Assembly: GCF_000722635.1 (NCBI RefSeq)
Contig: NZ_JOKH01000003.1
Location: 601,962-665,961, forward strand
Direction of reading: 5' to 3'
Source: Endozoicomonas numazuensis
GTDB taxonomy: Bacteria; Pseudomonadota; Gammaproteobacteria; Pseudomonadales; Endozoicomonadaceae
Length of the DNA: 64,000 bases
A program made the translations under genes and the position numbers. Positions 1 through 64,000 of the stretch are shown here, in pieces (positions within the stretch are counted from its first letter, which is position 1; each line of letters opens with the position of its first letter). The notes beneath the pieces are model-generated. The model saw nothing but the letters and a program-made list of their open reading frames with translations. It was not told the DNA's origin and ran no database searches.

Positions 1-50
1 GCGACCCCAACCTTGGCAAGGTTGTGCTCTACCAACTGAGCTATTCCCGC
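1..50 (-). tRNA. tRNA-Gly (GCC), partial at window edge
   Basis: The minus strand from base 50 reads GCGGGAATAGCTCAGTTGG and runs through a D arm and an anticodon arm with GCC in the loop (CTTGCCAAG), up to the start of the T arm. The window edge removes the T arm and the acceptor 3' strand. Every visible part matches a normal bacterial tRNA-Gly(GCC). It is the last member of a minus-strand tRNA cluster downstream of gltX. Confidence 0.9.
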
Positions 51-83
51 AGAAAGATGTTTTAGGACTTCTTCAAAGTCCGC

Positions 84-166
84 AGCAGGAAACGAGACTC
101 ACTCTTTAACCCTGAGGCGACCCCAACCTTGGCAAGGTTGCGCTCTACCCACTGAGCTATTCCCGC
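84..166 (-). pseudogene. degenerate tRNA-Gly (GCC) with enlarged T arm
   Basis: The 5' half from base 166 is nearly identical to the intact tRNA-Gly at 1-50: same acceptor 5' strand, D arm and GCC anticodon arm. After GGTCGC the usual six bases before GAGTCTCG are replaced by sixteen (CTCAGGGTTAAAGAGT), so the T stem and loop cannot form normally. The acceptor 3' strand is TTCCTGC and is followed by TGC rather than an encoded CCA. It is most likely a pseudogene copy. A functional odd tRNA is much less likely. Confidence 0.75.
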
Positions 167-261
167 TTAATCAGATCATTCAATATTGAACTGAGCGACG
201 CAGTTTAACGACTTATCCGGTCATAGAAATCAGTAGAAATACCATTTACTGATTTTGAAAA

Positions 262-337
262 TGGCATCCCGTAGGGGACTCGAACCCCTGTTACTGCCGT
301 GAAAGGGCAGTGTCCTAGGCCACTAGACGAACGGGAC
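262..337 (-). tRNA. tRNA-Glu (TTC)
   Basis: This is a complete 76-base cloverleaf on the minus strand. It begins GTCCCGTTCGTCTAG and has TTC in the anticodon loop (CCTTTCAC), the T loop GTTCGAGTC and an encoded CCA. It lies in the same cluster as gltX, whose product charges it. Confidence 0.97.
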
Positions 338-390
338 ACAATTTTTGATTCAAATACCTATAGCGAATAAAAAGCCAGGCTTTGAAAATT

Positions 391-466
391 TGGTGGAGCT
401 AAGCGGGATCGAACCGCTGACCTCAACACTGCCAGTGTTGCGCTCTCCCAGCTGAGCTATAGCCCC
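391..466 (-). tRNA. tRNA-Ala (GGC)
   Basis: This is a complete 76-base tRNA on the minus strand. It begins GGGGCTATAGCTCAG, has GGC in the anticodon loop (ACTGGCAGT), GTTCGATCC in the T loop and an encoded CCA. It is the tRNA nearest gltX, and the order gltX-Ala-Glu-Gly resembles that in pseudomonads. Confidence 0.97.
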
Positions 467-670
467 AAAATACTTCTCGCGACTCCGGCTCACCCTTCTC
501 TTTTTGAGAAGTTGTTTGGCTGCCCCGAAACGCAGGGCGAATGATATGGATGCCCCCCCAACCTGTCAAGCGCACTTATGAAAAAATGTTTAATCCAAGC
601 AGATAGTTATATAGGTTTTTCCTCTGTGAGCTTCATGCCCAAGGCTCCACAGAAATGCTTCTCTCTCAAT

Positions 671-697
671 AAAAAAAGGCCGGAAAAATCCGACCTT
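671..697 (-). terminator. rho-independent terminator after gltX
   Basis: On the minus strand, AAGGTCGG, a loop of about six bases and CCGGCCTT form an 8-bp stem with one G-T pair. A run of T follows. It sits about 25 bases past the gltX stop and would separate gltX from the tRNA cluster. Confidence 0.8.
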
Positions 698-721
698 CTT
701 TTTCAAAAGCTTCAATCTGAT

Positions 722-2215
722 TTATTCTGACTCACTGCCCAGCATTTTGAATTCTTTTTCAAAGCGCTTTGTTTCTTTTTTGGACAAGCCACCCAGAACA
801 TTGACGGCATGACGCAAACGAGCACGAGTCATATCTGCGCCCAAAATAGCCATTGAGTCCATGACCGACCAGGAATTAGGTGTCCCTGCAATAGCCACAA
901 AGATAGGATGGTTAAAGTCACCCAGCTTTAATCCCATTTCCTTGGAAAGCGTTTTTACTTCCGCAAAGATGTTTTCTTTGTTCCACTGCCTCAGCTGCTC
1001 CAGCCTCCAAAGGATAAACTGCAGCACTTTCTTCACCTCAGCCTGCTCCAGCTTTTTGTGGGCAAAATCTTCTTCAGAAAGATCCAGCATGCCAGAGAAC
1101 ATAAAACTGGCCATAGGCGCAAAATCAGCCAGCGTTTCTACACGACCCTGGGCGAATGGCAGGAACTTCATAATGTAGTCACTATTGAGCAACCATTTAT
1201 GTAGGCGATAGGCAAACTGCTCGGTGCTCAGATCTTCACGAATCCAGCTGGCATTCAGCCAGGACAGCTTTTCCTGATCAAAAATAGGTCCGCCCAGAGA
1301 CACACGCTGGATATCAAAATTTTCAATCATTTCATCCAGGTTGAATTTCTCACGCTCATCAGGCATCGACCAGCCCATACGTCCGAGATAATTCACAAGT
1401 GCTTCCGGCAGGTAGCCTGCATCACGGTAGTAGGTGATGCTGGTTGGATTCTTGCGCTTGGATAACTTGCTCTTGTCCGGATTACGCAACAGCGGCATAT
1501 GACAAAGAACAGGCATGTCCCAGTCAAAGTATTGATAAAGCAGCTGGTGCTTGGGTGCAGAACTGATCCATTCTTCCCCCCTGATGACATGAGTAATACC
1601 CATCAAATGGTCATCAACCACATTAGCCAGATGGTAAGTAGGCATGCCATCGGCTTTGACCAGAACCTGCATATCCACCTGAGACCATTCAATCTCAATA
1701 GTGCCACGCAACATGTCTTCCACCTTACTGCTGCCTTCAGAAGGCACCTTCATGCGAATAACATGGGGCTCGCCAGCCGCCATCTTGCTCTGCACTTCTT
1801 CCTGAGACAGTTGCAGACAGTGTCCGTCATAACCCGAGCCCTGTTTGGTCTCGGCCTGTTCTGCCCTCAGTACATCAAGACGCTCTGTAGTACAGAAGCA
1901 ACGAAAGGCATGATCATTATCAAGCAGCTTTTGTGCATGCTCATCATAAACTTCACGCCTTTCACTCTGACGGTAAGGTCCGTGGGGGCCACCCACATCA
2001 GGACCCTCGTCCCAATTTAGACCCAGCCAGCGCAGGGAATCCAGAATCTGCTGTTCAGATTCAGCTGTGCTACGCGCCTGGTCAGTATCTTCTATACGGA
2101 GCAGAAACTGGCCGCCCTGACTCTTGGCAAAAGCCATGTTAAACAGGGCAATATAGGCCGTTCCCACATGGGGATCGCCGGTAGGAGAGGGAGCTACGCG
2201 AGTACGAACAGTCAT
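722..2215 (-). CDS. gltX: glutamyl-tRNA synthetase
   Basis: This class I aminoacyl-tRNA synthetase attaches glutamate to tRNA-Glu in the cytoplasm. The product is 497 residues, slightly longer than the usual ~470-490. The ATP-binding HIGH-type motif is HVGT at residues 16-19, after PSPTGDP, and the KMSKS-type loop is KLSKR near 250-254. Residues C106, C108, Y129 and C133 match the zinc site of E. coli GluRS (CxC-x20-Y-x3-C), so it looks like a zinc-containing canonical enzyme. Downstream on the same strand are a terminator and the tRNA-Ala, tRNA-Glu and tRNA-Gly genes. Confidence 0.97.
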
Positions 2216-2281
2216 GATCTATTAACGAGTACAGTTTAAGTGGGCGCTAGTCTACACCCAGCAGGGGCTGCCCACAATGAA

Positions 2282-3193
2282 TCAGCGACTCAGTATCAAT
2301 TGAATCAGTTTTTCCCTGAACCATCTATGCAGGGGGTCGGCGGCAAGGACAGACGGCCATATCAATTTCTTCGGCACGGCAGGCATTTCCAGTGGGAAAG
2401 GATGAGCTTCTACAGCAAATCGCGCCATCAAAACATCAGCCAGCCTTTCAGGAATCGTGCAAATGGCATCAGTAGTTTCGATGATCGTAGCAGCAGAGTT
2501 AAAATGAGAAACCCGTGCAAGAATACTTCGCTTGGGCCTCTGCTTTCCCATCAAAATATCCAAATGAAAATTCTGCTGGCCATTGACAGCAAAAATAACA
2601 TGTCGCTCCTGACAATAGTTATCCACAGTGAGCTCTTCGCCAATTCTGGGATGATTTTTTCGGGTAATCACCACCAATCGCTCTTCACCCACTGAGGTAA
2701 AATCCAGGCCCGAGTCATCTGGCTCCTGATAATGAATGGCAAAATCTGCCTTTCCGGATTTGAAGTCATGAGGCAAACCATCTGCAGAAACGGTTAGCAG
2801 ATTAAGGCTGATACCAGGCGCCTCTTTCTGCAATGTGTTCAGCAAAGGTGCCAGATAAACCGATTCAAAATAGTCACCCGCCAGCAACGTAAACACTCTT
2901 TGACTCTCTTCCGGCTTGGGGTCTTTTCGAGACTCAAGACTCAGACGAATCTGATTCAAGGCCGGCCCAACGGTCTGATACCAATCAATAGCTCTGGGGG
3001 TCGGTTCCATGCCTTGTCGACTTCTCACAAATAACGGGTCATCCACCGTTATTCTCAACCGTTGCAGCGCCGCACTCATGGCTGGCTGGCTCATCCCCAG
3101 CAGATCTCCGGCCTTGGAAAGCTGTCCTGTTTCCATAACGGCTTCAAAGACAGTCAACAGATTAAGGTCCACACCTTTTAGATTAAACTTCAT
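2282..3193 (-). CDS. LysR-family transcriptional regulator
   Basis: The 303-residue product has an N-terminal winged helix-turn-helix (about residues 7-66, with the LysR signature MSQPAMSAALQRLR) and a C-terminal effector-binding domain from about residue 95. The DNA-binding half has the NodD/LeuO-like form (DLNLLTVFEAV, DPLFVRSRQGM, TPRA). The gene is divergent from the fatty acid hydroxylase gene at 3359 across 165 AT-rich bases. It is therefore the natural candidate regulator of that four-gene cluster, which is an inference from position. The effector cannot be read from the sequence. Confidence 0.9.
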   Translation of the reverse strand: MKFNLKGVDLNLLTVFEAVMETGQLSKAGDLLGMSQPAMSAALQRLRITVDDPLFVRSRQGMEPTPRAIDWYQTVGPALNQIRLSLESRKDPKPEESQRVFTLLAGDYFESVYLAPLLNTLQKEAPGISLNLLTVSADGLPHDFKSGKADFAIHYQEPDDSGLDFTSVGEERLVVITRKNHPRIGEELTVDNYCQERHVIFAVNGQQNFHLDILMGKQRPKRSILARVSHFNSAATIIETTDAICTIPERLADVLMARFAVEAHPFPLEMPAVPKKLIWPSVLAADPLHRWFREKLIQLILSR

Positions 3194-3358
3194 AACTCAT
3201 TCTTATTATCAACCACATGGATATATTTAATACTAAATATCGATTTTACATATATCAACCACTCTCGTAGTTTTAGAAGCGTTAAAGACCCCCAGACCCC
3301 ATTGCCTAAAGCAAAAGTGCAACAGCACTAAAAAAAAGAACAAGAATGCGAGGTTGTT

Positions 3359-4183
3359 ATGAGTGAAAGAGAGATCATCGCGAGCATAGTCAGCTCAGGC
3401 TTTATTCTGGTGTTCGTCATTGAGCTTTTGGCGGGCAAATTCAAAGAATCTCCCCGCCCCTGGCGAGACGGCGGCTTTATCATGGCCGGGCTTTCTGCCC
3501 ACGCGGTCATGTCGACCCCCTTGATAGGTTTTATTGCGGGTTGGCTGGTTGTCCTGATGTTTCCAAACAGTTCCGGCGCACTGGCAGACACCCCTTTCTG
3601 GTTAGCATTGGGCTGCATCTTTTTCACTCAGGAGATGATGCACTACTGGTTACACCGCTGGATCCATGAAAAAGAATGGCTGTGGAAAATTCACAGAACC
3701 CATCACACCGCTGAAAAACTTAACACCGGTGTAATCTGGCGCTACAACATTTTCTGGACTCTGCTGTTGCCTCAGGTCTGGATGCTGCCTTTCATGATTT
3801 ATTTCGGGCTGGGCATTCCCTGTGTTGTTGCAGGCATGATCACCTTTTTTGGCAATATGCTCACTCACACCGCCTTCAGATGGGACCTGTGGCTGCGTAA
3901 AAAAATGCCCTGGAGTGAGCCAGCCTGGTGCGTGATAGAAAAGGTTATCACTCTGCCAGATACGCACCATGCTCACCATGCCTGGGGACCGGGATCCAAC
4001 CTGAATGGCAACTACGCCACCACCCTGTTCATTTTCGATACGGTCTTTGGCACAGCAAAAATTCCGAATCGTGAGCAGAAACGATACGGCCTGCCAAAAG
4101 CCAAGAACCTGGACTGGAAAGAAGAACTTTTCTGGCCACTGATTCGAAAGCCAGAAGCATCACTCTCAAGCAAACAGCCATGA
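3359..4183 (+). CDS. fatty acid hydroxylase / sterol desaturase family membrane protein
   Basis: This 274-residue integral membrane protein carries the eight-histidine di-iron signature of the superfamily: H95-x3-H99-x3-H103, H112-x2-H115-H116, H170, and H203-H204-x-H206-H207 (in DTHHAHHAWG). Hydrophobic segments near residues 8-24, 40-66, 78-95 and 130-168 are the likely membrane spans. Family members use O2 to hydroxylate or desaturate lipid, sterol or aldehyde substrates, and the substrate here is unknown. The ATG at 3359 follows GCGAGG. The gene starts a cluster with an aldehyde dehydrogenase, a class II aldolase and a TauD-type dioxygenase, suggesting stepwise oxidation of one lipid-like or ether compound. 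Confidence 0.85.
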   Translation: MSEREIIASIVSSGFILVFVIELLAGKFKESPRPWRDGGFIMAGLSAHAVMSTPLIGFIAGWLVVLMFPNSSGALADTPFWLALGCIFFTQEMMHYWLHRWIHEKEWLWKIHRTHHTAEKLNTGVIWRYNIFWTLLLPQVWMLPFMIYFGLGIPCVVAGMITFFGNMLTHTAFRWDLWLRKKMPWSEPAWCVIEKVITLPDTHHAHHAWGPGSNLNGNYATTLFIFDTVFGTAKIPNREQKRYGLPKAKNLDWKEELFWPLIRKPEASLSSKQP

Positions 4184-4282
4184 GCAGAAAATGCCATCAC
4201 TTCGGAGTGATGAGAATGATCACCGTCTAAACAACAGCATTTTCATTAATAGAAAACACAAAACAGAACAAAAGGCAGCAGT

Positions 4283-5782
4283 ATGAGAGGCGCATCGGTT
4301 TTAACTCTGAAGACCAACCTCCTTGACCCCGACCGAGTCAAGGAGGCCAGCGAAACTCCGGGGGGTGAAGTCAAGCGCCTGCTGGAGTTACAAAGAGCAG
4401 ACTTCATCAGAGAAGGTGAAGTCAGTGCAGAAACCCGAATTGAACGACTAAATCAGACTATCGACCTGATTCATGACAATCATGACCACATTGTTCAGGC
4501 ACTGGCGCAGGACTTTGGCAGTCGATCAGGACATCAATCCATTTTTTCTGACGTCTACTTCTGTCTGGAGTCTCTCAAACACAGCCGCAAACATGTACGA
4601 CAGTGGATGAAGGCAGAAAAGCGAAAGCTGGATCTGATCTATCGTATCACCGGCAGTAAAGCTGAAGTGCAATACCAGCCCAAAGGGGTTGTCGGCATTC
4701 TGGGTACCTGGAATTTCCCGGTCAATACCGTCATCTGCCCGCTTGCAGGCGTTTTGGCTGCCGGCAACCGGGCCATTCTCAAGTTCTCAGAAGTTTCTCC
4801 TGCCACTTCAGCATTGATGGAATCTCTGGTGAAAACCCATTTCGATGAGAAAGTAGTCGCTGCGGTTTCCGGAGGCCCTGAACTGGGTTCCGAAATGACA
4901 TCAGCACCGTTTAATCACCTGGTCTTCACCGGCTCCACCAATATTGGCAAAAAGATCATGAGGTCCGCTTCTGACCATCTCACCCCGGTCACACTGGAGC
5001 TCGGAGGTAAGTCCCCTGTTGTGGTGGACAGGGAATACGATGTCCAGGAAGCTGCCGAAAAAATAATGATTGGCAAAGCTCTGAATGCAGGCCAGGTCTG
5101 TCTGTCTCCTGACTATGTATTTGTACACGAAGACAAACTGGAGTCGTTCATTGAGGCTGCGACCCAGTGGACCCGAAAAATGTTCCCCACCATGAAGAAC
5201 AACAAGGATTACACCGCTGTTGTGAACGAGCGTCATTACTACCGGGTCAAAGGTTGTATTGATGAAGCCAAAGAACGGGGAACCGATGTTCGCACCATAA
5301 ACCCGGCCAAAGAAGCTCTGGAGCCCAAAGATTCTGTCTATAAGCTTCCAATGACCTTTATTGTCAATCCTGATGATGATTTGGGCATTATGCGCGAAGA
5401 GATTTTTGGTCCGGTGCTGGCGATCAAAAGCTATCGACAGATCAGTGAGTGTCTGGATTTTATTAATGCCCGCCCTCACCCGCTTGGCCTTTATATATTC
5501 AGTGATCAGCCTTCATTCCAGAACAAGGTCATCAAACAGACCCAGTCCGGTGGTGTCACCCTGAACGATGTCATCATGCATGGCGGTTGCGAAAACCTGC
5601 CGTTTGGTGGTGTTGGAGACTCTGGCGTAGGTCATTATCACGGAGTCTATGGCTTCAAAGAGTTCAGCCATGCGAGAGCCATCTTTAAACAGGGAAAAAT
5701 CAACATTCAGAAACTCAGTGGTCTGATTCCTCCTTACACCAAAAAATGTGACCGTGCGCTGAAAGCCATGGTGAAAAAATAA
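4283..5782 (+). CDS. aldehyde dehydrogenase family protein
   Basis: This 499-residue NAD(P)-dependent aldehyde dehydrogenase has the catalytic asparagine at N144 (GTWNFPVN), the general base at E239 (TLELGGKSP) and the nucleophile at C273 (GQVCLSPDY). FTGSTNIG near 225-232 is the cofactor-binding turn. The GTWNFP and PFGGVGDSGVGHYHG stretches resemble the coniferyl-aldehyde / fatty-aldehyde dehydrogenase branch (CalB-like). The N-terminal ~45 residues before the ALDH fold are a little longer than usual. AAGG lies 8 bases before the ATG. It lies 100 bases after the hydroxylase gene and 10 bases before the aldolase gene, so it probably oxidises an aldehyde produced within the same pathway. Confidence 0.9.
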   Translation: MRGASVLTLKTNLLDPDRVKEASETPGGEVKRLLELQRADFIREGEVSAETRIERLNQTIDLIHDNHDHIVQALAQDFGSRSGHQSIFSDVYFCLESLKHSRKHVRQWMKAEKRKLDLIYRITGSKAEVQYQPKGVVGILGTWNFPVNTVICPLAGVLAAGNRAILKFSEVSPATSALMESLVKTHFDEKVVAAVSGGPELGSEMTSAPFNHLVFTGSTNIGKKIMRSASDHLTPVTLELGGKSPVVVDREYDVQEAAEKIMIGKALNAGQVCLSPDYVFVHEDKLESFIEAATQWTRKMFPTMKNNKDYTAVVNERHYYRVKGCIDEAKERGTDVRTINPAKEALEPKDSVYKLPMTFIVNPDDDLGIMREEIFGPVLAIKSYRQISECLDFINARPHPLGLYIFSDQPSFQNKVIKQTQSGGVTLNDVIMHGGCENLPFGGVGDSGVGHYHGVYGFKEFSHARAIFKQGKINIQKLSGLIPPYTKKCDRALKAMVKK

Positions 5783-5792
5783 GGACTAGAAC

Positions 5793-6569
5793 ATGAACAG
5801 ATACGAAGGTTTGAATCAGGCCATAGTCGATCAGTTTGCTCCCAGACCGGGAAGGCAAGCCCTGCTACCAGAACTGTCTGAAAAGGCACAGGTAGCCCTG
5901 ATGTGTCGCATGTTGTTCAGAGAAGGCTGGAGCGAGCACATTGCCGGTCATATTACCTGGCGCCTGCCCAATGGCAACATTCTGACCAACCCCTGGGAGT
6001 TAAGCTGGGATGAACTGACCGCCAAAGACATTATGACCCTGGATGAAAAAGGCAAAGTCATTGATGGTGAATGGAATATCACTCCGGCCATCGGTCTGCA
6101 TATCCAGCTTCATGCTCTGCGCCCTGAGATCAACGTTGTTATTCACAACCATGCCCACTGGAGCGGTATCTGGGCAAACCTCCAGAAGGTTCCGCCTATT
6201 TACGATCAGGCGGGTGCCTACTGCGGCGAAAAGCTCCCTATTTATAACGAGTACACTGGCACTTTTGAAGATGAACACTCCACGCTTTCAGCAGCAGAAG
6301 CCCTGGGAGAATCCAAATGGGCTTTACTGGCCAATCACGGTTCACTGGTTGTAGGTGAAAATCTCAGACAGGCACACCTGAGAGTCATCACCCTGGAATG
6401 GCGCAGCAAGCGGGCCTGGGAAGCTGAAGTAGCCGGTGGTGCTCAACCGCTGCCTCCGGAAGAAGTGGAAAAACTCAGTCGTATCGACGACAACGGTTTT
6501 CCATTCTGCTGGGAAGCCATGGCTCGCCGGGAGTTGAGAGCCGATCCCAACTTAGTGAATGACGACTAA
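5793..6569 (+). CDS. class II aldolase/adducin family protein
   Basis: The 258-residue product has the class II aldolase/adducin fold. The signature is the zinc-binding HNHAHWSG stretch near residue 116 together with the later NHGSLVVG stretch (about 185-192) that supplies another metal-ligand histidine. Family members cleave or epimerise sugar phosphates or decarboxylate related acids, and many diverged members act on other hydroxylated substrates. The ATG follows AAGGA by seven bases and lies ten bases after the aldehyde dehydrogenase stop, so co-expression is likely. Specificity is not deducible. Confidence 0.88.
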   Translation: MNRYEGLNQAIVDQFAPRPGRQALLPELSEKAQVALMCRMLFREGWSEHIAGHITWRLPNGNILTNPWELSWDELTAKDIMTLDEKGKVIDGEWNITPAIGLHIQLHALRPEINVVIHNHAHWSGIWANLQKVPPIYDQAGAYCGEKLPIYNEYTGTFEDEHSTLSAAEALGESKWALLANHGSLVVGENLRQAHLRVITLEWRSKRAWEAEVAGGAQPLPPEEVEKLSRIDDNGFPFCWEAMARRELRADPNLVNDD

Positions 6570-6648
6570 AAACCAATACATAAGCCGACGCTATCAGGCA
6601 AATCAGCAATGCCCTTAGCGAAACAAAAAGAATAAAAGGTATAAAACC

Positions 6649-7575
6649 ATGAAGTTACAGGTGACACCTCTTGAAAATGTTGGCGTAGAAATCTCCGGTT
6701 TTGATATCAACGAGCCAGTCTCCGATGCAATTAAAGACGAACTGAAATCCCTCTGGCATGAATACGGCATTCTGGTGTTCCGAAACCAGGAAATAACCCA
6801 GGAAAAACAGATTGAGTTCAGTCGGATTTTTGGTCCGCTGGAAATCCACCCGCTCAAGGCCACAACCAATGAAGCCAACCCGGAGCTGTTTGTTCTGGAA
6901 AGCGGTGGAGAAAAGGACAAATTTTTCACAGCAAACTACAACGGTGAGGAAATTGTGGGTCGTCTGGACTGGCACATTGACCTGCACTACACCGGTCGAC
7001 CCAATCATGGTGCCCTGCTCCGCGCAGTTGTGGTTCCTGAAAATGATGGTCTGACCGGCTTTGGTGATCTGGCCAAAGCCTACGATGCCCTGGATCAGGA
7101 AACCAAAGATCTGCTGGAAAAAATTGAAGTGGCATACACCTTCAGCATGCAACGCAGAAACATGCGTTATGTTGACGTGGAAGGTTATGAGCCAGGCCCG
7201 AATCAGCCTAAAAAACCCTCTGATATGAACTACCCGGACTTTCCTGATGCAGCCTACCCGGGGGTTGTGACTCACCCTATTACTGGCCGAAAAGTGCTTG
7301 GGATTGTCGAGCAGTTTCTTGATCGGGTGATCACGCCACAGCAGGCAGGCCTGTCCAATGACGAAGCAATAGACCTTCTGCAGAAACTGGTGGCTCACAC
7401 ACGCAGACCTGAATTCCACTACTTCCATGAGTGGAAAGAGGGAGACATGGTTCTGTGGGACAACTGGCGAGCCATGCACTGTACCACCGGCACACGAAAA
7501 GGAGTGCGACGCATTATCAATCGCACCACTATAGAAGGTGACGCTACCCTGGGCAGAGTTCTTACTGCAGAGTAA
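6649..7575 (+). CDS. TauD/TfdA-type 2-oxoglutarate dioxygenase
   Basis: This 308-residue Fe(II)/2-oxoglutarate-dependent oxygenase has the facial triad visible as HxD in DWHIDLHYTGRP (near residue 107) and the distal His in AMHCTTGT (near 276). It also has the 2-oxoglutarate-binding Arg in GVRRIINRTT. Family members hydroxylate taurine, aryloxyacetates, butyrobetaine and similar substrates. It ends the cluster that begins at 3359, follows the aldolase by 79 bases and precedes a strong terminator. With the di-iron hydroxylase it makes two oxygenases in one pathway. No sulfonate transporter accompanies it, so taurine is not a safe substrate guess. Confidence 0.9.
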   Translation: MKLQVTPLENVGVEISGFDINEPVSDAIKDELKSLWHEYGILVFRNQEITQEKQIEFSRIFGPLEIHPLKATTNEANPELFVLESGGEKDKFFTANYNGEEIVGRLDWHIDLHYTGRPNHGALLRAVVVPENDGLTGFGDLAKAYDALDQETKDLLEKIEVAYTFSMQRRNMRYVDVEGYEPGPNQPKKPSDMNYPDFPDAAYPGVVTHPITGRKVLGIVEQFLDRVITPQQAGLSNDEAIDLLQKLVAHTRRPEFHYFHEWKEGDMVLWDNWRAMHCTTGTRKGVRRIINRTTIEGDATLGRVLTAE

Positions 7576-7581
7576 TCACTG

Positions 7582-7609
7582 GTTGGGGGGATTAGCCCCC
7601 CAACTTTTT
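7582..7609 (+). terminator. bidirectional terminator between dioxygenase and antiporter genes
   Basis: GTTGGGGGG, a five-base loop and CCCCCCAAC form a perfect 9-bp GC-rich stem followed by TTTTT. The hairpin lies just after the dioxygenase stop and contains the stop codon of the convergent antiporter gene, so it can also limit transcription from the minus strand. Confidence 0.85.
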
Positions 7610-8884
7610 CATCGCTTCTCTGACAACATGATAATGTTGATTGACATCCAGCTTGGTCATTAGCCAGTTCACCGTTGTTCCCTGTACCAGTAAAGAGAAA
7701 AGAATAACGGCTAAAGTCATATCAATGATCAACTTCTTCTCGGGAATACTGTCAGGAATCGACAGCATCAGTGCCACAGGCACAACACCTCTCAACCCAC
7801 CCCAGAACATAATCGCCTTGGTCTTGTTATCCACAGGACGACCCACCGGCAATCGATTTGAGATAGGCAGAAGCAAATAGACAACAACCAGACGACCAAT
7901 AAGCACAGCTGCAATGGCAATCAGAAGATAGGGATAGTAATTCTGCAGATGCTCCAGGTTTCTGAACAGCAGATCTTCCTTCATACCCAGCAGCAGAAAA
8001 ATCAGACTGTTCGCAAGAAAGGCCATAAACTCCCAATAAGGGGTAATAAAGCTGCGTACCTGATCCGACAATACTTTACCTGACTCAGAGCGCGTAACAA
8101 TACCCGCAGCAATGGTGGACATGACACCAGACACGCCAAGCACATGATCAGCAATGATAAAACTGCCATAAGCCAGTATTGTGGTATGGGCTATCTGGAC
8201 AAAAGGCTCTGATTTACCCAACTTAAGCAACCAGTGCGTGGCGATCCCCATAATTGTACCGACCAGAATCCCACCAAAAAACACTTCGATGAAAGACCAG
8301 ACTCCACCCAGCACGACTCCGGTTCCCACACCCCCGCCAGCTTGAATCACGGCTAATACAATTCCGAAAATCACGATAGCGGTGGCATCATTAAACAGGC
8401 TCTCAGCATCCATTAGCATGGACATTCGTGCCGGAGCCCCAACTTCCTTGAATAAGGCAATCACAGCTACCGGGTCTGTAGCAGAAATCAGAGCACCAAA
8501 TAACATAGCGCCAGCCAGACTGAGAGGTGTCAGGGCATTCATAATCACCCCGATGACCAACATGGACAGCACAACCCCAAATACGGCCAGATTCATGACC
8601 GAACCCATCTCACGAAACAAATGGGGCGGTTTGATATTAATAGCTGCATCAAAAATAAGGATGGGTAACAGCACATACATGATCAGATCATGAGACAGAT
8701 CCACCTTGAGAACCGGCTCCAAAGCATCGGTGTATTGCGCCAGAATCCCCAAAGCCATGCCAATCACCACCAGGCCAATGGTGTAGGGAAACCTTAGCTT
8801 TTTAAGCAAAATGGATGAACTGGTAGCAAGAAGCAGCAGACCAGCCAGTATCAGGACCGGTGCAGCTAGGCCGGTTTCGTGCAT
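7592..8884 (-). CDS. cation:proton antiporter (NhaP-type, CPA1 family)
   Basis: This is a 430-residue polytopic inner-membrane protein with about 12 hydrophobic helices. It contains the CPA1 signature region FGALISATDPVAVIALFKEVGAP and the downstream DAESLFNDATAIVIF, holding the Asp-rich ion-binding helix. These point to Na+(or K+)/H+ exchange and pH or salt homeostasis. An in-frame ATG lies 20 codons upstream at 8944, but I prefer 8884 because AGAGG stands seven bases before it. The extra upstream residues are not membrane-like. It is a single gene, convergent with the dioxygenase cluster. Confidence 0.9.
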   Translation of the reverse strand: MHETGLAAPVLILAGLLLLATSSSILLKKLRFPYTIGLVVIGMALGILAQYTDALEPVLKVDLSHDLIMYVLLPILIFDAAINIKPPHLFREMGSVMNLAVFGVVLSMLVIGVIMNALTPLSLAGAMLFGALISATDPVAVIALFKEVGAPARMSMLMDAESLFNDATAIVIFGIVLAVIQAGGGVGTGVVLGGVWSFIEVFFGGILVGTIMGIATHWLLKLGKSEPFVQIAHTTILAYGSFIIADHVLGVSGVMSTIAAGIVTRSESGKVLSDQVRSFITPYWEFMAFLANSLIFLLLGMKEDLLFRNLEHLQNYYPYLLIAIAAVLIGRLVVVYLLLPISNRLPVGRPVDNKTKAIMFWGGLRGVVPVALMLSIPDSIPEKKLIIDMTLAVILFSLLVQGTTVNWLMTKLDVNQHYHVVREAMKKLGG

Positions 8885-9125
8885 GGCAAAACCTCTGGAA
8901 TCATTCAAAAAACTGTATTGAGTTGAATAAATCAGGAAGAACAAGCGTCTGGGATACCCACTAAAAAGATAGCATCCTGCAGCAGAATAGACAGCTCCAC
9001 CCTGAGAACCGTGCAGAGCTTACATCAGACCTCCATTATCCTGGTTATAAAAATTATTATTAAAGGATATAAGAAAGACTTATCGGACGCCTGAGACAAA
9101 GTAATACAGTAACGACCCTTCCATT

Positions 9126-9164
9126 ATATTGAAAGGTTCCCAGAAGCAGAAAGCCTTTCAATAT
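9126..9164. repeat. inverted repeat, 11-bp arms
   Basis: ATATTGAAAGG at 9126-9136 is the exact reverse complement of CCTTTCAATAT at 9154-9164, with a 17-base spacer. There is no following T run, so it is either an operator-like site or a cruciform and not a clear terminator. Confidence 0.6.
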
Positions 9165-9273
9165 TGACAGCACTATAAGAAAGAAAAAGACCCAGAAGCC
9201 ACTTTATTTTGCACGCAAAGTCAATCGACCGGTATAAAAACCCCACCCAAACAAGGCAATATTTAGTGCCCAA

Positions 9274-9294
9274 CCCTATGGAATCGAATATTTC
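9274..9294. repeat. 21-bp dispersed repeat, copy 1
   Basis: CCCTATGGAATCGAATATTTC occurs here and again exactly at 19181-19201, and the flanks are also similar (cccaa / cccag on the left). Both copies are intergenic. Confidence 0.7.
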
Positions 9295-9342
9295 CGAGTA
9301 CTTAACGGAAGAGATGTTAATTCACTCATAACAAAGTAATTC

Positions 9343-9378
9343 AAAAAAGCATCCCAAAAAAGCATCCCAAAAAAGCAT
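9343..9378. repeat. 13-bp tandem repeat
   Basis: The unit AAAAAAGCATCCC occurs two full times and a third partial time. It sits in noncoding sequence upstream of the YeiE-like regulator gene. Confidence 0.8.
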
Positions 9379-9708
9379 TTCTTCGAATAGACGGCACATC
9401 TCAAAACAATCAAAACCAGACAGCCAAAGCAATCAGCCAAGCTATATAAGATGCTCAAAACATAATAAAGAACAAATCATATTCGTTAGTGACAAATGCC
9501 GTTATCTCAGACAGAAAACGACACTATTTTTATATATTCTAAAACAGCTTCCACTCCATTTAGCTCACCAAAAAATTCAAAAAGAGGGATGAAAAAACTC
9601 CATCAACTGAGAAAATATGACAAAGAATGCCACAATTGGACATCTACAGATTTAGTCTTGCTGCCAAGCAGTATAAAATGCCGCCGTTACCTTAAACAGA
9701 ACCTCAAC

Positions 9709-10605
9709 ATGCACATCACTCTAAAACAGCTCAAGGCGTTCCGGGCTGTCGCCAGCCTCGGACAGGTTCGCCTGGCAGCCCAACAGCTTAGCCTCTCTCA
9801 GCCAGCGACCAGCATGGCCATTGCCGAGCTGGAGAACCAGCTGGGCTGTCAGCTGTTTGACCGAACCGGCAACAAGCTCCTGATCAACCATCAGGGCGAG
9901 TTACTTATGCCTCTGGCCTCAGAGTTGCTGGATCGTACATCAGAAATCGAAACCCTGTTCAGAGATCTTCAGAACACAGAATCCGGTCACCTTCGAATAG
10001 GTGCCAGCACAACGATTGGCAATTATCTTTTACCCGATATTCTGGCCCAGGTCAGCGCGGACTTTCCCAATATCAGCTTTAACATGGATATCCGCAATAC
10101 AGAAAACATCATCAGCCGTATAGCCAGCTTTGATCTGGACATTGGCTGCGTTGAAGGCCCCTGTCAGCATGAAGATATCGACGTCATTCCCTGGCAGGAA
10201 GATGAACTGCTGATTATCTGTAGTCCTGACCACCCTCTGGCCAACCTGAGAGAGGTCTCTGTAGAGCAGCTGAATAACCAGAACTGGATTCTTCGGGAGT
10301 CAGGCTCTGGCACCCGAAATATTTTTGATCAGCAGCTCGGTCAAAAACTAACGGATCTGAGTGTCAAGATGGAACTGAACCAGTCAGAAGCCATTAAAAA
10401 GCTGGTGCAGTATGGACAGGGCATCAGCTGCCTGTCCCGCCTTTGTGTCAGCCATGAGCTGGAGCTGGGAGAATTAATTTCTGTAAAAGTCACTGGAGTC
10501 ACTCTTAGAAGAACCCTCTCTCTGTTGCTTCATAAGAAAAAGTACCAGAGCCACATTATTCAGTTGATGCTCAGCGCTCTGGGCTGGCAGAAACCAGAAT
10601 ATTGA
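9709..10605 (+). CDS. LysR-family regulator, YeiE-like
   Basis: The 298-residue product begins MHITLKQLKAFRAV and has the winged helix-turn-helix at about residues 4-62 (LSLSQPATSMAIAELE, LFDRTGNKL). The effector domain matches the YeiE/CysB-like branch: ASTTIGNYLLPDILA, DIGCVEGPC, WILRESGSGTR and GQGISCLSR are the stretches I recognise. YeiE of enterics binds sulfite and controls sulfite-resistance genes, which is family knowledge only. The frame is open upstream to 9496, but those 71 codons have no family homology, so the ATG at 9709 is chosen. The gene downstream at 10651 may be on the same transcript. Confidence 0.85.
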   Translation: MHITLKQLKAFRAVASLGQVRLAAQQLSLSQPATSMAIAELENQLGCQLFDRTGNKLLINHQGELLMPLASELLDRTSEIETLFRDLQNTESGHLRIGASTTIGNYLLPDILAQVSADFPNISFNMDIRNTENIISRIASFDLDIGCVEGPCQHEDIDVIPWQEDELLIICSPDHPLANLREVSVEQLNNQNWILRESGSGTRNIFDQQLGQKLTDLSVKMELNQSEAIKKLVQYGQGISCLSRLCVSHELELGELISVKVTGVTLRRTLSLLLHKKKYQSHIIQLMLSALGWQKPEY

Positions 10606-10650
10606 CTATCTTTGATGAGCTGCTGATGAACAGAATATAAGGCAAGCCGC

Positions 10651-11577
10651 TTGCAGCTTATAACAAAGCATTTACATTCAAAACAGAACCCTATTGCCAG
10701 ACTCGGTAGCCATACAGTCTGGCTTAACGCATTACTGCTGTTATCAGCAGCGTTGCTGTGTGGCTGTTCTTCCGGGCCTTCGCAGGACAGCAGTGAAGTT
10801 GCCCTTGAAAAACTGGATGTCAATGAATTAAAAATGACCATGCTCGCTGACATATCCAGTACGGTAGTCAGCGATGGTGAACTGGCCAACAATATCAAGA
10901 CCGATATTGCCCGCTTGGCCATCACCCCGCTGAGGCGTTCCCCCGAAGTTCAGATTGCCGGTAGTGATGAGATCACTCGCCCTGTCGCCGTCAGTTTTCA
11001 AAAAGCTTTCGAACAGAGCCTGATGAATATGATGGACGAAGCCCAGCTCAGCCAAGCTGCAGCTATTATTCATACCCGCAAACCGACCACCCCACTGTGT
11101 AACCCTGCTGGCAAAGTGCTCAGACAAACGATGTCTGTTTCAATGCAGGGCAACCCACACCGAACCAAAACCATTGAAGACAGAACCGTTACACTTCGCA
11201 GAATGGCTCAGAATGGCCCCCCTATGGATCTTTACGTTGCTTATGTAAAAGGAGGCCTGGATAAACGTTCGCCAGAAGAACAATTGATCTATAAGCACGA
11301 GGTCAATTCGTCTGCCAACACCAGCCTCCATAACGAAGAGATGGCCTGTTCAGAAATGCCAGACGCAATAGTCGGAGCATCCTACGTGCTGACTACAAAA
11401 CTGGGGCATACGCTCTACTTTGCCAACAACGGCACTCAAGCCGCTGATGCAACAGGCAGCACTCTCTGGCGATACTGGTTCGGTAGCCTGAAAGATGCCC
11501 CTGTCGACAAGCGTTACAAAGAGGTCTTCAAATATTTGAAAGAATGCGGCCTGGATATCCCCGACATCCCTCTCTGA
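10651..11577 (+). CDS. putative lipoprotein of unknown function
   Basis: I do not recognise this 308-residue protein. A hydrophobic stretch near residues 24-38 ends in LLCGCSSG, a lipobox with the predicted lipidated Cys near residue 38, so it is probably an outer- or inner-membrane lipoprotein. The rest is soluble-looking, with paired motifs IIHTRKPTTPLCN, DLYVAYVKGGLDKRS and YWFGSLKD. These motifs are shared with the broken paralogue at 12483-13178. The apparent start is TTG at 10651 with AAGG eight bases upstream. No in-frame ATG precedes the signal sequence. Its stop abuts the stop of the convergent EthD-like gene. Confidence 0.65.
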   Translation: MQLITKHLHSKQNPIARLGSHTVWLNALLLLSAALLCGCSSGPSQDSSEVALEKLDVNELKMTMLADISSTVVSDGELANNIKTDIARLAITPLRRSPEVQIAGSDEITRPVAVSFQKAFEQSLMNMMDEAQLSQAAAIIHTRKPTTPLCNPAGKVLRQTMSVSMQGNPHRTKTIEDRTVTLRRMAQNGPPMDLYVAYVKGGLDKRSPEEQLIYKHEVNSSANTSLHNEEMACSEMPDAIVGASYVLTTKLGHTLYFANNGTQAADATGSTLWRYWFGSLKDAPVDKRYKEVFKYLKECGLDIPDIPL

Positions 11578-12273
11578 TCAATCCTTGATAGTGTATTCAC
11601 TCAAATGAATACAATTCATCCGGTTAAAGTCAATAAATCGAGCGCAGCTTTCAACCATGGCATTCCGGTTTTTTGCCAGTTTCCTATCGTCATCTATGGC
11701 ATCAAAGAAAGCATGAGGGGAATCCATCGCATCGGTGGGGAAATGCTCTTCTACTATGGCGATATAATTGAGCGAGTCTTCTGTCAGTTTTCGCACCACA
11801 ATATGCTGCCTATAACCAAAAGTAGATTGTGTGGCTACAGCGACAGCTCCATGACTGTCTTTCCAGATAGACAAGAATTCCTCATCGCTCAGATCACCCC
11901 GCTTGTTCAGACAGCATAATTGCATAGAGCCCGGGGTTCTTTGTCTCTCTTCAGAAGGAGCTGACAGTATTTCTGACTCAGTGACCAGATAGCCCTCTAT
12001 TCTGCTGCTATAGGGCTTCATCAATGCTTCCAGCGCTTGATGATCATTGGCAGATTTGACCCACAGTGAAATCATCGCATCAGGAAGAGGGCCACAATGT
12101 TGCTGCTTCAAACCTTCAGCTCTGGCCACATCTGCATCGTTCAGACTGACCCGCAAACTCAGGACATTGTCCTGTTTCAGCAAGTCTTCACTTAACAAGC
12201 CCAGTACAACCTCACAAAAAGCGGGCTGTTGAAAGTTTTCATCTGCTTTCAACAGATAGATAATTTTTTCCAC
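11578..12273 (-). CDS. EthD-domain (dimeric alpha/beta barrel) protein
   Basis: The 231-residue protein appears to be two consecutive ferredoxin-like alpha/beta-barrel units. The second contains the EthD signature KRGDLSDEEFLSIWKDSHG followed by FGYRQHIVVR. EthD-fold proteins are small dimeric enzymes or accessory proteins in oxidative degradation. The substrate here is unknown. The gene sits between a lipoprotein gene and that gene's damaged copy, so the duplication may have flanked it. Confidence 0.7.
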   Translation of the reverse strand: MEKIIYLLKADENFQQPAFCEVVLGLLSEDLLKQDNVLSLRVSLNDADVARAEGLKQQHCGPLPDAMISLWVKSANDHQALEALMKPYSSRIEGYLVTESEILSAPSEERQRTPGSMQLCCLNKRGDLSDEEFLSIWKDSHGAVAVATQSTFGYRQHIVVRKLTEDSLNYIAIVEEHFPTDAMDSPHAFFDAIDDDRKLAKNRNAMVESCARFIDFNRMNCIHLSEYTIKD

Positions 12274-12482
12274 GTTTCTTCCCTTATTCTTATTCTACCG
12301 TGAAAGGTATCGCATAGAGATAATCGCAATCTAGACATCATTTGTCATCCTATAATATGGATCACTCTATGCTTTTGATCATCAGGGAACCCCCGTCTGT
12401 GTCTCTTGTCTAAATCGAACGTACCAAACCTTACTCATCCTTATAGCACCAGTGCTCAAGTATTAAGGACAACCTGAATGAC

Positions 12483-13178
12483 ATGGAAAACGCTCTGCTA
12501 TCCCATATTATTGTCGGGCTGGCTCTGAAGAATAATACAGGAGGGTATCTTCATGAATGACGTCAGAGCATGACAGATTTCAGTCCTGAACTGATCATCA
12601 GCAAGCCTGCTATTCGTGAATTACTCTCAAAGGATGCTGATCGTGAACAAAGGCAAAATTAAGAGCGCAACAGCCATCATACACACTGACCGCCCAACGA
12701 CTCCTCTGTGCAACCTTAACGGCAAACTGGCTAAAGATACCTTACCTGAGTCGGTGAGAAGTGACCCCCAGCGTCTTAAAACCTTAAAAGACCGCACTGA
12801 AACCATGCGTTTACTGGCTCGAGAAAAACAAGTCGATCTTTATATCGCCTATTCCCACGGCGGACTGCTAAAGCGATCTGAAAAAGAACAGGGTATTTTC
12901 AAAGATGAAGTCAAAAGCCGAAAAAATATAGCTCTGCATAATGCTGAGCTCTCTTGCCCAACCATTCCGAAAAAACTCTCTGACGCCACCTACATCCTCA
13001 AACTGACAAACGGTAAAAATTTTCCCTCACCGGCAGTCAAATGCAGGATGCCGACAACACTATGGACTGGGGGTACTGGTTTGAAACCTCTTTAAGATCA
13101 CTTGAGCAACACTGCACACTTCATCTGAAACCTTTCTTGCTGCGAGGTCAATGCACTGGATACCAAGCCTTAAAATAA
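12483..13178 (+). pseudogene. frameshifted paralogue of the lipoprotein at 10651
   Basis: The central frame (from about 12616) encodes ATAIIHTDRPTTPLCN, DLYIAYSHGGLLKRSEKEQ and TYILKLTNGKNF, which track the intact paralogue residue by residue. The N-terminal part is in another frame (MTDFSPELIISKPAIRELL from 12570, with an in-frame TGA further up). The C-terminal part (YWFETSLRSLEQH, ending at 13178) is again in a different frame, entered at an AAAAATTTT run near 13016-13024. With at least two frame changes and one stop it is best called a pseudogene. Sequencing error or a programmed shift at A-AAT-TTT is possible but unproven. Confidence 0.75.
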
Positions 13179-13193
13179 TCGATAAATATATTC

Positions 13194-13240
13194 ATATTTA
13201 TATTTATATTTATATTTATATTTATATTTATATTTATATT
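13194..13240. repeat. hexanucleotide microsatellite (ATATTT)n
   Basis: About eight tandem copies of ATATTT lie between the lipoprotein pseudogene and the MaoC-like gene, 115 bases before that gene's start. Its position makes length variation a possible influence on promoter spacing, but that is inference. Confidence 0.9.
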
Positions 13241-13354
13241 CTCACACATAAACGACCAGCATGAGTTATCTCATTTATTTATTAATAAAAAAGATTCTAC
13301 TCCACTACACTCAGACTGCATTGATCACTCCATCAACGCACCTCAGGGTATGTC

Positions 13355-13864
13355 ATGAGCAATCAATTCCCCACACTGCTGATTCAGAAAGATGAAAATC
13401 ATTTCGTTGAAGACGGCGCCATGTTTTATGAGGATTTTGTCGTTGGCCGTGTTATTGAGTCCAGTCATGGCAGAACCATTATAGAATCCGACTGTGTTTC
13501 CCTGACCATACTTCTTGGCATTGAATCCCAACCTCATACTAACCGGGATTTCGCCAAAAAATCAGAGTTTGGTGACCTGATCGTCGAACATATAGTGACC
13601 TTCGGAATGGCAGTAGGTATTCACTCACGTCTAATCAGTGGGCACGCTGCCGCGAATCTTGAATTTGATGAAATCAAGGCCCTGAAACCCGTCAAAATAA
13701 ACGACACAATTTATGTCTCATCAGAAGTCATCAGTGCTCGTGAATCTAAATCCCGACCCAAGCAGGGCCTGGTAAAAGTGATGCTCATCATTCGTAACCA
13801 GCACGGAGATGTCGTGATGACAGGGACTCGGACCATGTTGGTTTGGAAGCGTAATGCTTCATAG
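13355..13864 (+). CDS. MaoC-like (hot-dog fold) acyl-CoA hydratase
   Basis: The 169-residue single hot-dog domain protein has the MaoC pattern: FYEDFVVGRVIES at the start, PHTNRDFAKKSEFGDLIVEH in the active-site helix region and VKINDTIYVSSEV as the later strand. The usual D-x-N-P-x-H catalytic motif is altered to ESQPHTN, resembling the mesaconyl/itaconyl-CoA hydratase side of the family more than PhaJ enoyl-CoA hydratases. It starts an operon with a PrpF-like isomerase, an isochorismatase-fold protein and a CoA transferase. It probably hydrates an unsaturated branched dicarboxylyl-CoA. Confidence 0.8.
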   Translation: MSNQFPTLLIQKDENHFVEDGAMFYEDFVVGRVIESSHGRTIIESDCVSLTILLGIESQPHTNRDFAKKSEFGDLIVEHIVTFGMAVGIHSRLISGHAAANLEFDEIKALKPVKINDTIYVSSEVISARESKSRPKQGLVKVMLIIRNQHGDVVMTGTRTMLVWKRNAS

Positions 13865-13875
13865 GAGATACCAAT

Positions 13876-15006
13876 ATGAGCGGACAACAGATTGCCATCC
13901 CTTGTGTCTATATGCGGGGTGGAACCAGCAAAGCCGTCTATCTTATGGGCAAGGATTTACCTCCCCCCGGAGAGAAACGGAACAATATTCTGATGCGAAT
14001 CATGGGCTCACCAGACCTTACCGAAATAGACGGTATGGGCGGAGCCCAAATAGTCACTTCCAAACTGGCTGTCATTGATCCCCCATCCAGGCCAGATGCC
14101 GACGTCGATTACACCTTCGGACAGGCAGAAATTGATCACCCTCATATCGATTACGATGCCAACTGCGGCAATATCTCTTCAGCGGTGGGCCCTTTTGCCA
14201 TTGACAGCGGCCTTGTGAAGGTAAAGGAACCCGTTACCCGGGTCAGAATACATAACACCAATACCGGCAAAGTTTTTATTGCAGATGTTCCTGTGGTCAA
14301 CGGCGAGGTTGCCATCCAGGGAGACTTCAGTATTGCTGGAGTTCCGGGAACCGGGGCCCGAATCGACCTGGATTACAGCGGCACATCGGGGGCTGTCACA
14401 GGAAAATGCCTGCCGACAGGCAATGCCACCGATACGTTGACACTGGAATCCGGTAAAACCATTGAAGTGACTGTTTTTGATGCAGGTAACCTGGGTATTT
14501 TTGCCAAAGCTGAAGATCTAGGGGTAACTTGTCACGAAAGCAAACAAGAGCTGGATGAGAATCAGCTCGTACTGGATAGCGTGCGCGAAATACGTGGCAA
14601 GGCTGCTCAGATGATCGGCATGTGTGATCGTTGGCAGGATATCGATAAAGTATCGCCACTGCTGCCACTGGTGATTCTGGCTAAAGAGCCAGAAAGCAAA
14701 AATGAAGACCTTCGAATCCGGATGTTTCTGCTCAACAAGTGTCATCCTGCTCTGGCGGGCACAGGCTCTGTCTGCACATCGTCGTCTGGGGCAGTGCCAG
14801 GCACTATTGTCAATCAACTGGCCACCATAGCCAGTCCTGAAGAATATACCCTCAGAATAATGCACCCTCAGGGCATCATGCCTTTGCATGTAGCCAGTCG
14901 CAGTGTCAGTGGTCAGCTCTGGCCCGAATTCCTCAAAATCCAGTACGGCCGAACAGCCCGAAAGATCATGAGTGGCCAGGTATACATTCCCAACGTCGAA
15001 TATTGA
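13876..15006 (+). CDS. PrpF-family isomerase (methylaconitate / methylitaconate / oxalomesaconate type)
   Basis: This 376-residue protein has the tandem diaminopimelate-epimerase-like fold of PrpF. The signatures are PCVYMRGGTSKAVYL at the N terminus, DANCGNISSAVGPFAI near residue 93 and CHPALAGTGSVCTSSS near 298, where the family has its acid/base positions. Family members shift double bonds in 2-methylaconitate, methylitaconate, 4-oxalomesaconate or aconitate. AGGAG lies just before the ATG and the gene begins 12 bases after the MaoC-like stop. No 2-methylcitrate genes (prpB, prpC, acnD) are near, so a propionate role is not supported here. Confidence 0.88.
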   Translation: MSGQQIAIPCVYMRGGTSKAVYLMGKDLPPPGEKRNNILMRIMGSPDLTEIDGMGGAQIVTSKLAVIDPPSRPDADVDYTFGQAEIDHPHIDYDANCGNISSAVGPFAIDSGLVKVKEPVTRVRIHNTNTGKVFIADVPVVNGEVAIQGDFSIAGVPGTGARIDLDYSGTSGAVTGKCLPTGNATDTLTLESGKTIEVTVFDAGNLGIFAKAEDLGVTCHESKQELDENQLVLDSVREIRGKAAQMIGMCDRWQDIDKVSPLLPLVILAKEPESKNEDLRIRMFLLNKCHPALAGTGSVCTSSSGAVPGTIVNQLATIASPEEYTLRIMHPQGIMPLHVASRSVSGQLWPEFLKIQYGRTARKIMSGQVYIPNVEY

Positions 15007-15013
15007 TCGGGTT

Positions 15014-15595
15014 ATGATGAAACAAACGGCATTACTGGTTCTTGATCTGATCAATGATGTTGTCCATCCAGACAGCCCTATTGCTTCAGCATCTTCATGT
15101 GTTGCAGAAAAAAACCTGATTTTAAATACCAATCATTTGATTGAACACATCAGAAAGCAGCGCGGACTTATCATCTTTTTCAGAGTTGGGTTTTCTGCCA
15201 GCTACATTGAATGCCCTACTCAACCCTGGTCTTTATTCCGGGGAGTACGAGAACCAAGAGCTTATGAACTGGGTCAGTGGGGAACCGAATTTCACCCTGA
15301 CCTGGCCTTGAACAACAACGACACCGTTCTGGTCAAACACCGGATCAGCCCTTTTTACTCAACAGAGCTGGAAGCTATCCTCAGAGCACAGTGTGTCAGC
15401 AGACTTATTCTGACCGGGGTATCGACCGATTACGTGATTCAGTCCTGCGCCCGTGAAGCTCATGACCGTGACTATGACACTGTCGTTGTTGAAAATCTCT
15501 GTGCCGCTTCAACCCATGAGATTCATGACCAGGCTATTGCCAGTCTTAAAAGACTGGTCAATGTTGTTCATTCATCCGAACTCCAACAGGAGTGA
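15014..15595 (+). CDS. isochorismatase-fold protein lacking the usual catalytic cysteine
   Basis: This 193-residue alpha/beta protein has the isochorismatase superfamily fold: the Asp in LLVLDLINDVVHP, the Lys in VLVKHRISPFYST, and the GVSTDYV segment. In nicotinamidase-type hydrolases the last segment reads TDxCV with the nucleophilic Cys. Here the equivalent position is Val (TDYVIQSCAREA), with a Cys four residues later. EntB and PhzD also lack that Cys and hydrolyse a vinyl ether instead, so the chemistry is open. Two adjacent ATG codons (15014, 15017) could start it. It lies eight bases after the PrpF-like stop. Confidence 0.8.
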   Translation: MMKQTALLVLDLINDVVHPDSPIASASSCVAEKNLILNTNHLIEHIRKQRGLIIFFRVGFSASYIECPTQPWSLFRGVREPRAYELGQWGTEFHPDLALNNNDTVLVKHRISPFYSTELEAILRAQCVSRLILTGVSTDYVIQSCAREAHDRDYDTVVVENLCAASTHEIHDQAIASLKRLVNVVHSSELQQE

Positions 15596-15599
15596 TCCC

Positions 15600-16919
15600 A
15601 TGTCTTATCAAGAAGAATACCGAAGCAAACTTCGCTCAGCCTCTGATGCGGTCCAGATCATTCCCAAAAACAGCACAATGGTCATTGGCCTGGGGATGTC
15701 AGAGCCTCCAGCCCTACTGAGTGCGATTGAAGACCGTGTAAAGTGCAAAGAGCTTGAAAAACTCCGTCTGTATTACATGCACCCTGCCACCCCCTTACAA
15801 GACACCCTGTTGAAAATGGAGTATCTGGATACGGTCGACCTCTATCCTTTCTATGCCACTCACAAAGAATGGGAGCTGCTAAAGGAGGGACTGAAAGAAG
15901 GCGTTAAGCTGGTCAATTACATCCCGGCCAATTTTCACCAGATACCCTACATAATGACTCATGATCTGACTCTGGATACCTGTGTCGTCACGGTTTCACC
16001 TATGACCGGTGGAGGCTACTTCAGCACAGGTACCAGTTCAGATTACACGATCGTAGCCGCCAGAAATGCGAAACGACTGATCATAGAAGTCAACGAAAAT
16101 ATGCCACAGGTGTTTGGCAATACTTACATCCATATCTCGGAAGTGGATGCCATTGTCGAAAATACCGTAGAACTTCCACAAGAACCTCCCCACAAAGAAC
16201 CCAGCGCTATCGATGAAAAGATTGCCAGTCATATAATTGGACACTGCACTGATGGTATGACTATTCAGATTGGAGCAGGTAATGTACCCAATGCCGTCTG
16301 TAACAAGCTCTCTCAGTTCAATGATATGGGTATTCACAGTGAGCTACTCTCCCCTTCCATGGTGCAGCTCATAAAATCCGGTAATGTAAACAACCGCCTG
16401 AAGAAGATCGATGTGGGCAAATCGGTGTTTACCCTGTCAGCCGGAAATACGGAAATGTTTGAATTCATCCACAACAACCCGGGCATAGAAGGACACCCTG
16501 CCAGTTATGTGAATGACCCCTGTGTGATTGGTAAAAACGACAGAGCCTTTTCACTCAATGCCTTTGTTGAGATTGATCTTTTTGGTCAGGTAAACGCTGA
16601 GTTTATTGCCGGTCACCAATACAGCACGGCCGGCGGACAACTGGATTTTATTGAAGGGGTACAACGCTCAAAAGACGGTATCTCTATTCTCGCAGCCACT
16701 TCAACAGCAGGCGGAGGTAAATTCTCAAGAATCGTAAAAAGTATATCTGGTCCGGCCACAGACACTCGAAATTCTATTCAATACGTTGCCACCGAATTTG
16801 GTATTACCAGCCTGCGGGGCAAGTCTACGTCCGAAAGGGCCAGAGCACTGATTGCACTGGCTCATCCGGATTTCCGCCCGGAACTGGAAGAGTACGCCCA
16901 GTCTCAACACTATATCTGA
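15600..16919 (+). CDS. acetyl-CoA hydrolase/transferase family CoA transferase
   Basis: The 439-residue product matches the family that includes 4-hydroxybutyrate, succinyl and itaconate CoA transferases. Family marks are TIQIGAGNVPNAVC, NAFVEIDLFGQVNAEF, the glycine-rich GGQLDFIEGVQRSKDG and YVATEFGITSLRGKS near the end. Such enzymes move CoA between acids through a glutamyl-CoA intermediate. AGGAG overlaps the end of the upstream gene and lies six bases before the ATG, so translation is probably coupled. As the activating step for an acid later hydrated by the MaoC-like enzyme, it fits an itaconate- or mesaconate-type pathway, but no citramalyl-CoA lyase is present here. Confidence 0.85.
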   Translation: MSYQEEYRSKLRSASDAVQIIPKNSTMVIGLGMSEPPALLSAIEDRVKCKELEKLRLYYMHPATPLQDTLLKMEYLDTVDLYPFYATHKEWELLKEGLKEGVKLVNYIPANFHQIPYIMTHDLTLDTCVVTVSPMTGGGYFSTGTSSDYTIVAARNAKRLIIEVNENMPQVFGNTYIHISEVDAIVENTVELPQEPPHKEPSAIDEKIASHIIGHCTDGMTIQIGAGNVPNAVCNKLSQFNDMGIHSELLSPSMVQLIKSGNVNNRLKKIDVGKSVFTLSAGNTEMFEFIHNNPGIEGHPASYVNDPCVIGKNDRAFSLNAFVEIDLFGQVNAEFIAGHQYSTAGGQLDFIEGVQRSKDGISILAATSTAGGGKFSRIVKSISGPATDTRNSIQYVATEFGITSLRGKSTSERARALIALAHPDFRPELEEYAQSQHYI

Positions 16920-16941
16920 GAGGACGAAGCCCCCTATTTTC

Positions 16942-16964
16942 TGGGACTGAAGGATCCAGTCCCA
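16942..16964 (+). terminator. possible terminator after the CoA transferase operon
   Basis: TGGGACTG and CAGTCCCA form a perfect 8-bp stem 22 bases after the operon's last stop. No T tract follows directly, so it is a weak or factor-assisted terminator at best. Confidence 0.4.
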
Positions 16965-17132
16965 CTCAGGTTATAAAAAAGTCCGTTAATATACATACCT
17001 TTCCCTTCAAACTATTAAGTAATTGTACGGAAATAGGCCCGTTGCCCCCCCTCGCCACGATGACAAAGCTTCAGCAGGTGATTAGAATTCGCTGACTACA
17101 ATCAATAACCTACGTCAGGTAACTGAAGCATT

Positions 17133-17510
17133 ATGCATAAAGTCATTGAGACCCCGGATGCACCTCCTGCCATTGGCCCATACTCCCAGGGAATTCAATT
17201 TGGCAACCTGATTTTCACTTCCGGTCAGTTGCCTATTGAGCCAGAAACCGGAGAAATGTCTGAAGACACCAAGGAACAGGCTCATCAATGTCTGAAAAAC
17301 CTGAAATCAGTACTGGAGGCGGCGGGCAGTGGCCTGAACAAAGTCAAAAAAGCCACCGTGTTCGTAAAAGACATGAATGACTTTACTGATATCAATGAAG
17401 TTTACAAACAGTACTTCACTTTCCCATTTCCAGCTCGCAGCCTTGTAGAAGTAGCTCGACTGCCTAAAGATGTGAAGGTTGAAATAGAAGTCGTTGCATC
17501 GGCAGAATAA
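17133..17510 (+). CDS. ridA: RidA family enamine/imine deaminase
   Basis: The 125-residue YjgF/YER057c/UK114 protein hydrolyses reactive 2-aminoacrylate-type enamines and imines from pyridoxal-phosphate enzymes. It has the family pattern IGPYSQGIQFGNLIFTSGQ, the conserved catalytic Arg in FPARSLVEVARLP, and the terminal VEIEVVA. Length and motifs are typical and it looks like a functional housekeeping copy. It is a single gene convergent with the DUF2058 gene. Confidence 0.95.
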   Translation: MHKVIETPDAPPAIGPYSQGIQFGNLIFTSGQLPIEPETGEMSEDTKEQAHQCLKNLKSVLEAAGSGLNKVKKATVFVKDMNDFTDINEVYKQYFTFPFPARSLVEVARLPKDVKVEIEVVASAE

Positions 17511-17567
17511 TCCGATGCGTAAGCATGGGGGGTATAGGTTTTTAAAACCTGAGAGCCCCCAAATGCC

Positions 17568-18128
17568 TTACCACATCAGGTCATCCGGAATTTCATAATC
17601 CGCATACCACTCCTGCTCTTCTTCTGTTAGCTCACTCTGATTCTCAGATTGAACCACTACTGCAGTCGGTTCTCTCTCTTCGATTTTTCTGGCCACAGTG
17701 GCAGGAATCACCCGATAGTCTTCTTCATCTCCCTGACTCAGAATACCAATTGCGAACAGTCCACGACTCAGCTTGTTTTGCATGCCTTCGGAGACATAGA
17801 TCTTTTTCACTTTGCTATCAACAACAAAGTTATACCCCACATCCCCTGCTTCTCTGGGAATGGAATTCATTTCTATCAGTTGGCGTACCTGAGCCAGAAG
17901 TGCCTTTTGCTGGCGCTCTTCCTCCAGCTTACGATTGAGTTCACGGTCCCGCTCAACCTGCTCCGCTTTCTGCTTTTCAAGCTCAATACGGCGCTTTTCC
18001 TGATCGGTCAGCTCGCCACTTTTAGCGGCTTGCTTCTTCGTTTTCTTATTACTGGTTTTAGCTTTAAGGGCTTGCTGCTTGGTGGCCAGGCCAGCTCCCA
18101 TCAGCTGGTCTCTCAGTGATTTACTCAT
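17568..18128 (-). CDS. DUF2058 family protein (YaiL-like)
   Basis: The 186-residue cytoplasmic protein has a strongly basic and then acidic coiled-coil N-terminal half (about residues 20-85, rich in Lys, Arg, Glu and Gln). A conserved C-terminal domain follows, with GDVGYNFVVDSKVKKIYVSEG and LFAIGIL. This matches E. coli YaiL and other DUF2058 proteins, described as nucleoprotein/polynucleotide-associated. The exact role is unknown. Confidence 0.88.
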   Translation of the reverse strand: MSKSLRDQLMGAGLATKQQALKAKTSNKKTKKQAAKSGELTDQEKRRIELEKQKAEQVERDRELNRKLEEERQQKALLAQVRQLIEMNSIPREAGDVGYNFVVDSKVKKIYVSEGMQNKLSRGLFAIGILSQGDEEDYRVIPATVARKIEEREPTAVVVQSENQSELTEEEQEWYADYEIPDDLMW

Positions 18129-18247
18129 GGATTGCTCAAATAGATAGGATCGAAGATCGGAAAAATTTCAGGATACACATATTAGCAGGCGCGCCATTTT
18201 GGAGCCAGCCGGAGTCTTTCTGTTATCAAGAAAGCTTATGGGTGACT

Positions 18248-18529
18248 TTATTTTTCACAGGGCTCTGCGGCTTTGGAAACAACATGGAGTTTAGGGTATT
18301 TCGTCAGTGCACTTTGCAAGTCCAACTCAATATTGATCTGCTCACCTAAAACTAAACTCAGTTTATGTAATGACCCCCGGCCTTCATAAGCCACCTGCAT
18401 ATCAATGACAAGAATGGCTACTTTTTTCCCTTGTTGTAACAGTTGCTCAATATGAGTTCTGGTATCATCAAACCCGGCCTGAGCGCCGGATACGAGGCAT
18501 AGCATCGAAAAGAAGATCAACGTTTTCAT
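18248..18529 (-). CDS. small secreted protein of unknown function
   Basis: The 93-residue product has a clear signal peptide (MKTLIFFSMLCLVSGAQA, cleavage predicted after AQA). The mature part contains KKVAILVIDMQVAYEGRGSLHKLSLVLGEQINIEL, with one Cys near the C terminus. I do not recognise the family. Signal peptide and codon pattern support a real gene. It is divergent from the shikimate-kinase-like gene. Confidence 0.55.
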   Translation of the reverse strand: MKTLIFFSMLCLVSGAQAGFDDTRTHIEQLLQQGKKVAILVIDMQVAYEGRGSLHKLSLVLGEQINIELDLQSALTKYPKLHVVSKAAEPCEK

Positions 18530-18631
18530 GACTATCCATTAGGGGCTGTGACAGAACACTTGCAGATAAGCCACTCTGTGTTTGAAAATAGACTATTAAA
18601 CTCTGGAAAGCAGTCAAGGGGGACGCAAACA

Positions 18632-19138
18632 ATGAAAACCAACATCACATTGATCGGAATGCCGGGTGCAGGCAAAAGTACCATTGGCATTATTCTGGCC
18701 AAAGATCTGGCTTATGGCTTTCTGGATACCGATGTACTGATACAGATCAGTCAACAGAAAACCCTGCAGGACATTGTTAACGAGTCAGGCTATATGGTTC
18801 TTCGAGACATTGAAGAAGCTGAGTTACTGAAGGTGAACCTTAAACGCCATATTATTGCCACGGGCGGGTCAGCCGTATACAGCGATGCGGCTATGAAACA
18901 TCTGGCCAAAGAATCAGTCATCGTCTTTCTGGATCTGGATCTTGAGCAAATCCGCAAACGCATTCATAACTTTGACACCCGTGGTATCGCCCGTTCTGAG
19001 AACCAGACGATTGAAGACCTGTTTGAAGAACGAGTGACGCTTTACAAGAAATATGCGGATGTCACGATTGATTGCCGGGAGCTGGATCAAGATAGTCTGG
19101 CTTTTGAGATTATCAATAAAACAAAAGCGTTTCTTTAA
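18632..19138 (+). CDS. shikimate-kinase-like P-loop kinase
   Basis: The 168-residue P-loop kinase resembles AroK/AroL: Walker A GMPGAGKST at about residues 9-17, the DTD shikimate/Mg motif near 32-34, LRDIEEAELL near the usual Arg-58 region, and GGSAV in place of GGG. The usual lid motif RPLL is absent. The region reads HNFDTRGIARSENQTIEDLFEER, so phosphorylation of shikimate is uncertain. The frame is open back to 18548, but ATG 18632 is preceded by AAGGGGGA and starts the fold correctly. Canonical aroK normally sits with aroB, which is not here, so this may be a paralogue with another substrate. Confidence 0.75.
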   Translation: MKTNITLIGMPGAGKSTIGIILAKDLAYGFLDTDVLIQISQQKTLQDIVNESGYMVLRDIEEAELLKVNLKRHIIATGGSAVYSDAAMKHLAKESVIVFLDLDLEQIRKRIHNFDTRGIARSENQTIEDLFEERVTLYKKYADVTIDCRELDQDSLAFEIINKTKAFL

Positions 19139-19180
19139 TCCGCTCACAAAATTCCTCAAAAGAGTGGGCTAAGTACCCAG

Positions 19181-19201
19181 CCCTATGGAATCGAATATTT
19201 C
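19181..19201. repeat. 21-bp dispersed repeat, copy 2
   Basis: This is an exact second occurrence of the sequence at 9274-9294. It lies 42 bases after the shikimate-kinase-like gene. Confidence 0.7.
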
Positions 19202-19270
19202 TGACTTATTGGGCAGGCTTCCTGCAAGTCGTAACAATGGAGTAATGACTAACAACAGCGGAAGGCGTTT

Positions 19271-19303
19271 AAAAAAACAAAACCCGACTGGAGTACAGTC
19301 GGG
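19271..19303 (-). terminator. rho-independent terminator after petABC
   Basis: On the minus strand CCCGACTG, a five-base loop and CAGTCGGG form a perfect 8-bp stem followed by TTTTGTTTTTTT. It lies about 70 bases past the petC stop. Confidence 0.88.
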
Positions 19304-19375
19304 TCTTGGATCAGCTCATCTAATAATGCCTGTTAAATGAGCCTCACTGTGACATTGACCTGGTTTCAGGCTATA

Positions 19376-20131
19376 TCAGTGAATGTCTTTCCAGTACTCA
19401 CGCTTGAGCAGCAGAGATACGATGAAGAGCAGAACCAGGAACAGCAGGACATAAATACCCAGCTGCTTGCGTTCCATCTTCATAGGCTCAGCAGAATATG
19501 CCAGGAAGTTGGTCAGGTCATACATGGCCTGATCATACTCCGCTGGTGTCATAGAGCCCTTACGATCAGGATCAACCGTCAGACCACAGATCTTCTCACC
19601 GGTCAGAGGATCACGCTCAGTAGGACTGGCACCCTGACAGCTATCAATCTGTATTCCCTGTAGTTCCATTAGAACATGAGGCATACCTACATCAGGAAAT
19701 ACCTTATTGTTCACACCCCAGGGGCGCTTGGGATCTTCATAGAATGTACGCAGGTAGGTGTACACCCAGTCATCACCACGAACACGAGTCACCATAGTCA
19801 GGTCAGGTGGCGCAGCACCAAACCAAACCTTGGCTTCATCTTTTCGCATGCCATTAGTCATCAGATCACCGATCTTGGAAGACTGTGGCATCAGGTTTTC
19901 CAGCATCAGATCGTGTGGAATGCCAATATCATCGGCTACACGCTCATAACGCTGGAACTGAGTAGCATGACAGGCAGAACAAAAATTCTGATAGTACATG
20001 GCACCGCGCTGCAAAGAAGCCTTGTCCGAAGGATCCGTTTCAATAGGATCCAGTGGATAACCGGTACCACCAGCCGCAAAGCCAAGTACAGGAACCAGCG
20101 AGAACAACAGGGTAATTATTGCTTTTTTCAT
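19376..20131 (-). CDS. petC: cytochrome c1 of the bc1 complex
   Basis: The 251-residue product is the membrane-anchored c-type cytochrome that passes electrons from the Rieske protein to soluble cytochrome c. It begins with a signal peptide (MKKAIITLLFSLVPVLGFAAG) and has the heme c site CSACH near residue 50. It ends in a single transmembrane anchor (LGIYVLLFLVLLFIVSLLL) before a short basic tail. The frame is open 14 codons further upstream inside petB, but the ATG at 20131 overlaps the petB stop as TAATG, the usual translational-coupling arrangement. Confidence 0.95.
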   Translation of the reverse strand: MKKAIITLLFSLVPVLGFAAGGTGYPLDPIETDPSDKASLQRGAMYYQNFCSACHATQFQRYERVADDIGIPHDLMLENLMPQSSKIGDLMTNGMRKDEAKVWFGAAPPDLTMVTRVRGDDWVYTYLRTFYEDPKRPWGVNNKVFPDVGMPHVLMELQGIQIDSCQGASPTERDPLTGEKICGLTVDPDRKGSMTPAEYDQAMYDLTNFLAYSAEPMKMERKQLGIYVLLFLVLLFIVSLLLKREYWKDIH

Positions 20132-21363
20132 TATCCGGTCACCCTCTCCGGTACGGGTTTTGTTTTTTCCCATCGTGTATAGAACGGCATTAACAAGAAG
20201 AATGCGAAGTAGAACAGGGTACAGATCTGGGCAATCAATGTGTAAACCACTGTCGCTGGCTGTGTTCCCAACCAGGTCAGAATAATAAACACAACAGCAA
20301 ACAGAGCAATACCTACCTTGCTGATAATACCCTTGTAGCGCCAGGACTTAACCGGACTACGATCCAGCCAGGGCAATACAAACAGAATGGCGATTGCGCC
20401 ACCCATAGCAATAAACCCACCCAGCTTCGAATCAATTGGACCAATATCAAAGGTAATGGCACGCAAAATGGAGTAGAACGCCCCCATGTACCAGACTGGA
20501 GCTATGTGTGCTGGTGTTTTCAGCGCATCTGCCTGTTCAAAGTTCGCATACTCGAGGAAGTAGCCGCCCATTTCCGGGAAGAAGAACATGACACTACAGA
20601 AAACAAACAGGAAGACAGCCACGCCCACCAGATCTTTCACGGTGTAGTACGGGTGGAAAGGAATACCATCCAGTGGAATGCCATTCTCATCCTTCAGCTT
20701 CTTGATTTCGATACCATCCGGATTGTTAGAACCCACTTCATGCAGAGCAATAATATGCAGAAGTACAAGGCCCAAAATAACAATAGGCAAGGCAACGACG
20801 TGCAGAGCGAAGAAACGGTTCAGAGTAATGCCTGAAATCAGAAAATCACCACGAATCCACTGTTGCAGATCAGGGCCGATAACAGGAATTGCACCAAACA
20901 GGGAGATAATAACCTGGGCACCCCAGTATGACATCTGCCCCCATGGCAGCATGTAACCCATAAAGGCTTCTGCCATCAGCGCCAGGTAAATGGCCATACC
21001 AAAGATCCATACCAGCTCACGGGGAGCACGGTAAGAGCCATACAGCAGGCCCCGGAACATGTGCATATAGACGACGACAAAGAAGAACGAGGCGCCGGTA
21101 GAATGCATGTAGCGAATCAACCAACCGTACTCGACATCACGCATAATGTACTCAACAGAAGCAAAAGCCTGTTCAGCACTAGGCACATAACTCATAGTCA
21201 GCCAGATGCCGGTCAGCAACTGGTTGACCAGAACCAGCAGTGCCAGAGATCCGAAGAAGTACCAGAAGTTAAAGTTCTTTGGTGCGTAGTATTTACTGAG
21301 ATGATCTTCCCAGACCTGGGTGACTGGAAGCCTGGCATTGAGCCAATCCATGAAGTTGCCCAT
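20131..21363 (-). CDS. petB: cytochrome b of the bc1 complex
   Basis: The 410-residue polytopic subunit binds hemes bL and bH and forms the quinol oxidation and reduction sites. It has the N-terminal motif WYFFGSLALLVLVNQLLTG, the heme-ligand His residues in RYMHSTGASFFFVVVYMHMFRG and FALHVVALPIVILGLVLLHIIALH, and the Qo-site PEW equivalent in the central loop. Eight or so hydrophobic helices are evident. It overlaps petA by one base upstream and petC by one base downstream, so all three are one operon. Confidence 0.96.
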   Translation of the reverse strand: MGNFMDWLNARLPVTQVWEDHLSKYYAPKNFNFWYFFGSLALLVLVNQLLTGIWLTMSYVPSAEQAFASVEYIMRDVEYGWLIRYMHSTGASFFFVVVYMHMFRGLLYGSYRAPRELVWIFGMAIYLALMAEAFMGYMLPWGQMSYWGAQVIISLFGAIPVIGPDLQQWIRGDFLISGITLNRFFALHVVALPIVILGLVLLHIIALHEVGSNNPDGIEIKKLKDENGIPLDGIPFHPYYTVKDLVGVAVFLFVFCSVMFFFPEMGGYFLEYANFEQADALKTPAHIAPVWYMGAFYSILRAITFDIGPIDSKLGGFIAMGGAIAILFVLPWLDRSPVKSWRYKGIISKVGIALFAVVFIILTWLGTQPATVVYTLIAQICTLFYFAFFLLMPFYTRWEKTKPVPERVTG

Positions 21364-21956
21364 TATGCATTCTCCTCATCTTGGCCGACAATGATCACGG
21401 TGTCGCTCTCAAAGATATAAGGAGGCACTTCCAAGTTGGTAGGTGCAGGCACTCCCTTGAATACACGACCCGCCAGATCAAACTTGGAACCATGACATGG
21501 GCAGTGGTAACCACCTTTCCATTCAGGGTCAAATTCCATCGGCTTAACTTCAGGCATGTATTTAGGTGAACACCCCAGATGGGTGCAAAGACCTACCAGA
21601 ATCAAATACTCGTCCTTTACGGAACGGTATTCATTCGCCGCATACGCGGGCTGCTCTGACTTCTCGGACTTGGGATCTCTCAATTTATCGTCAAGAGATC
21701 TGATGTTTTCCAGCATGGCTTGTGTTCGTCTTACCACAAACACAGGTTTCCCGCGCCATTCAACAACAATCTGCTGTCCCGGCTCTAGCTTACTGAGGTT
21801 CACCTTCACAGGAGCACCAGCAGCCTTTGCTTTGGCACTGGGATTCCATGATTTGATAAAAGGTGTAGCGACCCCAACGGCTCCGGCAGCCCCCACCACC
21901 GAAGTCGCAGCCACGAGAAAGCGGCGCCGGCTGTTATTTACGCCGTTGTCACTCAT
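21363..21956 (-). CDS. petA: Rieske iron-sulfur subunit of the bc1 complex
   Basis: This 197-residue protein has a twin-arginine-like N terminus (NSRRRFLVAATSVVGAAGAVG), which serves as uncleaved export signal and anchor. The Rieske 2Fe-2S ligands lie in CTHLGC (near residue 124) and CPCHGS (near 153). It accepts electrons from quinol and delivers them to cytochrome c1. It is the first gene of petABC, and its stop overlaps the start of petB. Confidence 0.96.
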   Translation of the reverse strand: MSDNGVNNSRRRFLVAATSVVGAAGAVGVATPFIKSWNPSAKAKAAGAPVKVNLSKLEPGQQIVVEWRGKPVFVVRRTQAMLENIRSLDDKLRDPKSEKSEQPAYAANEYRSVKDEYLILVGLCTHLGCSPKYMPEVKPMEFDPEWKGGYHCPCHGSKFDLAGRVFKGVPAPTNLEVPPYIFESDTVIIVGQDEENA

Positions 21957-22402
21957 TTAACCTACTCTCCCCATCCAGGCAAATGCCCAATGACTTCTTT
22001 TAATTCACGGGTGGGATATTAGCAGGGAGTACAAGAGATGCGTCTCTTAATAAGAGAAAAACCTTTCTATGACTTTCCCCCGCCCCCTATCAAAGCTCTG
22101 TCTGATTATTTGTCCCACCTTGGCAGCAATGCGTAATGATACTGGTTTTAGCTTCTATACAAAAGCCTTACATGAAGTTTTCCTGAACCTGAGAATCAAT
22201 CTCGCCAGTCTCAAGACCTCCAGCCCCTATCATTGCGCATGAGCACAACCCCGTTAAGTCTGCCAGCAAAGCGGCGCATACCGATTTTGTCGACAGTTAA
22301 CGTTGGTTAAACCCAACAACAAAGTCCTTTTCTTACACAACTCATTCGCCCTATTGTTAATAAAAGCTAATGGTCGTATAGCTTCCAATTCTTTTTTTAT
22401 GC
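21957..22402. other. intergenic region upstream of petABC
   Basis: I see no gene in this ~445-base stretch between the petA start and the rpsI terminator. The short frames here lack family similarity and codon bias. It must contain the petABC promoter, but I cannot place it confidently. Confidence 0.5.
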
Positions 22403-22434
22403 AAAAAAAAACGTCCGCATAAAGCGGACGTTTT
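22403..22434 (-). terminator. rho-independent terminator after rpsI
   Basis: On the minus strand ACGTCCGC, a short loop and GCGGACGT form a perfect stem followed by nine T residues. It lies about 35 bases beyond the rpsI stop. Confidence 0.93.
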
Positions 22435-22468
22435 CTGCAACAGCGTCTGTAAACAGACGCCACTGACA

Positions 22469-22861
22469 TTAACGCTTGGAGAACTGTGGACGCTTACGCG
22501 CTTTGCGCAGACCCACTTTCTTACGTTCAACTTCACGAGCGTCACGAGTAACGTAGCCAGCCTTACGCAGTGTTGGGCGTAAAGTTTCATCGTACTGCAT
22601 CAACGCACGAGTGATACCGTGACGGATAGCACCCGCCTGACCGGAACCACCACCACCAGCAACGGTGATTTTGATGTCAAACTTTTCCAGCAGTTCGGTC
22701 AGCTCCAGAGGCTGGCGAACAACCATACGAGCGGTCTCACGACCGAAGTATTCGTCCAGACTACGGCCATTGACAGAGATGCTGCCAGAACCAGATTTCA
22801 GGAAAACGCGAGCGGTAGAAGACTTACGACGTCCAGTACCGTAGTATTGAGTCACTGACAT
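22469..22861 (-). CDS. rpsI: 30S ribosomal protein S9
   Basis: The 130-residue protein has all the hallmarks of S9: [16 protein letters not shown] at the N terminus, [19 protein letters not shown] in the middle and the highly basic tail ending RKRPQFSKR that reaches the ribosomal P site. It follows rplM by 12 bases on the minus strand, the conserved rplM-rpsI operon. Confidence 0.98.
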
Positions 22862-22873
22862 AGCTACCCCCGA

Positions 22874-23302
22874 TTAAATGTCCAGTTTCTGTGGCTGTTG
22901 CGAAGCATGCGGATGCTCAGTACCTGTGTAAACTTTCAGCTTACGGTACATATCGCGACCCAGAGGGCCTTTTGGCAGCATGCCTTTAACAGCTTTTTCG
23001 ATGACCATTTCTGGCTTGTGCGCAATCAGCTTTTCAAAGCTGATTGAACGCAGACCACCAGGGAAGCCAGTGTGACGGTAATACATCTTGTCAGACGCTT
23101 TACGGCCAGTCACATGGACCTTCTCAGCATTAACAACAACGATGTAATCGCCAGTGTCAACATGAGGAGTGTATTCTGGCTTATGCTTACCGCGCAGACG
23201 GGAAGCAATTTCGGTTGCCAGACGGCCCAGGGTCTTGCCTTCAGCGTCGACCACGAACCAGTCACGTTTTACTGTTTCTGGTTTTGCACTAAAAGTTTTC
23301 AT
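22874..23302 (-). CDS. rplM: 50S ribosomal protein L13
   Basis: The 142-residue protein matches L13 along its length: [54 protein letters not shown] and [20 protein letters not shown]. It is first in the rplM-rpsI operon. In enterics the pair is autoregulated through the L13 leader. The upstream sequence here has a short ATTGC/GCAAT palindrome at about 23318-23332, but I cannot assign it a role. Confidence 0.98.
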
Positions 23303-23639
23303 TAAATTCGCCTCAATAGTATTGCTGTATGCAATACCTGTTCTTACTTGGCCGCCCCTTACTGAATTCCATATCGAAATCCGCTCGGGGATGAAGCAAG
23401 GCTAATAGCTTCAGGCTACGACCTGCTCAAACATGGGGCGCTCAATTGGGAAACGGGAGCAGTATTATATCGTCTGTCTTCAGGAATGAAACCCCTTTCG
23501 GCACTTAAAAAGCCTCCAGGCCGACAATTCAGAGAAATCCCTATCCCTGATAGGCAAAAACCCCGATAGAATGATTGTTCCATGCCTTATCAGGGCATTA
23601 CCCTCAAGATATTCATTCAACCTGGAGCATAGTGGTATC
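23303..23639. other. divergent intergenic region between rplM and the aldo/keto reductase
   Basis: This ~337-base region must hold the rplM-rpsI promoter and leader and the reductase promoter. A short palindrome ATTGC-TGTAT-GCAAT is visible near 23318-23332. I see no additional gene. Confidence 0.5.
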
Positions 23640-24671
23640 ATGGATTACAGAAAACTTGGGCGTACCGATATTCAGGTCAGCGCCCTGTGCCTCGGCACCA
23701 TGACCTGGGGCGAGCAAAATACCGAAGAAGAAGCTTTTGCCCAACTGGATCGAGCAGTGGACTATGGTGTCAACTTTATCGATACCGCAGAAATGTATCC
23801 GGTGCCTGCCAGGGAAGAGACCTATACCCGTACAGAAGCCATCATCGGTAACTGGCTCAAGCAGCGAGGTAAAAGCAATGATCTGGTGATTGCCACCAAA
23901 ATCTGCGGTCCCGGCCTGGAATATATGGACGGTGGACGGATGATGACACCAGAACATATCCACAAGGCCATTGACGGCAGCCTGAAACGACTGGGGGTTG
24001 AAGCCATCGACCTTTACCAGCTGCATTGGCCTGACCGAAACACCAACTTCTTTGGCAAGCTTGGCTATGCCCATCAGGATGGTTTCGATGGTACACCTAT
24101 AGAAGAAACACTTTCTGCTCTGGATGAACTGGTCAAGGCTGGCAAGATCAAACATTACGGGTTGTCGAATGAAACTCCCTGGGGTGTTATGGAGCACCTT
24201 CGCATCAGCAGCGAAAAGAACCTGCCAAGAGCCCTCAGCATCCAGAACCCCTACAACTTACTGAATCGCTCTTTTGAGGTCGGTCTTGCAGAAATAGCCC
24301 ACCGGGAGCAGATAGGTTTACTGGCTTACTCACCACTGGGGTTTGGTGCCCTTTCAGGAAAATACATCGGTGGTGCACGACCCGAGAATGCTCGACTGAC
24401 GCTTTTCCCGCATTACCAGCGTTATGATTCACCACAATCCCGCAGAGCCATCGAGGCCTATGTTCAGCTCGCAAAAGATTCTGACCTGGATCCTTCACAG
24501 ATGGCACTGGCGTTTGTCACATCTCGCCCTTTCCTGACCAGCAATATTATTGGGGCTACCAACCTGGATCAGCTGGAGAGCAACCTTGCTTCCAGTGAAT
24601 TACAACTTTCAGAGTCTCTTCTGGAAGAAATTGAAAACATTCACACGCTGCAACCCAACCCTGCCCCCTGA
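23640..24671 (+). CDS. aldo/keto reductase, Tas-like
   Basis: The 343-residue NADP(H)-dependent reductase has a TIM-barrel fold. The catalytic tetrad is visible: Asp and Tyr in FIDTAEMYPVP, Lys in VIATKICGPG and His in LYQLHWPDRN. The extended insert after LHWPDRNTNFFGK and the cofactor end segment IIGATNLDQLESNL match the E. coli Tas subgroup. The frame opens upstream at 23571, but the ATG at 23640 directly begins the conserved MDYRKLGRT. Physiological substrate unknown. Confidence 0.9.
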   Translation: MDYRKLGRTDIQVSALCLGTMTWGEQNTEEEAFAQLDRAVDYGVNFIDTAEMYPVPAREETYTRTEAIIGNWLKQRGKSNDLVIATKICGPGLEYMDGGRMMTPEHIHKAIDGSLKRLGVEAIDLYQLHWPDRNTNFFGKLGYAHQDGFDGTPIEETLSALDELVKAGKIKHYGLSNETPWGVMEHLRISSEKNLPRALSIQNPYNLLNRSFEVGLAEIAHREQIGLLAYSPLGFGALSGKYIGGARPENARLTLFPHYQRYDSPQSRRAIEAYVQLAKDSDLDPSQMALAFVTSRPFLTSNIIGATNLDQLESNLASSELQLSESLLEEIENIHTLQPNPAP

Positions 24672-24906
24672 TTTTTACTGACCATTCCACCGGGTGTCAG
24701 CTCATCTGGCACTCGCCCCCCTTTCACCATTTATCTAAAGAACCACAATTAACTGACCCACTTAATGTTTTTCGCCTATTTTTAGTTTTGATTTCAAAAA
24801 TAATTTCGGTTGAGCGGATCAGTTTCAGTCGCTTTATCAATCTACCCAGGATGGTAAAAAGGCAGGCCACTGCCACTAACAAATTACTCAAGAGTATCAG
24901 GGCTGT

Positions 24907-26253
24907 ATGAATAATTTTTTGAGTCCGGCCAGGCACCAGGAGTCCATTGCCAGTCAGGATGTCGACACTACCTATAAACATCTGAGACGTCAGGTTTTTC
25001 TTGGGATTTTCATTGGTTACGCCGGTTATTATCTGGTAAGGAAAAACTTTTCTCTGGCCATCCCTCATCTGGTTGAAGAAGGTTTCACCAAGTCCGAACT
25101 CGGCTTTGCCCTTTCTGGTGTTTCCATCGCCTACGGCATCAGCAAGTTCCTGATGGGAAACCTTTCTGATCGCAGTGACGCCCGAAAATTCATCACCTTC
25201 GGCCTGATATTCAGCGCTTTAACCATGATCCTCATGGGCACTGTTCCTGCTGCCACAGCCACCATTCCAGCCATGTTTATTCTACTGTTTATTAATGGCT
25301 GGTTTCAGGGCATGGGCTGGCCTTCCAGTGGCCGGGTCATTGTCCACTGGTTCTCAGTCAGTGAACGGGGGACCTGGGCGGCCACCTGGAACCTGGCCCA
25401 TAATGTCGGTGGCGGTCTGGTGGGGCCTCTCGCCATTATGGGCATGGCACTCTTTGCAGACTGGCACAGCGTTTTCTACTTTGCGGGTTTAATGGCTATT
25501 GTCACCGCCCTTGTCAGCTGGCTGATGGTTAGGGATACCCCTCAATCCTGTGGACTCCCCCCAATAGAGGAATATACAGGAGACTACCCCCACGCTTTTG
25601 CTTACAACGATTCCCATGAAAGAGAATTTTCTGCCAGCGAGATCTTTTTCAAGTACGTACTTAATAATCGTCTGCTCTGGTACATCGCCATTGCCAACGC
25701 ATTCGTTTACCTGGTTCGATACGGTGTTTTAGACTGGGCACCGGCCTATTTGGATGAAGCAAAGGGCTTCTCCATGACCGATAGCAGCTGGGCCTATTTT
25801 CTTTATGAGTTTGCCGGCATTCCCGGAACCCTGCTTTGCGGGTATTTGAGCGATCGCTTTTTTAGAGGTCGAAGAGCCCCCGCCAGTCTTGTTTATCTGG
25901 TTGCCGTTCTGGCCGCAGTGGTGGTTTATTGGAAGAACCCTCCCGGAAACCCTCTTGTGGACAATCTCGCCCTGATTACCATTGGCTTTCTGATCTATGG
26001 CCCGGTTATGTTGATTGGCGTTCATGCTCTGGATCTGGTACCCAAAAAAGCTGCCGGAACAGCCGCTGGCCTGACAGGACTGTTTGGTTATCTTGGCGGC
26101 GCGTTATTCGCCAACATAGCAATGGGCTTTATTGTTGATCGATACGGTTGGGACGGTGGCTTTCATGTCCTGATAGCCGCCTGCATAGGTGCCATGGTCA
26201 TGCTGTCTATTTCATGGATTGAAGAAGTAAAAACCCATCGCAGCATTACATGA
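24907..26253 (+). CDS. glpT: glycerol-3-phosphate transporter (MFS organophosphate:Pi antiporter)
   Basis: This 448-residue, 12-helix major facilitator of the organophosphate:phosphate antiporter family imports glycerol-3-phosphate in exchange for phosphate. Features include the substrate-binding Arg region YYLVRKNFSLAIPHL, the loop motif GNLSDRSDARKF, the family signature WFQGMGWPSSGRVIVHWFS and the central loop CGLPPIEEY characteristic of GlpT. UhpT-type hexose-phosphate carriers are the nearest alternative. No glp catabolic gene is adjacent, so the GlpT call rests on protein motifs. Confidence 0.88.
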   Translation: MNNFLSPARHQESIASQDVDTTYKHLRRQVFLGIFIGYAGYYLVRKNFSLAIPHLVEEGFTKSELGFALSGVSIAYGISKFLMGNLSDRSDARKFITFGLIFSALTMILMGTVPAATATIPAMFILLFINGWFQGMGWPSSGRVIVHWFSVSERGTWAATWNLAHNVGGGLVGPLAIMGMALFADWHSVFYFAGLMAIVTALVSWLMVRDTPQSCGLPPIEEYTGDYPHAFAYNDSHEREFSASEIFFKYVLNNRLLWYIAIANAFVYLVRYGVLDWAPAYLDEAKGFSMTDSSWAYFLYEFAGIPGTLLCGYLSDRFFRGRRAPASLVYLVAVLAAVVVYWKNPPGNPLVDNLALITIGFLIYGPVMLIGVHALDLVPKKAAGTAAGLTGLFGYLGGALFANIAMGFIVDRYGWDGGFHVLIAACIGAMVMLSISWIEEVKTHRSIT

Positions 26254-26261
26254 AAAACAAA

Positions 26262-26290
26262 AAAAAAGACCTGACCACAACGGTCAGGTC
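26262..26290 (-). terminator. terminator of the cupin-HEAT/peptide operon
   Basis: GACCTGACC and GGTCAGGTC form a perfect 9-bp stem with a five-base loop. On the minus strand it is followed by nine T residues, so it is a strong rho-independent terminator for transcripts coming from 29295 downward. On the plus strand the stem follows glpT but without a T run. Confidence 0.88.
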
Positions 26291-26322
26291 CTAAACTCAA
26301 ATCGTCATAACATCAGTCCTGA

Positions 26323-26409
26323 CTATTCTTTGGTATTCAGGCTATGGAGGGGGCCTTGCCAGCAAATCCAATCTTGCGAGACTCATTGACTACAGCCCCC
26401 AAGCATCAT
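26323..26409 (-). pseudogene. decayed second copy of the 48-residue peptide
   Basis: This minus-strand stretch encodes AVVNESRKIGFAGKAP, which parallels AVETSRKVDFAGKAP of the intact peptide just upstream. An ATG-ATG pair at 26409-26404 follows a GAGGTGG ribosome-binding-like sequence, but a GGGGG run shifts it out of frame with the homologous part. A CCCCCTCC stretch shifts the following HSLNTKE into a third frame. Codon third positions differ from the intact copy while the core residues are kept, so the two copies diverged under coding selection before this one decayed. Confidence 0.6.
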
Positions 26410-26426
26410 CTTCACTACCACCTCAT

Positions 26427-26573
26427 TTATAAGGTATATCTGGACTGCTCTTTGGTATTAATGCTGTGTGGCGCTTTGCCTGCAAAGTCTACTTTCCTTG
26501 AAGTTTCCACAGCCTTCAATACAGCCTGCATCAGCGGGCTCTGCTTTTGAGTCATTGCGTGATCAGTTCTCAT
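26427..26573 (-). CDS. 48-residue peptide, possible product or substrate of the upstream cupin-HEAT genes
   Basis: I do not recognise this peptide. It has a hydrophobic/amphipathic N-terminal half (MQAVLKAVE) and a hydrophilic C-terminal half, RKVDFAGKAPHSINTKEQ. A strong Shine-Dalgarno, GAGGAGGT, lies five bases before the ATG at 26573. The start overlaps the last 11 bases of the preceding gene, so the two are translationally coupled. The duplicated FAGKAP core in the next copy supports it as coding. Its position at the end of an operon of unusual putative metal-binding proteins suggests a modified or signalling peptide, which is inference. There are no Cys residues and no leader-type double-glycine site. 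Confidence 0.7.
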   Translation of the reverse strand: MRTDHAMTQKQSPLMQAVLKAVETSRKVDFAGKAPHSINTKEQSRYTL

Positions 26574-27507
26574 ATTGCACCTCCTCAACTATGAAGTTAC
26601 CCTGTTCATTGCCTGTTGGCCAGGCAAGACAAAGACCAAAATACTGAGTCATTCCTTCATGAAACTGTTTAACGGAAGTCCTTACATATAAATGTGGGTC
26701 TCTGGCTCCCTGTTCAGCCAACTGATCAAGCTCTTCTGGATGCGCCTGCATCAGTGCATGCCAGGCTGAAGCCCGGACACGCATGAAAGGGTGCCGTCTA
26801 GCAATTTGGGTGAGAACATCCCGACAGTTCTCATCACCAAAGTTGGCAATGGCATGAAGCATCATATCCTTGGCAAAAATAGAAACAGCATGACCATTGA
26901 CCCGATGAGTTTTCGAATCAAATGAACACTCTGCCACCGCCATCTGTCGTTCTCTTTGAACCACATTAATCGATACTGAAGTGGCTTCCGGTGGATATTG
27001 CAGGTGAATATCGGTGCCTGCGGTAAACTGCATAACCTTACCCTGAGTCAACAGGGTGGATTCTACAAAGCGAAACTCTGCCTTCTCACCCATGACACCA
27101 CTGCAACGTTCATAATCAAATTCGTAAATATCGGTTTTGTACCCCGGACCAGCATAACCGCAGGTAATAAAATTAATATCGTGATTGTGGAGATAGTTGT
27201 ACTGACCTTTTTCGATGGTATTAAAGTTGTCAGGCCAGACCACCACCCTGAACACATAATCTTTGCCAAAACGGGGAATAAATGTGGTCGGCAGTAAACT
27301 GTGTGAGGCCTCCAGAGTGGCAAAGCTCTTCAGATACTGGCAAAGGTAATCTGACAGAAACTGCCTGTTGTTGGAAAGCTGATGCAGGAAGGGAGACAAT
27401 GGCTCCAGATCCTCACCTCGCTTAATCGGAGTTGACTCACAGACTTCATAAAAGTCATCCAGAGAGATAGCTTTGTCGTCGGAGTCATATTCGAGAGTTC
27501 TAACCAT
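26563..27507 (-). CDS. cupin-like protein with C-terminal HEAT-like repeats (paralogue C)
   Basis: This 314-residue protein has three parts. An N-terminal helical region covers residues 1-90. A beta-rich cupin-like domain covers about 90-190, with a possible metal motif in YLHNHDINFITCGYAG and a second half ending in AGTDIHLQYPPEATSVSINV. A C-terminal HEAT-like helical pair (DVLTQIARRHPFMRVRASAWHALM) follows, near 228-270. It is clearly paralogous to the next gene upstream, including the shared start MVRT. It may be a non-heme iron oxygenase or a cupin scaffold, and the family is not one I can name. It follows paralogue B by 18 bases, and its stop overlaps the peptide gene. Confidence 0.75.
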   Translation of the reverse strand: MVRTLEYDSDDKAISLDDFYEVCESTPIKRGEDLEPLSPFLHQLSNNRQFLSDYLCQYLKSFATLEASHSLLPTTFIPRFGKDYVFRVVVWPDNFNTIEKGQYNYLHNHDINFITCGYAGPGYKTDIYEFDYERCSGVMGEKAEFRFVESTLLTQGKVMQFTAGTDIHLQYPPEATSVSINVVQRERQMAVAECSFDSKTHRVNGHAVSIFAKDMMLHAIANFGDENCRDVLTQIARRHPFMRVRASAWHALMQAHPEELDQLAEQGARDPHLYVRTSVKQFHEGMTQYFGLCLAWPTGNEQGNFIVEEVQYEN

Positions 27508-27525
27508 GACGCCACCTCACTTTGC

Positions 27526-28416
27526 TTACTGACTGGAAGCAAGAGCCAACTCCTGCTTCTCAATATTGCGCTTAAGGGTATCGGTATAGGCTCTTACATG
27601 GGAATGCTCATCAGCAACTGCTTTAGAGAACAGGTAATCCCTGTCTGCAGGATTAAACTCAATCAGAGCATGCCAGGCCGCTGCCCGGACGCGCATGAAA
27701 GGATGCCTTTGAGCAATATCAATCAACACGTCCTTGCTGTTTTCATTACCTAGTGTGCAAACTGCATTAAACACGGACTCCTGTACCGGAATCTTGATGG
27801 AGTGTCCCATGACCGTCCGCTTATCCATATCAAATGAGCACTCGACAATGTTTTTACGAGCTTCCCGCTTGATTACATTTAAGGAGACAGACAGCTCTTC
27901 CGGTGGATACTGTATATGCATATCGGTACCCGCTTTGTACTGCATAATTTTGCCAGGAGGCAGCATGGTGCTTTCCTGAAACTCAAGGTCCACCTCCTCA
28001 CCCACCAGCCCAGTGCAATGCTCATAGTCAAAACTGTAGATATCCGTGTGATAGCCTGAACCGGTATAGCCACAGGTAATAAAACCCACATCGTGATTAT
28101 GGGGATAGTGATAGAGTAACTGGTTACCCCGCTCGGCAGGATCAATGACAGGCCAGATCACAATGCGGAAAATGTAGGATTCACCAATACGAGGCATGAA
28201 GACGGGTGGCAAAAAACTGTGTTCAGGCTCACTCAGATCTTTCAGATAATCGCAGAAGTACTGTTCAAGAAACTGACTGTTGTTTGCCAGCTGTTTCAAT
28301 GCCGGGACAAGCCCTTCCAGATCTTCCTCAGACTGCAAACCAGCCCGATCACACAAGCTGTAAAACTCATCCAGCGGTATGGCCAGCTCAGTCCTGCATT
28401 CAACCGTTCTTACCAT
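27526..28416 (-). CDS. cupin-like protein with C-terminal HEAT-like repeats (paralogue B)
   Basis: The 296-residue protein has the same architecture as the gene at 26563. HYPHNHDVGFITCGYTG supplies a putative HxH metal site near residue 110, AGTDMHIQYPPEELSVSLNV completes the cupin-like half-barrel, and DVLIDIAQRHPFMRVRAAAWHALI forms the HEAT-like tail. AGGAGGT precedes the ATG at a good distance. The conservation of HNHD and DxHxQYPP between the two divergent paralogues (roughly half identical by eye) argues that these residues are functional. Substrate and reaction are unknown. Confidence 0.75.
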   Translation of the reverse strand: MVRTVECRTELAIPLDEFYSLCDRAGLQSEEDLEGLVPALKQLANNSQFLEQYFCDYLKDLSEPEHSFLPPVFMPRIGESYIFRIVIWPVIDPAERGNQLLYHYPHNHDVGFITCGYTGSGYHTDIYSFDYEHCTGLVGEEVDLEFQESTMLPPGKIMQYKAGTDMHIQYPPEELSVSLNVIKREARKNIVECSFDMDKRTVMGHSIKIPVQESVFNAVCTLGNENSKDVLIDIAQRHPFMRVRAAAWHALIEFNPADRDYLFSKAVADEHSHVRAYTDTLKRNIEKQELALASSQ

Positions 28417-28449
28417 GGTACACCTCCTGGCAAAGGCACCTGACCAACA

Positions 28450-29295
28450 TCAGGCCGTTACAGAAAGAGCCGTCATCGTTTTATCAGCCAATTGACGTAT
28501 ATAAGGATCACTGTCGTAAATCAGGGTATGCTCCAACAAAGATCGACTTCTCTCCTCACTCTGTTTGCAAAGGCTGGAAAAAGCCTCCCAGCGTACAAAA
28601 GGTGCATAACGATCACTGGAGGCAACATTCTCAAGACATTCAATACTTTTCTCAGAGCCTGACAACTCCCCGATCAGTGCTGCAGCCAGTTGACTTCTGG
28701 AGTCGGACACTCGGGTTGCAATCAACCGAGTTGGCTGTAAAGTCTCGCGATTATAGGTCCATGTCAGAACCCCTCTTGCTGCAGAGTGGGCTGTTAACAG
28801 ACATGCCTGCTGTTTAATGCCATCCAACAATGGAACCGAATCATAGGCTTTGAAAACGTGAGCCTGACAAGAACCCAGAATCAAAGTAGGTCCGTTCCTG
28901 GCAGACACAGGCATTTCATAGATATCAACCGTGTCGACTTTGGTTTCAAGCACCGGGATATCAATGGCTTGCTCACCCAGATTAATCAGCATCAAATCAA
29001 ATTCATTGGCACAGACTTCTTTACTTTCTGAAGGCTCACCCAAACCGTTACAGAAGACCAGCGAGAGATTGAAATCTCCTTTGCTGTACAGGTAATTCTG
29101 ATCAAGAAAAGGCTTTTTCTCAGCAGACGTTTCTTTGGAAATATCCTCAGCCACACATTGGAGCAACTGAGGAACGGTTGACGGGTCAATCAGCTCAGAC
29201 AACCCGGCCAGTTGGGAAAACTGATAACTGTCCTGAACCATAATCTGCTCAGCCCGGCTAATCAGTTGACCCAGAAAGCGGTTATTTGAATTCAC
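28450..29295 (-). CDS. divergent cupin-HEAT paralogue lacking the HNHD motif (paralogue A)
   Basis: This 281-residue protein shares the overall plan of the two following genes: a helical N-terminal region, a beta-rich middle (residues ~70-190) and a HEAT-like C terminus (YAPFVRWEAFSSL, DSDPYIRQLADKTM). The HNHD and DxH residues are absent and it has extra cysteines, so it is probably a non-catalytic partner. The start codon is GTG at 29295 with GGAGGAGG eight bases upstream. It is the first gene of the operon, 33 bases before paralogue B. The relationship to B and C is inferred from layout and weak similarity. Confidence 0.65.
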   Translation of the reverse strand: MNSNNRFLGQLISRAEQIMVQDSYQFSQLAGLSELIDPSTVPQLLQCVAEDISKETSAEKKPFLDQNYLYSKGDFNLSLVFCNGLGEPSESKEVCANEFDLMLINLGEQAIDIPVLETKVDTVDIYEMPVSARNGPTLILGSCQAHVFKAYDSVPLLDGIKQQACLLTAHSAARGVLTWTYNRETLQPTRLIATRVSDSRSQLAAALIGELSGSEKSIECLENVASSDRYAPFVRWEAFSSLCKQSEERSRSLLEHTLIYDSDPYIRQLADKTMTALSVTA

Positions 29296-29661
29296 GAAAA
29301 TAACCTCCTCCTTTATTACAAAGGCTGCCTGAGATAAAAGACACTGGAAGCATTTCTAAACGACTTACTTTACTCTTGTAACAAGTATATATTCAAAATT
29401 GAACCTCGCCATTAAAATGGCTTATTGATGAAATAAGTCACACAGAACGATAAAAAACCTGAAGCACCTTGCCAAAAGCATCCTCTATACCCTTAGTTTC
29501 ACAAAGGCTCCACTAAACACTCAGTACATGAACCTGACATTAAATTTTATTCATTTATAATTTTCATGGTGCAGACAGATTGCTCATAAACCCCTTATCT
29601 GTTCGTAAATAGCCCTTTACTTTCCATTCATTCAACTTCAGCCCATGATTCAAGACACATC
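29296..29661. other. AT-rich divergent promoter region
   Basis: These 366 bases separate the cupin-HEAT operon from the methyltransferase gene. They are AT-rich and contain no convincing ORF. Promoters for both directions are expected here. I could not identify an operator with confidence. Confidence 0.5.
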
Positions 29662-30501
29662 ATGACAGACAATCAAAACCCGCATTTTATAGAGTGTTCG
29701 GAACACTACGAAAACACATCAACCTTTGTCAGCAGGGTCGATATTTTCCGTTTCAGAAAAGCCCCCGGACACTACCTGGATTGGCTGAAAGAGCAGAGCC
29801 CTTTCGAAAAGGCTGATAAAATTCTGGACCTGGGTTGCGGACCCGCATTACTGTGGAAAAAGTTTCCTGACCTCCTTAAACAAAACCATCAGCTTTTCCT
29901 GACAGACCGATCATCCAACATGCTTTTTCATGCAAGAAATCACACTGGCGAACTGAAAGCTGAGCGTTTTTTCCTGCGAAACGCCATGGAACAACTTTGC
30001 TTCAAGGATCAGCAATTTGATGCAGTGCTGGCTCATATGCTGCTCTACCATGCTACTGATATTGACCAGACACTCAGAGAAATAACCCGGGTTCTAAAAC
30101 CTCATGCCTGGTTAAGTACAACAACCTTTGCCAGCCACTCGGAAGATATCATTTGGAAAACTGTTCATGCCATAGAGCCGGAAATACCACCATATTCCGA
30201 GATCCTGTCTCCCTTTAGTGCTGAAAATGCGCCGTCCCAGCTAAAGAGACATTTCTCCAGCCTCAAAACCACAAATTACCAAACCGGCTTTTCCTGTCCT
30301 TACCCGGAAATCTGGGCCGATTTCATCTGCAGCTTCCCCAATGTTGAGCTCAGACAACTAAAGTCCGGGTTTCGTCAGAAGCTGATCCATAAGCTTGAAA
30401 AGCTGATTGATCAGCATGGAACCCTTCCTTATCAGACTGAAATGGTGCACTACCTGTGCCAACAACCCAGAACACGCATATTGCATGAAGCCGCTCTTTG
30501 A
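29662..30501 (+). CDS. class I SAM-dependent methyltransferase
   Basis: The 279-residue methyltransferase of the type-11 / UbiE-like fold has motif I ILDLGCGPALLWKKF near residue 54, the acidic motif II LFLTDRSSNM, a post-II segment FDAVLAHMLLYHATD and motif III-like VLKPHAWLSTTTF. Substrate unknown. Because it is divergent from the peptide operon it may either act with it or simply be a neighbour. No strong Shine-Dalgarno is visible before the ATG at 29662. Confidence 0.8.
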   Translation: MTDNQNPHFIECSEHYENTSTFVSRVDIFRFRKAPGHYLDWLKEQSPFEKADKILDLGCGPALLWKKFPDLLKQNHQLFLTDRSSNMLFHARNHTGELKAERFFLRNAMEQLCFKDQQFDAVLAHMLLYHATDIDQTLREITRVLKPHAWLSTTTFASHSEDIIWKTVHAIEPEIPPYSEILSPFSAENAPSQLKRHFSSLKTTNYQTGFSCPYPEIWADFICSFPNVELRQLKSGFRQKLIHKLEKLIDQHGTLPYQTEMVHYLCQQPRTRILHEAAL

Positions 30502-30591
30502 ATATCCTGACATTCGCTCCTGACAAAGGCCTCATGAGAATTTTTTGAAACTACAAACAGTCAATCAGCCACTCGTCGGCCTTTCGCCAGG

Positions 30592-30733
30592 GGCTGACCG
30601 AGAATAGCGCCCGAGCATAAAATTCAGTAGAACGAGTCAGCTTTTTCACTGAATTTGTGCGAATAGTTGACCTATTTAAGAAAATTCAGTGGAAAAGATG
30701 GCCGTTCTTTCTGGATTTTAGGCCGGGCTGTCT
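30592..30733. mobile_element. MITE-like element, copy 1 (right end degenerate)
   Basis: The sequence is nearly identical to copies at 48405-48566 and 63384-63545: left end GGCTGACCGAGAATAG, internal inverted pair AAATTCAGT/ACTGAATTT and a GGCCGGGCTGTCTA near the right end. In this copy the terminal inverted repeat on the right is diverged (GAATCGATCAAG in place of TTCTCGGTCAGC). It encodes nothing and lies between the methyltransferase gene and rpe. The rest of the ~410-base gap shows no gene. Confidence 0.8.
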
Positions 30734-30912
30734 AGAATCGATCAAGAGTATGCAATAAGCATGAATGTGCCGACAAAATGAGTCAGTCGACAAAATAGCA
30801 GAACGAAAAGCTCAATATTTCACGCAATACACCCGTTAAAGAACTGACATCAGCCGGTCAAAAGTCTAAAATCGCCTCTCATTTCTGATCAGAATTCACC
30901 GGAAACCAAAAC

Positions 30913-31590
30913 ATGCGCGACTTTATTATCGCCCCCAGCATTCTTTCAGCGAATTTTGCCCGCCTGGGAGAAGAAGTGGACAATGTCATTGCCGCTGGAG
31001 CTGACTGGGTACATTTTGACGTTATGGATAACCATTACGTGCCCAACCTGACCATTGGCCCCATGGTGTGTAAAGCGCTGAGAAACCATGGTGTCACTGC
31101 CCCCATCGATGTACATCTGATGGTCAGCCCGGTAGATCGCATGATTGGTGACTTTATTGAAGCGGGCGCCAGCATGATCACCTTCCACCCAGAAGCCTCT
31201 GATCATATTGATCGCAGTCTTCAGATGATTCGTGAAGGCGGTTGCAAAGCAGGCCTGGTATTGAACCCGGCCACATCCCCTGATGTTATTGAATACGTCA
31301 TCGATAAACTGGATATGGTTCTGCTGATGTCAGTTAACCCGGGATTTGGTGGTCAGAAGTTTATACCTTCTACTCTGCGCAAACTTCGCCATGTCCGCAA
31401 AATCATTGACGACAGTGGACTGGACATTCGCCTGGAAGTAGACGGTGGTGTAGGTGTCCAGAATATTCGTCAAATTGCTGAAGCCGGTGCCGACGCCTTT
31501 GTCGCAGGTTCAGCCATTTTCAATGCTGACGATTATCAAACCGTTATCAGACAGATGCGAGAAGAACTCTCCAAAGCTGAGTCCCTCTGA
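30913..31590 (+). CDS. rpe: ribulose-phosphate 3-epimerase
   Basis: The 225-residue TIM-barrel enzyme interconverts ribulose-5-phosphate and xylulose-5-phosphate in the pentose phosphate pathway. Motifs are [14 protein letters not shown], the metal-ligand [41 protein letters not shown] and the phosphate-binding [12 protein letters not shown] and FVAGSAIF. The order rpe-gph-trpE is a common gammaproteobacterial grouping, here interrupted by one extra gene. Confidence 0.97.
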
Positions 31591-31715
31591 TTCAGCTCCT
31601 CTGATTCAGGCTGGTTGAACCGGCCTGAATCATTCCTCATATCCCGCTCTTCAGTCCCGCTTTTATCTACTCTGAATACACGTTTCAACACTCTGGATAA
31701 AAGTTTTGTAGCAAG

Positions 31716-32225
31716 ATGAAAAAACTTCTACTGACGGGCTGTACTGTTCTATTTCTTTCTCTGACTGCGAACGCTCAGCATCAGATCTCACTGGAGTATG
31801 ACGCCTATGTGCTCGACGCTAAAGACAAACTGACCGACTTTATAATCCGGCCAGCCAGCTTTGATTACGTGAAAATCGGAACACTCACTATAAATATCCA
31901 GTATCACGGCTCGATGCACACAGCCCAGCTCAGCATTGGTGGTGACGGGCTTGACACACACCATAACTTTGTCGTGTATGCAGCCATACAAAACCCGTTA
32001 CTGCATGAACAGGGCAGAATCTACTCGTTTAAGCCCCACCCATGGAAACTGATCGTACTGCCTTGGGGAACCCAGCTTCAACCAGCTTCAACCAGCTTCA
32101 ACCAGCTTCAAATAGTGCTGCTTTCCAGTCACTTTAACTCCAACAAGCCTATAAATGTAGGAAGTGCCCCCGAGCTGAATATTGATAATGATCTTCTGAA
32201 GGCAGTATTGGACGACAATGATTGA
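31716..32225 (+). CDS. secreted protein of unknown function with a 10-bp tandem repeat
   Basis: The 169-residue product has a clear signal peptide (MKKLLLTGCTVLFLSLTANA, cut after ANA) and a beta-rich mature part, so it is probably periplasmic. I do not recognise the family. Residues about 120-132 are encoded by four copies of a 10-bp unit at 32072-32111. Because 10 is not a multiple of three, the repeat is read in all three frames (QPASTSFNQLQ), and a change of one unit would frameshift the last 38 residues. It lies between rpe and gph and breaks their usual adjacency. Confidence 0.65.
   Translation: MKKLLLTGCTVLFLSLTANAQHQISLEYDAYVLDAKDKLTDFIIRPASFDYVKIGTLTINIQYHGSMHTAQLSIGGDGLDTHHNFVVYAAIQNPLLHEQGRIYSFKPHPWKLIVLPWGTQLQPASTSFNQLQIVLLSSHFNSNKPINVGSAPELNIDNDLLKAVLDDND
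32072..32111. repeat. 10-bp tandem repeat inside a coding region
   Basis: Four consecutive copies of CCAGCTTCAA lie inside the secreted-protein gene. Slippage by one or two units would change the reading frame. Confidence 0.92.
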
Positions 32226-32302
32226 CACGGGGCTGTCAATATCAACAAAAATCCCCCTATAATCTCACTGTCTTTATTCCCTCCTCCTGGATATCTTAAA
32301 CA

Positions 32303-32989
32303 ATGAAGTTGTTTGAATTGCTGGATAGCCCTGTTCAATTAATCATGTACGATCTCGACGGTACTCTGGTTGACAGTGTTCCTGACCTGGCTATTGCTCT
32401 GGATAAAATGCTGACAGACCTCAATCTGCCTGTTGCCGGCGACGAGAAGGCCAGACTCTGGGTAGGCAACGGTATTCCATCGCTGGTTCAAAGGGCACTG
32501 GCCGATGATATGATGGGTGATCAACCCGGCATTGTGGACGAAGAAACCTTCACCAGAGCTTTGGAGCGGTTCAAACATCACTATGCCATTGAAGTCGGCC
32601 AGCACAGTTCACTGTACCCTGGTGTATTCACCTTTCTCAGCCAGATCCACAAGGCAGGTATCAAGCAGGCTGTAGTGACAAACAAATCTGAAATATTCAC
32701 CGAGTCACTGCTGAAACATATGGGTATTGAACACTTCTTTGAGCTCAGTATTGGCGGCGACAGCCTGAATGAGAAGAAACCTCACCCCATGCCTCTGCAA
32801 CACACCATGAAGCATTTTGACTGCACCCGGGACAACACCCTCATGATTGGCGACTCCAGGAACGACGTTAAAGCCGCCCGGGCTGCTGAGGTTAAGGTAG
32901 TGGGTTTGCCTTATGGCTATAACCATGGTGAGCCTATTGAATCCGCTTATCCAGACACCGTTGTCTCTGATCTGACCGAACTGCTGTAA
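32303..32989 (+). CDS. gph: phosphoglycolate phosphatase
   Basis: The 228-residue HAD-superfamily phosphatase removes 2-phosphoglycolate formed during DNA repair. It shows motif I YDLDGTLVDSVPDL near residue 17, motif II VTNKSE, a Lys in GDSLNEKKPHP and motif IV GDSRNDVKAARAA. The cap domain is of the small helical type as in E. coli Gph. It stands between rpe (via one inserted gene) and the trp leader. Confidence 0.92.
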   Translation: MKLFELLDSPVQLIMYDLDGTLVDSVPDLAIALDKMLTDLNLPVAGDEKARLWVGNGIPSLVQRALADDMMGDQPGIVDEETFTRALERFKHHYAIEVGQHSSLYPGVFTFLSQIHKAGIKQAVVTNKSEIFTESLLKHMGIEHFFELSIGGDSLNEKKPHPMPLQHTMKHFDCTRDNTLMIGDSRNDVKAARAAEVKVVGLPYGYNHGEPIESAYPDTVVSDLTELL

Positions 32990-33157
32990 GGCAGAATTCA
33001 TCGGGGCCAGAAGCCTGGCCCTGCACTAACCCCAGACATTTGCATTAGCCGCAACAGTCATATACCCTTCCATTTTCCTGTCTTTAGGACTGCGCCCAGA
33101 ACAATAGCGGAGCCAGCAGTGATTGACTGTTATTCAGAGACACCTACAGAGAACACC

Positions 33158-33244
33158 ATGAGCGCTGCTGGTCAAACAGCGGGCCTCTTCACACCTGCCT
33201 CAAAGCTTACCTCCTGGCGATGGCTCGGCTGGCCCTGCGCCTGA
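33158..33244 (+). CDS. trpL: trp operon leader peptide
   Basis: This 28-residue ORF between gph and trpE ends in LTSWRWLGWPCA and has three Trp codons within six codons. That density is the classic signature of a ribosome-mediated attenuation leader. A 6-bp T/A stretch and a terminator hairpin follow at 33329-33367. When charged tRNA-Trp is scarce the ribosome would stall at the Trp codons, and the stalled region (TGGCGATGGCTCGGCTGG) can pair with the repeated CAGCCATGAGC units downstream. It is too short for ordinary gene finders. Confidence 0.85.
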   Translation: MSAAGQTAGLFTPASKLTSWRWLGWPCA

Positions 33245-33287
33245 TAAAAAAGCCCAACTCAGTCAAAGCCTGCGTTTTTTCGCACTA

Positions 33288-33353
33288 TTTTTTAAACAGC
33301 CATGAGCGGTTTTTTAAACAGCCATGAGCGGTTTTTTAAACAGCCATGAGCGG
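33288..33353 (+). repeat. three tandem 22-bp units in the trp attenuator
   Basis: The unit TTTTTTAAACAGCCATGAGCGG occurs three times without interruption. The last copy supplies the CAGCC arm and the loop of the attenuator hairpin. A related reverse-complement fragment appears near 45365-45381. Confidence 0.92.
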
Positions 33354-33367
33354 CTGAAACCGTTTTT
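33329..33367 (+). terminator. trp attenuator terminator
   Basis: CGGTTT pairs with AAACCG and, inside it, CAGCC pairs with GGCTG around ATGAGC. A TTTAAA bulge lies on the 5' side, and TTTTT follows at once. It lies 85 bases after trpL and about 97 before trpE, as expected for an attenuator. Confidence 0.75.
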
Positions 33368-33463
33368 CTTAACCCCACAGGGACGAGAAGTGTTTCACAA
33401 ATGCCCGTAGCAAAAGAAAGCATAATACCGCTTAACCATCAGCCAGATAATAAAGAGGCCAGT

Positions 33464-34990
33464 ATGACGCCTGAAGCATTTTCTCGTCTGGCCCGCGAAG
33501 GATATAACCGCATTCCTGTAATCCGGGAAATCCTGGCGGACCTGGACACCCCGTTGACCACTTATCTAAAGCTGGCCAACGGCCGCTATTCGTACCTGCT
33601 TGAATCCGTTGAAGGCGGAGAAAAGTGGGGACGTTACTCCATGATAGGGTTGCCCTGCAGAACCATACTCCAAGTATCGGGTTACAGCCCTGACTGCAAG
33701 GTCACTCTGGAAACCGATGGCCAGATCGTTGAAGAGCACAACCCGGAAGACCCACTGAGCTTCATCAACCAGTTCCAGGAACGCTATAAAGTGCCTGAGC
33801 TGCCTGACTTGCCACGTTTTACCGGCGGTCTTGTGGGTTATTTTGCCTACGATACTGTCCGTTATATTGAAGAGCGCCTGAAGCACACCGCTCCGCAGGA
33901 TGAGCTGGACAACCCTGACATCATGCTGATGGTATCTGATGAACTGGTTGTATTTGACAATCTCAGTGGCAAGCTGATTCTGGTAACGCACGCAGACCCA
34001 AGCGAGCCTGCAGCTCTGGAGAAAGCCGAGTTCCGACTGGACGAACTGGTTCGCAGATTGCAAACTACCAATGTTCTCCCCCCGGTACAGGCTTCTCTTA
34101 ACCCTGCCCGGGAAAGCGACTTCAAATCCGGTTTTGGGAAAGAAACTTTTGAAGCCTCCGTGGAGAAAATCCGGGAATACATTCTGGCGGGCGATGCCAT
34201 GCAGGTCGTACCGTCTCAGCGAATGACGATCCCCTTCGACAGTTCTCCTCTTAATCTCTATCGGGCACTGCGCAGCACCAACCCTTCTCCTTATATGTAT
34301 TACATGGATCTGGGTGATTTTCATGTTGTTGGCTCATCACCGGAAATTCTTGCTCGCCTGGAAGACGGTGAAGTCACCGTCAGGCCGATAGCAGGTACAC
34401 GCAAACGTGGCGCTACCGAAGAGCGGGATAAAGAACTGGAACAAGAGCTTCTGAACGATCCCAAGGAACTGGCAGAACATCTGATGCTGATCGATCTGGG
34501 TCGAAACGACGTTGGTCGTGTAGCAAAAACAGGCAGCGTCAGCCTGACCGACAAAATGGTGATCGAACGCTACTCCCACGTCATGCATATTGTGTCCAAC
34601 GTGACGGGGCAATTAAAAGACGGTATGGATGCCATGGACGTGCTCAAGGCCACACTGCCTGCCGGCACATTAAGTGGTGCACCCAAAGTTCGCGCCATGG
34701 AAATTATTGACGAACTGGAACCCGTTAAACGCGGTGTCTATGGTGGTGCTGTCGGATACCTGGCCTGGAATGGCAACATGGATACCGCCATTGCCATACG
34801 GACTGCCGTGATAAAAGACCGTAAACTCCATGTTCAGGCAGGCGCAGGGATTGTTGCAGACTCGGTTCCCGAGATGGAATGGAAAGAAACCATGAATAAG
34901 GGGCGAGCCCTTTTCAAGGCTGTCGCCATGGCGCAGACAGGCCTTTCATCCGGATCCACCCACCAGAAGCAGACAGGGGAGCGAAACTGA
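33464..34990 (+). CDS. trpE: anthranilate synthase component I
   Basis: The 508-residue protein makes anthranilate from chorismate with ammonia supplied by TrpG, the first step of tryptophan synthesis. Motifs include the feedback-site [17 protein letters not shown] near residue 44, the catalytic core [50 protein letters not shown] and [14 protein letters not shown]. The frame is open to 33401, but the ATG at 33464 (AGAGG upstream) gives the normal pseudomonad-like N terminus. It is followed by trpG after one base, so trpEGDC is one operon behind the leader. Confidence 0.96.
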
Positions 34991-34991
34991 G

Positions 34992-35570
34992 ATGCTTTTA
35001 ATGATCGATAACTACGATTCGTTCACCTGGAACCTGGTGCAATACTTTGGTGAGCTGGGGCAGAACGTTGAAGTGCATCGGAATGATCACATCAGCATTG
35101 AAGACATTGAAGCACTAAATCCAGAACGCATTGTGATTTCTCCGGGTCCCTGCACCCCCAATGAAGCAGGCGTTTCCATGGAAGTCATCAAACGGTTCAG
35201 TGGCAAAAAACCCATTCTGGGTGTTTGCCTGGGTCACCAGAGCATGGGCCAGGTCTTTGGTGGCAAAGTGATCAGGGCACGACAAGTGATGCACGGCAAG
35301 GTTTCACCTGTCTATCATAAGGGGCTGGGGGTTTTCACTGATCTGCCCAACCCGGTCACGACAACCCGATACCACTCTCTGGTCATTGAAAAAGAAAGCT
35401 TGCCAGCCTGCTTTGAAATTACCGCCTGGACTCAGCACGAAGATGGCAGCATGGACGAGATCATGGGAATTCGCCATAAGACTCTGCCCCTGGAAGGCGT
35501 ACAGTTTCACCCGGAATCCATCATGACCGACCGTGGCCATGACATGCTGGACAACTTCTTGAAGCAATAA
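34992..35570 (+). CDS. trpG: anthranilate synthase component II (glutamine amidotransferase)
   Basis: The 192-residue class I glutamine amidotransferase begins [18 protein letters not shown] and has the catalytic Cys in [15 protein letters not shown] (near residue 79). The His-Glu pair is in [12 protein letters not shown] (near 173). It delivers ammonia to TrpE and, in some species, also to PabB. The order after trpE and before trpDC is typical. No fusion to trpD is seen. Confidence 0.96.
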
Positions 35571-35626
35571 GGTCAAAAAGGTATCAACCGCCGGACCTTA
35601 TAGAAAAACAATTGGAGCCAGATGTA

Positions 35627-36664
35627 ATGAACATTAAAGAAGGTATTGCCCGCGCAGTCAGCAATCTTGATCTCAGTCGCGATGAAATGATGATCATCAT
35701 GCGCGACATCATGACCGGTCAGTGTACCGACGCCCAGATTGGCTCGTTCCTGACAGCCATGCGTATGAAAAGCGAGAGCATTGAAGAAATTACCGGAGCG
35801 GCCCAGGTACTGAGAGAAATGGTCACCGGTGTTGAAGTGAATGCTGAACACCTGGTAGATATTGTGGGTACCGGTGGCGACGGTGCTCACTTGTTCAATG
35901 TATCCACAGCTTCATCGTTTGTTGCTGCAGCTGCGGGTGCTCATGTCGCCAAGCATGGTAACCGGGGCGTATCCAGCTCCAGTGGCAGTGCTGACCTACT
36001 GGAAAAAGCAGGCATTAAGCTGGGTATCAATCCTGAGCAAGTGGCCCGTTGCACTGAAGAAGTAGGAGTAGGCTTTATGTTCGCTCCAGCCCACCACTCG
36101 GCCATGAAAAATGTGGTAAGTGTTCGCAGAGAACTGGGAATAAGAACCTTCTTCAATATCCTCGGCCCTATGTCTAACCCTGCTGGCGTCAAGAACCTCG
36201 TCATCGGCGTGTTCACCAAAGAACTTTGCCTGCCAATGACAGAAGTACTCAGGGAGCTCGGCAACCAGCATGTCATGGTCGTACATTCAGTGGACGGCCT
36301 GGACGAGATCAGTATTGCCAGTGAAACCCATGTGGCAGAACTGAAAAACGGTGAAATCAATGAATACACCATCAAACCTGAAGATTTTGGCATTGAATCT
36401 CAAAGCCTGATTGGTCTGACCGTCAATGGTTCAGAAGACTCACTGGCTCTGATCAAGGATGCACTGGGTAAACGGGAAGGTGAATACGCCAGCAAAACGG
36501 CAGACATGATTTCACTGAATGCCGGTGCTGCCATTTATGTTTCTGGAGTGGCCACCAGCCTGCAGGAAGGTATTGCGATGGCTCAGGATGCTATTGCCAG
36601 CGGACTGGGACAGGAAAAAATGAGCGAACTGGCCAGCTTCACACAAGTGATTGCCGAGGGGTAA
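35627..36664 (+). CDS. trpD: anthranilate phosphoribosyltransferase
   Basis: The 345-residue enzyme joins anthranilate to phosphoribosyl pyrophosphate. The PRPP-binding motif [21 protein letters not shown] lies near residue 79, followed by [20 protein letters not shown] and the anthranilate-contact [12 protein letters not shown]. The open frame begins at a TTG at 35612, but the ATG at 35627 with GGAG nine bases upstream fits the family start better. It overlaps nothing and lies three bases before trpC. Confidence 0.96.
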
Positions 36665-36667
36665 TGA

Positions 36668-37483
36668 ATGACAACTTCAAACACCAGGCCAACCATCCTC
36701 AACAAAATTGTTGAGCGAAAGCGTGAAGAGGTCGCAGAGCGTCAGACAAACCTGTCTATGCAGGAGGTCATTGCCAGAGCACGCCACACAGAAGGCACTC
36801 GAGATTTCGCCAAAAGCCTGGAAACCCGGACAGAAAACCGGCAGGCCGCCATTATTGCCGAAATCAAAAAAGCATCCCCCAGCAAGGGCGTGATTCGAGA
36901 AAACTTTGATCCGGTCAGCATTGCCCAGAGCTATGAACAGGCAGGCGCCAGCTGCCTGTCTGTACTGACAGACAAAGATTTTTTCCAGGGGGCAGAAAGT
37001 TATTTGCAGGAAGCTCGCTCAGCCTGTTCTCTGCCAGTACTGCGCAAGGACTTCATGGTCGACCCCTGGCAGATATATGAATCTCGGATGATTGGCGCAG
37101 ATTGTATCTTGCTGATCGTCTCCTGTCTTACAGACGGTGAACTTCAGGAGTTCAGCAGTACTGCTCTGGACCTTGGAATGGATGTTCTGGTTGAAGTTCA
37201 TGGGCCAGAAGAACTGGAACGTGCACTCCCTCTTGAAGGCACTCTGCTGGGCATTAATAACCGCAACCTGAATACCTTTGAAGTCACTCTGGACAACACA
37301 TTTGCCTTATTGCCCCAGATCCCGGAAGGCCGAAAGGTGATTACAGAAAGTGGCATCCACTCCGTAGAAGACGTGGACAGTATGTTTTCGAAAGGGGTGA
37401 ACAGCTTCCTGGTGGGTGAAGCCTTTATGCGTCAGGAAGATCCAGGTCGGGGTCTGAGCAACCTGTTCGGTAAATATCTTTAA
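36668..37483 (+). CDS. trpC: indole-3-glycerol phosphate synthase
   Basis: The 271-residue TIM-barrel enzyme closes the indole ring in tryptophan synthesis. The N-terminal helix holds [17 protein letters not shown], and the active-site strands show [47 protein letters not shown] and [13 protein letters not shown]. It is not fused to trpF. It ends the trpEGDC operon and is followed by a group of palindromic repeats with no clear T-rich terminator. Confidence 0.96.
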
Positions 37484-37501
37484 GTCTTAAGTAGTAAGTC
37501 A

Positions 37502-37532
37502 ACGCATTCCCACGCTCCGAGTGGGAATGCGT
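37502..37532. repeat. palindrome with 12-bp perfect stem
   Basis: ACGCATTCCCAC and GTGGGAATGCGT flank a seven-base loop (gctccga). It resembles the dispersed GCATTCCCACGCT palindromes common in gammaproteobacteria. No T run follows, so it is a repeat and not a clear terminator, though it could stabilise the 3' end of the trp mRNA. Confidence 0.75.
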
Positions 37533-37552
37533 ACACTCCGAAAATTGAACTC

Positions 37553-37638
37553 TATACCCATTGGATTTCAAGATGCTACTAGGCGACAAGTGAGCGAACG
37601 CTGGCAACAACGTTGCATCTTGAAAGGCGATGGGTATA
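37553..37638. repeat. palindromic repeat with TATACCCAT ends (short form)
   Basis: It begins TATACCCATTGGATTTCAAG and ends CTTGAAAGGCGATGGGTATA, an imperfect terminal inverted repeat. The 86-bp body is the same as the 128-bp form at 38554-38681, minus an internal 42 bp. Confidence 0.85.
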
Positions 37639-37708
37639 CAACGTGAGATAACGTATGGGTTTGTGTTTAGCAACACTGAAGCAACCAAACGTTAATGACC
37701 ACACGCCC

Positions 37709-37771
37709 CCGTTCATCCTGAGCCTGTCGAAGGATGCTGATAATGCACTTCGACAGGCTCAGTGCGAACGG
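37709..37771. repeat. inverted repeat of the TTCGACAGGCTCAG family
   Basis: The arms CCGTTCATCCTGAGCCTGTC and GACAGGCTCAGTGCGAACGG are near-perfect inverted repeats. A second member with different spacer sequence is at 48664-48726. This short palindrome is widely dispersed in bacterial intergenic DNA. Confidence 0.85.
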
Positions 37772-37794
37772 TATTAACTGTAAACTGACCACTC

Positions 37795-38328
37795 TTATTT
37801 AATAACTCCGCAGGCAATTCGTGAACCACCGCCACCCATGGGTGGATTGTCGGTGTAGTTATCACCACCGGAATGAATAATCACCGAGCGCCCTTTCAGG
37901 TCAGCGAGTTTCAGACGCTTGGCTACTACCGGAACCGTAGCGAAACCTTTGTCGTTTACAGTCAATCTGGGCAGATCCCCCAGATGCCCTGCACCATCCG
38001 GCCCTTCATGTTTACCCGTTTTATCAGGGTCCAGATGCCCACCGGCTGCCAAAGCCGCCACCATCACACCATTCTTTGAGCCAGGATCACAGCTGGCCTT
38101 TTCATGGACATGGAAACCATGCTCTCCAGGCACCAGATCATGAAGATTGGGGGTCAATTCCACCCCTCCTCCAGAGGCAGAAGAAATAGTAATGGTTCCC
38201 AGGTCGGCTCCCACACCGGAAGGCGAAACCTGATTCATCTTGACCGTAAAACGGTCATTTGATGAACAGGCAGAAAGCATCGCTGCTACGACCACTACTC
38301 CAGATAGCCCACAGACTTTATTGAACAT
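37795..38328 (-). CDS. sodC: Cu/Zn superoxide dismutase, lipoprotein-like
   Basis: The 177-residue enzyme converts superoxide to peroxide outside the cytoplasm. A signal sequence ends in the lipobox LSAC, so it is probably tethered to the membrane. Copper and zinc ligands are seen in HGFHVHEKASCDPG, GGHLDPD, GKHEGPDGAGHLGDLP and VIIHSGGDNY, and a disulfide Cys pair is at CDPG and IACGV. The frame begins at TTG 38337, but ATG 38328 lies nine bases after GGGG and is preferred. Periplasmic SodC is often linked to host-derived superoxide, an inference here. Confidence 0.93.
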   Translation of the reverse strand: MFNKVCGLSGVVVVAAMLSACSSNDRFTVKMNQVSPSGVGADLGTITISSASGGGVELTPNLHDLVPGEHGFHVHEKASCDPGSKNGVMVAALAAGGHLDPDKTGKHEGPDGAGHLGDLPRLTVNDKGFATVPVVAKRLKLADLKGRSVIIHSGGDNYTDNPPMGGGGSRIACGVIK

Positions 38329-38553
38329 GATTGCCAACCCCAGTAAAAACGAGTGTATGACAGAGGAATATAGCCATGCTTATTCCGGTTTACTTAATGA
38401 GCAGACTGAAAAAACAATCTTTTTACGGTTTTGTTCCAAAAAGCCTATTTAACATTCCCATCTGTTATGTTTTTCCCTACCCACCAGCAATAAGCAGCAG
38501 GCACAATCACCAATAGCCCCATGAATGAATACCAGGGGTTATTGAAGACTACA

Positions 38554-38681
38554 TATACCCAAGTGAATTCAAGATGCTACTAGGCGACAAGTGAGCGAAG
38601 CCCTGTGAGCCTACAAGTAGTAGGTGGTCAGGGTGAGCGAACGCTGGCAACAACGTAGCATCTTGAAAGGCGATGGGTATA
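38554..38681. repeat. palindromic repeat with TATACCCA ends (long form)
   Basis: This 128-bp version of the element at 37553 contains two direct GTGAGCGAA repeats that flank an extra 42 bp (GCCCTGTGAGCC through GGTCAGGGTGAGCGAA). The surrounding 38338-38756 gap contains nothing else that I can identify. Confidence 0.85.
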
Positions 38682-38756
38682 CATTGCTGGCAAGGTTCGA
38701 ACGACAGAAGAGGAAATCCAGCTATTCTTTGAGGTTTGTTTTTCCGGAATTCAATT

Positions 38757-39365
38757 ATGTCAGTCCAGCTCTGCCGTAGTGCAAAAACAGCGTTAGGCTT
38801 GGTGGTAATCATTTTCTTTTTCTGTCGTCCTGCTTTTGCTGACTCACAGGAAGGAAGTTCACTGCATGAGCACCCCGAATCTTTTGGACTGGGCACCTCC
38901 CCCACCGAGGCCGAACTTGCGGCACTGGACACAGACATCAGACCTGATGGCAAAGGATTACCCAAGGGGCAGGGTTCAGCCAGAGAAGGGAAGTCCATCT
39001 ATGAACTTAAATGCCAGCAGTGCCATGGGCTTGAAGGAGAAGGCGGCATCAATGACAAACTGGTGGGTACTTTAAAAGACGGCATATTTCCTTTTGCTGA
39101 AAAAGACGCACCCAAAAAAACCATTGGCAACTATTGGCCTTACGCGACCACTCTGTTCGATTATATTCGTAGAACCATGCCATACACACAGCCAGGCAGT
39201 CTGACCGATGATGAAACCTATAGTCTGACCGCCTATCTGCTCTACCTGAACAAGATCATTCCTGAAGACAGGGTTTTGAACTCAGACACTCTGCCTGCCA
39301 TCACCATGCCAGCTCATCACCGATTCAAAAACGATAACCGAACCAGAAGTGGCCAGGTTCTTTAA
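38757..39365 (+). CDS. c-type cytochrome, SoxD/SorB-like subunit of sulfite dehydrogenase
   Basis: The 202-residue exported cytochrome has a hydrophobic signal segment (TALGLVVIIFFFCRPAFA). A single heme c site, CQQCHG, lies in LKCQQCHGLEGEGG, and a later Met-containing segment (YIRRTMPYTQPGSL) supplies the probable sixth ligand. The order with the downstream molybdopterin gene mirrors soxD/soxC-type pairs, and the cytochrome would accept electrons from sulfite oxidation. A TTG start at 38736 is possible. I prefer the ATG at 38757. The genes are 12 bases apart. Confidence 0.85.
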   Translation: MSVQLCRSAKTALGLVVIIFFFCRPAFADSQEGSSLHEHPESFGLGTSPTEAELAALDTDIRPDGKGLPKGQGSAREGKSIYELKCQQCHGLEGEGGINDKLVGTLKDGIFPFAEKDAPKKTIGNYWPYATTLFDYIRRTMPYTQPGSLTDDETYSLTAYLLYLNKIIPEDRVLNSDTLPAITMPAHHRFKNDNRTRSGQVL

Positions 39366-39377
39366 CGAGAGAGCAAA

Positions 39378-40559
39378 ATGAAGCGAAGACATTTTCTCAA
39401 AAACATGACCGCTCTGGGTACCACGTCACTGCTTGTGAACCAGAGCCTCGCGGAAACACGCTTTCCTGGCCCTCCTGCAAGCACAACAGGCACTCGTTCT
39501 TCCTACGAAAACCCTCAGAAAACTCTTTATGGGCAGATGCAAACCCATGGACTCACTCCACTGCAGGACCTGCATGGCATCATTACCCCATCTGACCTTC
39601 ACTTTGAACGACATCACTCAGGCATTCCTGACATCAATCCAGAACAGCACTACCTCTATATTCATGGTCTGGTAGATAAGCCTCTTAAATTATCAATCAA
39701 CGATCTGAAACGTTTTCCGTCAGTCTCCCGGATTTGCTTTATAGAGTGTGCCGGTAATTGTCAGGACTATTTCAAAAAGGGACCGGAAACATCGCTGCAA
39801 CAAGTAGCCGGGATGACCAGTCAGAGTGAATGGACAGGAGTAAGGTTATCCACGCTGCTACGTGAAACCGGATTAAGAAAAAATGCTAACTGGCTACTGG
39901 CGGAAGGAGAAGATGCGGCATTGTTAACCCGTAGTATTCCTGTCGAAAAGGCCATGGATGACGCCATCATTGCCTACGCTCAGAACGGAGAAGCTATTCG
40001 GCCTGAACAAGGGTATCCCTTAAGACTCCTTCTGCCAGGCTGGGAAGGCAGCAGTTGCGTCAAATGGCTACGCCGTCTGGAAGTGGGGGATCAACCCTGG
40101 ATGACCCGGGAGGAAACCGTCAAATACACAGATCCGCTAAAAGACGGCAGCGTACGTCAATTCAGCATGATCATGGATGCCCGTTCCGTGATAACTGCTC
40201 CCACCTACCCTCATCAGATTGAAAAAGGCTGGCATGAAATCCGGGGACTGGCCTGGAGTGGTCGGGGAAAAATCAAAAAAGTAGAAGTTAGCACAGACGG
40301 CGGTAGTCACTGGCTACCCACTCAGCTTCAGGGGCCCGTTCTGAGTCAGGCCCACACACGCTTCAACATACCCTGGCAATGGAATGGCAATGAGACGCTG
40401 CTATTAAGCAGAGCTACAGATGATGCTGGATACACCCAGCCTATGGTGCAGACATTGATAGCAGCCAGAGGGATTGGCTCACTTCGCTATCACAATAATG
40501 GAGTATTGGGCTGGCGAGTAAAGAGCGATGGCCGTATTTATTATGAAATTGTCGCCTGA
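39378..40559 (+). CDS. sulfite dehydrogenase molybdopterin subunit (SoxC/SorA-like)
   Basis: The 393-residue periplasmic enzyme of the sulfite oxidase family begins with a Tat signal (MKRRHFLKNMTALGTTSLL). The molybdenum-ligand Cys is in RICFIECAGNCQDYF (near residue 125), and PLRLLLPGWEGSSCVKWLRRLE and the C-terminal dimerisation domain with GLAWSGRGKIKKVEVSTDGG follow. It matches SoxC more than plant-type SorA by its CAGN context. It most likely oxidises sulfite or a Sox-bound sulfane intermediate and passes electrons to the upstream cytochrome. No other sox genes are in the window. Confidence 0.88.
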   Translation: MKRRHFLKNMTALGTTSLLVNQSLAETRFPGPPASTTGTRSSYENPQKTLYGQMQTHGLTPLQDLHGIITPSDLHFERHHSGIPDINPEQHYLYIHGLVDKPLKLSINDLKRFPSVSRICFIECAGNCQDYFKKGPETSLQQVAGMTSQSEWTGVRLSTLLRETGLRKNANWLLAEGEDAALLTRSIPVEKAMDDAIIAYAQNGEAIRPEQGYPLRLLLPGWEGSSCVKWLRRLEVGDQPWMTREETVKYTDPLKDGSVRQFSMIMDARSVITAPTYPHQIEKGWHEIRGLAWSGRGKIKKVEVSTDGGSHWLPTQLQGPVLSQAHTRFNIPWQWNGNETLLLSRATDDAGYTQPMVQTLIAARGIGSLRYHNNGVLGWRVKSDGRIYYEIVA

Positions 40560-40847
40560 CCGGACTTCTTAATAAACATATAATTTTTCATTTAGTTTTT
40601 CGATGAAAAATAGCGAAGTTGTGACCCACTTTGACTCTTCCGCCCACGATTCAAGGAAAGTTCCTATGAAGTGACGGGTAAAAATGCATTCAGCGTAAAA
40701 ACGATCAAGAGAGCGTCGTTTATCAAAATGAGTTCCGAACTGTCCGGCCAATGAGAATAACCGGACTTTCAAATGAGATTGTTATTATAACTTCTCAATT
40801 CACAGTATGTCCCTTTAAAATTGGCTACTGTTAACTGTTCAGAGATT

Positions 40848-41486
40848 TTAGCGAGTACCAAATACCACCATGGTTTTACCCTTCACCGAGACCAACCCCT
40901 GAGCCTCCAGATTTTTTAATACACGGCCGACCATTTCCCGGGAACACCCAACAATTCGGCCAATTTCTTGTCGTGTAATCTTGATTTGCATGCCATCAGG
41001 ATGAGTCATGGCATCGGGTTGCTTTGATAGATCCAGTAACGTTCTGGCTACCCTGCCGGTCACATCCAGAAATGCCAGATCACCGACTTTGCGGGTAGTG
41101 TCCTTGAGACGACTGACCAGCTGACCGGACAGTGACAGCAATAACTCGGGTTCTTCCCGAATCAGACCGCGAAACTGTTCATAACTGATTTCAGCAACTT
41201 CACAGGGGCCTTTGGCCTTTACCCAGGCACTGCGCTCAGAATGATCCCCTTCGAACAAACCCATTTCACCAAAATACTCGCCGGTGTTCAGGTAAGTTAC
41301 AATCATCTCTCGACCTTCGTCATCTTCAATGACAATGGCAACCGTACCTTTAACGATATAATAGAGTGACTCTGAGGTATCTCCCGCACACAGTATGGTG
41401 CTTTTTGCCCGATAGGTTCTGCGTCTTGCTACCGACAGCAGTCTGTCCAAACTGGTTTTTGGTTTTGGTGTGGTTATCGTCAGCAT
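40848..41486 (-). CDS. vfr: cAMP receptor protein (Crp/Vfr)
   Basis: The 212-residue global regulator has an N-terminal cyclic-nucleotide-binding barrel ([24 protein letters not shown], with the cAMP-contacting Arg-Ser) and a C-terminal helix-turn-helix, [21 protein letters not shown]. The C-terminal half is almost identical to Pseudomonas Vfr, including [13 protein letters not shown] and [15 protein letters not shown] two codons upstream (41492) is an alternative start. I chose the ATG by comparison with Vfr. It is divergent from an OsmC family gene, as crp/yhfA are in enterics. Confidence 0.93.
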
Positions 41487-42097
41487 TGTCACTACTACTC
41501 CCCGGCTGATTTTTCCTGTCTGTACATACTGTTATTATTTTCCTGAAAAATGCTTCACCTGAATGAAGATGATCCATTCCCCATTGCTCATAGCTCATAG
41601 CTCATAGCCGTGTAGAGCCTGCTCAGTCCCAGACAGTGACCGAAGTATCCTTTTTCGAATACTCTTCGACCTGTTCATCCACCGTGACGCTATCCCTCTT
41701 ATAGAAGGAACGAACTACGGATGTCATTGGAAACACTGACTTTTTTCTCTGCCAAGCACTTCCAAAAATAGCAATCTGAACCAACGATAACAGATCAACG
41801 AAAGGTAAACACTATGCACTTTAGTTTCATTTCGTTAATACAGGAAAGAGTTGGCATTTTTGAGAGCTAATCCACAGCTCAGTAAGAAGAGTGGTAAAAA
41901 ATAAAGCACAGTTGTCATGTGAGTGACACTCCTCCAAGTGAGTATCACTGCGCAGCTCCAGTTAGCGCACAATCCCCCTGCTGATGTAAGATAGCGGCTT
42001 TATTTATCTGCCAACTCTCATGACAAACAACCCACAGAGCTTCGGCCATTTGTGAGTAATGCAATGAGAGCCATCTTCAAGAAAGGAAACACGCGGT
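41487..42097. other. long divergent region between crp/vfr and the OsmC-family gene
   Basis: Some 610 bases without a supportable gene. Visible structures are three tandem 7-bp units GCTCATA at 41586-41606 and an inverted repeat GTGACACTC / GAGTATCAC at 41923-41948, one mismatch, which could be a regulator site. I found no perfect TGTGA-N6-TCACA cAMP-receptor site. Confidence 0.5.
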
Positions 42098-42508
42098 ATG
42101 AAAGCACAAGTCAAATGGGTGGATCAGGAACGCTTTCTGGGACTGACTGACAGTAACAATTCTGTTGTTATGGACGCCGATAAAAGCGTTAAATCCGCAC
42201 CCAGCCCGATGGAACTGATTCTGATGGGCCTCGGTGGCTGTTCATCTGTTGATGTGATCGGTATTCTGGAAAAGGCTCGCCAAAAAGTAGTGGACTGCCA
42301 CGTCGACATACAGGCTGAACGTGCCGACAGCGTACCTGCGGTCTTCACCAAAATTCACCTGAATTTTGTCGTCAAAGGTACAGCCATTAAAGAAGCTCAT
42401 GTTAAACGTGCAGTAGAATTGTCTGCTGACAAATATTGCTCCGTAGCCATGATGCTGGGTAAAGGTGGCGTAGAAATCACCCACAACTACGAAATTATTG
42501 AAGCCTGA
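42098..42508 (+). CDS. OsmC family protein (YhfA-like)
   Basis: The 136-residue protein has the OsmC/Ohr fold, with two conserved Cys contexts: LGGCSSVDVIGILEKAR near residue 47 and ELSADKYCSVAMMLGKG near residue 112. Members reduce organic hydroperoxides or have unknown thiol-based roles. Its place divergent from crp matches enteric yhfA, which supports that subgroup instead of Ohr. AAAGGAAA lies upstream of the start. Confidence 0.9.
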   Translation: MKAQVKWVDQERFLGLTDSNNSVVMDADKSVKSAPSPMELILMGLGGCSSVDVIGILEKARQKVVDCHVDIQAERADSVPAVFTKIHLNFVVKGTAIKEAHVKRAVELSADKYCSVAMMLGKGGVEITHNYEIIEA

Positions 42509-42523
42509 ACAGGTTTTGAAAAT

Positions 42524-42545
42524 CGGGGTGTGTGTTATCACCCCG
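42524..42545. terminator. hairpin between convergent OsmC-family and hinT genes
   Basis: CGGGGTG and CACCCCG form a perfect 7-bp stem between the two convergent stops. No T tract is seen on either strand, so it is a weak terminator candidate. Confidence 0.4.
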
Positions 42546-42565
42546 CTTGCCTTAAGCGCTACCTG

Positions 42566-42907
42566 TCAGCCTGGAGGCCAACTCATCTGGCGGCCACCGA
42601 TCAGATGAAGGTGGATATGATACACCGACTGACAACCATGGCTGTTGCAGTTCATCACCGTTCTGTAGCCGTCTTCAGCAAAACCTTCTTCTTTCGCAAT
42701 CTGACTGGCCACCAGCGCCATTTTTCCCAGTACGGCCTGATCTTCTGGAACTGCATCATTCAGGGTTGCAATGTGCTTTTTGGGAATGACCTGAATATGG
42801 ACTGGCCCCTGAGGATTAATGTCCCTGAATGAAAGAACATCGTCGTCTTCATAGACCTTGTCGACAGGGATATCCCCCTCCACCATCTTGCAGAAAAGAC
42901 AGCTCAT
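42566..42907 (-). CDS. hinT: HIT-family nucleotide hydrolase (HinT-like)
   Basis: The 113-residue purine nucleoside phosphoramidase has the histidine triad YHIHLHLIGGRQMSWPPG at the C terminus and the N-terminal CLFCKMVEGDIP with DVLSFRDINPQGPVHIQVIPKKH. Its length and motifs are standard for HinT. It hydrolyses aminoacyl- and lysyl-adenylates or AMP-lysine in vitro. It is convergent with the OsmC-family gene. Confidence 0.95.
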   Translation of the reverse strand: MSCLFCKMVEGDIPVDKVYEDDDVLSFRDINPQGPVHIQVIPKKHIATLNDAVPEDQAVLGKMALVASQIAKEEGFAEDGYRTVMNCNSHGCQSVYHIHLHLIGGRQMSWPPG

Positions 42908-43093
42908 TGATTTACCTCCAAGCCTTTAAGTCGAAAAGCTGGCCTAAGCCTAACACCAGATCCTTTAGCCCGAAAGGCTTCAGATCGAACCCATATATTA
43001 TTGAACACACTCCGGGACAGTTTGTTTTGAAGCGCTCTATTGGGCAGAATCCAAAAAACCGAACGAACGATCCCCCCCTCAACAGAGATCATC

Positions 43094-43258
43094 ATGAACC
43101 CGGAAGACATTCATCAGGCCTTTGCCGACGCCCTGATCAAGCTGGTCTGGAAAATGACCAACGAGGCTGGAGAAGAGCAGGAATACAACGCTTTGGAAGT
43201 ACTGCAGAAAAACAATGGCGTATGGCAATACGCCATTGATAACCCATATGGGGTTTAA
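43094..43258 (+). CDS. small conserved-looking protein of unknown function
   Basis: The 54-residue product begins MNPEDIHQAFADALIKLVWKM and continues EYNALEVLQKNNGVWQYAI. It is amphipathic, with high Glu and Asn content and no signal or membrane segment. The ATG at 43094 starts the sensible part. The frame extends upstream to 43040 without any homology-like character. It stands alone between hinT and cysZ. The regular codon use suggests it is real, but I do not know the family. Confidence 0.5.
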   Translation: MNPEDIHQAFADALIKLVWKMTNEAGEEQEYNALEVLQKNNGVWQYAIDNPYGV

Positions 43259-43294
43259 AGGACGATACTCTGATCTGTTGTAATGAGGAACAAA

Positions 43295-44026
43295 TCAGGA
43301 CTCTATTCTATCTTCCCAGAGTAACGTTGAACCAATGACAGCAGCTGGCATGATCAATAAATTGATGAGAGGGATCAGCATAACCAGCGTTACTGTTGCC
43401 CCAAACCCCCAAACGTAGTTTCTGTCCTGCTTCAAACGATCCAGCATATCATTAAACGACACTCCTCTATTGTCCGCCGCATAATCACAGTACTGGATCG
43501 ACATCATCCAACTATTGAACAGAAACCAGAGCACCGGGGTAATCAGATTCACCACCGGAACAAATGAGAGAATCAACAGAAGCACCGCCTTGGGCAGGTA
43601 GTACGTCAACTTTCTCACCTCCCGGCCTATGGTTCTCGGCAACAGGGTCAGCCAGTCTTTCAGCTCATACTCGGGCAAACCAGTCGCACCATGAAGATTC
43701 TGAATTTTTTCTGCAAGAAGACCGTTGAAAGGGGCTGCGATAAGATTACCGACAATGGTAAAGGTAAAGAAGACAACCCCCAGCATGGCCATAAATAACA
43801 ACGGCCAGATCAGGAACTCAAGAAAAGACAGCCAGCTGGGCAACCAGCTCACCAACTGCTCCATCAGTCCGTTCATTTGCTGAAGACCAAAATAGATCAG
43901 GAAACCGAACACCAGGATATTCACGGTCAGGGGAATCAATACAAACCAGCGAATAGCCGGATCCGGAAGATAAGATAAACCCCTGAGAAAATAACCGGGT
44001 CCACTTCCCGGCGCAGGCGTTGGCAT
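43295..44026 (-). CDS. cysZ: sulfate transporter CysZ
   Basis: The 243-residue inner-membrane protein imports sulfate for cysteine synthesis. It starts with GPGYFLRGLSYLPDPAIRWFVLIPL, has four to six hydrophobic segments, and contains the family stretches PFNGLLAEKIQ and WFLFNSWMMSIQYCDYAADNRG and the C-terminal GFGATVTLVMLIPLINLLIMP. The frame starts at 44101 but ATG 44026 is preceded by AGGA at eight bases and matches the CysZ N terminus. The sulfur theme agrees with the sulfite dehydrogenase genes upstream. Confidence 0.92.
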   Translation of the reverse strand: MPTPAPGSGPGYFLRGLSYLPDPAIRWFVLIPLTVNILVFGFLIYFGLQQMNGLMEQLVSWLPSWLSFLEFLIWPLLFMAMLGVVFFTFTIVGNLIAAPFNGLLAEKIQNLHGATGLPEYELKDWLTLLPRTIGREVRKLTYYLPKAVLLLILSFVPVVNLITPVLWFLFNSWMMSIQYCDYAADNRGVSFNDMLDRLKQDRNYVWGFGATVTLVMLIPLINLLIMPAAVIGSTLLWEDRIES

Positions 44027-44226
44027 AGCACTGTTCCTTTTAATGATTTCATATACCTGCTGGCAACTATGGCAGTCAGGTGAATAGAGAATATAAGTCA
44101 ATCGCTGAAGAGAATCTGGTTCTCATCAACACAAGTCGTTATTATTCACACAGTTTAACGAATTATGAATCCTTTACTGCCAGAGATGACTCATATCTCT
44201 GACAGACATTCCTGATCAAGGAGTAA

Positions 44227-45180
<954 letters not shown>

Positions 45181-45187
45181 TATTCTG

Positions 45188-45205
45188 GCCCCGCTCATGC
45201 GGGGC
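45188..45205 (+). terminator. terminator hairpin after trxB
   Basis: GCCCCGC and GCGGGGC form a perfect 7-bp stem with a TCAT loop, seven bases after the trxB stop. The following sequence, TCTCTTCTTC, is T-rich but interrupted. Confidence 0.6.
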
Positions 45206-45395
45206 TCTCTTCTTCTAATACTTTTCTACAGCCTCACGCTATTCCATCGCTTCCCATTATTCATAAAACCGTTATGACGGTGACTGTTTTTTTCTATGAA
45301 AATGCAGTTCTATCAGACCCTGCAGCCAGTTTCATGCTTCAAGGTGAACCCCATTTCTCGCTTATGGCTGTTTAAAAAACTTGAATAACAGACAT

Positions 45396-45420
45396 AAAAA
45401 AGCCTGCAATTCAGCAGGCT
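45396..45420 (-). terminator. rho-independent terminator after yhcB
   Basis: On the minus strand AGCCTGC, a six-base loop and GCAGGCT form a perfect 7-bp stem followed by TTTTTT. It lies about 20 bases past the yhcB stop. Confidence 0.88.
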
Positions 45421-45439
45421 CTTTCAGACAACTTGTTGA

Positions 45440-45931
45440 TCAGGACGCTTTCTGATTACTGACTGCTTCTTCCGCTTCTGGAGTTACCCTGAAATCTTCA
45501 GACAGGGTACCCTTTTCGTCAGGCGCTGACTTGGGTGCATAATCCAGTGGCTGCTCCAACGGTTTGGTACGCTCAGTACGACGCTTAGGAATCTGCCCCG
45601 ATAACAATGCACTGCTACTGATCAGCGAGTCACTGAGTTTATTTTTAACTCTGTCATCTTCACAGAGAACATCGGCACCGCTGGCCATGTGCTCATAGAC
45701 ATCTTTATAGCTGTCGGTCAGTTTATTGATCAGGTGAGCCGTGGTATTGAAATGATCGGCTACGCTGTCCTGGTATTGTTTGAAGTCAGCCTCCAGATCT
45801 TTCAGCTGGTTTTCCATTTTGCCTCGATCTGAACGGGGACCTGCCAGCAGATGGTACAAAAGTGCACCACCGGCCATACCCGCCAGAAATGCCAAACTGC
45901 CTACAAACCAAAGTACATTCACATCTTCCAC
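45440..45931 (-). CDS. yhcB: YhcB (DUF1043) family inner-membrane protein
   Basis: The 163-residue protein has one N-terminal transmembrane helix (VLWFVGSLAFLAGMAGGALLYHLL), a coiled coil (about residues 37-85) and a disordered Pro/Glu-rich tail. This is the layout of YhcB/ZapG, which links cell division and envelope growth in E. coli. It is divergent from zapE, as in enterics (yhcB/yhcM). The tail is longer than in the enteric protein. Confidence 0.85.
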   Translation of the reverse strand: MEDVNVLWFVGSLAFLAGMAGGALLYHLLAGPRSDRGKMENQLKDLEADFKQYQDSVADHFNTTAHLINKLTDSYKDVYEHMASGADVLCEDDRVKNKLSDSLISSSALLSGQIPKRRTERTKPLEQPLDYAPKSAPDEKGTLSEDFRVTPEAEEAVSNQKAS

Positions 45932-46215
45932 AGCATCGCCTCATTTGGTGGAATATTCCACGTCCATTTTCTGTCAAAGTTATAATCTTTTGTGCGCAAA
46001 GTATAGAGGGGTTATGTAACATCGGGAGCCAAAACACTCCTTGCCCTGCTTTAGCCAGAAGGTTACATTGTGCTCCTTCCTCTTCCGGCCTGCTGAAATG
46101 AAACAGGCTTATTCTCATGCTGGCCGATAGTTGGATAAGCAGCCACCTTTTCGTCGCCTGTGGGGATGAAAAACGCTTAATAATACCCATAGCGAATAAC
46201 AACTGAACGACTAGC

Positions 46216-47322
46216 ATGACCCCGGAATCTCGTTACCAGCAGGACTTAAAGAAAGATAACTTCAGCTACGACCCTGCACAAGAAGAAGCGGTTCAACACC
46301 TCCAGCATCTTTTTGAGCAGCTGAATACGGAAGCTCCGCGCCCTTCTCTGCTCAAGCGCATCAACCCATTTGCCAGCAAAGAAACAAACACCGTTCGCGG
46401 GCTTTATTTCTGGGGCGGAGTTGGACGGGGCAAAACGTATCTGATGGACACCTTTTACGATTGTTTACCGTTCCCTGAAAAAAAACGCATGCACTTTCAT
46501 CACTTTATGCGCTGGGTTCATGGTGAACTAAAAAAACTGTCAGGAGAAAAAAACCCTCTGGATCGAGTGGCCGAAATACTGGCTGCTGAAACCCGGGTGA
46601 TCTGTTTTGATGAGTTCTTTGTTTCTGATATCACAGACGCCATGCTACTGGGCGGATTGTTTGAACAGCTCTTTCAGAAAGGAATCACACTGGTGGCGAC
46701 CTCCAACGTAGTGCCTGACGAGCTGTATAAAGATGGCCTGCAACGAGCCCGCTTCCTGCCAGCCATTGCTCAATTGAAAGAACATACCCTCGTCGTTAAT
46801 GTGGATGGTGGTACCGACTACCGCCTGCGCCTTCTTGAAAAAGCAGAAACCTATTTTACGCCTCTGGGAGCAGAAGCAGAGGCCCACCTGCAAAAAACGT
46901 TTACTGATCTGGCGCCGGATATCAGTCACTGTCGGGAAACAGACATCATTGAAATTGCCGGCCGGACTATCCACAGTGAACGCACGTGTGAAGACATTGG
47001 CTGGTTCGCTTTTGAGGCGTTGTGTGATGGTCCAAGAAGCCAGAATGACTACATTGAGCTGGCCTGCCTGTATCAAACAGTGCTGCTGGAAAACGTACCG
47101 CAGATGGGTGAGAAAAAAGACGATCAGGCCAGACGGTTCATCAACCTGGTGGATGAATTTTACGATCGCAACGTTAAACTGATTCTTACAGCTGAAACGC
47201 CATTGCTGGATCTGTATACCAGTGGCAAGCTGAACTTCGAGTTTCAGCGCACCATCAGCCGACTACAAGAAATGCAGTCCAAAGAATACCTGTCGCAACC
47301 TCACGACCCGATTCATTCATGA
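46216..47322 (+). CDS. zapE: cell division ATPase ZapE (AFG1 family)
   Basis: This 368-residue AFG1-like P-loop ATPase has Walker A GGVGRGKTYLMDTF (near residue 78), Walker B VICFDEFFVSDITDAM, the sensor region TLVATSNVVPDELYKDGLQRARFLP and a C-terminal ETPLLDLYTSGKLNFEFQRT. E. coli ZapE binds FtsZ and acts at constriction. It is divergent from yhcB across 284 bases. One copy of the ATRCC-TAGCGAA motif lies 16 bases before the start. Confidence 0.93.
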   Translation: MTPESRYQQDLKKDNFSYDPAQEEAVQHLQHLFEQLNTEAPRPSLLKRINPFASKETNTVRGLYFWGGVGRGKTYLMDTFYDCLPFPEKKRMHFHHFMRWVHGELKKLSGEKNPLDRVAEILAAETRVICFDEFFVSDITDAMLLGGLFEQLFQKGITLVATSNVVPDELYKDGLQRARFLPAIAQLKEHTLVVNVDGGTDYRLRLLEKAETYFTPLGAEAEAHLQKTFTDLAPDISHCRETDIIEIAGRTIHSERTCEDIGWFAFEALCDGPRSQNDYIELACLYQTVLLENVPQMGEKKDDQARRFINLVDEFYDRNVKLILTAETPLLDLYTSGKLNFEFQRTISRLQEMQSKEYLSQPHDPIHS

Positions 47323-47393
47323 CACCAGGGCCAGGCTTTAACAAGCCAGACCTACAGCTATGCATAATCGGGCCTATACCCTGAGAGTAAAAA

Positions 47394-48179
47394 ATGGATC
47401 TCAATCTAAAAGAAAAAGTATTCATGGTGGCTGGAGCCAGTACCGGACTGGGCTACGCCATTGCCTCCAGACTGGCCGCCGAAGGCGCCCAGGTGTCCAT
47501 TGCCAGCCGTTCTGAAGATCGAATTGCCCAGGCAGCATCTACTATCAGCAGCGAAACCGGTGCTGAAGTCAGAGGCTATATATTTGATGCCAAAGACGGT
47601 GACTCCATCCAGCACTGGGTTAATAACACCCTCAATGATTTTGGCAAAATTGATGGTTTGCTGGTTAACGCCGGTGGACCAACACCGGGTTTTTTCGAAG
47701 AGCTGGAAGACAATGACTGGCAAGCGGCTTTTGAACAGACATTACTCAGCTCAGTAAGAATGATCCGGGCAGCCCTGCCTGCTCTTAAAGTTCAGGGTGG
47801 CAGTATAGTGACTCTGACGTCTTCAGCTATTAAAGAACCTATAGATATCCTGCTGCTCAGTAACGTGATGCGCTCAGGTGTGGCCAGCCTGGTGAAAAGC
47901 CTGTCCGTCGAACTGGCAGAAGACAACATTCGTATTAATAACCTGATCCCGGGCTCTATTCATACCGACCGTATTGACGCCCTGAACACTTTCCTGGCAG
48001 GTCGCCGGGAAACCTCTGCAGCCAAAGTCCAGCAAGCTGCAGAATCAACCATCCCGATGGGACGTTATGGTAAACCAGATGAATTTGCCAATGCAGCCGC
48101 GTTCCTGCTTTCTGATGCTGCCAGCTACATAACAGGCACCAGCCTGACAGTAGACGGCGGTAAAATGAAAGGGCTTTAA
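47394..48179 (+). CDS. short-chain dehydrogenase/reductase with altered catalytic motif
   Basis: The 261-residue Rossmann-fold SDR has the cofactor motif VAGASTGLGYAIA, LVNAGGP (NAG) and the Ser in TLTSSAIKEP. The canonical Y-x-x-x-K active site is replaced by S-x-x-x-R in LLSNVMRSGVASL. C-terminal motifs NNLIPGSIHT, GRYGKPDEFANAAAFLLSD and GTSLTVDGG are intact. A branch of FabG-like SDRs shares the SN..R pattern. Those might use other residues or do another reaction. It follows zapE by 72 bases. A CCCTGCTC/GAGCAGGG hairpin lies just after it. Confidence 0.85.
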   Translation: MDLNLKEKVFMVAGASTGLGYAIASRLAAEGAQVSIASRSEDRIAQAASTISSETGAEVRGYIFDAKDGDSIQHWVNNTLNDFGKIDGLLVNAGGPTPGFFEELEDNDWQAAFEQTLLSSVRMIRAALPALKVQGGSIVTLTSSAIKEPIDILLLSNVMRSGVASLVKSLSVELAEDNIRINNLIPGSIHTDRIDALNTFLAGRRETSAAKVQQAAESTIPMGRYGKPDEFANAAAFLLSDAASYITGTSLTVDGGKMKGL

Positions 48180-48188
48180 TCAGCCCTC

Positions 48189-48217
48189 CCCTGCTCGGCC
48201 CTTCAGGGTGAGCAGGG
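48189..48217 (+). terminator. possible terminator after the SDR gene
   Basis: CCCTGCTC and GAGCAGGG form a perfect 8-bp stem around a 13-base loop, beginning about ten bases after the SDR stop. A pyrimidine-rich stretch with several T follows (ctacctttcttctt). Confidence 0.5.
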
Positions 48218-48278
48218 ACTCTACCTTTCTTCTTGTAGCTTCTGCCCTTCCAGATCATCTTCTACGTTTCTTAGCTCA

Positions 48279-48413
48279 CTCCAAATAAAAACGCTGAATG
48301 CCATTAAAACCGATTGGGACAAACTGACTCTTGAGTCTCCGGCTCTGTATAAACGCAGCTGGAGTGAAATTGAGAAAATGGATAAAAGCGTTGATGAAAT
48401 CCTAGGAGGCTGA
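48279..48413 (+). pseudogene. short coding remnant truncated by a MITE-like element
   Basis: This frame reads LQIKTLNAIKTDWDKLTLES and PALYKRSWSEIEKMDKSVDEI and is hydrophilic and helix-forming like a real protein. It has no start codon in reach. Its TGA stop at 48411 belongs to the end of the MITE-like element (GGAGGCTGA). I do not recognise the family. It looks like the surviving piece of a gene cut by insertion of the element. The neighbouring gap 48180-48834 otherwise holds only the MITE and a palindrome. Confidence 0.45.
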
Positions 48414-48566
48414 CCGAGAATAACGTCCGAGCATAAAATTCAGTAGAACGAGTCAGTTTTTTCACTGAATTTGTGCGAATAGTTGACCTATTTAAGAAAA
48501 TTCAGTGGAAAAGATGGCCGTTCTTTCTGGATTTTAGGCCGGGCTGTCTATTCTCGGTCAGCCTCT
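48405..48566. mobile_element. MITE-like element, copy 2 (complete, flanked by TA)
   Basis: The 162-bp element is bounded by GGAGGCTGACCGAGAATA and TATTCTCGGTCAGCCTCT, near-perfect terminal inverted repeats, with TA on both outer sides, which resembles a target duplication. Internal AAATTCAGT and ACTGAATTT can pair. It has no coding capacity and needs a transposase in trans, not seen in this window. Confidence 0.85.
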
Positions 48567-48663
48567 TAGCTGAGCATAAGCAGAAATAAGTAAATCTCAA
48601 ATGAGTTTTTAGCTGACACCACTAAGGAATAGTCCGTAAATAACTTTCTTATTTGACCAGACC

Positions 48664-48726
48664 CCGTTCGGGCTGAGCCTGTCGAAGCCCAGAGCCACCA
48701 CTCTTCGACAGGCTCAGGGTGAACGG
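48664..48726. repeat. inverted repeat of the TTCGACAGGCTCAG family, copy 2
   Basis: CCGTTCGGGCTGAGCCTGTC and GACAGGCTCAGGGTGAACGG are near-perfect inverted arms. It is the same family as 37709-37771. Confidence 0.85.
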
Positions 48727-48834
48727 AGTTCATGTTTTAACCGGGAAGTTATTTCAAGACAAATCCTTAAACCTTTCTAATCAAAGCTGAGACAACCCTT
48801 TCTCACCCTGAGGCGGGATTGCTACTTTGTGAAT

Positions 48835-50250
48835 TTAAGCCTCAGGATCCAAAGGATCATCAAAGCCATGAGTCATTTGCCGAATTTCTTCTAACAACCG
48901 TGTAAAATCTCTTCTCATTCTTATTTTCCCGAAAACAGGCGCTTCGGCTTTTTCTAAGAGCAAAGGACAAGCTTTAGAGAACCTGGCTACTGACCCTCTG
49001 ACATCTGCACCACTGATACTGGCCATCAATATGCATTCCAGCAGCTCTGCCATTTCTAACTTATTAGCCTTTGGGTCCACTTCCAAAAGGTTTCCTATAC
49101 CGTTAAACAACAGAGTGGCATCTCCAATAACTTCTCCAGTCGGAATAAACGGATCATCCACATAACTACTCCATTTCAAAAGTCCATGATAGACTGCAAT
49201 CATCATATTGCAGCCCATGGGTGACTTGATGGCAAGAGCATTGCACCGTCTGAATTCTTTCAACATATTTCTGTAGAGATTGATGGCATCCCTTCTTGCA
49301 GGATCAGCATCTGGATCATCCCTCAGTTCACCTAGAAGCTCCACCATAATCTCAGCCGTTTTATCCATCAACAGGCCTCGCATCTGGTTGTAAAGCTTGC
49401 GATCAAAACAGGCTTCCTTCAGGCTTTTGACACCTAACTTTCCTGCCAGGTGGGCAGGTTGACTCAAAGCTACACGCAAATCGTTTGCCGCCCCTTCAAA
49501 GGCTGTGGTGTACGAGAAGTCCAACTTCTGCCTGCCAGTCACTGTTACCTTTTCCTTATGGGGTACCGATGCAAGGCTCACCATTTCGGCTGTCTTGGCC
49601 ATCAATGTTGTTACGTTTAATCGGTGTAAGACATTTTGATCCATCGCGACGGCCTTACTTTTAGGTTGTTCAGCCAGTTCCCCTGCAAGAAGAGCAACCA
49701 CCGGACTGATCACCTCAACTGCAAATTCCGGGAGCATGCCATCGCGTACGATTTTCGCCACGACAGCAGCATCAAGTGGTACTTCTGTCTTGAAGTTAGA
49801 AGGAAAATCCAGAGGATCTAAACGTGGTAATACTTTTGCAGCTTCTTCCCGAAGCGGGGCTTTAGTTTTTTTGACACGTTTCCCTTTTCGGGTAGCTAAA
49901 GTCCGGTCAAACCAGTCCCTTGTAACTTCTGAATGTTCTTTTAAAGTAGCCCCACCTGAATTCAGGCTACTCAAATCCAATACTGATGCAGACAAATACT
50001 GCGCCCTTGGCTTAGCCATGGGTTTTACTTGAGACAGGGAATTTACATTGTCAGCCAAGGGCATTATATGACCGGCTACAGGAGCATACGCTGAAGGCTT
50101 ATCCGTCAGAGAACTCGGCTCTCTGAGCCCTTGAATCGGCGAACCTTCTACGGTTGCTACCGGAGAGTGCGGCATGCCCTCTATAGGTTCCTGACTCATT
50201 GTGGGTAGAGTCGGAGGGATAACGTTAAATTGGAATTCTGTACGGTCCAT
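48835..50250 (-). CDS. large protein of unknown function
   Basis: This 471-residue protein is one I do not recognise. The N-terminal ~140 residues are Pro/Ser-rich and probably disordered (EFQFNVIPPTLPTMSQEPIE onward), then a basic cluster RKGKRVKKTKAP, then a mostly helical C-terminal domain (about 160-471) with no obvious catalytic motif and no signal peptide or membrane segment. The frame continues 20 codons upstream to 50310. ATG 50250 is preferred because AAGGA lies eight bases before it. The disordered N terminus joined to a helical domain is reminiscent of secreted effectors, but that is a weak guess. Confidence 0.6.
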   Translation of the reverse strand: MDRTEFQFNVIPPTLPTMSQEPIEGMPHSPVATVEGSPIQGLREPSSLTDKPSAYAPVAGHIMPLADNVNSLSQVKPMAKPRAQYLSASVLDLSSLNSGGATLKEHSEVTRDWFDRTLATRKGKRVKKTKAPLREEAAKVLPRLDPLDFPSNFKTEVPLDAAVVAKIVRDGMLPEFAVEVISPVVALLAGELAEQPKSKAVAMDQNVLHRLNVTTLMAKTAEMVSLASVPHKEKVTVTGRQKLDFSYTTAFEGAANDLRVALSQPAHLAGKLGVKSLKEACFDRKLYNQMRGLLMDKTAEIMVELLGELRDDPDADPARRDAINLYRNMLKEFRRCNALAIKSPMGCNMMIAVYHGLLKWSSYVDDPFIPTGEVIGDATLLFNGIGNLLEVDPKANKLEMAELLECILMASISGADVRGSVARFSKACPLLLEKAEAPVFGKIRMRRDFTRLLEEIRQMTHGFDDPLDPEA

Positions 50251-50644
50251 GAGCATCTTCCTTGCAAAGTAATTATGCCATTTGGACAACAAGAGCAACC
50301 GCACGTTCAATTATGAATTAACCGAACAGTTAGTCAGACTGACAACGGTTAACTTTCTTTCGATTTATTTCTACCTCTCCCTGTCCTACCGGCTGAATCA
50401 GACCAATCTCTACCATGCAAGAAACAGGAGGGGATAGAAGTTTATAGCGTTCAGAAAGGTATTGGGAAAAGGTATTGGGAAAAGGTATTGGGAAAAGGTA
50501 TTGGGAAAAGGTATTGGGAAAAGGTATTGGGAAAGATGAAAAAACTGAAATGGTACCCGTAACAACGGTCGAGCAGCTAAATAACTTCAGCCGCTATATC
50601 TTTAAACCAGGCAAGGGATGATCAGGCAGTGGAAACGCTAATAC
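50251..50644. other. intergenic region with a 13-bp tandem repeat
   Basis: No gene is supported here. The most prominent feature is the six-fold tandem repeat at 50458-50534. The rest is ordinary AT-rich sequence. Confidence 0.5.
50458..50534. repeat. 13-bp tandem repeat, six copies
   Basis: The unit GGTATTGGGAAAA is repeated six times, the last copy incomplete. It is purine-rich on the plus strand and lies between the unknown 471-residue protein gene and the EamA exporter. Confidence 0.95.
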
Positions 50645-51586
50645 TTAATGCTTTTGCAATTGACTGCCTGGAGGCGTTTTTCCTCCCTCGTTCGAGCCCG
50701 GCCTGCAGGTATTGATAACACCTGCGAAAATAATCAGAACCAGGCTCACACCATAAACAGGCAGAAACTGCTCGGAAAAAATCAGCAGCATATAAAGCGT
50801 TGACAGCAACGGAGTCAGAAAAATAAAAGGCGCCAGAAAAGAAGCTTCGGTCCGACGCAAAGCCCATAGCCACAGAACATCTGAAAGACCATTTACTAAA
50901 ACACCCGAGATGATCACGATCAGCAGACTTCTGCTATCAGGCAATATGAATTCAGAAAACACCAGCATGGAGATAAAAGACGCCAGCGTCGCTACCCCGA
51001 AAAATACCAGCATTAAACTATTGGCTTCCAATTTAATCCGCTTGCTAAATACTGAGAACAGGGCAAAGCAAATTGCTCCAGCCATGACCCAGAGCAACAG
51101 CGAGGAATCATTCAATGACAAGGCTTGCAACTGACCTTTGGTCAAAATCAGAATGATGGCTGCAAAACCCAGCAACAGAGAGAGAATCTTGCGTCCATTC
51201 AACGTCTCTCTAAGAATAACGACAGACAGAAGAGCGACGAAAATAGGCCAGGTATATTGCACAATTAAAACTTCCATCCCCTTGCCACCGGCATAGCCTT
51301 TGTAGAGCAACAGGAAATAGAGGTAGGTGCCCAGCAAACCCAGAACAGTACTTTGCCCCCAGTCTTTAACAGAGTAATTTCTCAGGTGCTTCAGGCTCCC
51401 GGTAACAAAACAGAGACCCGCCACCATGACGAATGAAAACAGGCTGGACCAGAATAAAAACTGATGATGATCTAATGTTGTCTGACCCAGCTTTGATACC
51501 ACCGGGATCACTGCCCATAATGAGACACAAAGCAATGCACAAAGGGTGCCTTTTAGACGTTGTTTATCCATTCCCTGATCCATCAT
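50645..51586 (-). CDS. EamA/DMT-family membrane exporter
   Basis: The 313-residue protein has ten hydrophobic helices in two EamA repeats (first repeat starting CALLCVSLWAVIPVVSKLGQ, second near residue 160 starting LLLWVMAGAICFALFSVFS). Family members export amino acids, purines or drugs, or act in lipid flipping. Several start codons lie close together (51586, 51583, 51571). It is divergent from a LysR regulator 120 bases away, a common exporter-regulator arrangement. Confidence 0.88.
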   Translation of the reverse strand: MMDQGMDKQRLKGTLCALLCVSLWAVIPVVSKLGQTTLDHHQFLFWSSLFSFVMVAGLCFVTGSLKHLRNYSVKDWGQSTVLGLLGTYLYFLLLYKGYAGGKGMEVLIVQYTWPIFVALLSVVILRETLNGRKILSLLLGFAAIILILTKGQLQALSLNDSSLLLWVMAGAICFALFSVFSKRIKLEANSLMLVFFGVATLASFISMLVFSEFILPDSRSLLIVIISGVLVNGLSDVLWLWALRRTEASFLAPFIFLTPLLSTLYMLLIFSEQFLPVYGVSLVLIIFAGVINTCRPGSNEGGKTPPGSQLQKH

Positions 51587-51705
51587 GACTCCCTACTCCC
51601 TTGCTGAAATGATGATCCAGCTATTCTGACAAGAGTTAGATATCATATAAATTGAATAATTAAGATTTCATAAATCATAAAAATTGATTCTACAGGGAAA
51701 TAGCG

Positions 51706-52605
51706 ATGGATTTCAAACAGCTACAGACATTTCGAACGGCAGCCAGAACCCTTAATTTCACTGAAACAGCCAGGCAGCTACATTATGTCCAGTCAGCAGT
51801 GACGGCTCATATTCGGTCTTTGGAAGAGCGACTGGATGTCCGTCTTTTCGACCGCAGTGGTCGGGGCGTCGTACTCACTTCAGCGGGCGAGCAGTTATTA
51901 GAATACGCTGATCGAATAGTGTCTTTAAGAGATGAGGCAGAACAATCTGTCAAAAAGACCCAGATTGTCAGCGGCCGTTTAACACTGGCAGGGTATGAAA
52001 CAGTATTAACCTATCGTCTACCGGGCATTTTGAAAGCATACACTGAACAATACCCAAAGGTGCGGGTCAATATTACTTCCCTGAATGTCAGGGAGTTGCT
52101 TTCTCAGGTAGCAAACCACCAGATAGACCTGGCTTTTCTTCTGGACAAAGAAGCCGCACTGGCACACGTAGAAAAGAGGCTGGTCGGGCTGGAAAAAGTA
52201 GTGATAGTGGCTGACCCGGAGCATAAGCTCGCCCATAAGAAAAAGGTCATGGCCAGAGACCTTGAGGGACAACCTTTACTGCTAACCGAGCTTGGCTGCA
52301 GTTATCGAAATGTATTTGAAACGGTCCTAAAAAATTCAGGGGTGATTCCAGAGCAACAAATGGAGTTCATCAGTATTGAGGCGATCAAGGCCTGTGTGAA
52401 AATGGGGATGGGTATTGCTGCTATCAGCGAAGTGTCTGTGGCAGAAGAGTTACAGCGAGGCGAGCTGGTCAGCCTGGACTGGCAGGACGAAACATTATCA
52501 CTGGGACTTTATATGGTGTGGAATGCCAATCGATGGGTGTCTCCTGCATTGGCTGCTTTTATTGAAAATACAATAGAGGCTGGAACCGTTGAAGAGGGAA
52601 GATGA
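51706..52605 (+). CDS. LysR-family transcriptional regulator
   Basis: The 299-residue regulator has the helix-turn-helix near residues 4-62 (LNFTETARQLHYVQSAVTAHIRSLE, LFDRSGRGVVLT). The effector domain shows RLTLAGYETVLTYRLPGIL, SLNVRELLSQVANHQIDLAFLLD and GMGIAAISEVSVAEELQRGEL. It is divergent from the EamA exporter, which it probably controls in response to the exported compound. This is inference from layout. Confidence 0.93.
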   Translation: MDFKQLQTFRTAARTLNFTETARQLHYVQSAVTAHIRSLEERLDVRLFDRSGRGVVLTSAGEQLLEYADRIVSLRDEAEQSVKKTQIVSGRLTLAGYETVLTYRLPGILKAYTEQYPKVRVNITSLNVRELLSQVANHQIDLAFLLDKEAALAHVEKRLVGLEKVVIVADPEHKLAHKKKVMARDLEGQPLLLTELGCSYRNVFETVLKNSGVIPEQQMEFISIEAIKACVKMGMGIAAISEVSVAEELQRGELVSLDWQDETLSLGLYMVWNANRWVSPALAAFIENTIEAGTVEEGR

Positions 52606-52994
52606 TCCTGAAAATGTTCTTTTAACTGAGAAAAAGGTCTCGCCTCATCAATGTACAAAAGCAAGACCTTGAACCCGAATTTAGCTCTGTATCACCTTAC
52701 GATCCCGAATGGTTTTAGCGACCGGATCATGAATCTGACTGACAATGTAGTTCAGAGCATTTGGAAATTTTTTAACCAGCTAGGCAGGAAAGAAGCAGTA
52801 AACTTCTCCGCGCTCTCTTTTCAAGGTAATTCTGGAAGTGAACGGTACATGCCAATACATGAAACGTTTTCTAACCATATACATGGATGAATCTCTTGTA
52901 AAAAGGACAACTTCCTATCCGTTGCTATAGGCGCTCCATGCTCTGCGGTTGAGTGGGGCATTAGTCCACTTGTTAGCAGAATAGTTCCCAGCCG
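52606..52994. other. intergenic region, possible decayed minus-strand gene
   Basis: No intact gene is supported. On the minus strand a frame reads TLKRERGEVYCFFPA, then a TAG, then LVKKFPNALNYIVSQIHDPV and AKTIRDRKVIQS before a TAA, which looks like protein sequence with one stop. It may be a remnant of an unidentified gene. The plus-strand ORF at 52651-52890 is its antisense and is not supported. Confidence 0.35.
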
Positions 52995-53813
52995 TTATTT
53001 ATTTTTTCTGTGGTCCCGAATCTGCTCATAGGCCACCTGAATTTCCTGAGCTTTCTGCTTGGCTACTTCCATCATCTCTTCAGGCAAGCCTTTAGCCACC
53101 AGCTTATCAGGGTGATGCTGACTCATGAGTTTTCTATAAGCTCTTTTCACTTCACTGTCCGTCGCCGAAGACTCTACACCCAATACTTCATACGCTTTGG
53201 AAAGACTCTGACCACTGTCTGGACGAGCCCAGCCACCGCCCTGCTGACCTCCAGCGTGATAATAAGCTCTCTGAGCCTGAAACCGCTTATGCAGCAACTC
53301 AAAGCTGATCTGACTCACACCCAGCTGATCACAAACATGCTTGAACACCGCTCGCTCAGCCGCAGTGAGGCTGCCATCGGCATAAGCGGCCTGCAGCTGT
53401 ATTTCCAAAAAGAGAGGCACCAGTGTGCTGGAGCCCGCCACTCTGCGAAACTCTGCCAGGGCTTCACTAATATCAGCAGAAGGCTGCTTGCCCTGATTGA
53501 AAAGGTTGATGGCCGCTTTACGCTGATCAGGAGACAAACGCATTTCATTCATAATGGCTGACGCCATTTCAATTTCATGCTCGCTGACTCGCCCGTCTGC
53601 CTTTGCCAGCCTCCCCATAACCAGAAAGGTCGCCTTGAAAAACGCACTCTGAGCCCGCTGACGATTAAAGTGCCCTCGGGCACCGCCACCGGTTTGTTCA
53701 TTAGGATTAATATAATTCCGGTTTATCCAGGCACCCAGGATGCCACCGAAAAGTGCTCCAAAAGGTCCTCCAAACACAAAACCGATGAATACACCGATCA
53801 GAATTGCCGTCAT
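52995..53813 (-). CDS. djlA: DnaJ-like co-chaperone DjlA
   Basis: The 272-residue protein has a short N-terminal glycine-zipper membrane segment (GFVFGGPFGALFGGILGAWI), a TerB-like helical domain in the middle (MGRLAKADGRVSEHEIEMAS) and a C-terminal J domain with the HPD motif in YRKLMSQHHPDKLVAKG. Membrane-anchored DjlA stimulates DnaK at the inner membrane. Its ATG overlaps the murU stop by four bases, so it belongs to the amgK-murU-djlA operon. Confidence 0.93.
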   Translation of the reverse strand: MTAILIGVFIGFVFGGPFGALFGGILGAWINRNYINPNEQTGGGARGHFNRQRAQSAFFKATFLVMGRLAKADGRVSEHEIEMASAIMNEMRLSPDQRKAAINLFNQGKQPSADISEALAEFRRVAGSSTLVPLFLEIQLQAAYADGSLTAAERAVFKHVCDQLGVSQISFELLHKRFQAQRAYYHAGGQQGGGWARPDSGQSLSKAYEVLGVESSATDSEVKRAYRKLMSQHHPDKLVAKGLPEEMMEVAKQKAQEIQVAYEQIRDHRKNK

Positions 53814-54484
53814 ATTGCCCTGCTCTGCTTTAAATACTCTTCCAGACTCTGCAACCGCTCAACTGTGCCGACGTCGGTCCAGAGTCCGGAATAATGTTCG
53901 CCCGTCACTTTGCTCGAGGCCATCGCGCCAATCAACAGGGGAGCCAGCTTGAACGCGCCTGATTTACACTCTGCAAAGAGTTCGGGTGACAGTACACTTA
54001 AACCACTGAAAGTCAGCTTGTTCTGACCACTAGCCTGTACCAGTCCGCGCTCATTCAGGGAAAAATCGCCTGTTGTCTTGAATTCGGGGTTATCTACCAG
54101 TACCAGATGAGCCAGCGCTTCTGATAATTCAGGCAAAGAGTCGAAAGCATAATCGGTATAGGCATCGCCATTAATCAACAGGAAGGGATCATCACCCAAC
54201 AAAGGCAAAGCCTTGAACACGCCTCCTCCGGTTTCCAGAGGCTCAGACTCAGCTGAGTATTCAATATTCAGCCCCCAGTGGCTCCCTTTTCCCAGTGCCG
54301 ATACCAGCTTCTCTCCCAGCCAGGCATGGTTAATAACAATGTCCTCGAAGCCACTTTCTGACAATTTTTCCAGATGATGAACAATCAGTGGCTTACCACC
54401 CACTTCTACCAGTGGCTTTGGCTTTTCCAAAGTCAGTGGCCTGAGTCTTGTTCCCAGACCGGCGGCCAGGATCATCACTTTCAC
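53810..54484 (-). CDS. murU: N-acetylmuramate-1-phosphate uridylyltransferase
   Basis: The 224-residue nucleotidyltransferase starts VMILAAGLGTRLRPLTLEKPKPLVEVGGKP, the sugar-nucleotide pyrophosphorylase signature, and has the metal-binding Asp in FLLINGDAYTDY and GLWTDVGTVERL at the end. In pseudomonads MurU and AmgK form a shortcut that recycles cell-wall N-acetylmuramate into UDP-MurNAc. I start it at GTG 54484, which overlaps the amgK stop as GTGA. The longer frame to 54517 lacks homology. Confidence 0.93.
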   Translation of the reverse strand: MKVMILAAGLGTRLRPLTLEKPKPLVEVGGKPLIVHHLEKLSESGFEDIVINHAWLGEKLVSALGKGSHWGLNIEYSAESEPLETGGGVFKALPLLGDDPFLLINGDAYTDYAFDSLPELSEALAHLVLVDNPEFKTTGDFSLNERGLVQASGQNKLTFSGLSVLSPELFAECKSGAFKLAPLLIGAMASSKVTGEHYSGLWTDVGTVERLQSLEEYLKQSRAI

Positions 54485-55518
54485 TGTGCTGTCTCTTTTT
54501 GAGTAGCCGCAATACAATCGTCAAGAACCGGAGCTACTGACTGCTTGAGCCATTGTGCATGGAAAGCCAGCTCTTCATAACGCTCACAGACATCCACCAC
54601 ATAGGCAAAAGTGAATGGAATTTCTGGCAGATACTGCGGTTTTTTATCACGAAACCAGAGTCGGGAGAATATTCCGAGACACTTGAGGTGCCTTTGCAAT
54701 CCAATCCAGTCAAACCATTTAAGACGAGTATCAAAATTCACATCCTTGAGCTGGGGGTGCGTCTTGATAAAGACCCTCAACCAGCTTTCCACCTTGTGCC
54801 TTGGCCAGCGGATATAGCAGTCTTTCAGCAATGAAACCGCGTCGTACAATACTGGACCATGCAGAGCACCCTGAAAATCGATAACACCCAGATTCCCCTC
54901 AGAAAGCACCATCAGATTTCTGGAATGAAAATCTCGATGCACGACACCTTTGGGTTGTTTCAGAGCAGAATCGGTGAGGAGTGCAAACAATGTATCCAGC
55001 TGCTTGCGGGAAGGCGTATCAATATCCAGCCTCAACAGCTCTTGAAGGAACCAGCGTGAATAAAGTTCCAGCTCTGTACTCAACAGTTCGCGACTATAAG
55101 GTGGCAGTGTATCTGGCTCACACTTCTGGATTTGCAGAATGATATCCAGTGCTTTTCTATAAAACTCATCTGCACTGTTGTCATTCAGGACTTCAAGCAA
55201 AAGCGTATCGCCCAAATCATCGACCAGCATGAAGCCGGACTGATAATCCACAGAGTGCACACCGGGCACACAAATACCCTGCGCCTTGAGTAAACCGGCT
55301 ATAGAGACGAAAGCACGGGAGTCTTCAGTTTCGGGGGGCGCATCTACCGCCAGTAATGAACCTTCAGGAACCTGCAAACGATAGTAGTTTCTGAATCCGG
55401 CATCGCCACCCACCGGGCTCATCTGGGCTGCCCAGACGGGTAATTCTTGACCCGGCGCTAAAGCCTTGTGCGCCCATTGTTTTAATTGCTGGAGGCGTTC
55501 GTGAGCAGACGGTGTCAC
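54481..55518 (-). CDS. amgK: N-acetylmuramate/N-acetylglucosamine 1-kinase
   Basis: The 345-residue aminoglycoside-phosphotransferase-fold kinase has a nucleotide lobe with VGGDAGFRNYYRLQVPEGSLLAVDAPP, the catalytic HRDFHSRNLMV near residue 196 and the metal-binding VIDFQGALHGPVLYD. It phosphorylates MurNAc at the anomeric position for MurU. The stop overlaps murU by four bases. In Pseudomonas this pair is next to lptD as here, except that three small genes intervene. Confidence 0.93.
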   Translation of the reverse strand: MTPSAHERLQQLKQWAHKALAPGQELPVWAAQMSPVGGDAGFRNYYRLQVPEGSLLAVDAPPETEDSRAFVSIAGLLKAQGICVPGVHSVDYQSGFMLVDDLGDTLLLEVLNDNSADEFYRKALDIILQIQKCEPDTLPPYSRELLSTELELYSRWFLQELLRLDIDTPSRKQLDTLFALLTDSALKQPKGVVHRDFHSRNLMVLSEGNLGVIDFQGALHGPVLYDAVSLLKDCYIRWPRHKVESWLRVFIKTHPQLKDVNFDTRLKWFDWIGLQRHLKCLGIFSRLWFRDKKPQYLPEIPFTFAYVVDVCERYEELAFHAQWLKQSVAPVLDDCIAATQKETAQ

Positions 55519-55541
55519 TTGTTTTTACATCCTGTTCAAAG

Positions 55542-55799
55542 CTAAAACTCTTGGAATTCTTCAGAACCTTTAGAGACGGGGGGACGGGGAATTGGCCATT
55601 GAATGGAAAGCTGTCGGGTAAGGCTTTCTATATCAATGAAAGCGACTATTTCTCCGCCATTGGCTAGCTCCCATTTTTTATTTTTCCATTCTACAAATTC
55701 TTGAAAGCCCGCACCTTCTCCATGTTTGACAGCCACATAATAAAGCCCCTCATGCATTGGCGTCCCATAATCCCATTGTAAAATGATCTCAACTTTCAT
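55542..55799 (-). CDS. small protein of unknown function after the YafO-type toxin
   Basis: I do not recognise this 85-residue protein. It is rich in Trp, Glu and Tyr (ILQWDYGTPMHEGLYYVAV, EFVEWKNKKWELANGGE) and looks like a small soluble alpha/beta protein. It follows the yafO-like gene by eight bases on the same strand, so it is probably co-transcribed with the toxin module. It could be an added module component or an unrelated accessory protein. Confidence 0.55.
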   Translation of the reverse strand: MKVEIILQWDYGTPMHEGLYYVAVKHGEGAGFQEFVEWKNKKWELANGGEIVAFIDIESLTRQLSIQWPIPRPPVSKGSEEFQEF

Positions 55800-55807
55800 G
55801 TAATTTC

Positions 55808-56203
55808 CTAGAATCGTGACCTGAAGTCTTCAGCAATATCTGCTAACCCCGGTAGATAATGACGATTATTGGTATATGTCTCATGGGCATTCTCAAGAAA
55901 CCCAAGTAAAAGATATTTGTTGCGATCAAAGAAGCCCGTACAATAGATTAACGCTGTATTACTGGTTTTTCCATATGATATGCTTTTCAGGTTCCAGCTC
56001 CTTGAGCTACTGTCTTTAAGGTGTATGTGCTGCAATTCTGCCTGCAATGCACTGTTTGGAAACTCAAATGGAACATCTCTTCCAAAATAGTCAGGTCTCC
56101 TTCCCGATATTTTATAGGCCTTGAAGTCAGCGGCAATAGAAGCAATTTTCTCTTCTGGGCAGCTTTCCTTAAAATGAGAAGACAAATACACCTTTACTTC
56201 CAT
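55808..56203 (-). CDS. yafO: YafO-type mRNA interferase toxin
   Basis: The 131-residue protein follows the YafO pattern: DFKAYKISGRRPDYFGRDVPFEF near residues 27-50, HIHL near 80, TSNTALIYCTGFFDRNKYLL near 100 and AHETY...IAEDFRSRF at the end. YafO cleaves mRNA on the ribosome. The gene starts six bases after a small upstream ORF on the same strand, the antitoxin position, and the start and order fit a type II toxin-antitoxin module. Antitoxin identity is discussed at 56210-56374. Confidence 0.82.
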   Translation of the reverse strand: MEVKVYLSSHFKESCPEEKIASIAADFKAYKISGRRPDYFGRDVPFEFPNSALQAELQHIHLKDSSSRSWNLKSISYGKTSNTALIYCTGFFDRNKYLLLGFLENAHETYTNNRHYLPGLADIAEDFRSRF

Positions 56204-56209
56204 GTTTTC

Positions 56210-56374
56210 TTACTCCACCTCAATAAACTCTGTTACTTTATACTTTGTTGCATTAGACATGGACTGAGCTGTTTTCCGAACCGATGCTTTGATCTCAGAG
56301 ATTGAAAACTCACTCGTCTTGGAGAGACTTGTAGTCTTTTTAAGTTTTCTTATGATAATAACTGGTTTTAACAT
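56210..56374 (-). CDS. 54-residue putative antitoxin partner of the YafO-type toxin
   Basis: The product reads MLKPVIIIRKLKKTTSLSKT, then EFSISEIKASVRKTAQSMS and ends KVTEFIEVE. It is basic at the N terminus and acidic at the C terminus. It is far shorter than the usual 97-residue YafN and does not show the YafN (Phd/YefM) DNA-binding pattern I would expect, so it may be a different antitoxin type. The stop and the toxin ATG are six bases apart. The ribosome-binding sequence is weak. Confidence 0.55.
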   Translation of the reverse strand: MLKPVIIIRKLKKTTSLSKTSEFSISEIKASVRKTAQSMSNATKYKVTEFIEVE

Positions 56375-56991
56375 CGTGTTTTTTTCTCATTATTCAAAGT
56401 AATGAAATTTATTGCACTGGAAGACAGAGTAACACAGACTAGTAACAGTGATAACTGGCCCTGTTGTGTGTTCACTGTGTGAGCGATCGAACTCAGTAAT
56501 AAATTGTGAACAAGGCATGGAACGAGAAGCCTTCAGGCGAAAGGTAAAAAAATCAAAAGAAGCGCCATTTTGCAGACTATTCAGAGGGGAATTCAGGTAT
56601 CATCCTCCGCTGCGAAAAATCATGAACAGAAACATTGTCCTCTTATTTCCACACAGCAGGGCATTTTTTTCATGGTAAAAAGCAGATGTTCGCTCTACGA
56701 TTTTCAGAGGCTTGTTGATCTTCGACAAGCTACTGACCTGAACTTTCATGCATTCGGAACAGCTGACGTTCATGACAACCACACACAAGGCCCGAACCAC
56801 TGCTATACAGGTTGCTGCTTTCAGCGACAGAATGGGTGATAAGGTTCTCTGTGCAGGTATCAGGCATGACAGAGCAGATTTAAACAGCCATCGACCATGG
56901 TATGCCGTTTTCTCATACTCCAACTTATACCGGAGACAGGGAAAGAACAGTCGATCAATGGTAATAAGAACGGCCCGGGATAGTTGAGCTC
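56375..56991. other. long region between the toxin module and lptD
   Basis: About 617 bases with no supportable gene. Short open frames occur on both strands (for example 56600-56923 minus) but show no motif or codon bias. It must contain the lptD promoter. Confidence 0.45.
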
Positions 56992-59838
56992 ATGGAGAAA
57001 CACCCTCTACCTTTCAAACCAAAGACATTACCTCTGGCTATTGCCACTGTGCTGCTTGCCAGCCAACCGGCCGCCAAGGTTTATGCCGAATCAACACTGT
57101 CGCCTGATGATCAGTGGAGCTGCAAAGCCAGCTCTGACGGTTCTGGCTGGCAGTGTTCCGTCGAGCCCATGCAGTCTGGTGCCATGAAGCGGGCTCCACG
57201 CCCTATAGCACCGGCAGTGACAGAAGCAACTCGCAAAAAAACCAGCAGCCAAACAGTGACGGTTGCCACCAGTAACAGCCGTGCCAACCTCAGAAAAACG
57301 CTCGACTGGGTGCCCAAATCCCAGCTCAGTGAAAAAGAGCAAAAAGCCCTTGATGAGGAGACGCCCTGGTGTATTGGTGACTATTCAGAACCTGCCCGTC
57401 CTGGCAAGAATTTCAAAGGAAACCCTGATGCGGCACCCATTGTTGCCGAGTCAGATGAATCTTCCTACGATCAGAATGAAGTCGCCACTCTGACGGGGAA
57501 TGTTTCCGTCAGACAGGGTAATCGCCAGCTCCAGAGCGATACTGCCCGAATGAATCGCTCTACCAACTATGCAGAGTTTGAAGGTAACGTGGTTTTCCGT
57601 GAGCCTGGAACCCTGCTGGTCGGTGATTCTGGTGATATGCTGCTCGATACAGGTCGAGCATCTATCAAGAATGCCAGTTACGCCATGCACGAAGCTCATG
57701 CCAGAGGAAACTCCGACGAGATTATTCGTAATGAGGATTCCACACTGGTACTAGACGACGCCTCTTATACTACCTGCCGCCCTGGTGATGAAAGCTGGCT
57801 GCTGACAGGCAAAAACGTCACCCTGGACCCCAATACCGGTTTTGGTACCGCGCGAGATGCTGTTATCAGAGTCGAAGGGTTGCCTATATTCTACGCTCCG
57901 TACATGTATTTCCCGATTGATGACCGTCGTCAATCCGGCTTCCTGTATCCCACTATTGCCTCTGACAGTGATAACGGGCTGGACCTGACCCTTCCTTATT
58001 ACTGGAACATCGCCCCGAATTACGACGCCACCATTACTCCTCGCATTATGTCCAAGCGAGGTCTGCTGCTGGAAAATGAACTTCGCTACATGAACGAAAG
58101 TGGTGAAGGAGAAATAGGGGTTTCCGGGCTGACCAATAAGGACAAACTGAAAGACGAAAATCCTTACTACGATCAGGAACGCTGGTTGGCCAATGTACGA
58201 TATAACCAGCGATTTTCAGAACGCTGGACGGCTAAGCTGGATTACGCTGACGCCAGTGACAAGAACTACATCAAGGATTTTGGTACCAGCCTGAACCTGT
58301 CCAGCTCTGCCCCTCTGAACCAGATGGTGGGCACTCAATACCTGGGCGGTAATGACTATAACAACTGGACCTTCAATCTGAATGCTCATCAATTCAAGAA
58401 TATGAGCCAGACCTCTGATGATCCTTACAACAAACTGCCTCAAATGGTTTTCAGTGGCCACTGGCAAGCAGGTAAACAAGTGCAGGTCAACTACCTGGCC
58501 GATTACACCCAGTTCAGCCGCTCAGATGACTGGCGCTATGTCAGGGAGATCCAGCATCCGGATTTCAATGATCCGGACATCAAGGAAAGCATTTATGATG
58601 ATGGCTATGGCATCAAGCGAGCTGAAGGGGGCCGGGTCTATGGTCAGGCAGGCATCAGCTATCCGATGCAGTCCATCTGGGGTTTCCTGACACCGGAAGT
58701 AAAGGTTCGCAGTGTTAACTACAGCCTGAGTAACCTGAACCAGCAGGAAGTCATGGAAGACCTTCGCAACTCGTACATTAATCAGACATTTAACGATAGC
58801 GACTTCACCAAGTCTCCAAACACCACAGCCACATCTTTCAGTCTTGACAGCGGGCTCTACTTTGAGCGGTTTACCGACCTGTTCGGCACTGACTTTACCC
58901 ATACACTAGAGCCCAGAGCCAAATACCTGTATGTGCCCTATGTCGAAAATCAGGAGTACAACCCGATCTTCGATACCGCCGCCCTGGGCTTTACCTATGG
59001 CTCACTCTGGCTGGATAACCGCTTCAGTGGTTATGACCGCATTGGCGATGCCAATCAGTTGTCTCTTGGGGTAACCACCCGCCTGATCGAAGATGATGGT
59101 TTTGAGCGGATGCGCTTTGGCATAGGCCAGATTATCTACTTTAAGGATCGCAGGGTTTACGTTGCCAGTAACCTGGGACAGGAAGGAAAACCCCCCATAG
59201 ATGTTGATGAAAACTATGACGCGATGGATGAAAGGCTCAGAAGTGAGCTGACCGATTCAACCTCGCCTCTGGCCTCGGAATTCATCTACAATTTCAACCG
59301 TTCAATGAGTCTGCGACAGGACTTCTCCTGGAATACCAACGAGAATCGCCTGGACAACTATGGTCTGTACTACCGCTGGCAACCAGAGCAGCGTAAAACG
59401 GTCAATATGGGTTTGCGCTTCAGGGACCAGGTCGATCGCTATGTCCAGAATAAAGATGGACATAATATCCGGATCGGTACCAACCCTGATGGAAGCCCTA
59501 TCTTTGAAACTGCCAACAACAACCTGAAACAGACCGACCTTTCTTTTGCCTGGCCGATCCCTATGACCACCAGTTGGGTGGGCCTGGGTCGCTGGCAATA
59601 TGATTTAACCAACAAAAGGAACCTTGAGAGTCTTGCTGGTATCGAATACAACAGTTGCTGTTATCAGGTCCGGTTTTTCTGGCGTTCATGGATCGAAACA
59701 GATGATAATATCGACCACCCTGATCCGAAGAACGGTGTTTTCTTCCAGTTCATTTTGCGTGGACTGGGCAATATCACTGGTAGCTCCGGAACGGAATACT
59801 TGCAAGGTATCCAAGGTTACGAGACTCGCGAGAAGTAA
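56992..59838 (+). CDS. lptD: LPS-assembly outer-membrane protein LptD
   Basis: The 948-residue protein transfers lipopolysaccharide to the outer leaflet together with LptE. After a signal peptide (ending KVYAE) come a Cys-containing N-terminal part (WSCKASSDGSGWQCSVEP), an OstA-type periplasmic jellyroll (GNVSVRQGNRQLQSD, EGNVVFREPG) and a C-terminal beta barrel from about residue 290. The conserved Cys pair of the barrel is NSCCYQ near 884. It is first in lptD-surA-pdxA-rsmA-apaH. The stop overlaps surA as TAATG. Confidence 0.95.
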   Translation: MEKHPLPFKPKTLPLAIATVLLASQPAAKVYAESTLSPDDQWSCKASSDGSGWQCSVEPMQSGAMKRAPRPIAPAVTEATRKKTSSQTVTVATSNSRANLRKTLDWVPKSQLSEKEQKALDEETPWCIGDYSEPARPGKNFKGNPDAAPIVAESDESSYDQNEVATLTGNVSVRQGNRQLQSDTARMNRSTNYAEFEGNVVFREPGTLLVGDSGDMLLDTGRASIKNASYAMHEAHARGNSDEIIRNEDSTLVLDDASYTTCRPGDESWLLTGKNVTLDPNTGFGTARDAVIRVEGLPIFYAPYMYFPIDDRRQSGFLYPTIASDSDNGLDLTLPYYWNIAPNYDATITPRIMSKRGLLLENELRYMNESGEGEIGVSGLTNKDKLKDENPYYDQERWLANVRYNQRFSERWTAKLDYADASDKNYIKDFGTSLNLSSSAPLNQMVGTQYLGGNDYNNWTFNLNAHQFKNMSQTSDDPYNKLPQMVFSGHWQAGKQVQVNYLADYTQFSRSDDWRYVREIQHPDFNDPDIKESIYDDGYGIKRAEGGRVYGQAGISYPMQSIWGFLTPEVKVRSVNYSLSNLNQQEVMEDLRNSYINQTFNDSDFTKSPNTTATSFSLDSGLYFERFTDLFGTDFTHTLEPRAKYLYVPYVENQEYNPIFDTAALGFTYGSLWLDNRFSGYDRIGDANQLSLGVTTRLIEDDGFERMRFGIGQIIYFKDRRVYVASNLGQEGKPPIDVDENYDAMDERLRSELTDSTSPLASEFIYNFNRSMSLRQDFSWNTNENRLDNYGLYYRWQPEQRKTVNMGLRFRDQVDRYVQNKDGHNIRIGTNPDGSPIFETANNNLKQTDLSFAWPIPMTTSWVGLGRWQYDLTNKRNLESLAGIEYNSCCYQVRFFWRSWIETDDNIDHPDPKNGVFFQFILRGLGNITGSSGTEYLQGIQGYETREK

Positions 59839-61130
59839 TGATGAAGGGATTGAAAAATCTATTCTTAGCCGCCTGCTGCGCACTTTCAGTAGCCGGCGGT
59901 ACGGCTAACGCCAAGCCTGCACCACTGGATCGCATTGTTGCCGTCGTCGATAAGGACGTGGTAATGGAAAGCGAGCTTAATAATCGTATTGAAGCTGTCC
60001 AGCGCCAGCTGAGCAGCCGAGATATCCCCATGCCTCCTGACAACATTCTTAAGAAGCAGGTGCTTGAGCAACTGATTCTTGAGAATCTGCAATTGCAGAT
60101 GGGCCAGCGGGGAGGAATCCGCATTGATGACTGGACGTTGAATGACGCCATCAGCAAAATAGCGAAGCGTAATGGCATGTCCGTGGAAGCTTTCAAGAAG
60201 AATCTTGAATCTGACGGCCTGTCGTACGCCAATGCCCGGGAAGAGATCCGTCGTGAGATGATCATCAACCGTGTGCGCCAACGCCAGATTGCTGAGCGTA
60301 TTCAGATCAGCGAGCAGGAAGTGGATAACTTTCTCAAATCGCCTGAAGGTCAGGCCAGCATGCAGATTGAATATCGTCTTGGCCACATTCTGATTGCCAC
60401 TCCAGATAACCCCACACCTGACCAGGTTCGGGAAGCTGAAAAGAAAGCCAATAATATTTCTATTCAGCTCGACAAAGGGGCTAACTTTTCAGAAATGGCA
60501 CTCACCTATTCCAGCGGCCAGAATGCTCTGAATGGTGGAGACCTGGGCTGGCGTTCTGCCGATCAACTGCCAACCCTTTTTGCGAAACAGGCACTGAAGA
60601 TGAAAGAAGGAGACGTGTCTGCACCGATCCGCAGCCCTGGCGGCTTTCACATCTTTAAGCTGATCAACACCCGTGGCAATGAAAAGCATATGGAGCAACA
60701 GGTACATGTTCGCCATATCCTGATCAAGCCCAACGAGATTCGCAGTGATCTGGAAGCACAGATGCTGGCCAAGAGCATTTATGACCGCATCGAAAAAGGA
60801 CAGGATTTTTCAGAATTGGCCAAGGCCTACTCTGACGACACAGGCTCAGCGCTGAACGGCGGCGACCTGAACTGGGTTTCTCCAAAATCACTGGTTCCGG
60901 AATTCCAGAAGACTATGAAAGAGACGCCACAGAAAGTTATCAGCAAACCTTTCAAGAGCTCATATGGCTGGCACGTACTGCAAGTGCTGGGCACACGCAA
61001 CTCAGATATTAGCAACCAGGTTCGCAGGAACAAGGTTCGTGAAATTCTGGGCAACCGCAAATTTGAAGAAGAGCTTCAAGTGTGGTTGCGTGAAATCAGA
61101 GACCAGAGCTACGTAGAAGTTCGCCTCTGA
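59838..61130 (+). CDS. surA: periplasmic peptidyl-prolyl isomerase / chaperone SurA
   Basis: This 430-residue outer-membrane protein chaperone has a signal peptide (LAACCALSVAGGTANA), an N-terminal chaperone domain and two parvulin domains (VDNFLKSPEG... GDLGWRSADQLP and VHVRHILIKPN... GGDLNWVSPKSL). The second parvulin has the canonical active-site context. It helps LptD and porins fold. The ATG overlaps the lptD stop, and a rho-independent terminator follows, so lptD-surA can be a unit. Confidence 0.95.
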   Translation: MMKGLKNLFLAACCALSVAGGTANAKPAPLDRIVAVVDKDVVMESELNNRIEAVQRQLSSRDIPMPPDNILKKQVLEQLILENLQLQMGQRGGIRIDDWTLNDAISKIAKRNGMSVEAFKKNLESDGLSYANAREEIRREMIINRVRQRQIAERIQISEQEVDNFLKSPEGQASMQIEYRLGHILIATPDNPTPDQVREAEKKANNISIQLDKGANFSEMALTYSSGQNALNGGDLGWRSADQLPTLFAKQALKMKEGDVSAPIRSPGGFHIFKLINTRGNEKHMEQQVHVRHILIKPNEIRSDLEAQMLAKSIYDRIEKGQDFSELAKAYSDDTGSALNGGDLNWVSPKSLVPEFQKTMKETPQKVISKPFKSSYGWHVLQVLGTRNSDISNQVRRNKVREILGNRKFEEELQVWLREIRDQSYVEVRL

Positions 61131-61156
61131 AACACGGCTTGAGCCTATAAAAATTG

Positions 61157-61187
61157 ACGCCTCGGTTTTCCGGGGCGTTGCTTTTTT
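61157..61187 (+). terminator. rho-independent terminator after surA
   Basis: ACGCCTCGG and CCGGGGCGT form a 9-bp stem with one G-T pair and a TTTT loop, followed by TGCTTTTTT. It lies 26 bases past the surA stop and probably reduces readthrough into pdxA. Confidence 0.9.
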
Positions 61188-61267
61188 ATAGACTCTCATT
61201 CCTGCAAATTACTTTTTCCAGGAGCCTGCTGGACTTAGCCGGCAGACTCCCTGCTCATGGCTGTTTT

Positions 61268-62251
61268 ATGACAAGCAACGCACTGCCCAGACTGATCATA
61301 ACCTCCGGCGAGCCTGCAGGCATTGGACCTGACCTGTGCCTTCAGCTGGCTTCCCAGCCTCTTCCTGCACAAATAGTTATTGCTGCAGACCCTGAACTTC
61401 TGGCTGAGCGTGCACGGGACCTGGGTTTAGATATAAAGTTAAAGATATTCAACCCTGATGAAAGACAACCCGCTCCCGCCGGAACTCTCCTGGTCGCCCC
61501 CATCAATTTGGCCGGGCCCTGCTGCGCAGGACAACTGGACGAAACCAACAGCGCCTATGTTTTAGAGATGCTGAGTTATGCAGTAAAAGGGTGCCAAAAT
61601 GACCTGTTTGGTGCCATGGTCACCGCACCTGTCAGCAAAGAAGTCATCAATAATGCTGGCATTCCCTTCAGTGGCCATACTGAATTTCTGGCCGAAAAAA
61701 CCGGCACCCAAAAAGTGGTAATGATGCTGGCAACTGAAGGACTGAGAGTAGCGCTGGCCACTACACACCTGCCTTTAAAAGACGTATCGTCTGCCATAAC
61801 CCAGTCCTCTCTTGCAGAAGTCATCAGCATCCTCCACAACGATATGGCAACAAAGTTTGCCATTGTGAACCCCAGAATTCTGGTATGTGGACTGAACCCT
61901 CACGCCGGCGAAGGTGGGCACCTTGGCATGGAAGAGATAGAAACCATTATTCCCGTACTCGACCAGTTAAACAGCCAGGGCATGAACCTGATAGGCCCTC
62001 TACCGGCCGACACACTCTTCAACCCTAAATATCTGGACGACGCAGATGCGGTTCTGGCCATGTATCACGATCAGGGTCTGCCCGTTCTCAAATACAAAGG
62101 TTTTGGCAATGCTGTGAACATCACACTGGGCCTTCCCATTATTCGAACGTCGGTGGACCATGGCACGGCTTTGGATCTTGCGGGTACAGGAAAAGCGGAT
62201 TCCGGCAGCCTATTTACTGCTATTCGTTATGCACTTGAGATGGTTCAGTAG
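61268..62251 (+). CDS. pdxA: 4-hydroxythreonine-4-phosphate dehydrogenase
   Basis: This 327-residue NAD-dependent enzyme of pyridoxal phosphate synthesis has [21 protein letters not shown] at the N terminus, [59 protein letters not shown] and [16 protein letters not shown] carrying the metal-binding His residues. The frame starts at 61154 but ATG 61268 begins the real protein. A weak ribosome-binding site suggests it has its own control. Confidence 0.95.
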
Positions 62252-62331
62252 CCAAAAGGGTTATCTGCCGCTATGATAGCGCCCCCTCTATTGCTCGTTT
62301 AGTTTGTCAAATGCCTATAGCGAAAGAAAGC

Positions 62332-63141
62332 ATGGCTGAAATTCCCTACCACAAGGCCCGTAAACGATTTGGTCAGAACTTTCTGCACGATCACGGTGTC
62401 ATTCAACGGATTATCCGTTCCATACACCCAAAGGCGGGCGACCGAATCGTGGAAATCGGCCCGGGCCAGGGAGCGCTGACCGAGCTCCTCCTGGACGACG
62501 CCGGGCAACTGGACGTAGTTGAGCTGGACCGGGATCTGATCCCTACCCTGAAGCTGAGATTTGGACTGAACCCTGAATTCAGGATTCATGAAGGAGATGC
62601 GCTCAAGTTTGATTTCTCTTCTCTCAGAAAAGAAGATGAAATGCTCAGACTGGTAGGCAACCTGCCCTACAATATTTCTACGCCTCTGATCTTCCATCTA
62701 CTTGAATTTCAGGGCCTGATCCATGATATGTATTTCATGCTTCAGAAAGAAGTCGTTGAAAGACTCGCTGCCCAGCCCGGTGAAAAACATTATGGCCGCC
62801 TCGGCATCATGGCTCAGTATTATTGCAAGATAGACAACCTGTTTGTCGTGGGTCCAGGCTGCTTTAAACCAGCGCCTAAAGTCGACTCCGCCATCGTACG
62901 ACTTGAGCCGTATAAAACAATTCCTTACCCGGCAGATGACGTAAAGCTGCTGGAAAGAATTGTTCGGGAGGCCTTTCAGCAAAGACGCAAAACCATGCGT
63001 AATACACTGAAAAAACTGATCTCTGCCGATGAGCTGACAGAACTGGGTATCGACCCCGTTAGCCGCCCTGAAACCGTGACGCTTCCCGAGTTTGTCTCTA
63101 TTGCTAACTACCTGCACAAGAAAGCAGCCGATAAGCGATAG
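62332..63141 (+). CDS. rsmA: 16S rRNA A1518/A1519 dimethyltransferase
   Basis: This 269-residue KsgA enzyme dimethylates two adenines in helix 45 of 16S rRNA. It shows KRFGQNFLHDHGVIQRI at the N terminus, the SAM motif IVEIGPGQGALTELLLDD, ELDRDLIPTLKLRF, EGDALKFDF, the catalytic NLPYNIST and a C-terminal EAFQQRRKTMRNTLKKL. ATG 62332 is chosen over 62311 because the 7 codons before it are part of a repeated motif shared with other gene upstream regions. Confidence 0.96.
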   Translation: MAEIPYHKARKRFGQNFLHDHGVIQRIIRSIHPKAGDRIVEIGPGQGALTELLLDDAGQLDVVELDRDLIPTLKLRFGLNPEFRIHEGDALKFDFSSLRKEDEMLRLVGNLPYNISTPLIFHLLEFQGLIHDMYFMLQKEVVERLAAQPGEKHYGRLGIMAQYYCKIDNLFVVGPGCFKPAPKVDSAIVRLEPYKTIPYPADDVKLLERIVREAFQQRRKTMRNTLKKLISADELTELGIDPVSRPETVTLPEFVSIANYLHKKAADKR

Positions 63142-63307
63142 ACGACAAGGCAACTTGCAAGCCTGATAGTGAGTGAGTTACTACTATTAACAGAGAAATA
63201 CAGTTTTCAATACTGTACCGATAACTGGCTGACCATCACTTAATCAGTTGGCTATCTTAAACAATATCAACCCGGTAAACGAAGAAAAGGATGTTTTTCG
63301 AGCCGGC

Positions 63308-63347
63308 CAGAAGCCAGTCCTGAATCAGGGCTGGCTTCTGAGTTTTT
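63308..63347 (+). terminator. strong rho-independent terminator after rsmA
   Basis: CAGAAGCCAGTCCTG, an AAT loop and CAGGGCTGGCTTCTG form a 15-bp stem with one G-T pair, followed by TTTTT at 63343. It lies about 170 bases past rsmA. Confidence 0.9.
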
Positions 63348-63383
63348 CAATTAAAAATTTCTCAATTTGATGTTAAAGGCCCA

Positions 63384-63545
63384 TGAGGCTGACCGAGAAT
63401 AGCGTCCGAGCATAAAATTCAGTAGAACGAGTCAGCTTTTTCACTGAATTTGTGCGAATAGTTGACCTATTTAAGCAAATTCAGTGGAAAAGATGGCCGT
63501 TCTTTCTGGATTTTAGGCCGGGCTGTCTATTCTCGGTCAGCCTCC
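63384..63545. mobile_element. MITE-like element, copy 3
   Basis: The near-identical third copy has both terminal inverted repeats intact (GAGGCTGACCGAGAATA left, TATTCTCGGTCAGCCTC right). It sits between rsmA and apaH. Flanking TA duplication is seen only on the right. Confidence 0.85.
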
Positions 63546-63613
63546 TAGAACCTTTATAAAACCTGTAATGGAGGTGCCTGCCCCATACGCACAGGTTCAG
63601 GAGATTATTGTTA

Positions 63614-64000
63614 ATGACTGTGTACGCTGTTGGTGATATTCAGGGATGTTACCAGCCTCTCAGACGCCTGCTGGATAAAGTCCAGTTCAAACCGGGTCGC
63701 GATCAGCTATGGGTGGCGGGCGATATGGTAAATCGTGGACCAGACTCTCTGGCCACATTACGCTACCTGAAAAGCCTCGGTAGCAACTGCACTGCAGTGT
63801 TAGGCAACCATGACTTGCACTTGCTGGCGGTAGCAGCCAGAGTACGCAGATCCAAAAAAAAAGATACTTTTGGTCCTTTGCTCAGCGCTCCTGACAGAGA
63901 CTCGTTGATCGACTGGCTCAGACATCAACCATTGTTACACCACGATAAAGAACGAAAAGTGACAATGGTGCATGCCGGAATTCCTCCCATCTGGACCCTG
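63614..64000 (+). CDS. apaH: diadenosine tetraphosphatase, partial at the window end
   Basis: The first 129 residues are present. The protein begins [20 protein letters not shown] and has the metallophosphoesterase motifs [19 protein letters not shown] and [13 protein letters not shown], plus [10 protein letters not shown] at the edge. The metal-binding Asp, His and Asn residues are intact. ApaH hydrolyses Ap4A to two ADP. The usual neighbour apaG is absent and a MITE-like element stands upstream. Confidence 0.93.

Follow-up and report, generated by a model that had tools for sequence, protein, structure and literature searches.

A conserved operon of HEAT-like proteins with a linked short peptide gene in Endozoicomonas numazuensis: a candidate undescribed RiPP-like system

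The analysed DNA, a 64-kb stretch of Endozoicomonas numazuensis (hereafter the window), carries three protein genes, A, B and C, followed by a short peptide gene and an intrinsic terminator, all on the minus strand. A (28450..29295, 281 aa) starts with GTG; B (27526..28416, 296 aa) comes next, and C (26563..27507, 314 aa) is its local duplicate (clade 100/100) with the same histidine triad retained. The fourth gene (26427..26573) encodes 48 residues, the proposed precursor, and its ribosome-binding site, GAGGAGGT, is read from the sequence at 26579..26586. The terminator (26266..26292) consists of a 12-pair stem, a 3-base loop and a T run. The gene order, the common strand, the hairpin and the start of the peptide gene inside C all bear out an earlier, sequence-only reading of the locus. 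The MFS gene of the window (24907-26253) is convergent to the operon and not part of it.

The ATG of the peptide gene, at 26571-26573, falls within C, which ends with its stop codon at 26563-26565, so that the two genes overlap by 11 bases. This overlap is incidental; it is absent in E. arenosclerae, where C stops before the peptide gene, and the terminal residues of C differ between the two species through a frame shift. The AGGAGGT of the ribosome-binding site is retained in the E. arenosclerae alignment, and a similar hairpin is seen by eye 3' of the peptide gene there. A second, broken copy of the peptide gene, interrupted by a frameshift and a stop, was read by eye at about 26305..26414 on the minus strand; the earlier reading had missed it, and it is not seen in E. 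arenosclerae. In local alignment this copy scores 86 against the window's own peptide gene (best of 200 shuffles, 67) and 102 against that of E. arenosclerae (best of 200 shuffles, 63).

The core of B is marked by invariant His and Gln residues. The HNHD and DxHxQYPP motifs previously noticed in both duplicates are indeed present, as YPHNHDVGF and TDMHIQYPP in B and as YLHNHDINF and TDIHLQYPP in C. Across 101 aligned relatives of B, residues W88, H106, H108, G119, G121, Y122, H167 and Q169 are invariant, and R84 is kept in 100. Loss of the HNHD positions in close homologues had been named as refuting the proposal; both histidines are kept in 101/101, but the D position varies, with N in 88 and D in 8 of the 101. 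The H and Q of DxHxQ are likewise kept in 101/101 B-family rows. The HxH...H pattern, as in the His-based metal site of cupins, is present in all 101 rows, and metal binding at these residues is putative. For A, the core of which is weakly like that of B and C but without the histidine triad, no mostly-His column was found in 88 aligned sequences; in f232, a family of another class, the A frame is present in 82/85 loci, again without the His. The proposal of metal-dependent B and C with a non-metal partner A is consistent with these residue patterns.

HEAT-like C-terminal repeats had also been claimed, and the claim holds in a qualified form. HEAT_2 (PF13646, Pfam) matches the C-terminal 60-70 residues of A, B and C with E-values of 4.9e-6, 0.002 and 3.1e-5, respectively, but the scores (27.2, 18.8 and 24.6 bits) all fall below the Pfam cut-off of 27.7. 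This cut-off is exceeded by one relative, the A protein of L043 (36.7 vs 27.7 bits), and 12 of 19 B-family members match HEAT_2 at E up to 1. Over the full length, A and B are related with an hhalign probability of 95-96 (95.4 with 88 A and 101 B rows). The HEAT part alone gives 91.4; the core alone gives 14.9, with a score of 27.4 that beats 40/40 decoys (maximum 25.1), and a narrower core comparison gives 0.4. Judged from these profiles, A appears as a distant paralogue with strong kinship in the HEAT part and weak kinship in the core.

The proposed cupin domain found no such support. At E-values up to 5, the families listed for A, B and C (Pfam, NCBIfam) include no cupin; nor do the 6 Pfam families listed for 55 core domains, each at E up to 10, and the PDB sequence profile search gave 2 weak, unrelated matches. 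Cupin identity by profile was rejected as unproven, and the term cupin-like is therefore a motif reading only. Two AlphaFold2 models, built from 4 aligned rows, reached mean pLDDT values of 43 and 38, too low for a fold comparison. In both cysteine dioxygenase (CDO_I, PF05995) and B/C, W precedes HxH, a third H comes 50 to 60 residues later, and SxS or a like sequence follows; a forced alignment places the His residues in register. Kinship was nevertheless rejected, with a probability of 1.2 and 5/60 decoys equal to or better than the comparison with five CDO sequences; most f232 peptides, moreover, are Cys-free (13/79 have one Cys). Comparisons with JmjC, SDR and MFS gave nothing. In L022 and L045 a gene of the Cupin_8/JmjC hydroxylase type (PF13621) is found close to the peptide gene, whereas B and C themselves have no Cupin_8 match, and their site reads HxH...H, unlike JmjC-type metal sites, which read HxD/E...H. 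Beyond HEAT, A, B and C match nothing in Pfam, NCBIfam, PHROGs, PADLOC or the PDB sequences. A phage or virus origin was rejected, with no relative in phages, viral contigs or PHROGs, and the literature searched holds no description of an A-B-peptide system.

The peptide gene is real and linked to the A-B genes. Between the window and E. arenosclerae its dN/dS is 0.083, compared with a range of 0.04-0.10 for A-C (0.040 for B; 0.047 for C over residues 1-295). The L019 and L020 peptides give 0.036, from only 8 changes, and in f232 pN is below pS in 177/177 close pairs, which are not independent of each other. In the window's family, the peptide is detected in exactly the 6 B-positive genomes of 38 and in none else at E <= 1e-3. 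A recognisable peptide gene is found in 80/88 B-positive f232 genomes vs 2/161 B-negative ones, directly upstream of A-B, and in a third family, f64, a divergent peptide gene lies upstream in 5/5 loci. The absence of the peptide beside homologous genes elsewhere had been named beforehand as refuting the proposal; a peptide gene was found beside them in three families. Its position varies (downstream of B, directly upstream of A or divergent upstream), and the linkage persists. About 90 peptide-protein sets were located, 79 in f232, 6 in the window's family and 5 in f64. A short constrained gene fixed beside A-B, the mark of a RiPP precursor, is thus observed; its modification by A-B is putative.

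Within f232 the system occurs in 44/96 genera. In G005, the peptide was detected although it had been left out of the peptide profile; here its frame is open, with A undetected and B reduced to a remnant, which could mean a peptide acting without A and B. A match in G017 (E 8.6e-4, model positions 158-285), mostly to the HEAT part and within a 737-aa frame, was not counted as B, and neither were the weak peptide matches in G010 (E 0.09) and G022 (E 0.06) counted.

The peptide families differ, being GFGC-bearing, Cys-free or acidic-hydrophobic, while A and B remain recognisable. The window peptide has M, L, V, A, R and G columns in common with the GFGC peptides of related loci. Between f232 and gamma peptides there is no detectable homology (hhalign probability 0.1-0.6); one f232-Endozoicomonas comparison (score 12.9 vs decoy maximum 12.8, 9 columns aligned, probability 0.6) was not counted.

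The surroundings of the locus are mostly housekeeping in the 13 f232 loci scanned. Across f232, neighbours include a thioesterase in 54/85 loci and a RuvX-like gene in 39/85, and the chromosomal place is often similar. A scan of 90 of 127 listed flank frames, from 13 loci, gave 25 of 81 families among the matches listed, where thioesterase (6), PdxJ, DUF3089, signal peptidase and AI-2E transporter (3 each) occur. No exporter or peptidase common to the f232 loci is found among these matches.

Taken together, the A-B-C-peptide operon is best read as an undescribed RiPP-like system, and we consider this reading fairly probable. The operon would supply both a precursor peptide and the proteins dedicated to binding and chemically modifying it. 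A three-histidine metal site would be present in B and likewise in its duplicate C, and the two would probably act by oxidising residues within the peptide's C-terminal part, while A, a relative without the metal site, would act as recognition or scaffold partner and, together with the HEAT-like ends, probably hold the N-terminal part. The divergence of the peptide families beside still recognisable A and B proteins is the behaviour of precursors and maturases, and this argues for the RiPP-like reading. Also counted in its favour were the purifying selection on the peptide, its co-occurrence with B, a link that persists in different gene orders, the invariant HxH...H and Q of B, the A frame without the His in most f232 loci, and the presence in some lineages of neighbouring genes for oxidation or transport. 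Counted against it were the low-confidence structure models, the comparison with cysteine dioxygenase that did not rise above decoys, the f232 flanks scanned without a common exporter or peptidase, the f232 peptides without detectable homology to the gamma peptides, and the open peptide frame of G005, with A not found and B a remnant. The same holds for the scan of A, B, C and the peptides, which returned no known RiPP maturase or leader-binding family (Pfam, NCBIfam); an undescribed RiPP class would not have to match any.

Alternatively, the peptide may stay unmodified as a small regulatory or structural subunit of an A-B(-C) complex that acts on another substrate. The fixed linkage, the retention beside f232 housekeeping genes without a common exporter and the conserved columns in both halves of the f232 peptide are in line with such a subunit. 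It would, however, be expected to stay alike with its partners, whereas the A and B profiles reach across between f232 and gamma loci, and homology of their peptides is undetectable; a second, broken copy in the window would also be unusual. We consider this explanation unlikely.

It is less probable still that the peptide is an exported signal or antagonist, with A-B serving not as modifying enzymes but in immunity, sensing or the coupling to export. Profiles place MFS genes beside L019, L021 and L022, and on the Alteromonas plasmid copy, L043, ABC transporter genes flank the locus on both sides, together with MacB-type genes. The distribution in wider samples is patchy (2/369 and 15/398 genomes positive, own genome counted in each), as such a role would allow. 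An immunity role, however, would not call for invariance of HxH...H, W, Y and Q, the matches listed for the f232 flanks hold no common exporter, the window MFS gene stands outside the operon, and PADLOC lists no known anti-phage defence for 6 proteins at E up to 0.1.

The peptide could also give rise to a small cofactor, in the way that PqqA yields PQQ: B/C would oxidise a short stretch, and this would be excised and retained in the cell. The presence in nearly half of the f232 genera, often in a similar chromosomal place and without a common exporter, fits this idea, but no common peptidase is among the matches listed for part of the flanks and the peptides compared have no single stretch that all of them share, which leaves it rather improbable. 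A toxin-antitoxin-like pair is highly improbable: the small ORF does adjoin stable partner genes and most f232 peptides contain a short hydrophobic segment, but the Endozoicomonas and f64 peptides lack this segment by eye, PADLOC gives no match, and a toxin would hardly permit the state of G005.

If the RiPP-like reading is true, a further metalloenzyme family joins the modifiers of ribosomal peptides, and the roughly 90 sets located here give natural precursors together with their proteins. The system is small, a peptide with two or three proteins, and therefore rebuildable in a laboratory strain; being common in f232 among housekeeping genes, it may lead to a peptide-derived compound with a physiological role. 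Searches seeded with known maturases would probably miss it.

More broadly, there is about an even chance that these loci represent an undescribed peptide-modifying class spread over at least two bacterial classes, in which unrelated precursor families are served by a three-histidine metalloenzyme together with its metal-free relative, each with a HEAT-like end; in some lineages it would be a stable chromosomal trait from which a cofactor or signal, not an antibiotic, may result. One close comparison is with RiPP clusters of the MNIO/DUF692 type such as pbs, where precursor genes stand beside a maturase that uses non-heme iron and beside a hypothetical protein as partner; pbs also has a cupin-like hydroxylase and an MFS gene (PMC12257519). 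The likeness is that a precursor gene adjoins a putative metalloenzyme and a partner protein. The difference is that neither B nor C matches MNIO or any other maturase family, and that the enzyme and its partner here both carry HEAT-like ends.

The operon lies on the minus strand of a 6.3 Mb genome (the window being G000:C3:601962-665961) and runs in the order A-B-C-peptide: A (28450-29295, 281 aa, GTG start), B (27526-28416, 296 aa), C (26563-27507, 314 aa) and, last, a peptide gene of 48 codons (26427-26573), which starts 11 bases ahead of the end of C and is preceded by GAGGAGGT. A 12-pair terminator hairpin marks the operon end. The sequence-only reading had described just such a hairpin-closed operon of three proteins with a peptide gene overlapping C, and reading of the window sequence confirms it. 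The closest named relative for the operon is Endozoicomonas arenosclerae ab112 (L015), whose C is 91% identical, and another genome of the window's genus (G006) carries the same operon. The tail of C is frame-shifted between the window and E. arenosclerae, which indicates that the C/peptide overlap is not conserved. Elsewhere in the window, inspection by eye reveals on the plus strand a secreted-looking 169-aa protein (31716-32225) whose start corresponds to a 415-aa protein in E. arenosclerae (L018 flipped, 3921-5168), of which it looks like a shortened version. Two neighbouring plus-strand ORFs (12616-13095 and 10651-11577) have an AIIHT.[KR]PTTPLCN..GK stretch in common, also by eye, and the second of them appears to be a truncated paralogue.

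Comparison of the peptide gene between the window and E. arenosclerae gives 16.2 synonymous versus 7.8 nonsynonymous changes (dN/dS 0.083); the corresponding dN/dS values are 0.101 for A, 0.040 for B and 0.047 for C (residues 1-295 only). Between this gene and the terminator the window also holds a second, broken peptide gene copy, of which E. arenosclerae shows no sign. Among the peptides of f232, a family in the same phylum and a different class, pN is below pS in all 177 pairs at 60-98% identity, with a median ratio of 0.42. There, 71/79 of the chosen starts have a Shine-Dalgarno match of 4 bases or more in front of them and 74/79 are ATG, counts that are not independent, because starts were picked partly on these features.

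That the peptide gene would also stand beside homologous genes elsewhere is borne out by loci of f1, f64 and f232. In f1, the window's own family (Endozoicomonadaceae, judged by the E. arenosclerae relative), 7/38 genomes match the B profile; one of these matches lies mostly in the HEAT part and was dropped. The remaining 6/38 are exactly those with a peptide-profile match at E <= 2e-20. The rows of that profile came from five of the six genomes, G005 contributing none, and two further peptide matches at E 0.06-0.09 were left uncounted. The peptide lies downstream of a B-type gene in all six intact loci (window, L018, L019, L020, L021 and L022, the last a second locus within the window's own genome). 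In G005 the peptide frame is open (L023, 10363-10500), although only a remnant of B is left and no A was found, consistent with either recent decay or a peptide functioning alone. The peptides of L019-L022 carry GFGC[HN][LI][RK] close to the end; those of the window and E. arenosclerae are without Cys. At L022 the peptide frame overlaps at its end with an SDR dehydrogenase frame (7863-8690, minus strand).

B occurs in 2/369 genomes of the class sample and 15/398 of the phylum sample, the window's own genome being counted in both, and in 5/112 genomes of f64, a family within the window's class. In each of the five f64 loci a divergent peptide gene stands upstream of A, and the peptide it encodes has GR[AV][LV]GFGC[IL]D near its end. 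As judged by profile comparison, the Endozoicomonas and f64 peptides are joined (probability 94.8; 0/100 column-shuffled decoys as good). A Cupin_8 gene adjoins the f64 peptide locus in L045, as found by profile, with a like frame in the other four; an SDR gene is also beside L045, with like frames in the remaining f64 loci. On a Vibrio plasmid (NZ_CP080241.1), the B at L044 7016-7977 is short (228 aa) and seems to lack the HEAT-like end; an annotated ORF of 59 aa comes after it, and restriction-modification genes and a Tn3 transposase are nearby.

In f232, B is present in 88/249 genomes. These gave 94 loci (some representing one place twice), 91 with a B frame and 85 distinct; fragments of G962, G966 and G977 were left out, as were L112, L133 and L135, in which B probably runs off the stretch. 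An iterated peptide profile, seeded with eight f232 peptides, matches the B strand in 79/85 loci. Among the other six, inspection by eye shows a short but unlike ORF at about the same place in L046, L049, L148 and L149; L066 stops at the contig end, and no peptide ORF was recognised at L146. An A-type frame precedes B in 82/85 loci, and 55 of these frames match a profile built from six Endozoicomonadaceae A proteins. Searched across whole genomes, the peptide profile matches 82/249 (80 with B, 2 without), leaving 8 with B but no peptide match and 159 with neither; the Fisher p of 4.6e-53 is overstated, since the genomes are related and 23 of the matched peptides built the profile. Comparison of the two match tables places 79/83 peptide matches no more than 3 kb from a B match; the other four are those of G948 (40 kb off), G1009 (on a separate contig, B being at a contig end), and G816 and G1017 (no B). 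The G948 locus, L146, lies 40 kb from the sole peptide match of its genome, has an in-frame stop in its B match, and showed no A frame ahead of B; in G977 (G1017's genus number) a B remnant alone stands beside its peptide.

A, B and C had been called cupin-HEAT paralogues. HEAT_2 matches the C-termini of A, B and C (E 4.9e-6, 0.002 and 3.1e-5), all below the curated cut-off; the cupin assignment is not supported, as profile searches returned no cupin family match for any of the three. Full-length profile comparison of A with B gives probability 96 over 218 columns; built from 88 rows of A and 101 of B, it gives 95.4, with 0/25 decoys equally good. Most of this signal comes from the HEAT part, which alone gives 91.4. 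The core alone gives 14.9, its score of 27.4 narrowly exceeding all 40 decoys (maximum 25.1), and a narrower test gives 0.4. A tree of 31 B-type proteins groups the B and C of both the window and E. arenosclerae in a single clade (100/100), which makes B and C local duplicates.

W88, H106, H108, G119, G121, Y122, H167 and Q169 (numbering of B) are invariant in 101/101 B-type proteins (81 from f232 and 20 others), and R84 is present in 100/101; a subset of 65, from which one row with wrong coordinates had been excluded, gave the same invariant residues. No mostly-His column occurs among 88 aligned A-type proteins. The natural reading is that B and C have a putative three-His metal site, absent from A. 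A profile of 55 core domains found no credible relative among PDB sequences (2 matches, E 0.8) and no fitting Pfam family, and AlphaFold2 with four alignment rows reached pLDDT of 43 and 38. Forced alignment of the B core with five cysteine dioxygenases places the His in register; the similarity score does not support kinship with these enzymes, 5/60 decoys doing as well or better.

The best fit is that the peptide and A-B(-C) represent a precursor peptide with its maturation proteins, given that one protein is conserved, enzyme-like and has a putative metal site, that its partner lacks such a site, and that the short peptides, diverse as they are, stay linked to the pair through three gene orders. 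On this reading, A and the HEAT-like ends would bind the N-terminal half of the peptide (LPKIDL.SLPDL...G.FGS in f232), and B would oxidise the C-terminal half (about DDR.V.IMVY.YE in f232, the G..GFGC end in the gamma lineages). The f232 flanks often hold housekeeping neighbours (thioesterase in 54/85 loci, RuvX-like in 39/85), and no exporter is common to the loci among the families listed for 90 flank frames from 13 of them (AI-2E transporter and signal peptidase, 3 frames each); consequently, the f232 product may stay inside the cell. At L043, on an Alteromonas plasmid, ABC transporter genes flank the genes on both sides, so that export is likely there.

No description of the A/B family turned up in the open literature searched on RiPPs, cupins, HEAT repeats and Endozoicomonas, with most subscription journals outside this scope, nor in passages of PMC13083261, PMC12257519 and PMC12491435. 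The last, an antiSMASH genomic survey of the bacterial family, names RiPPs but neither cupin nor HEAT repeat.
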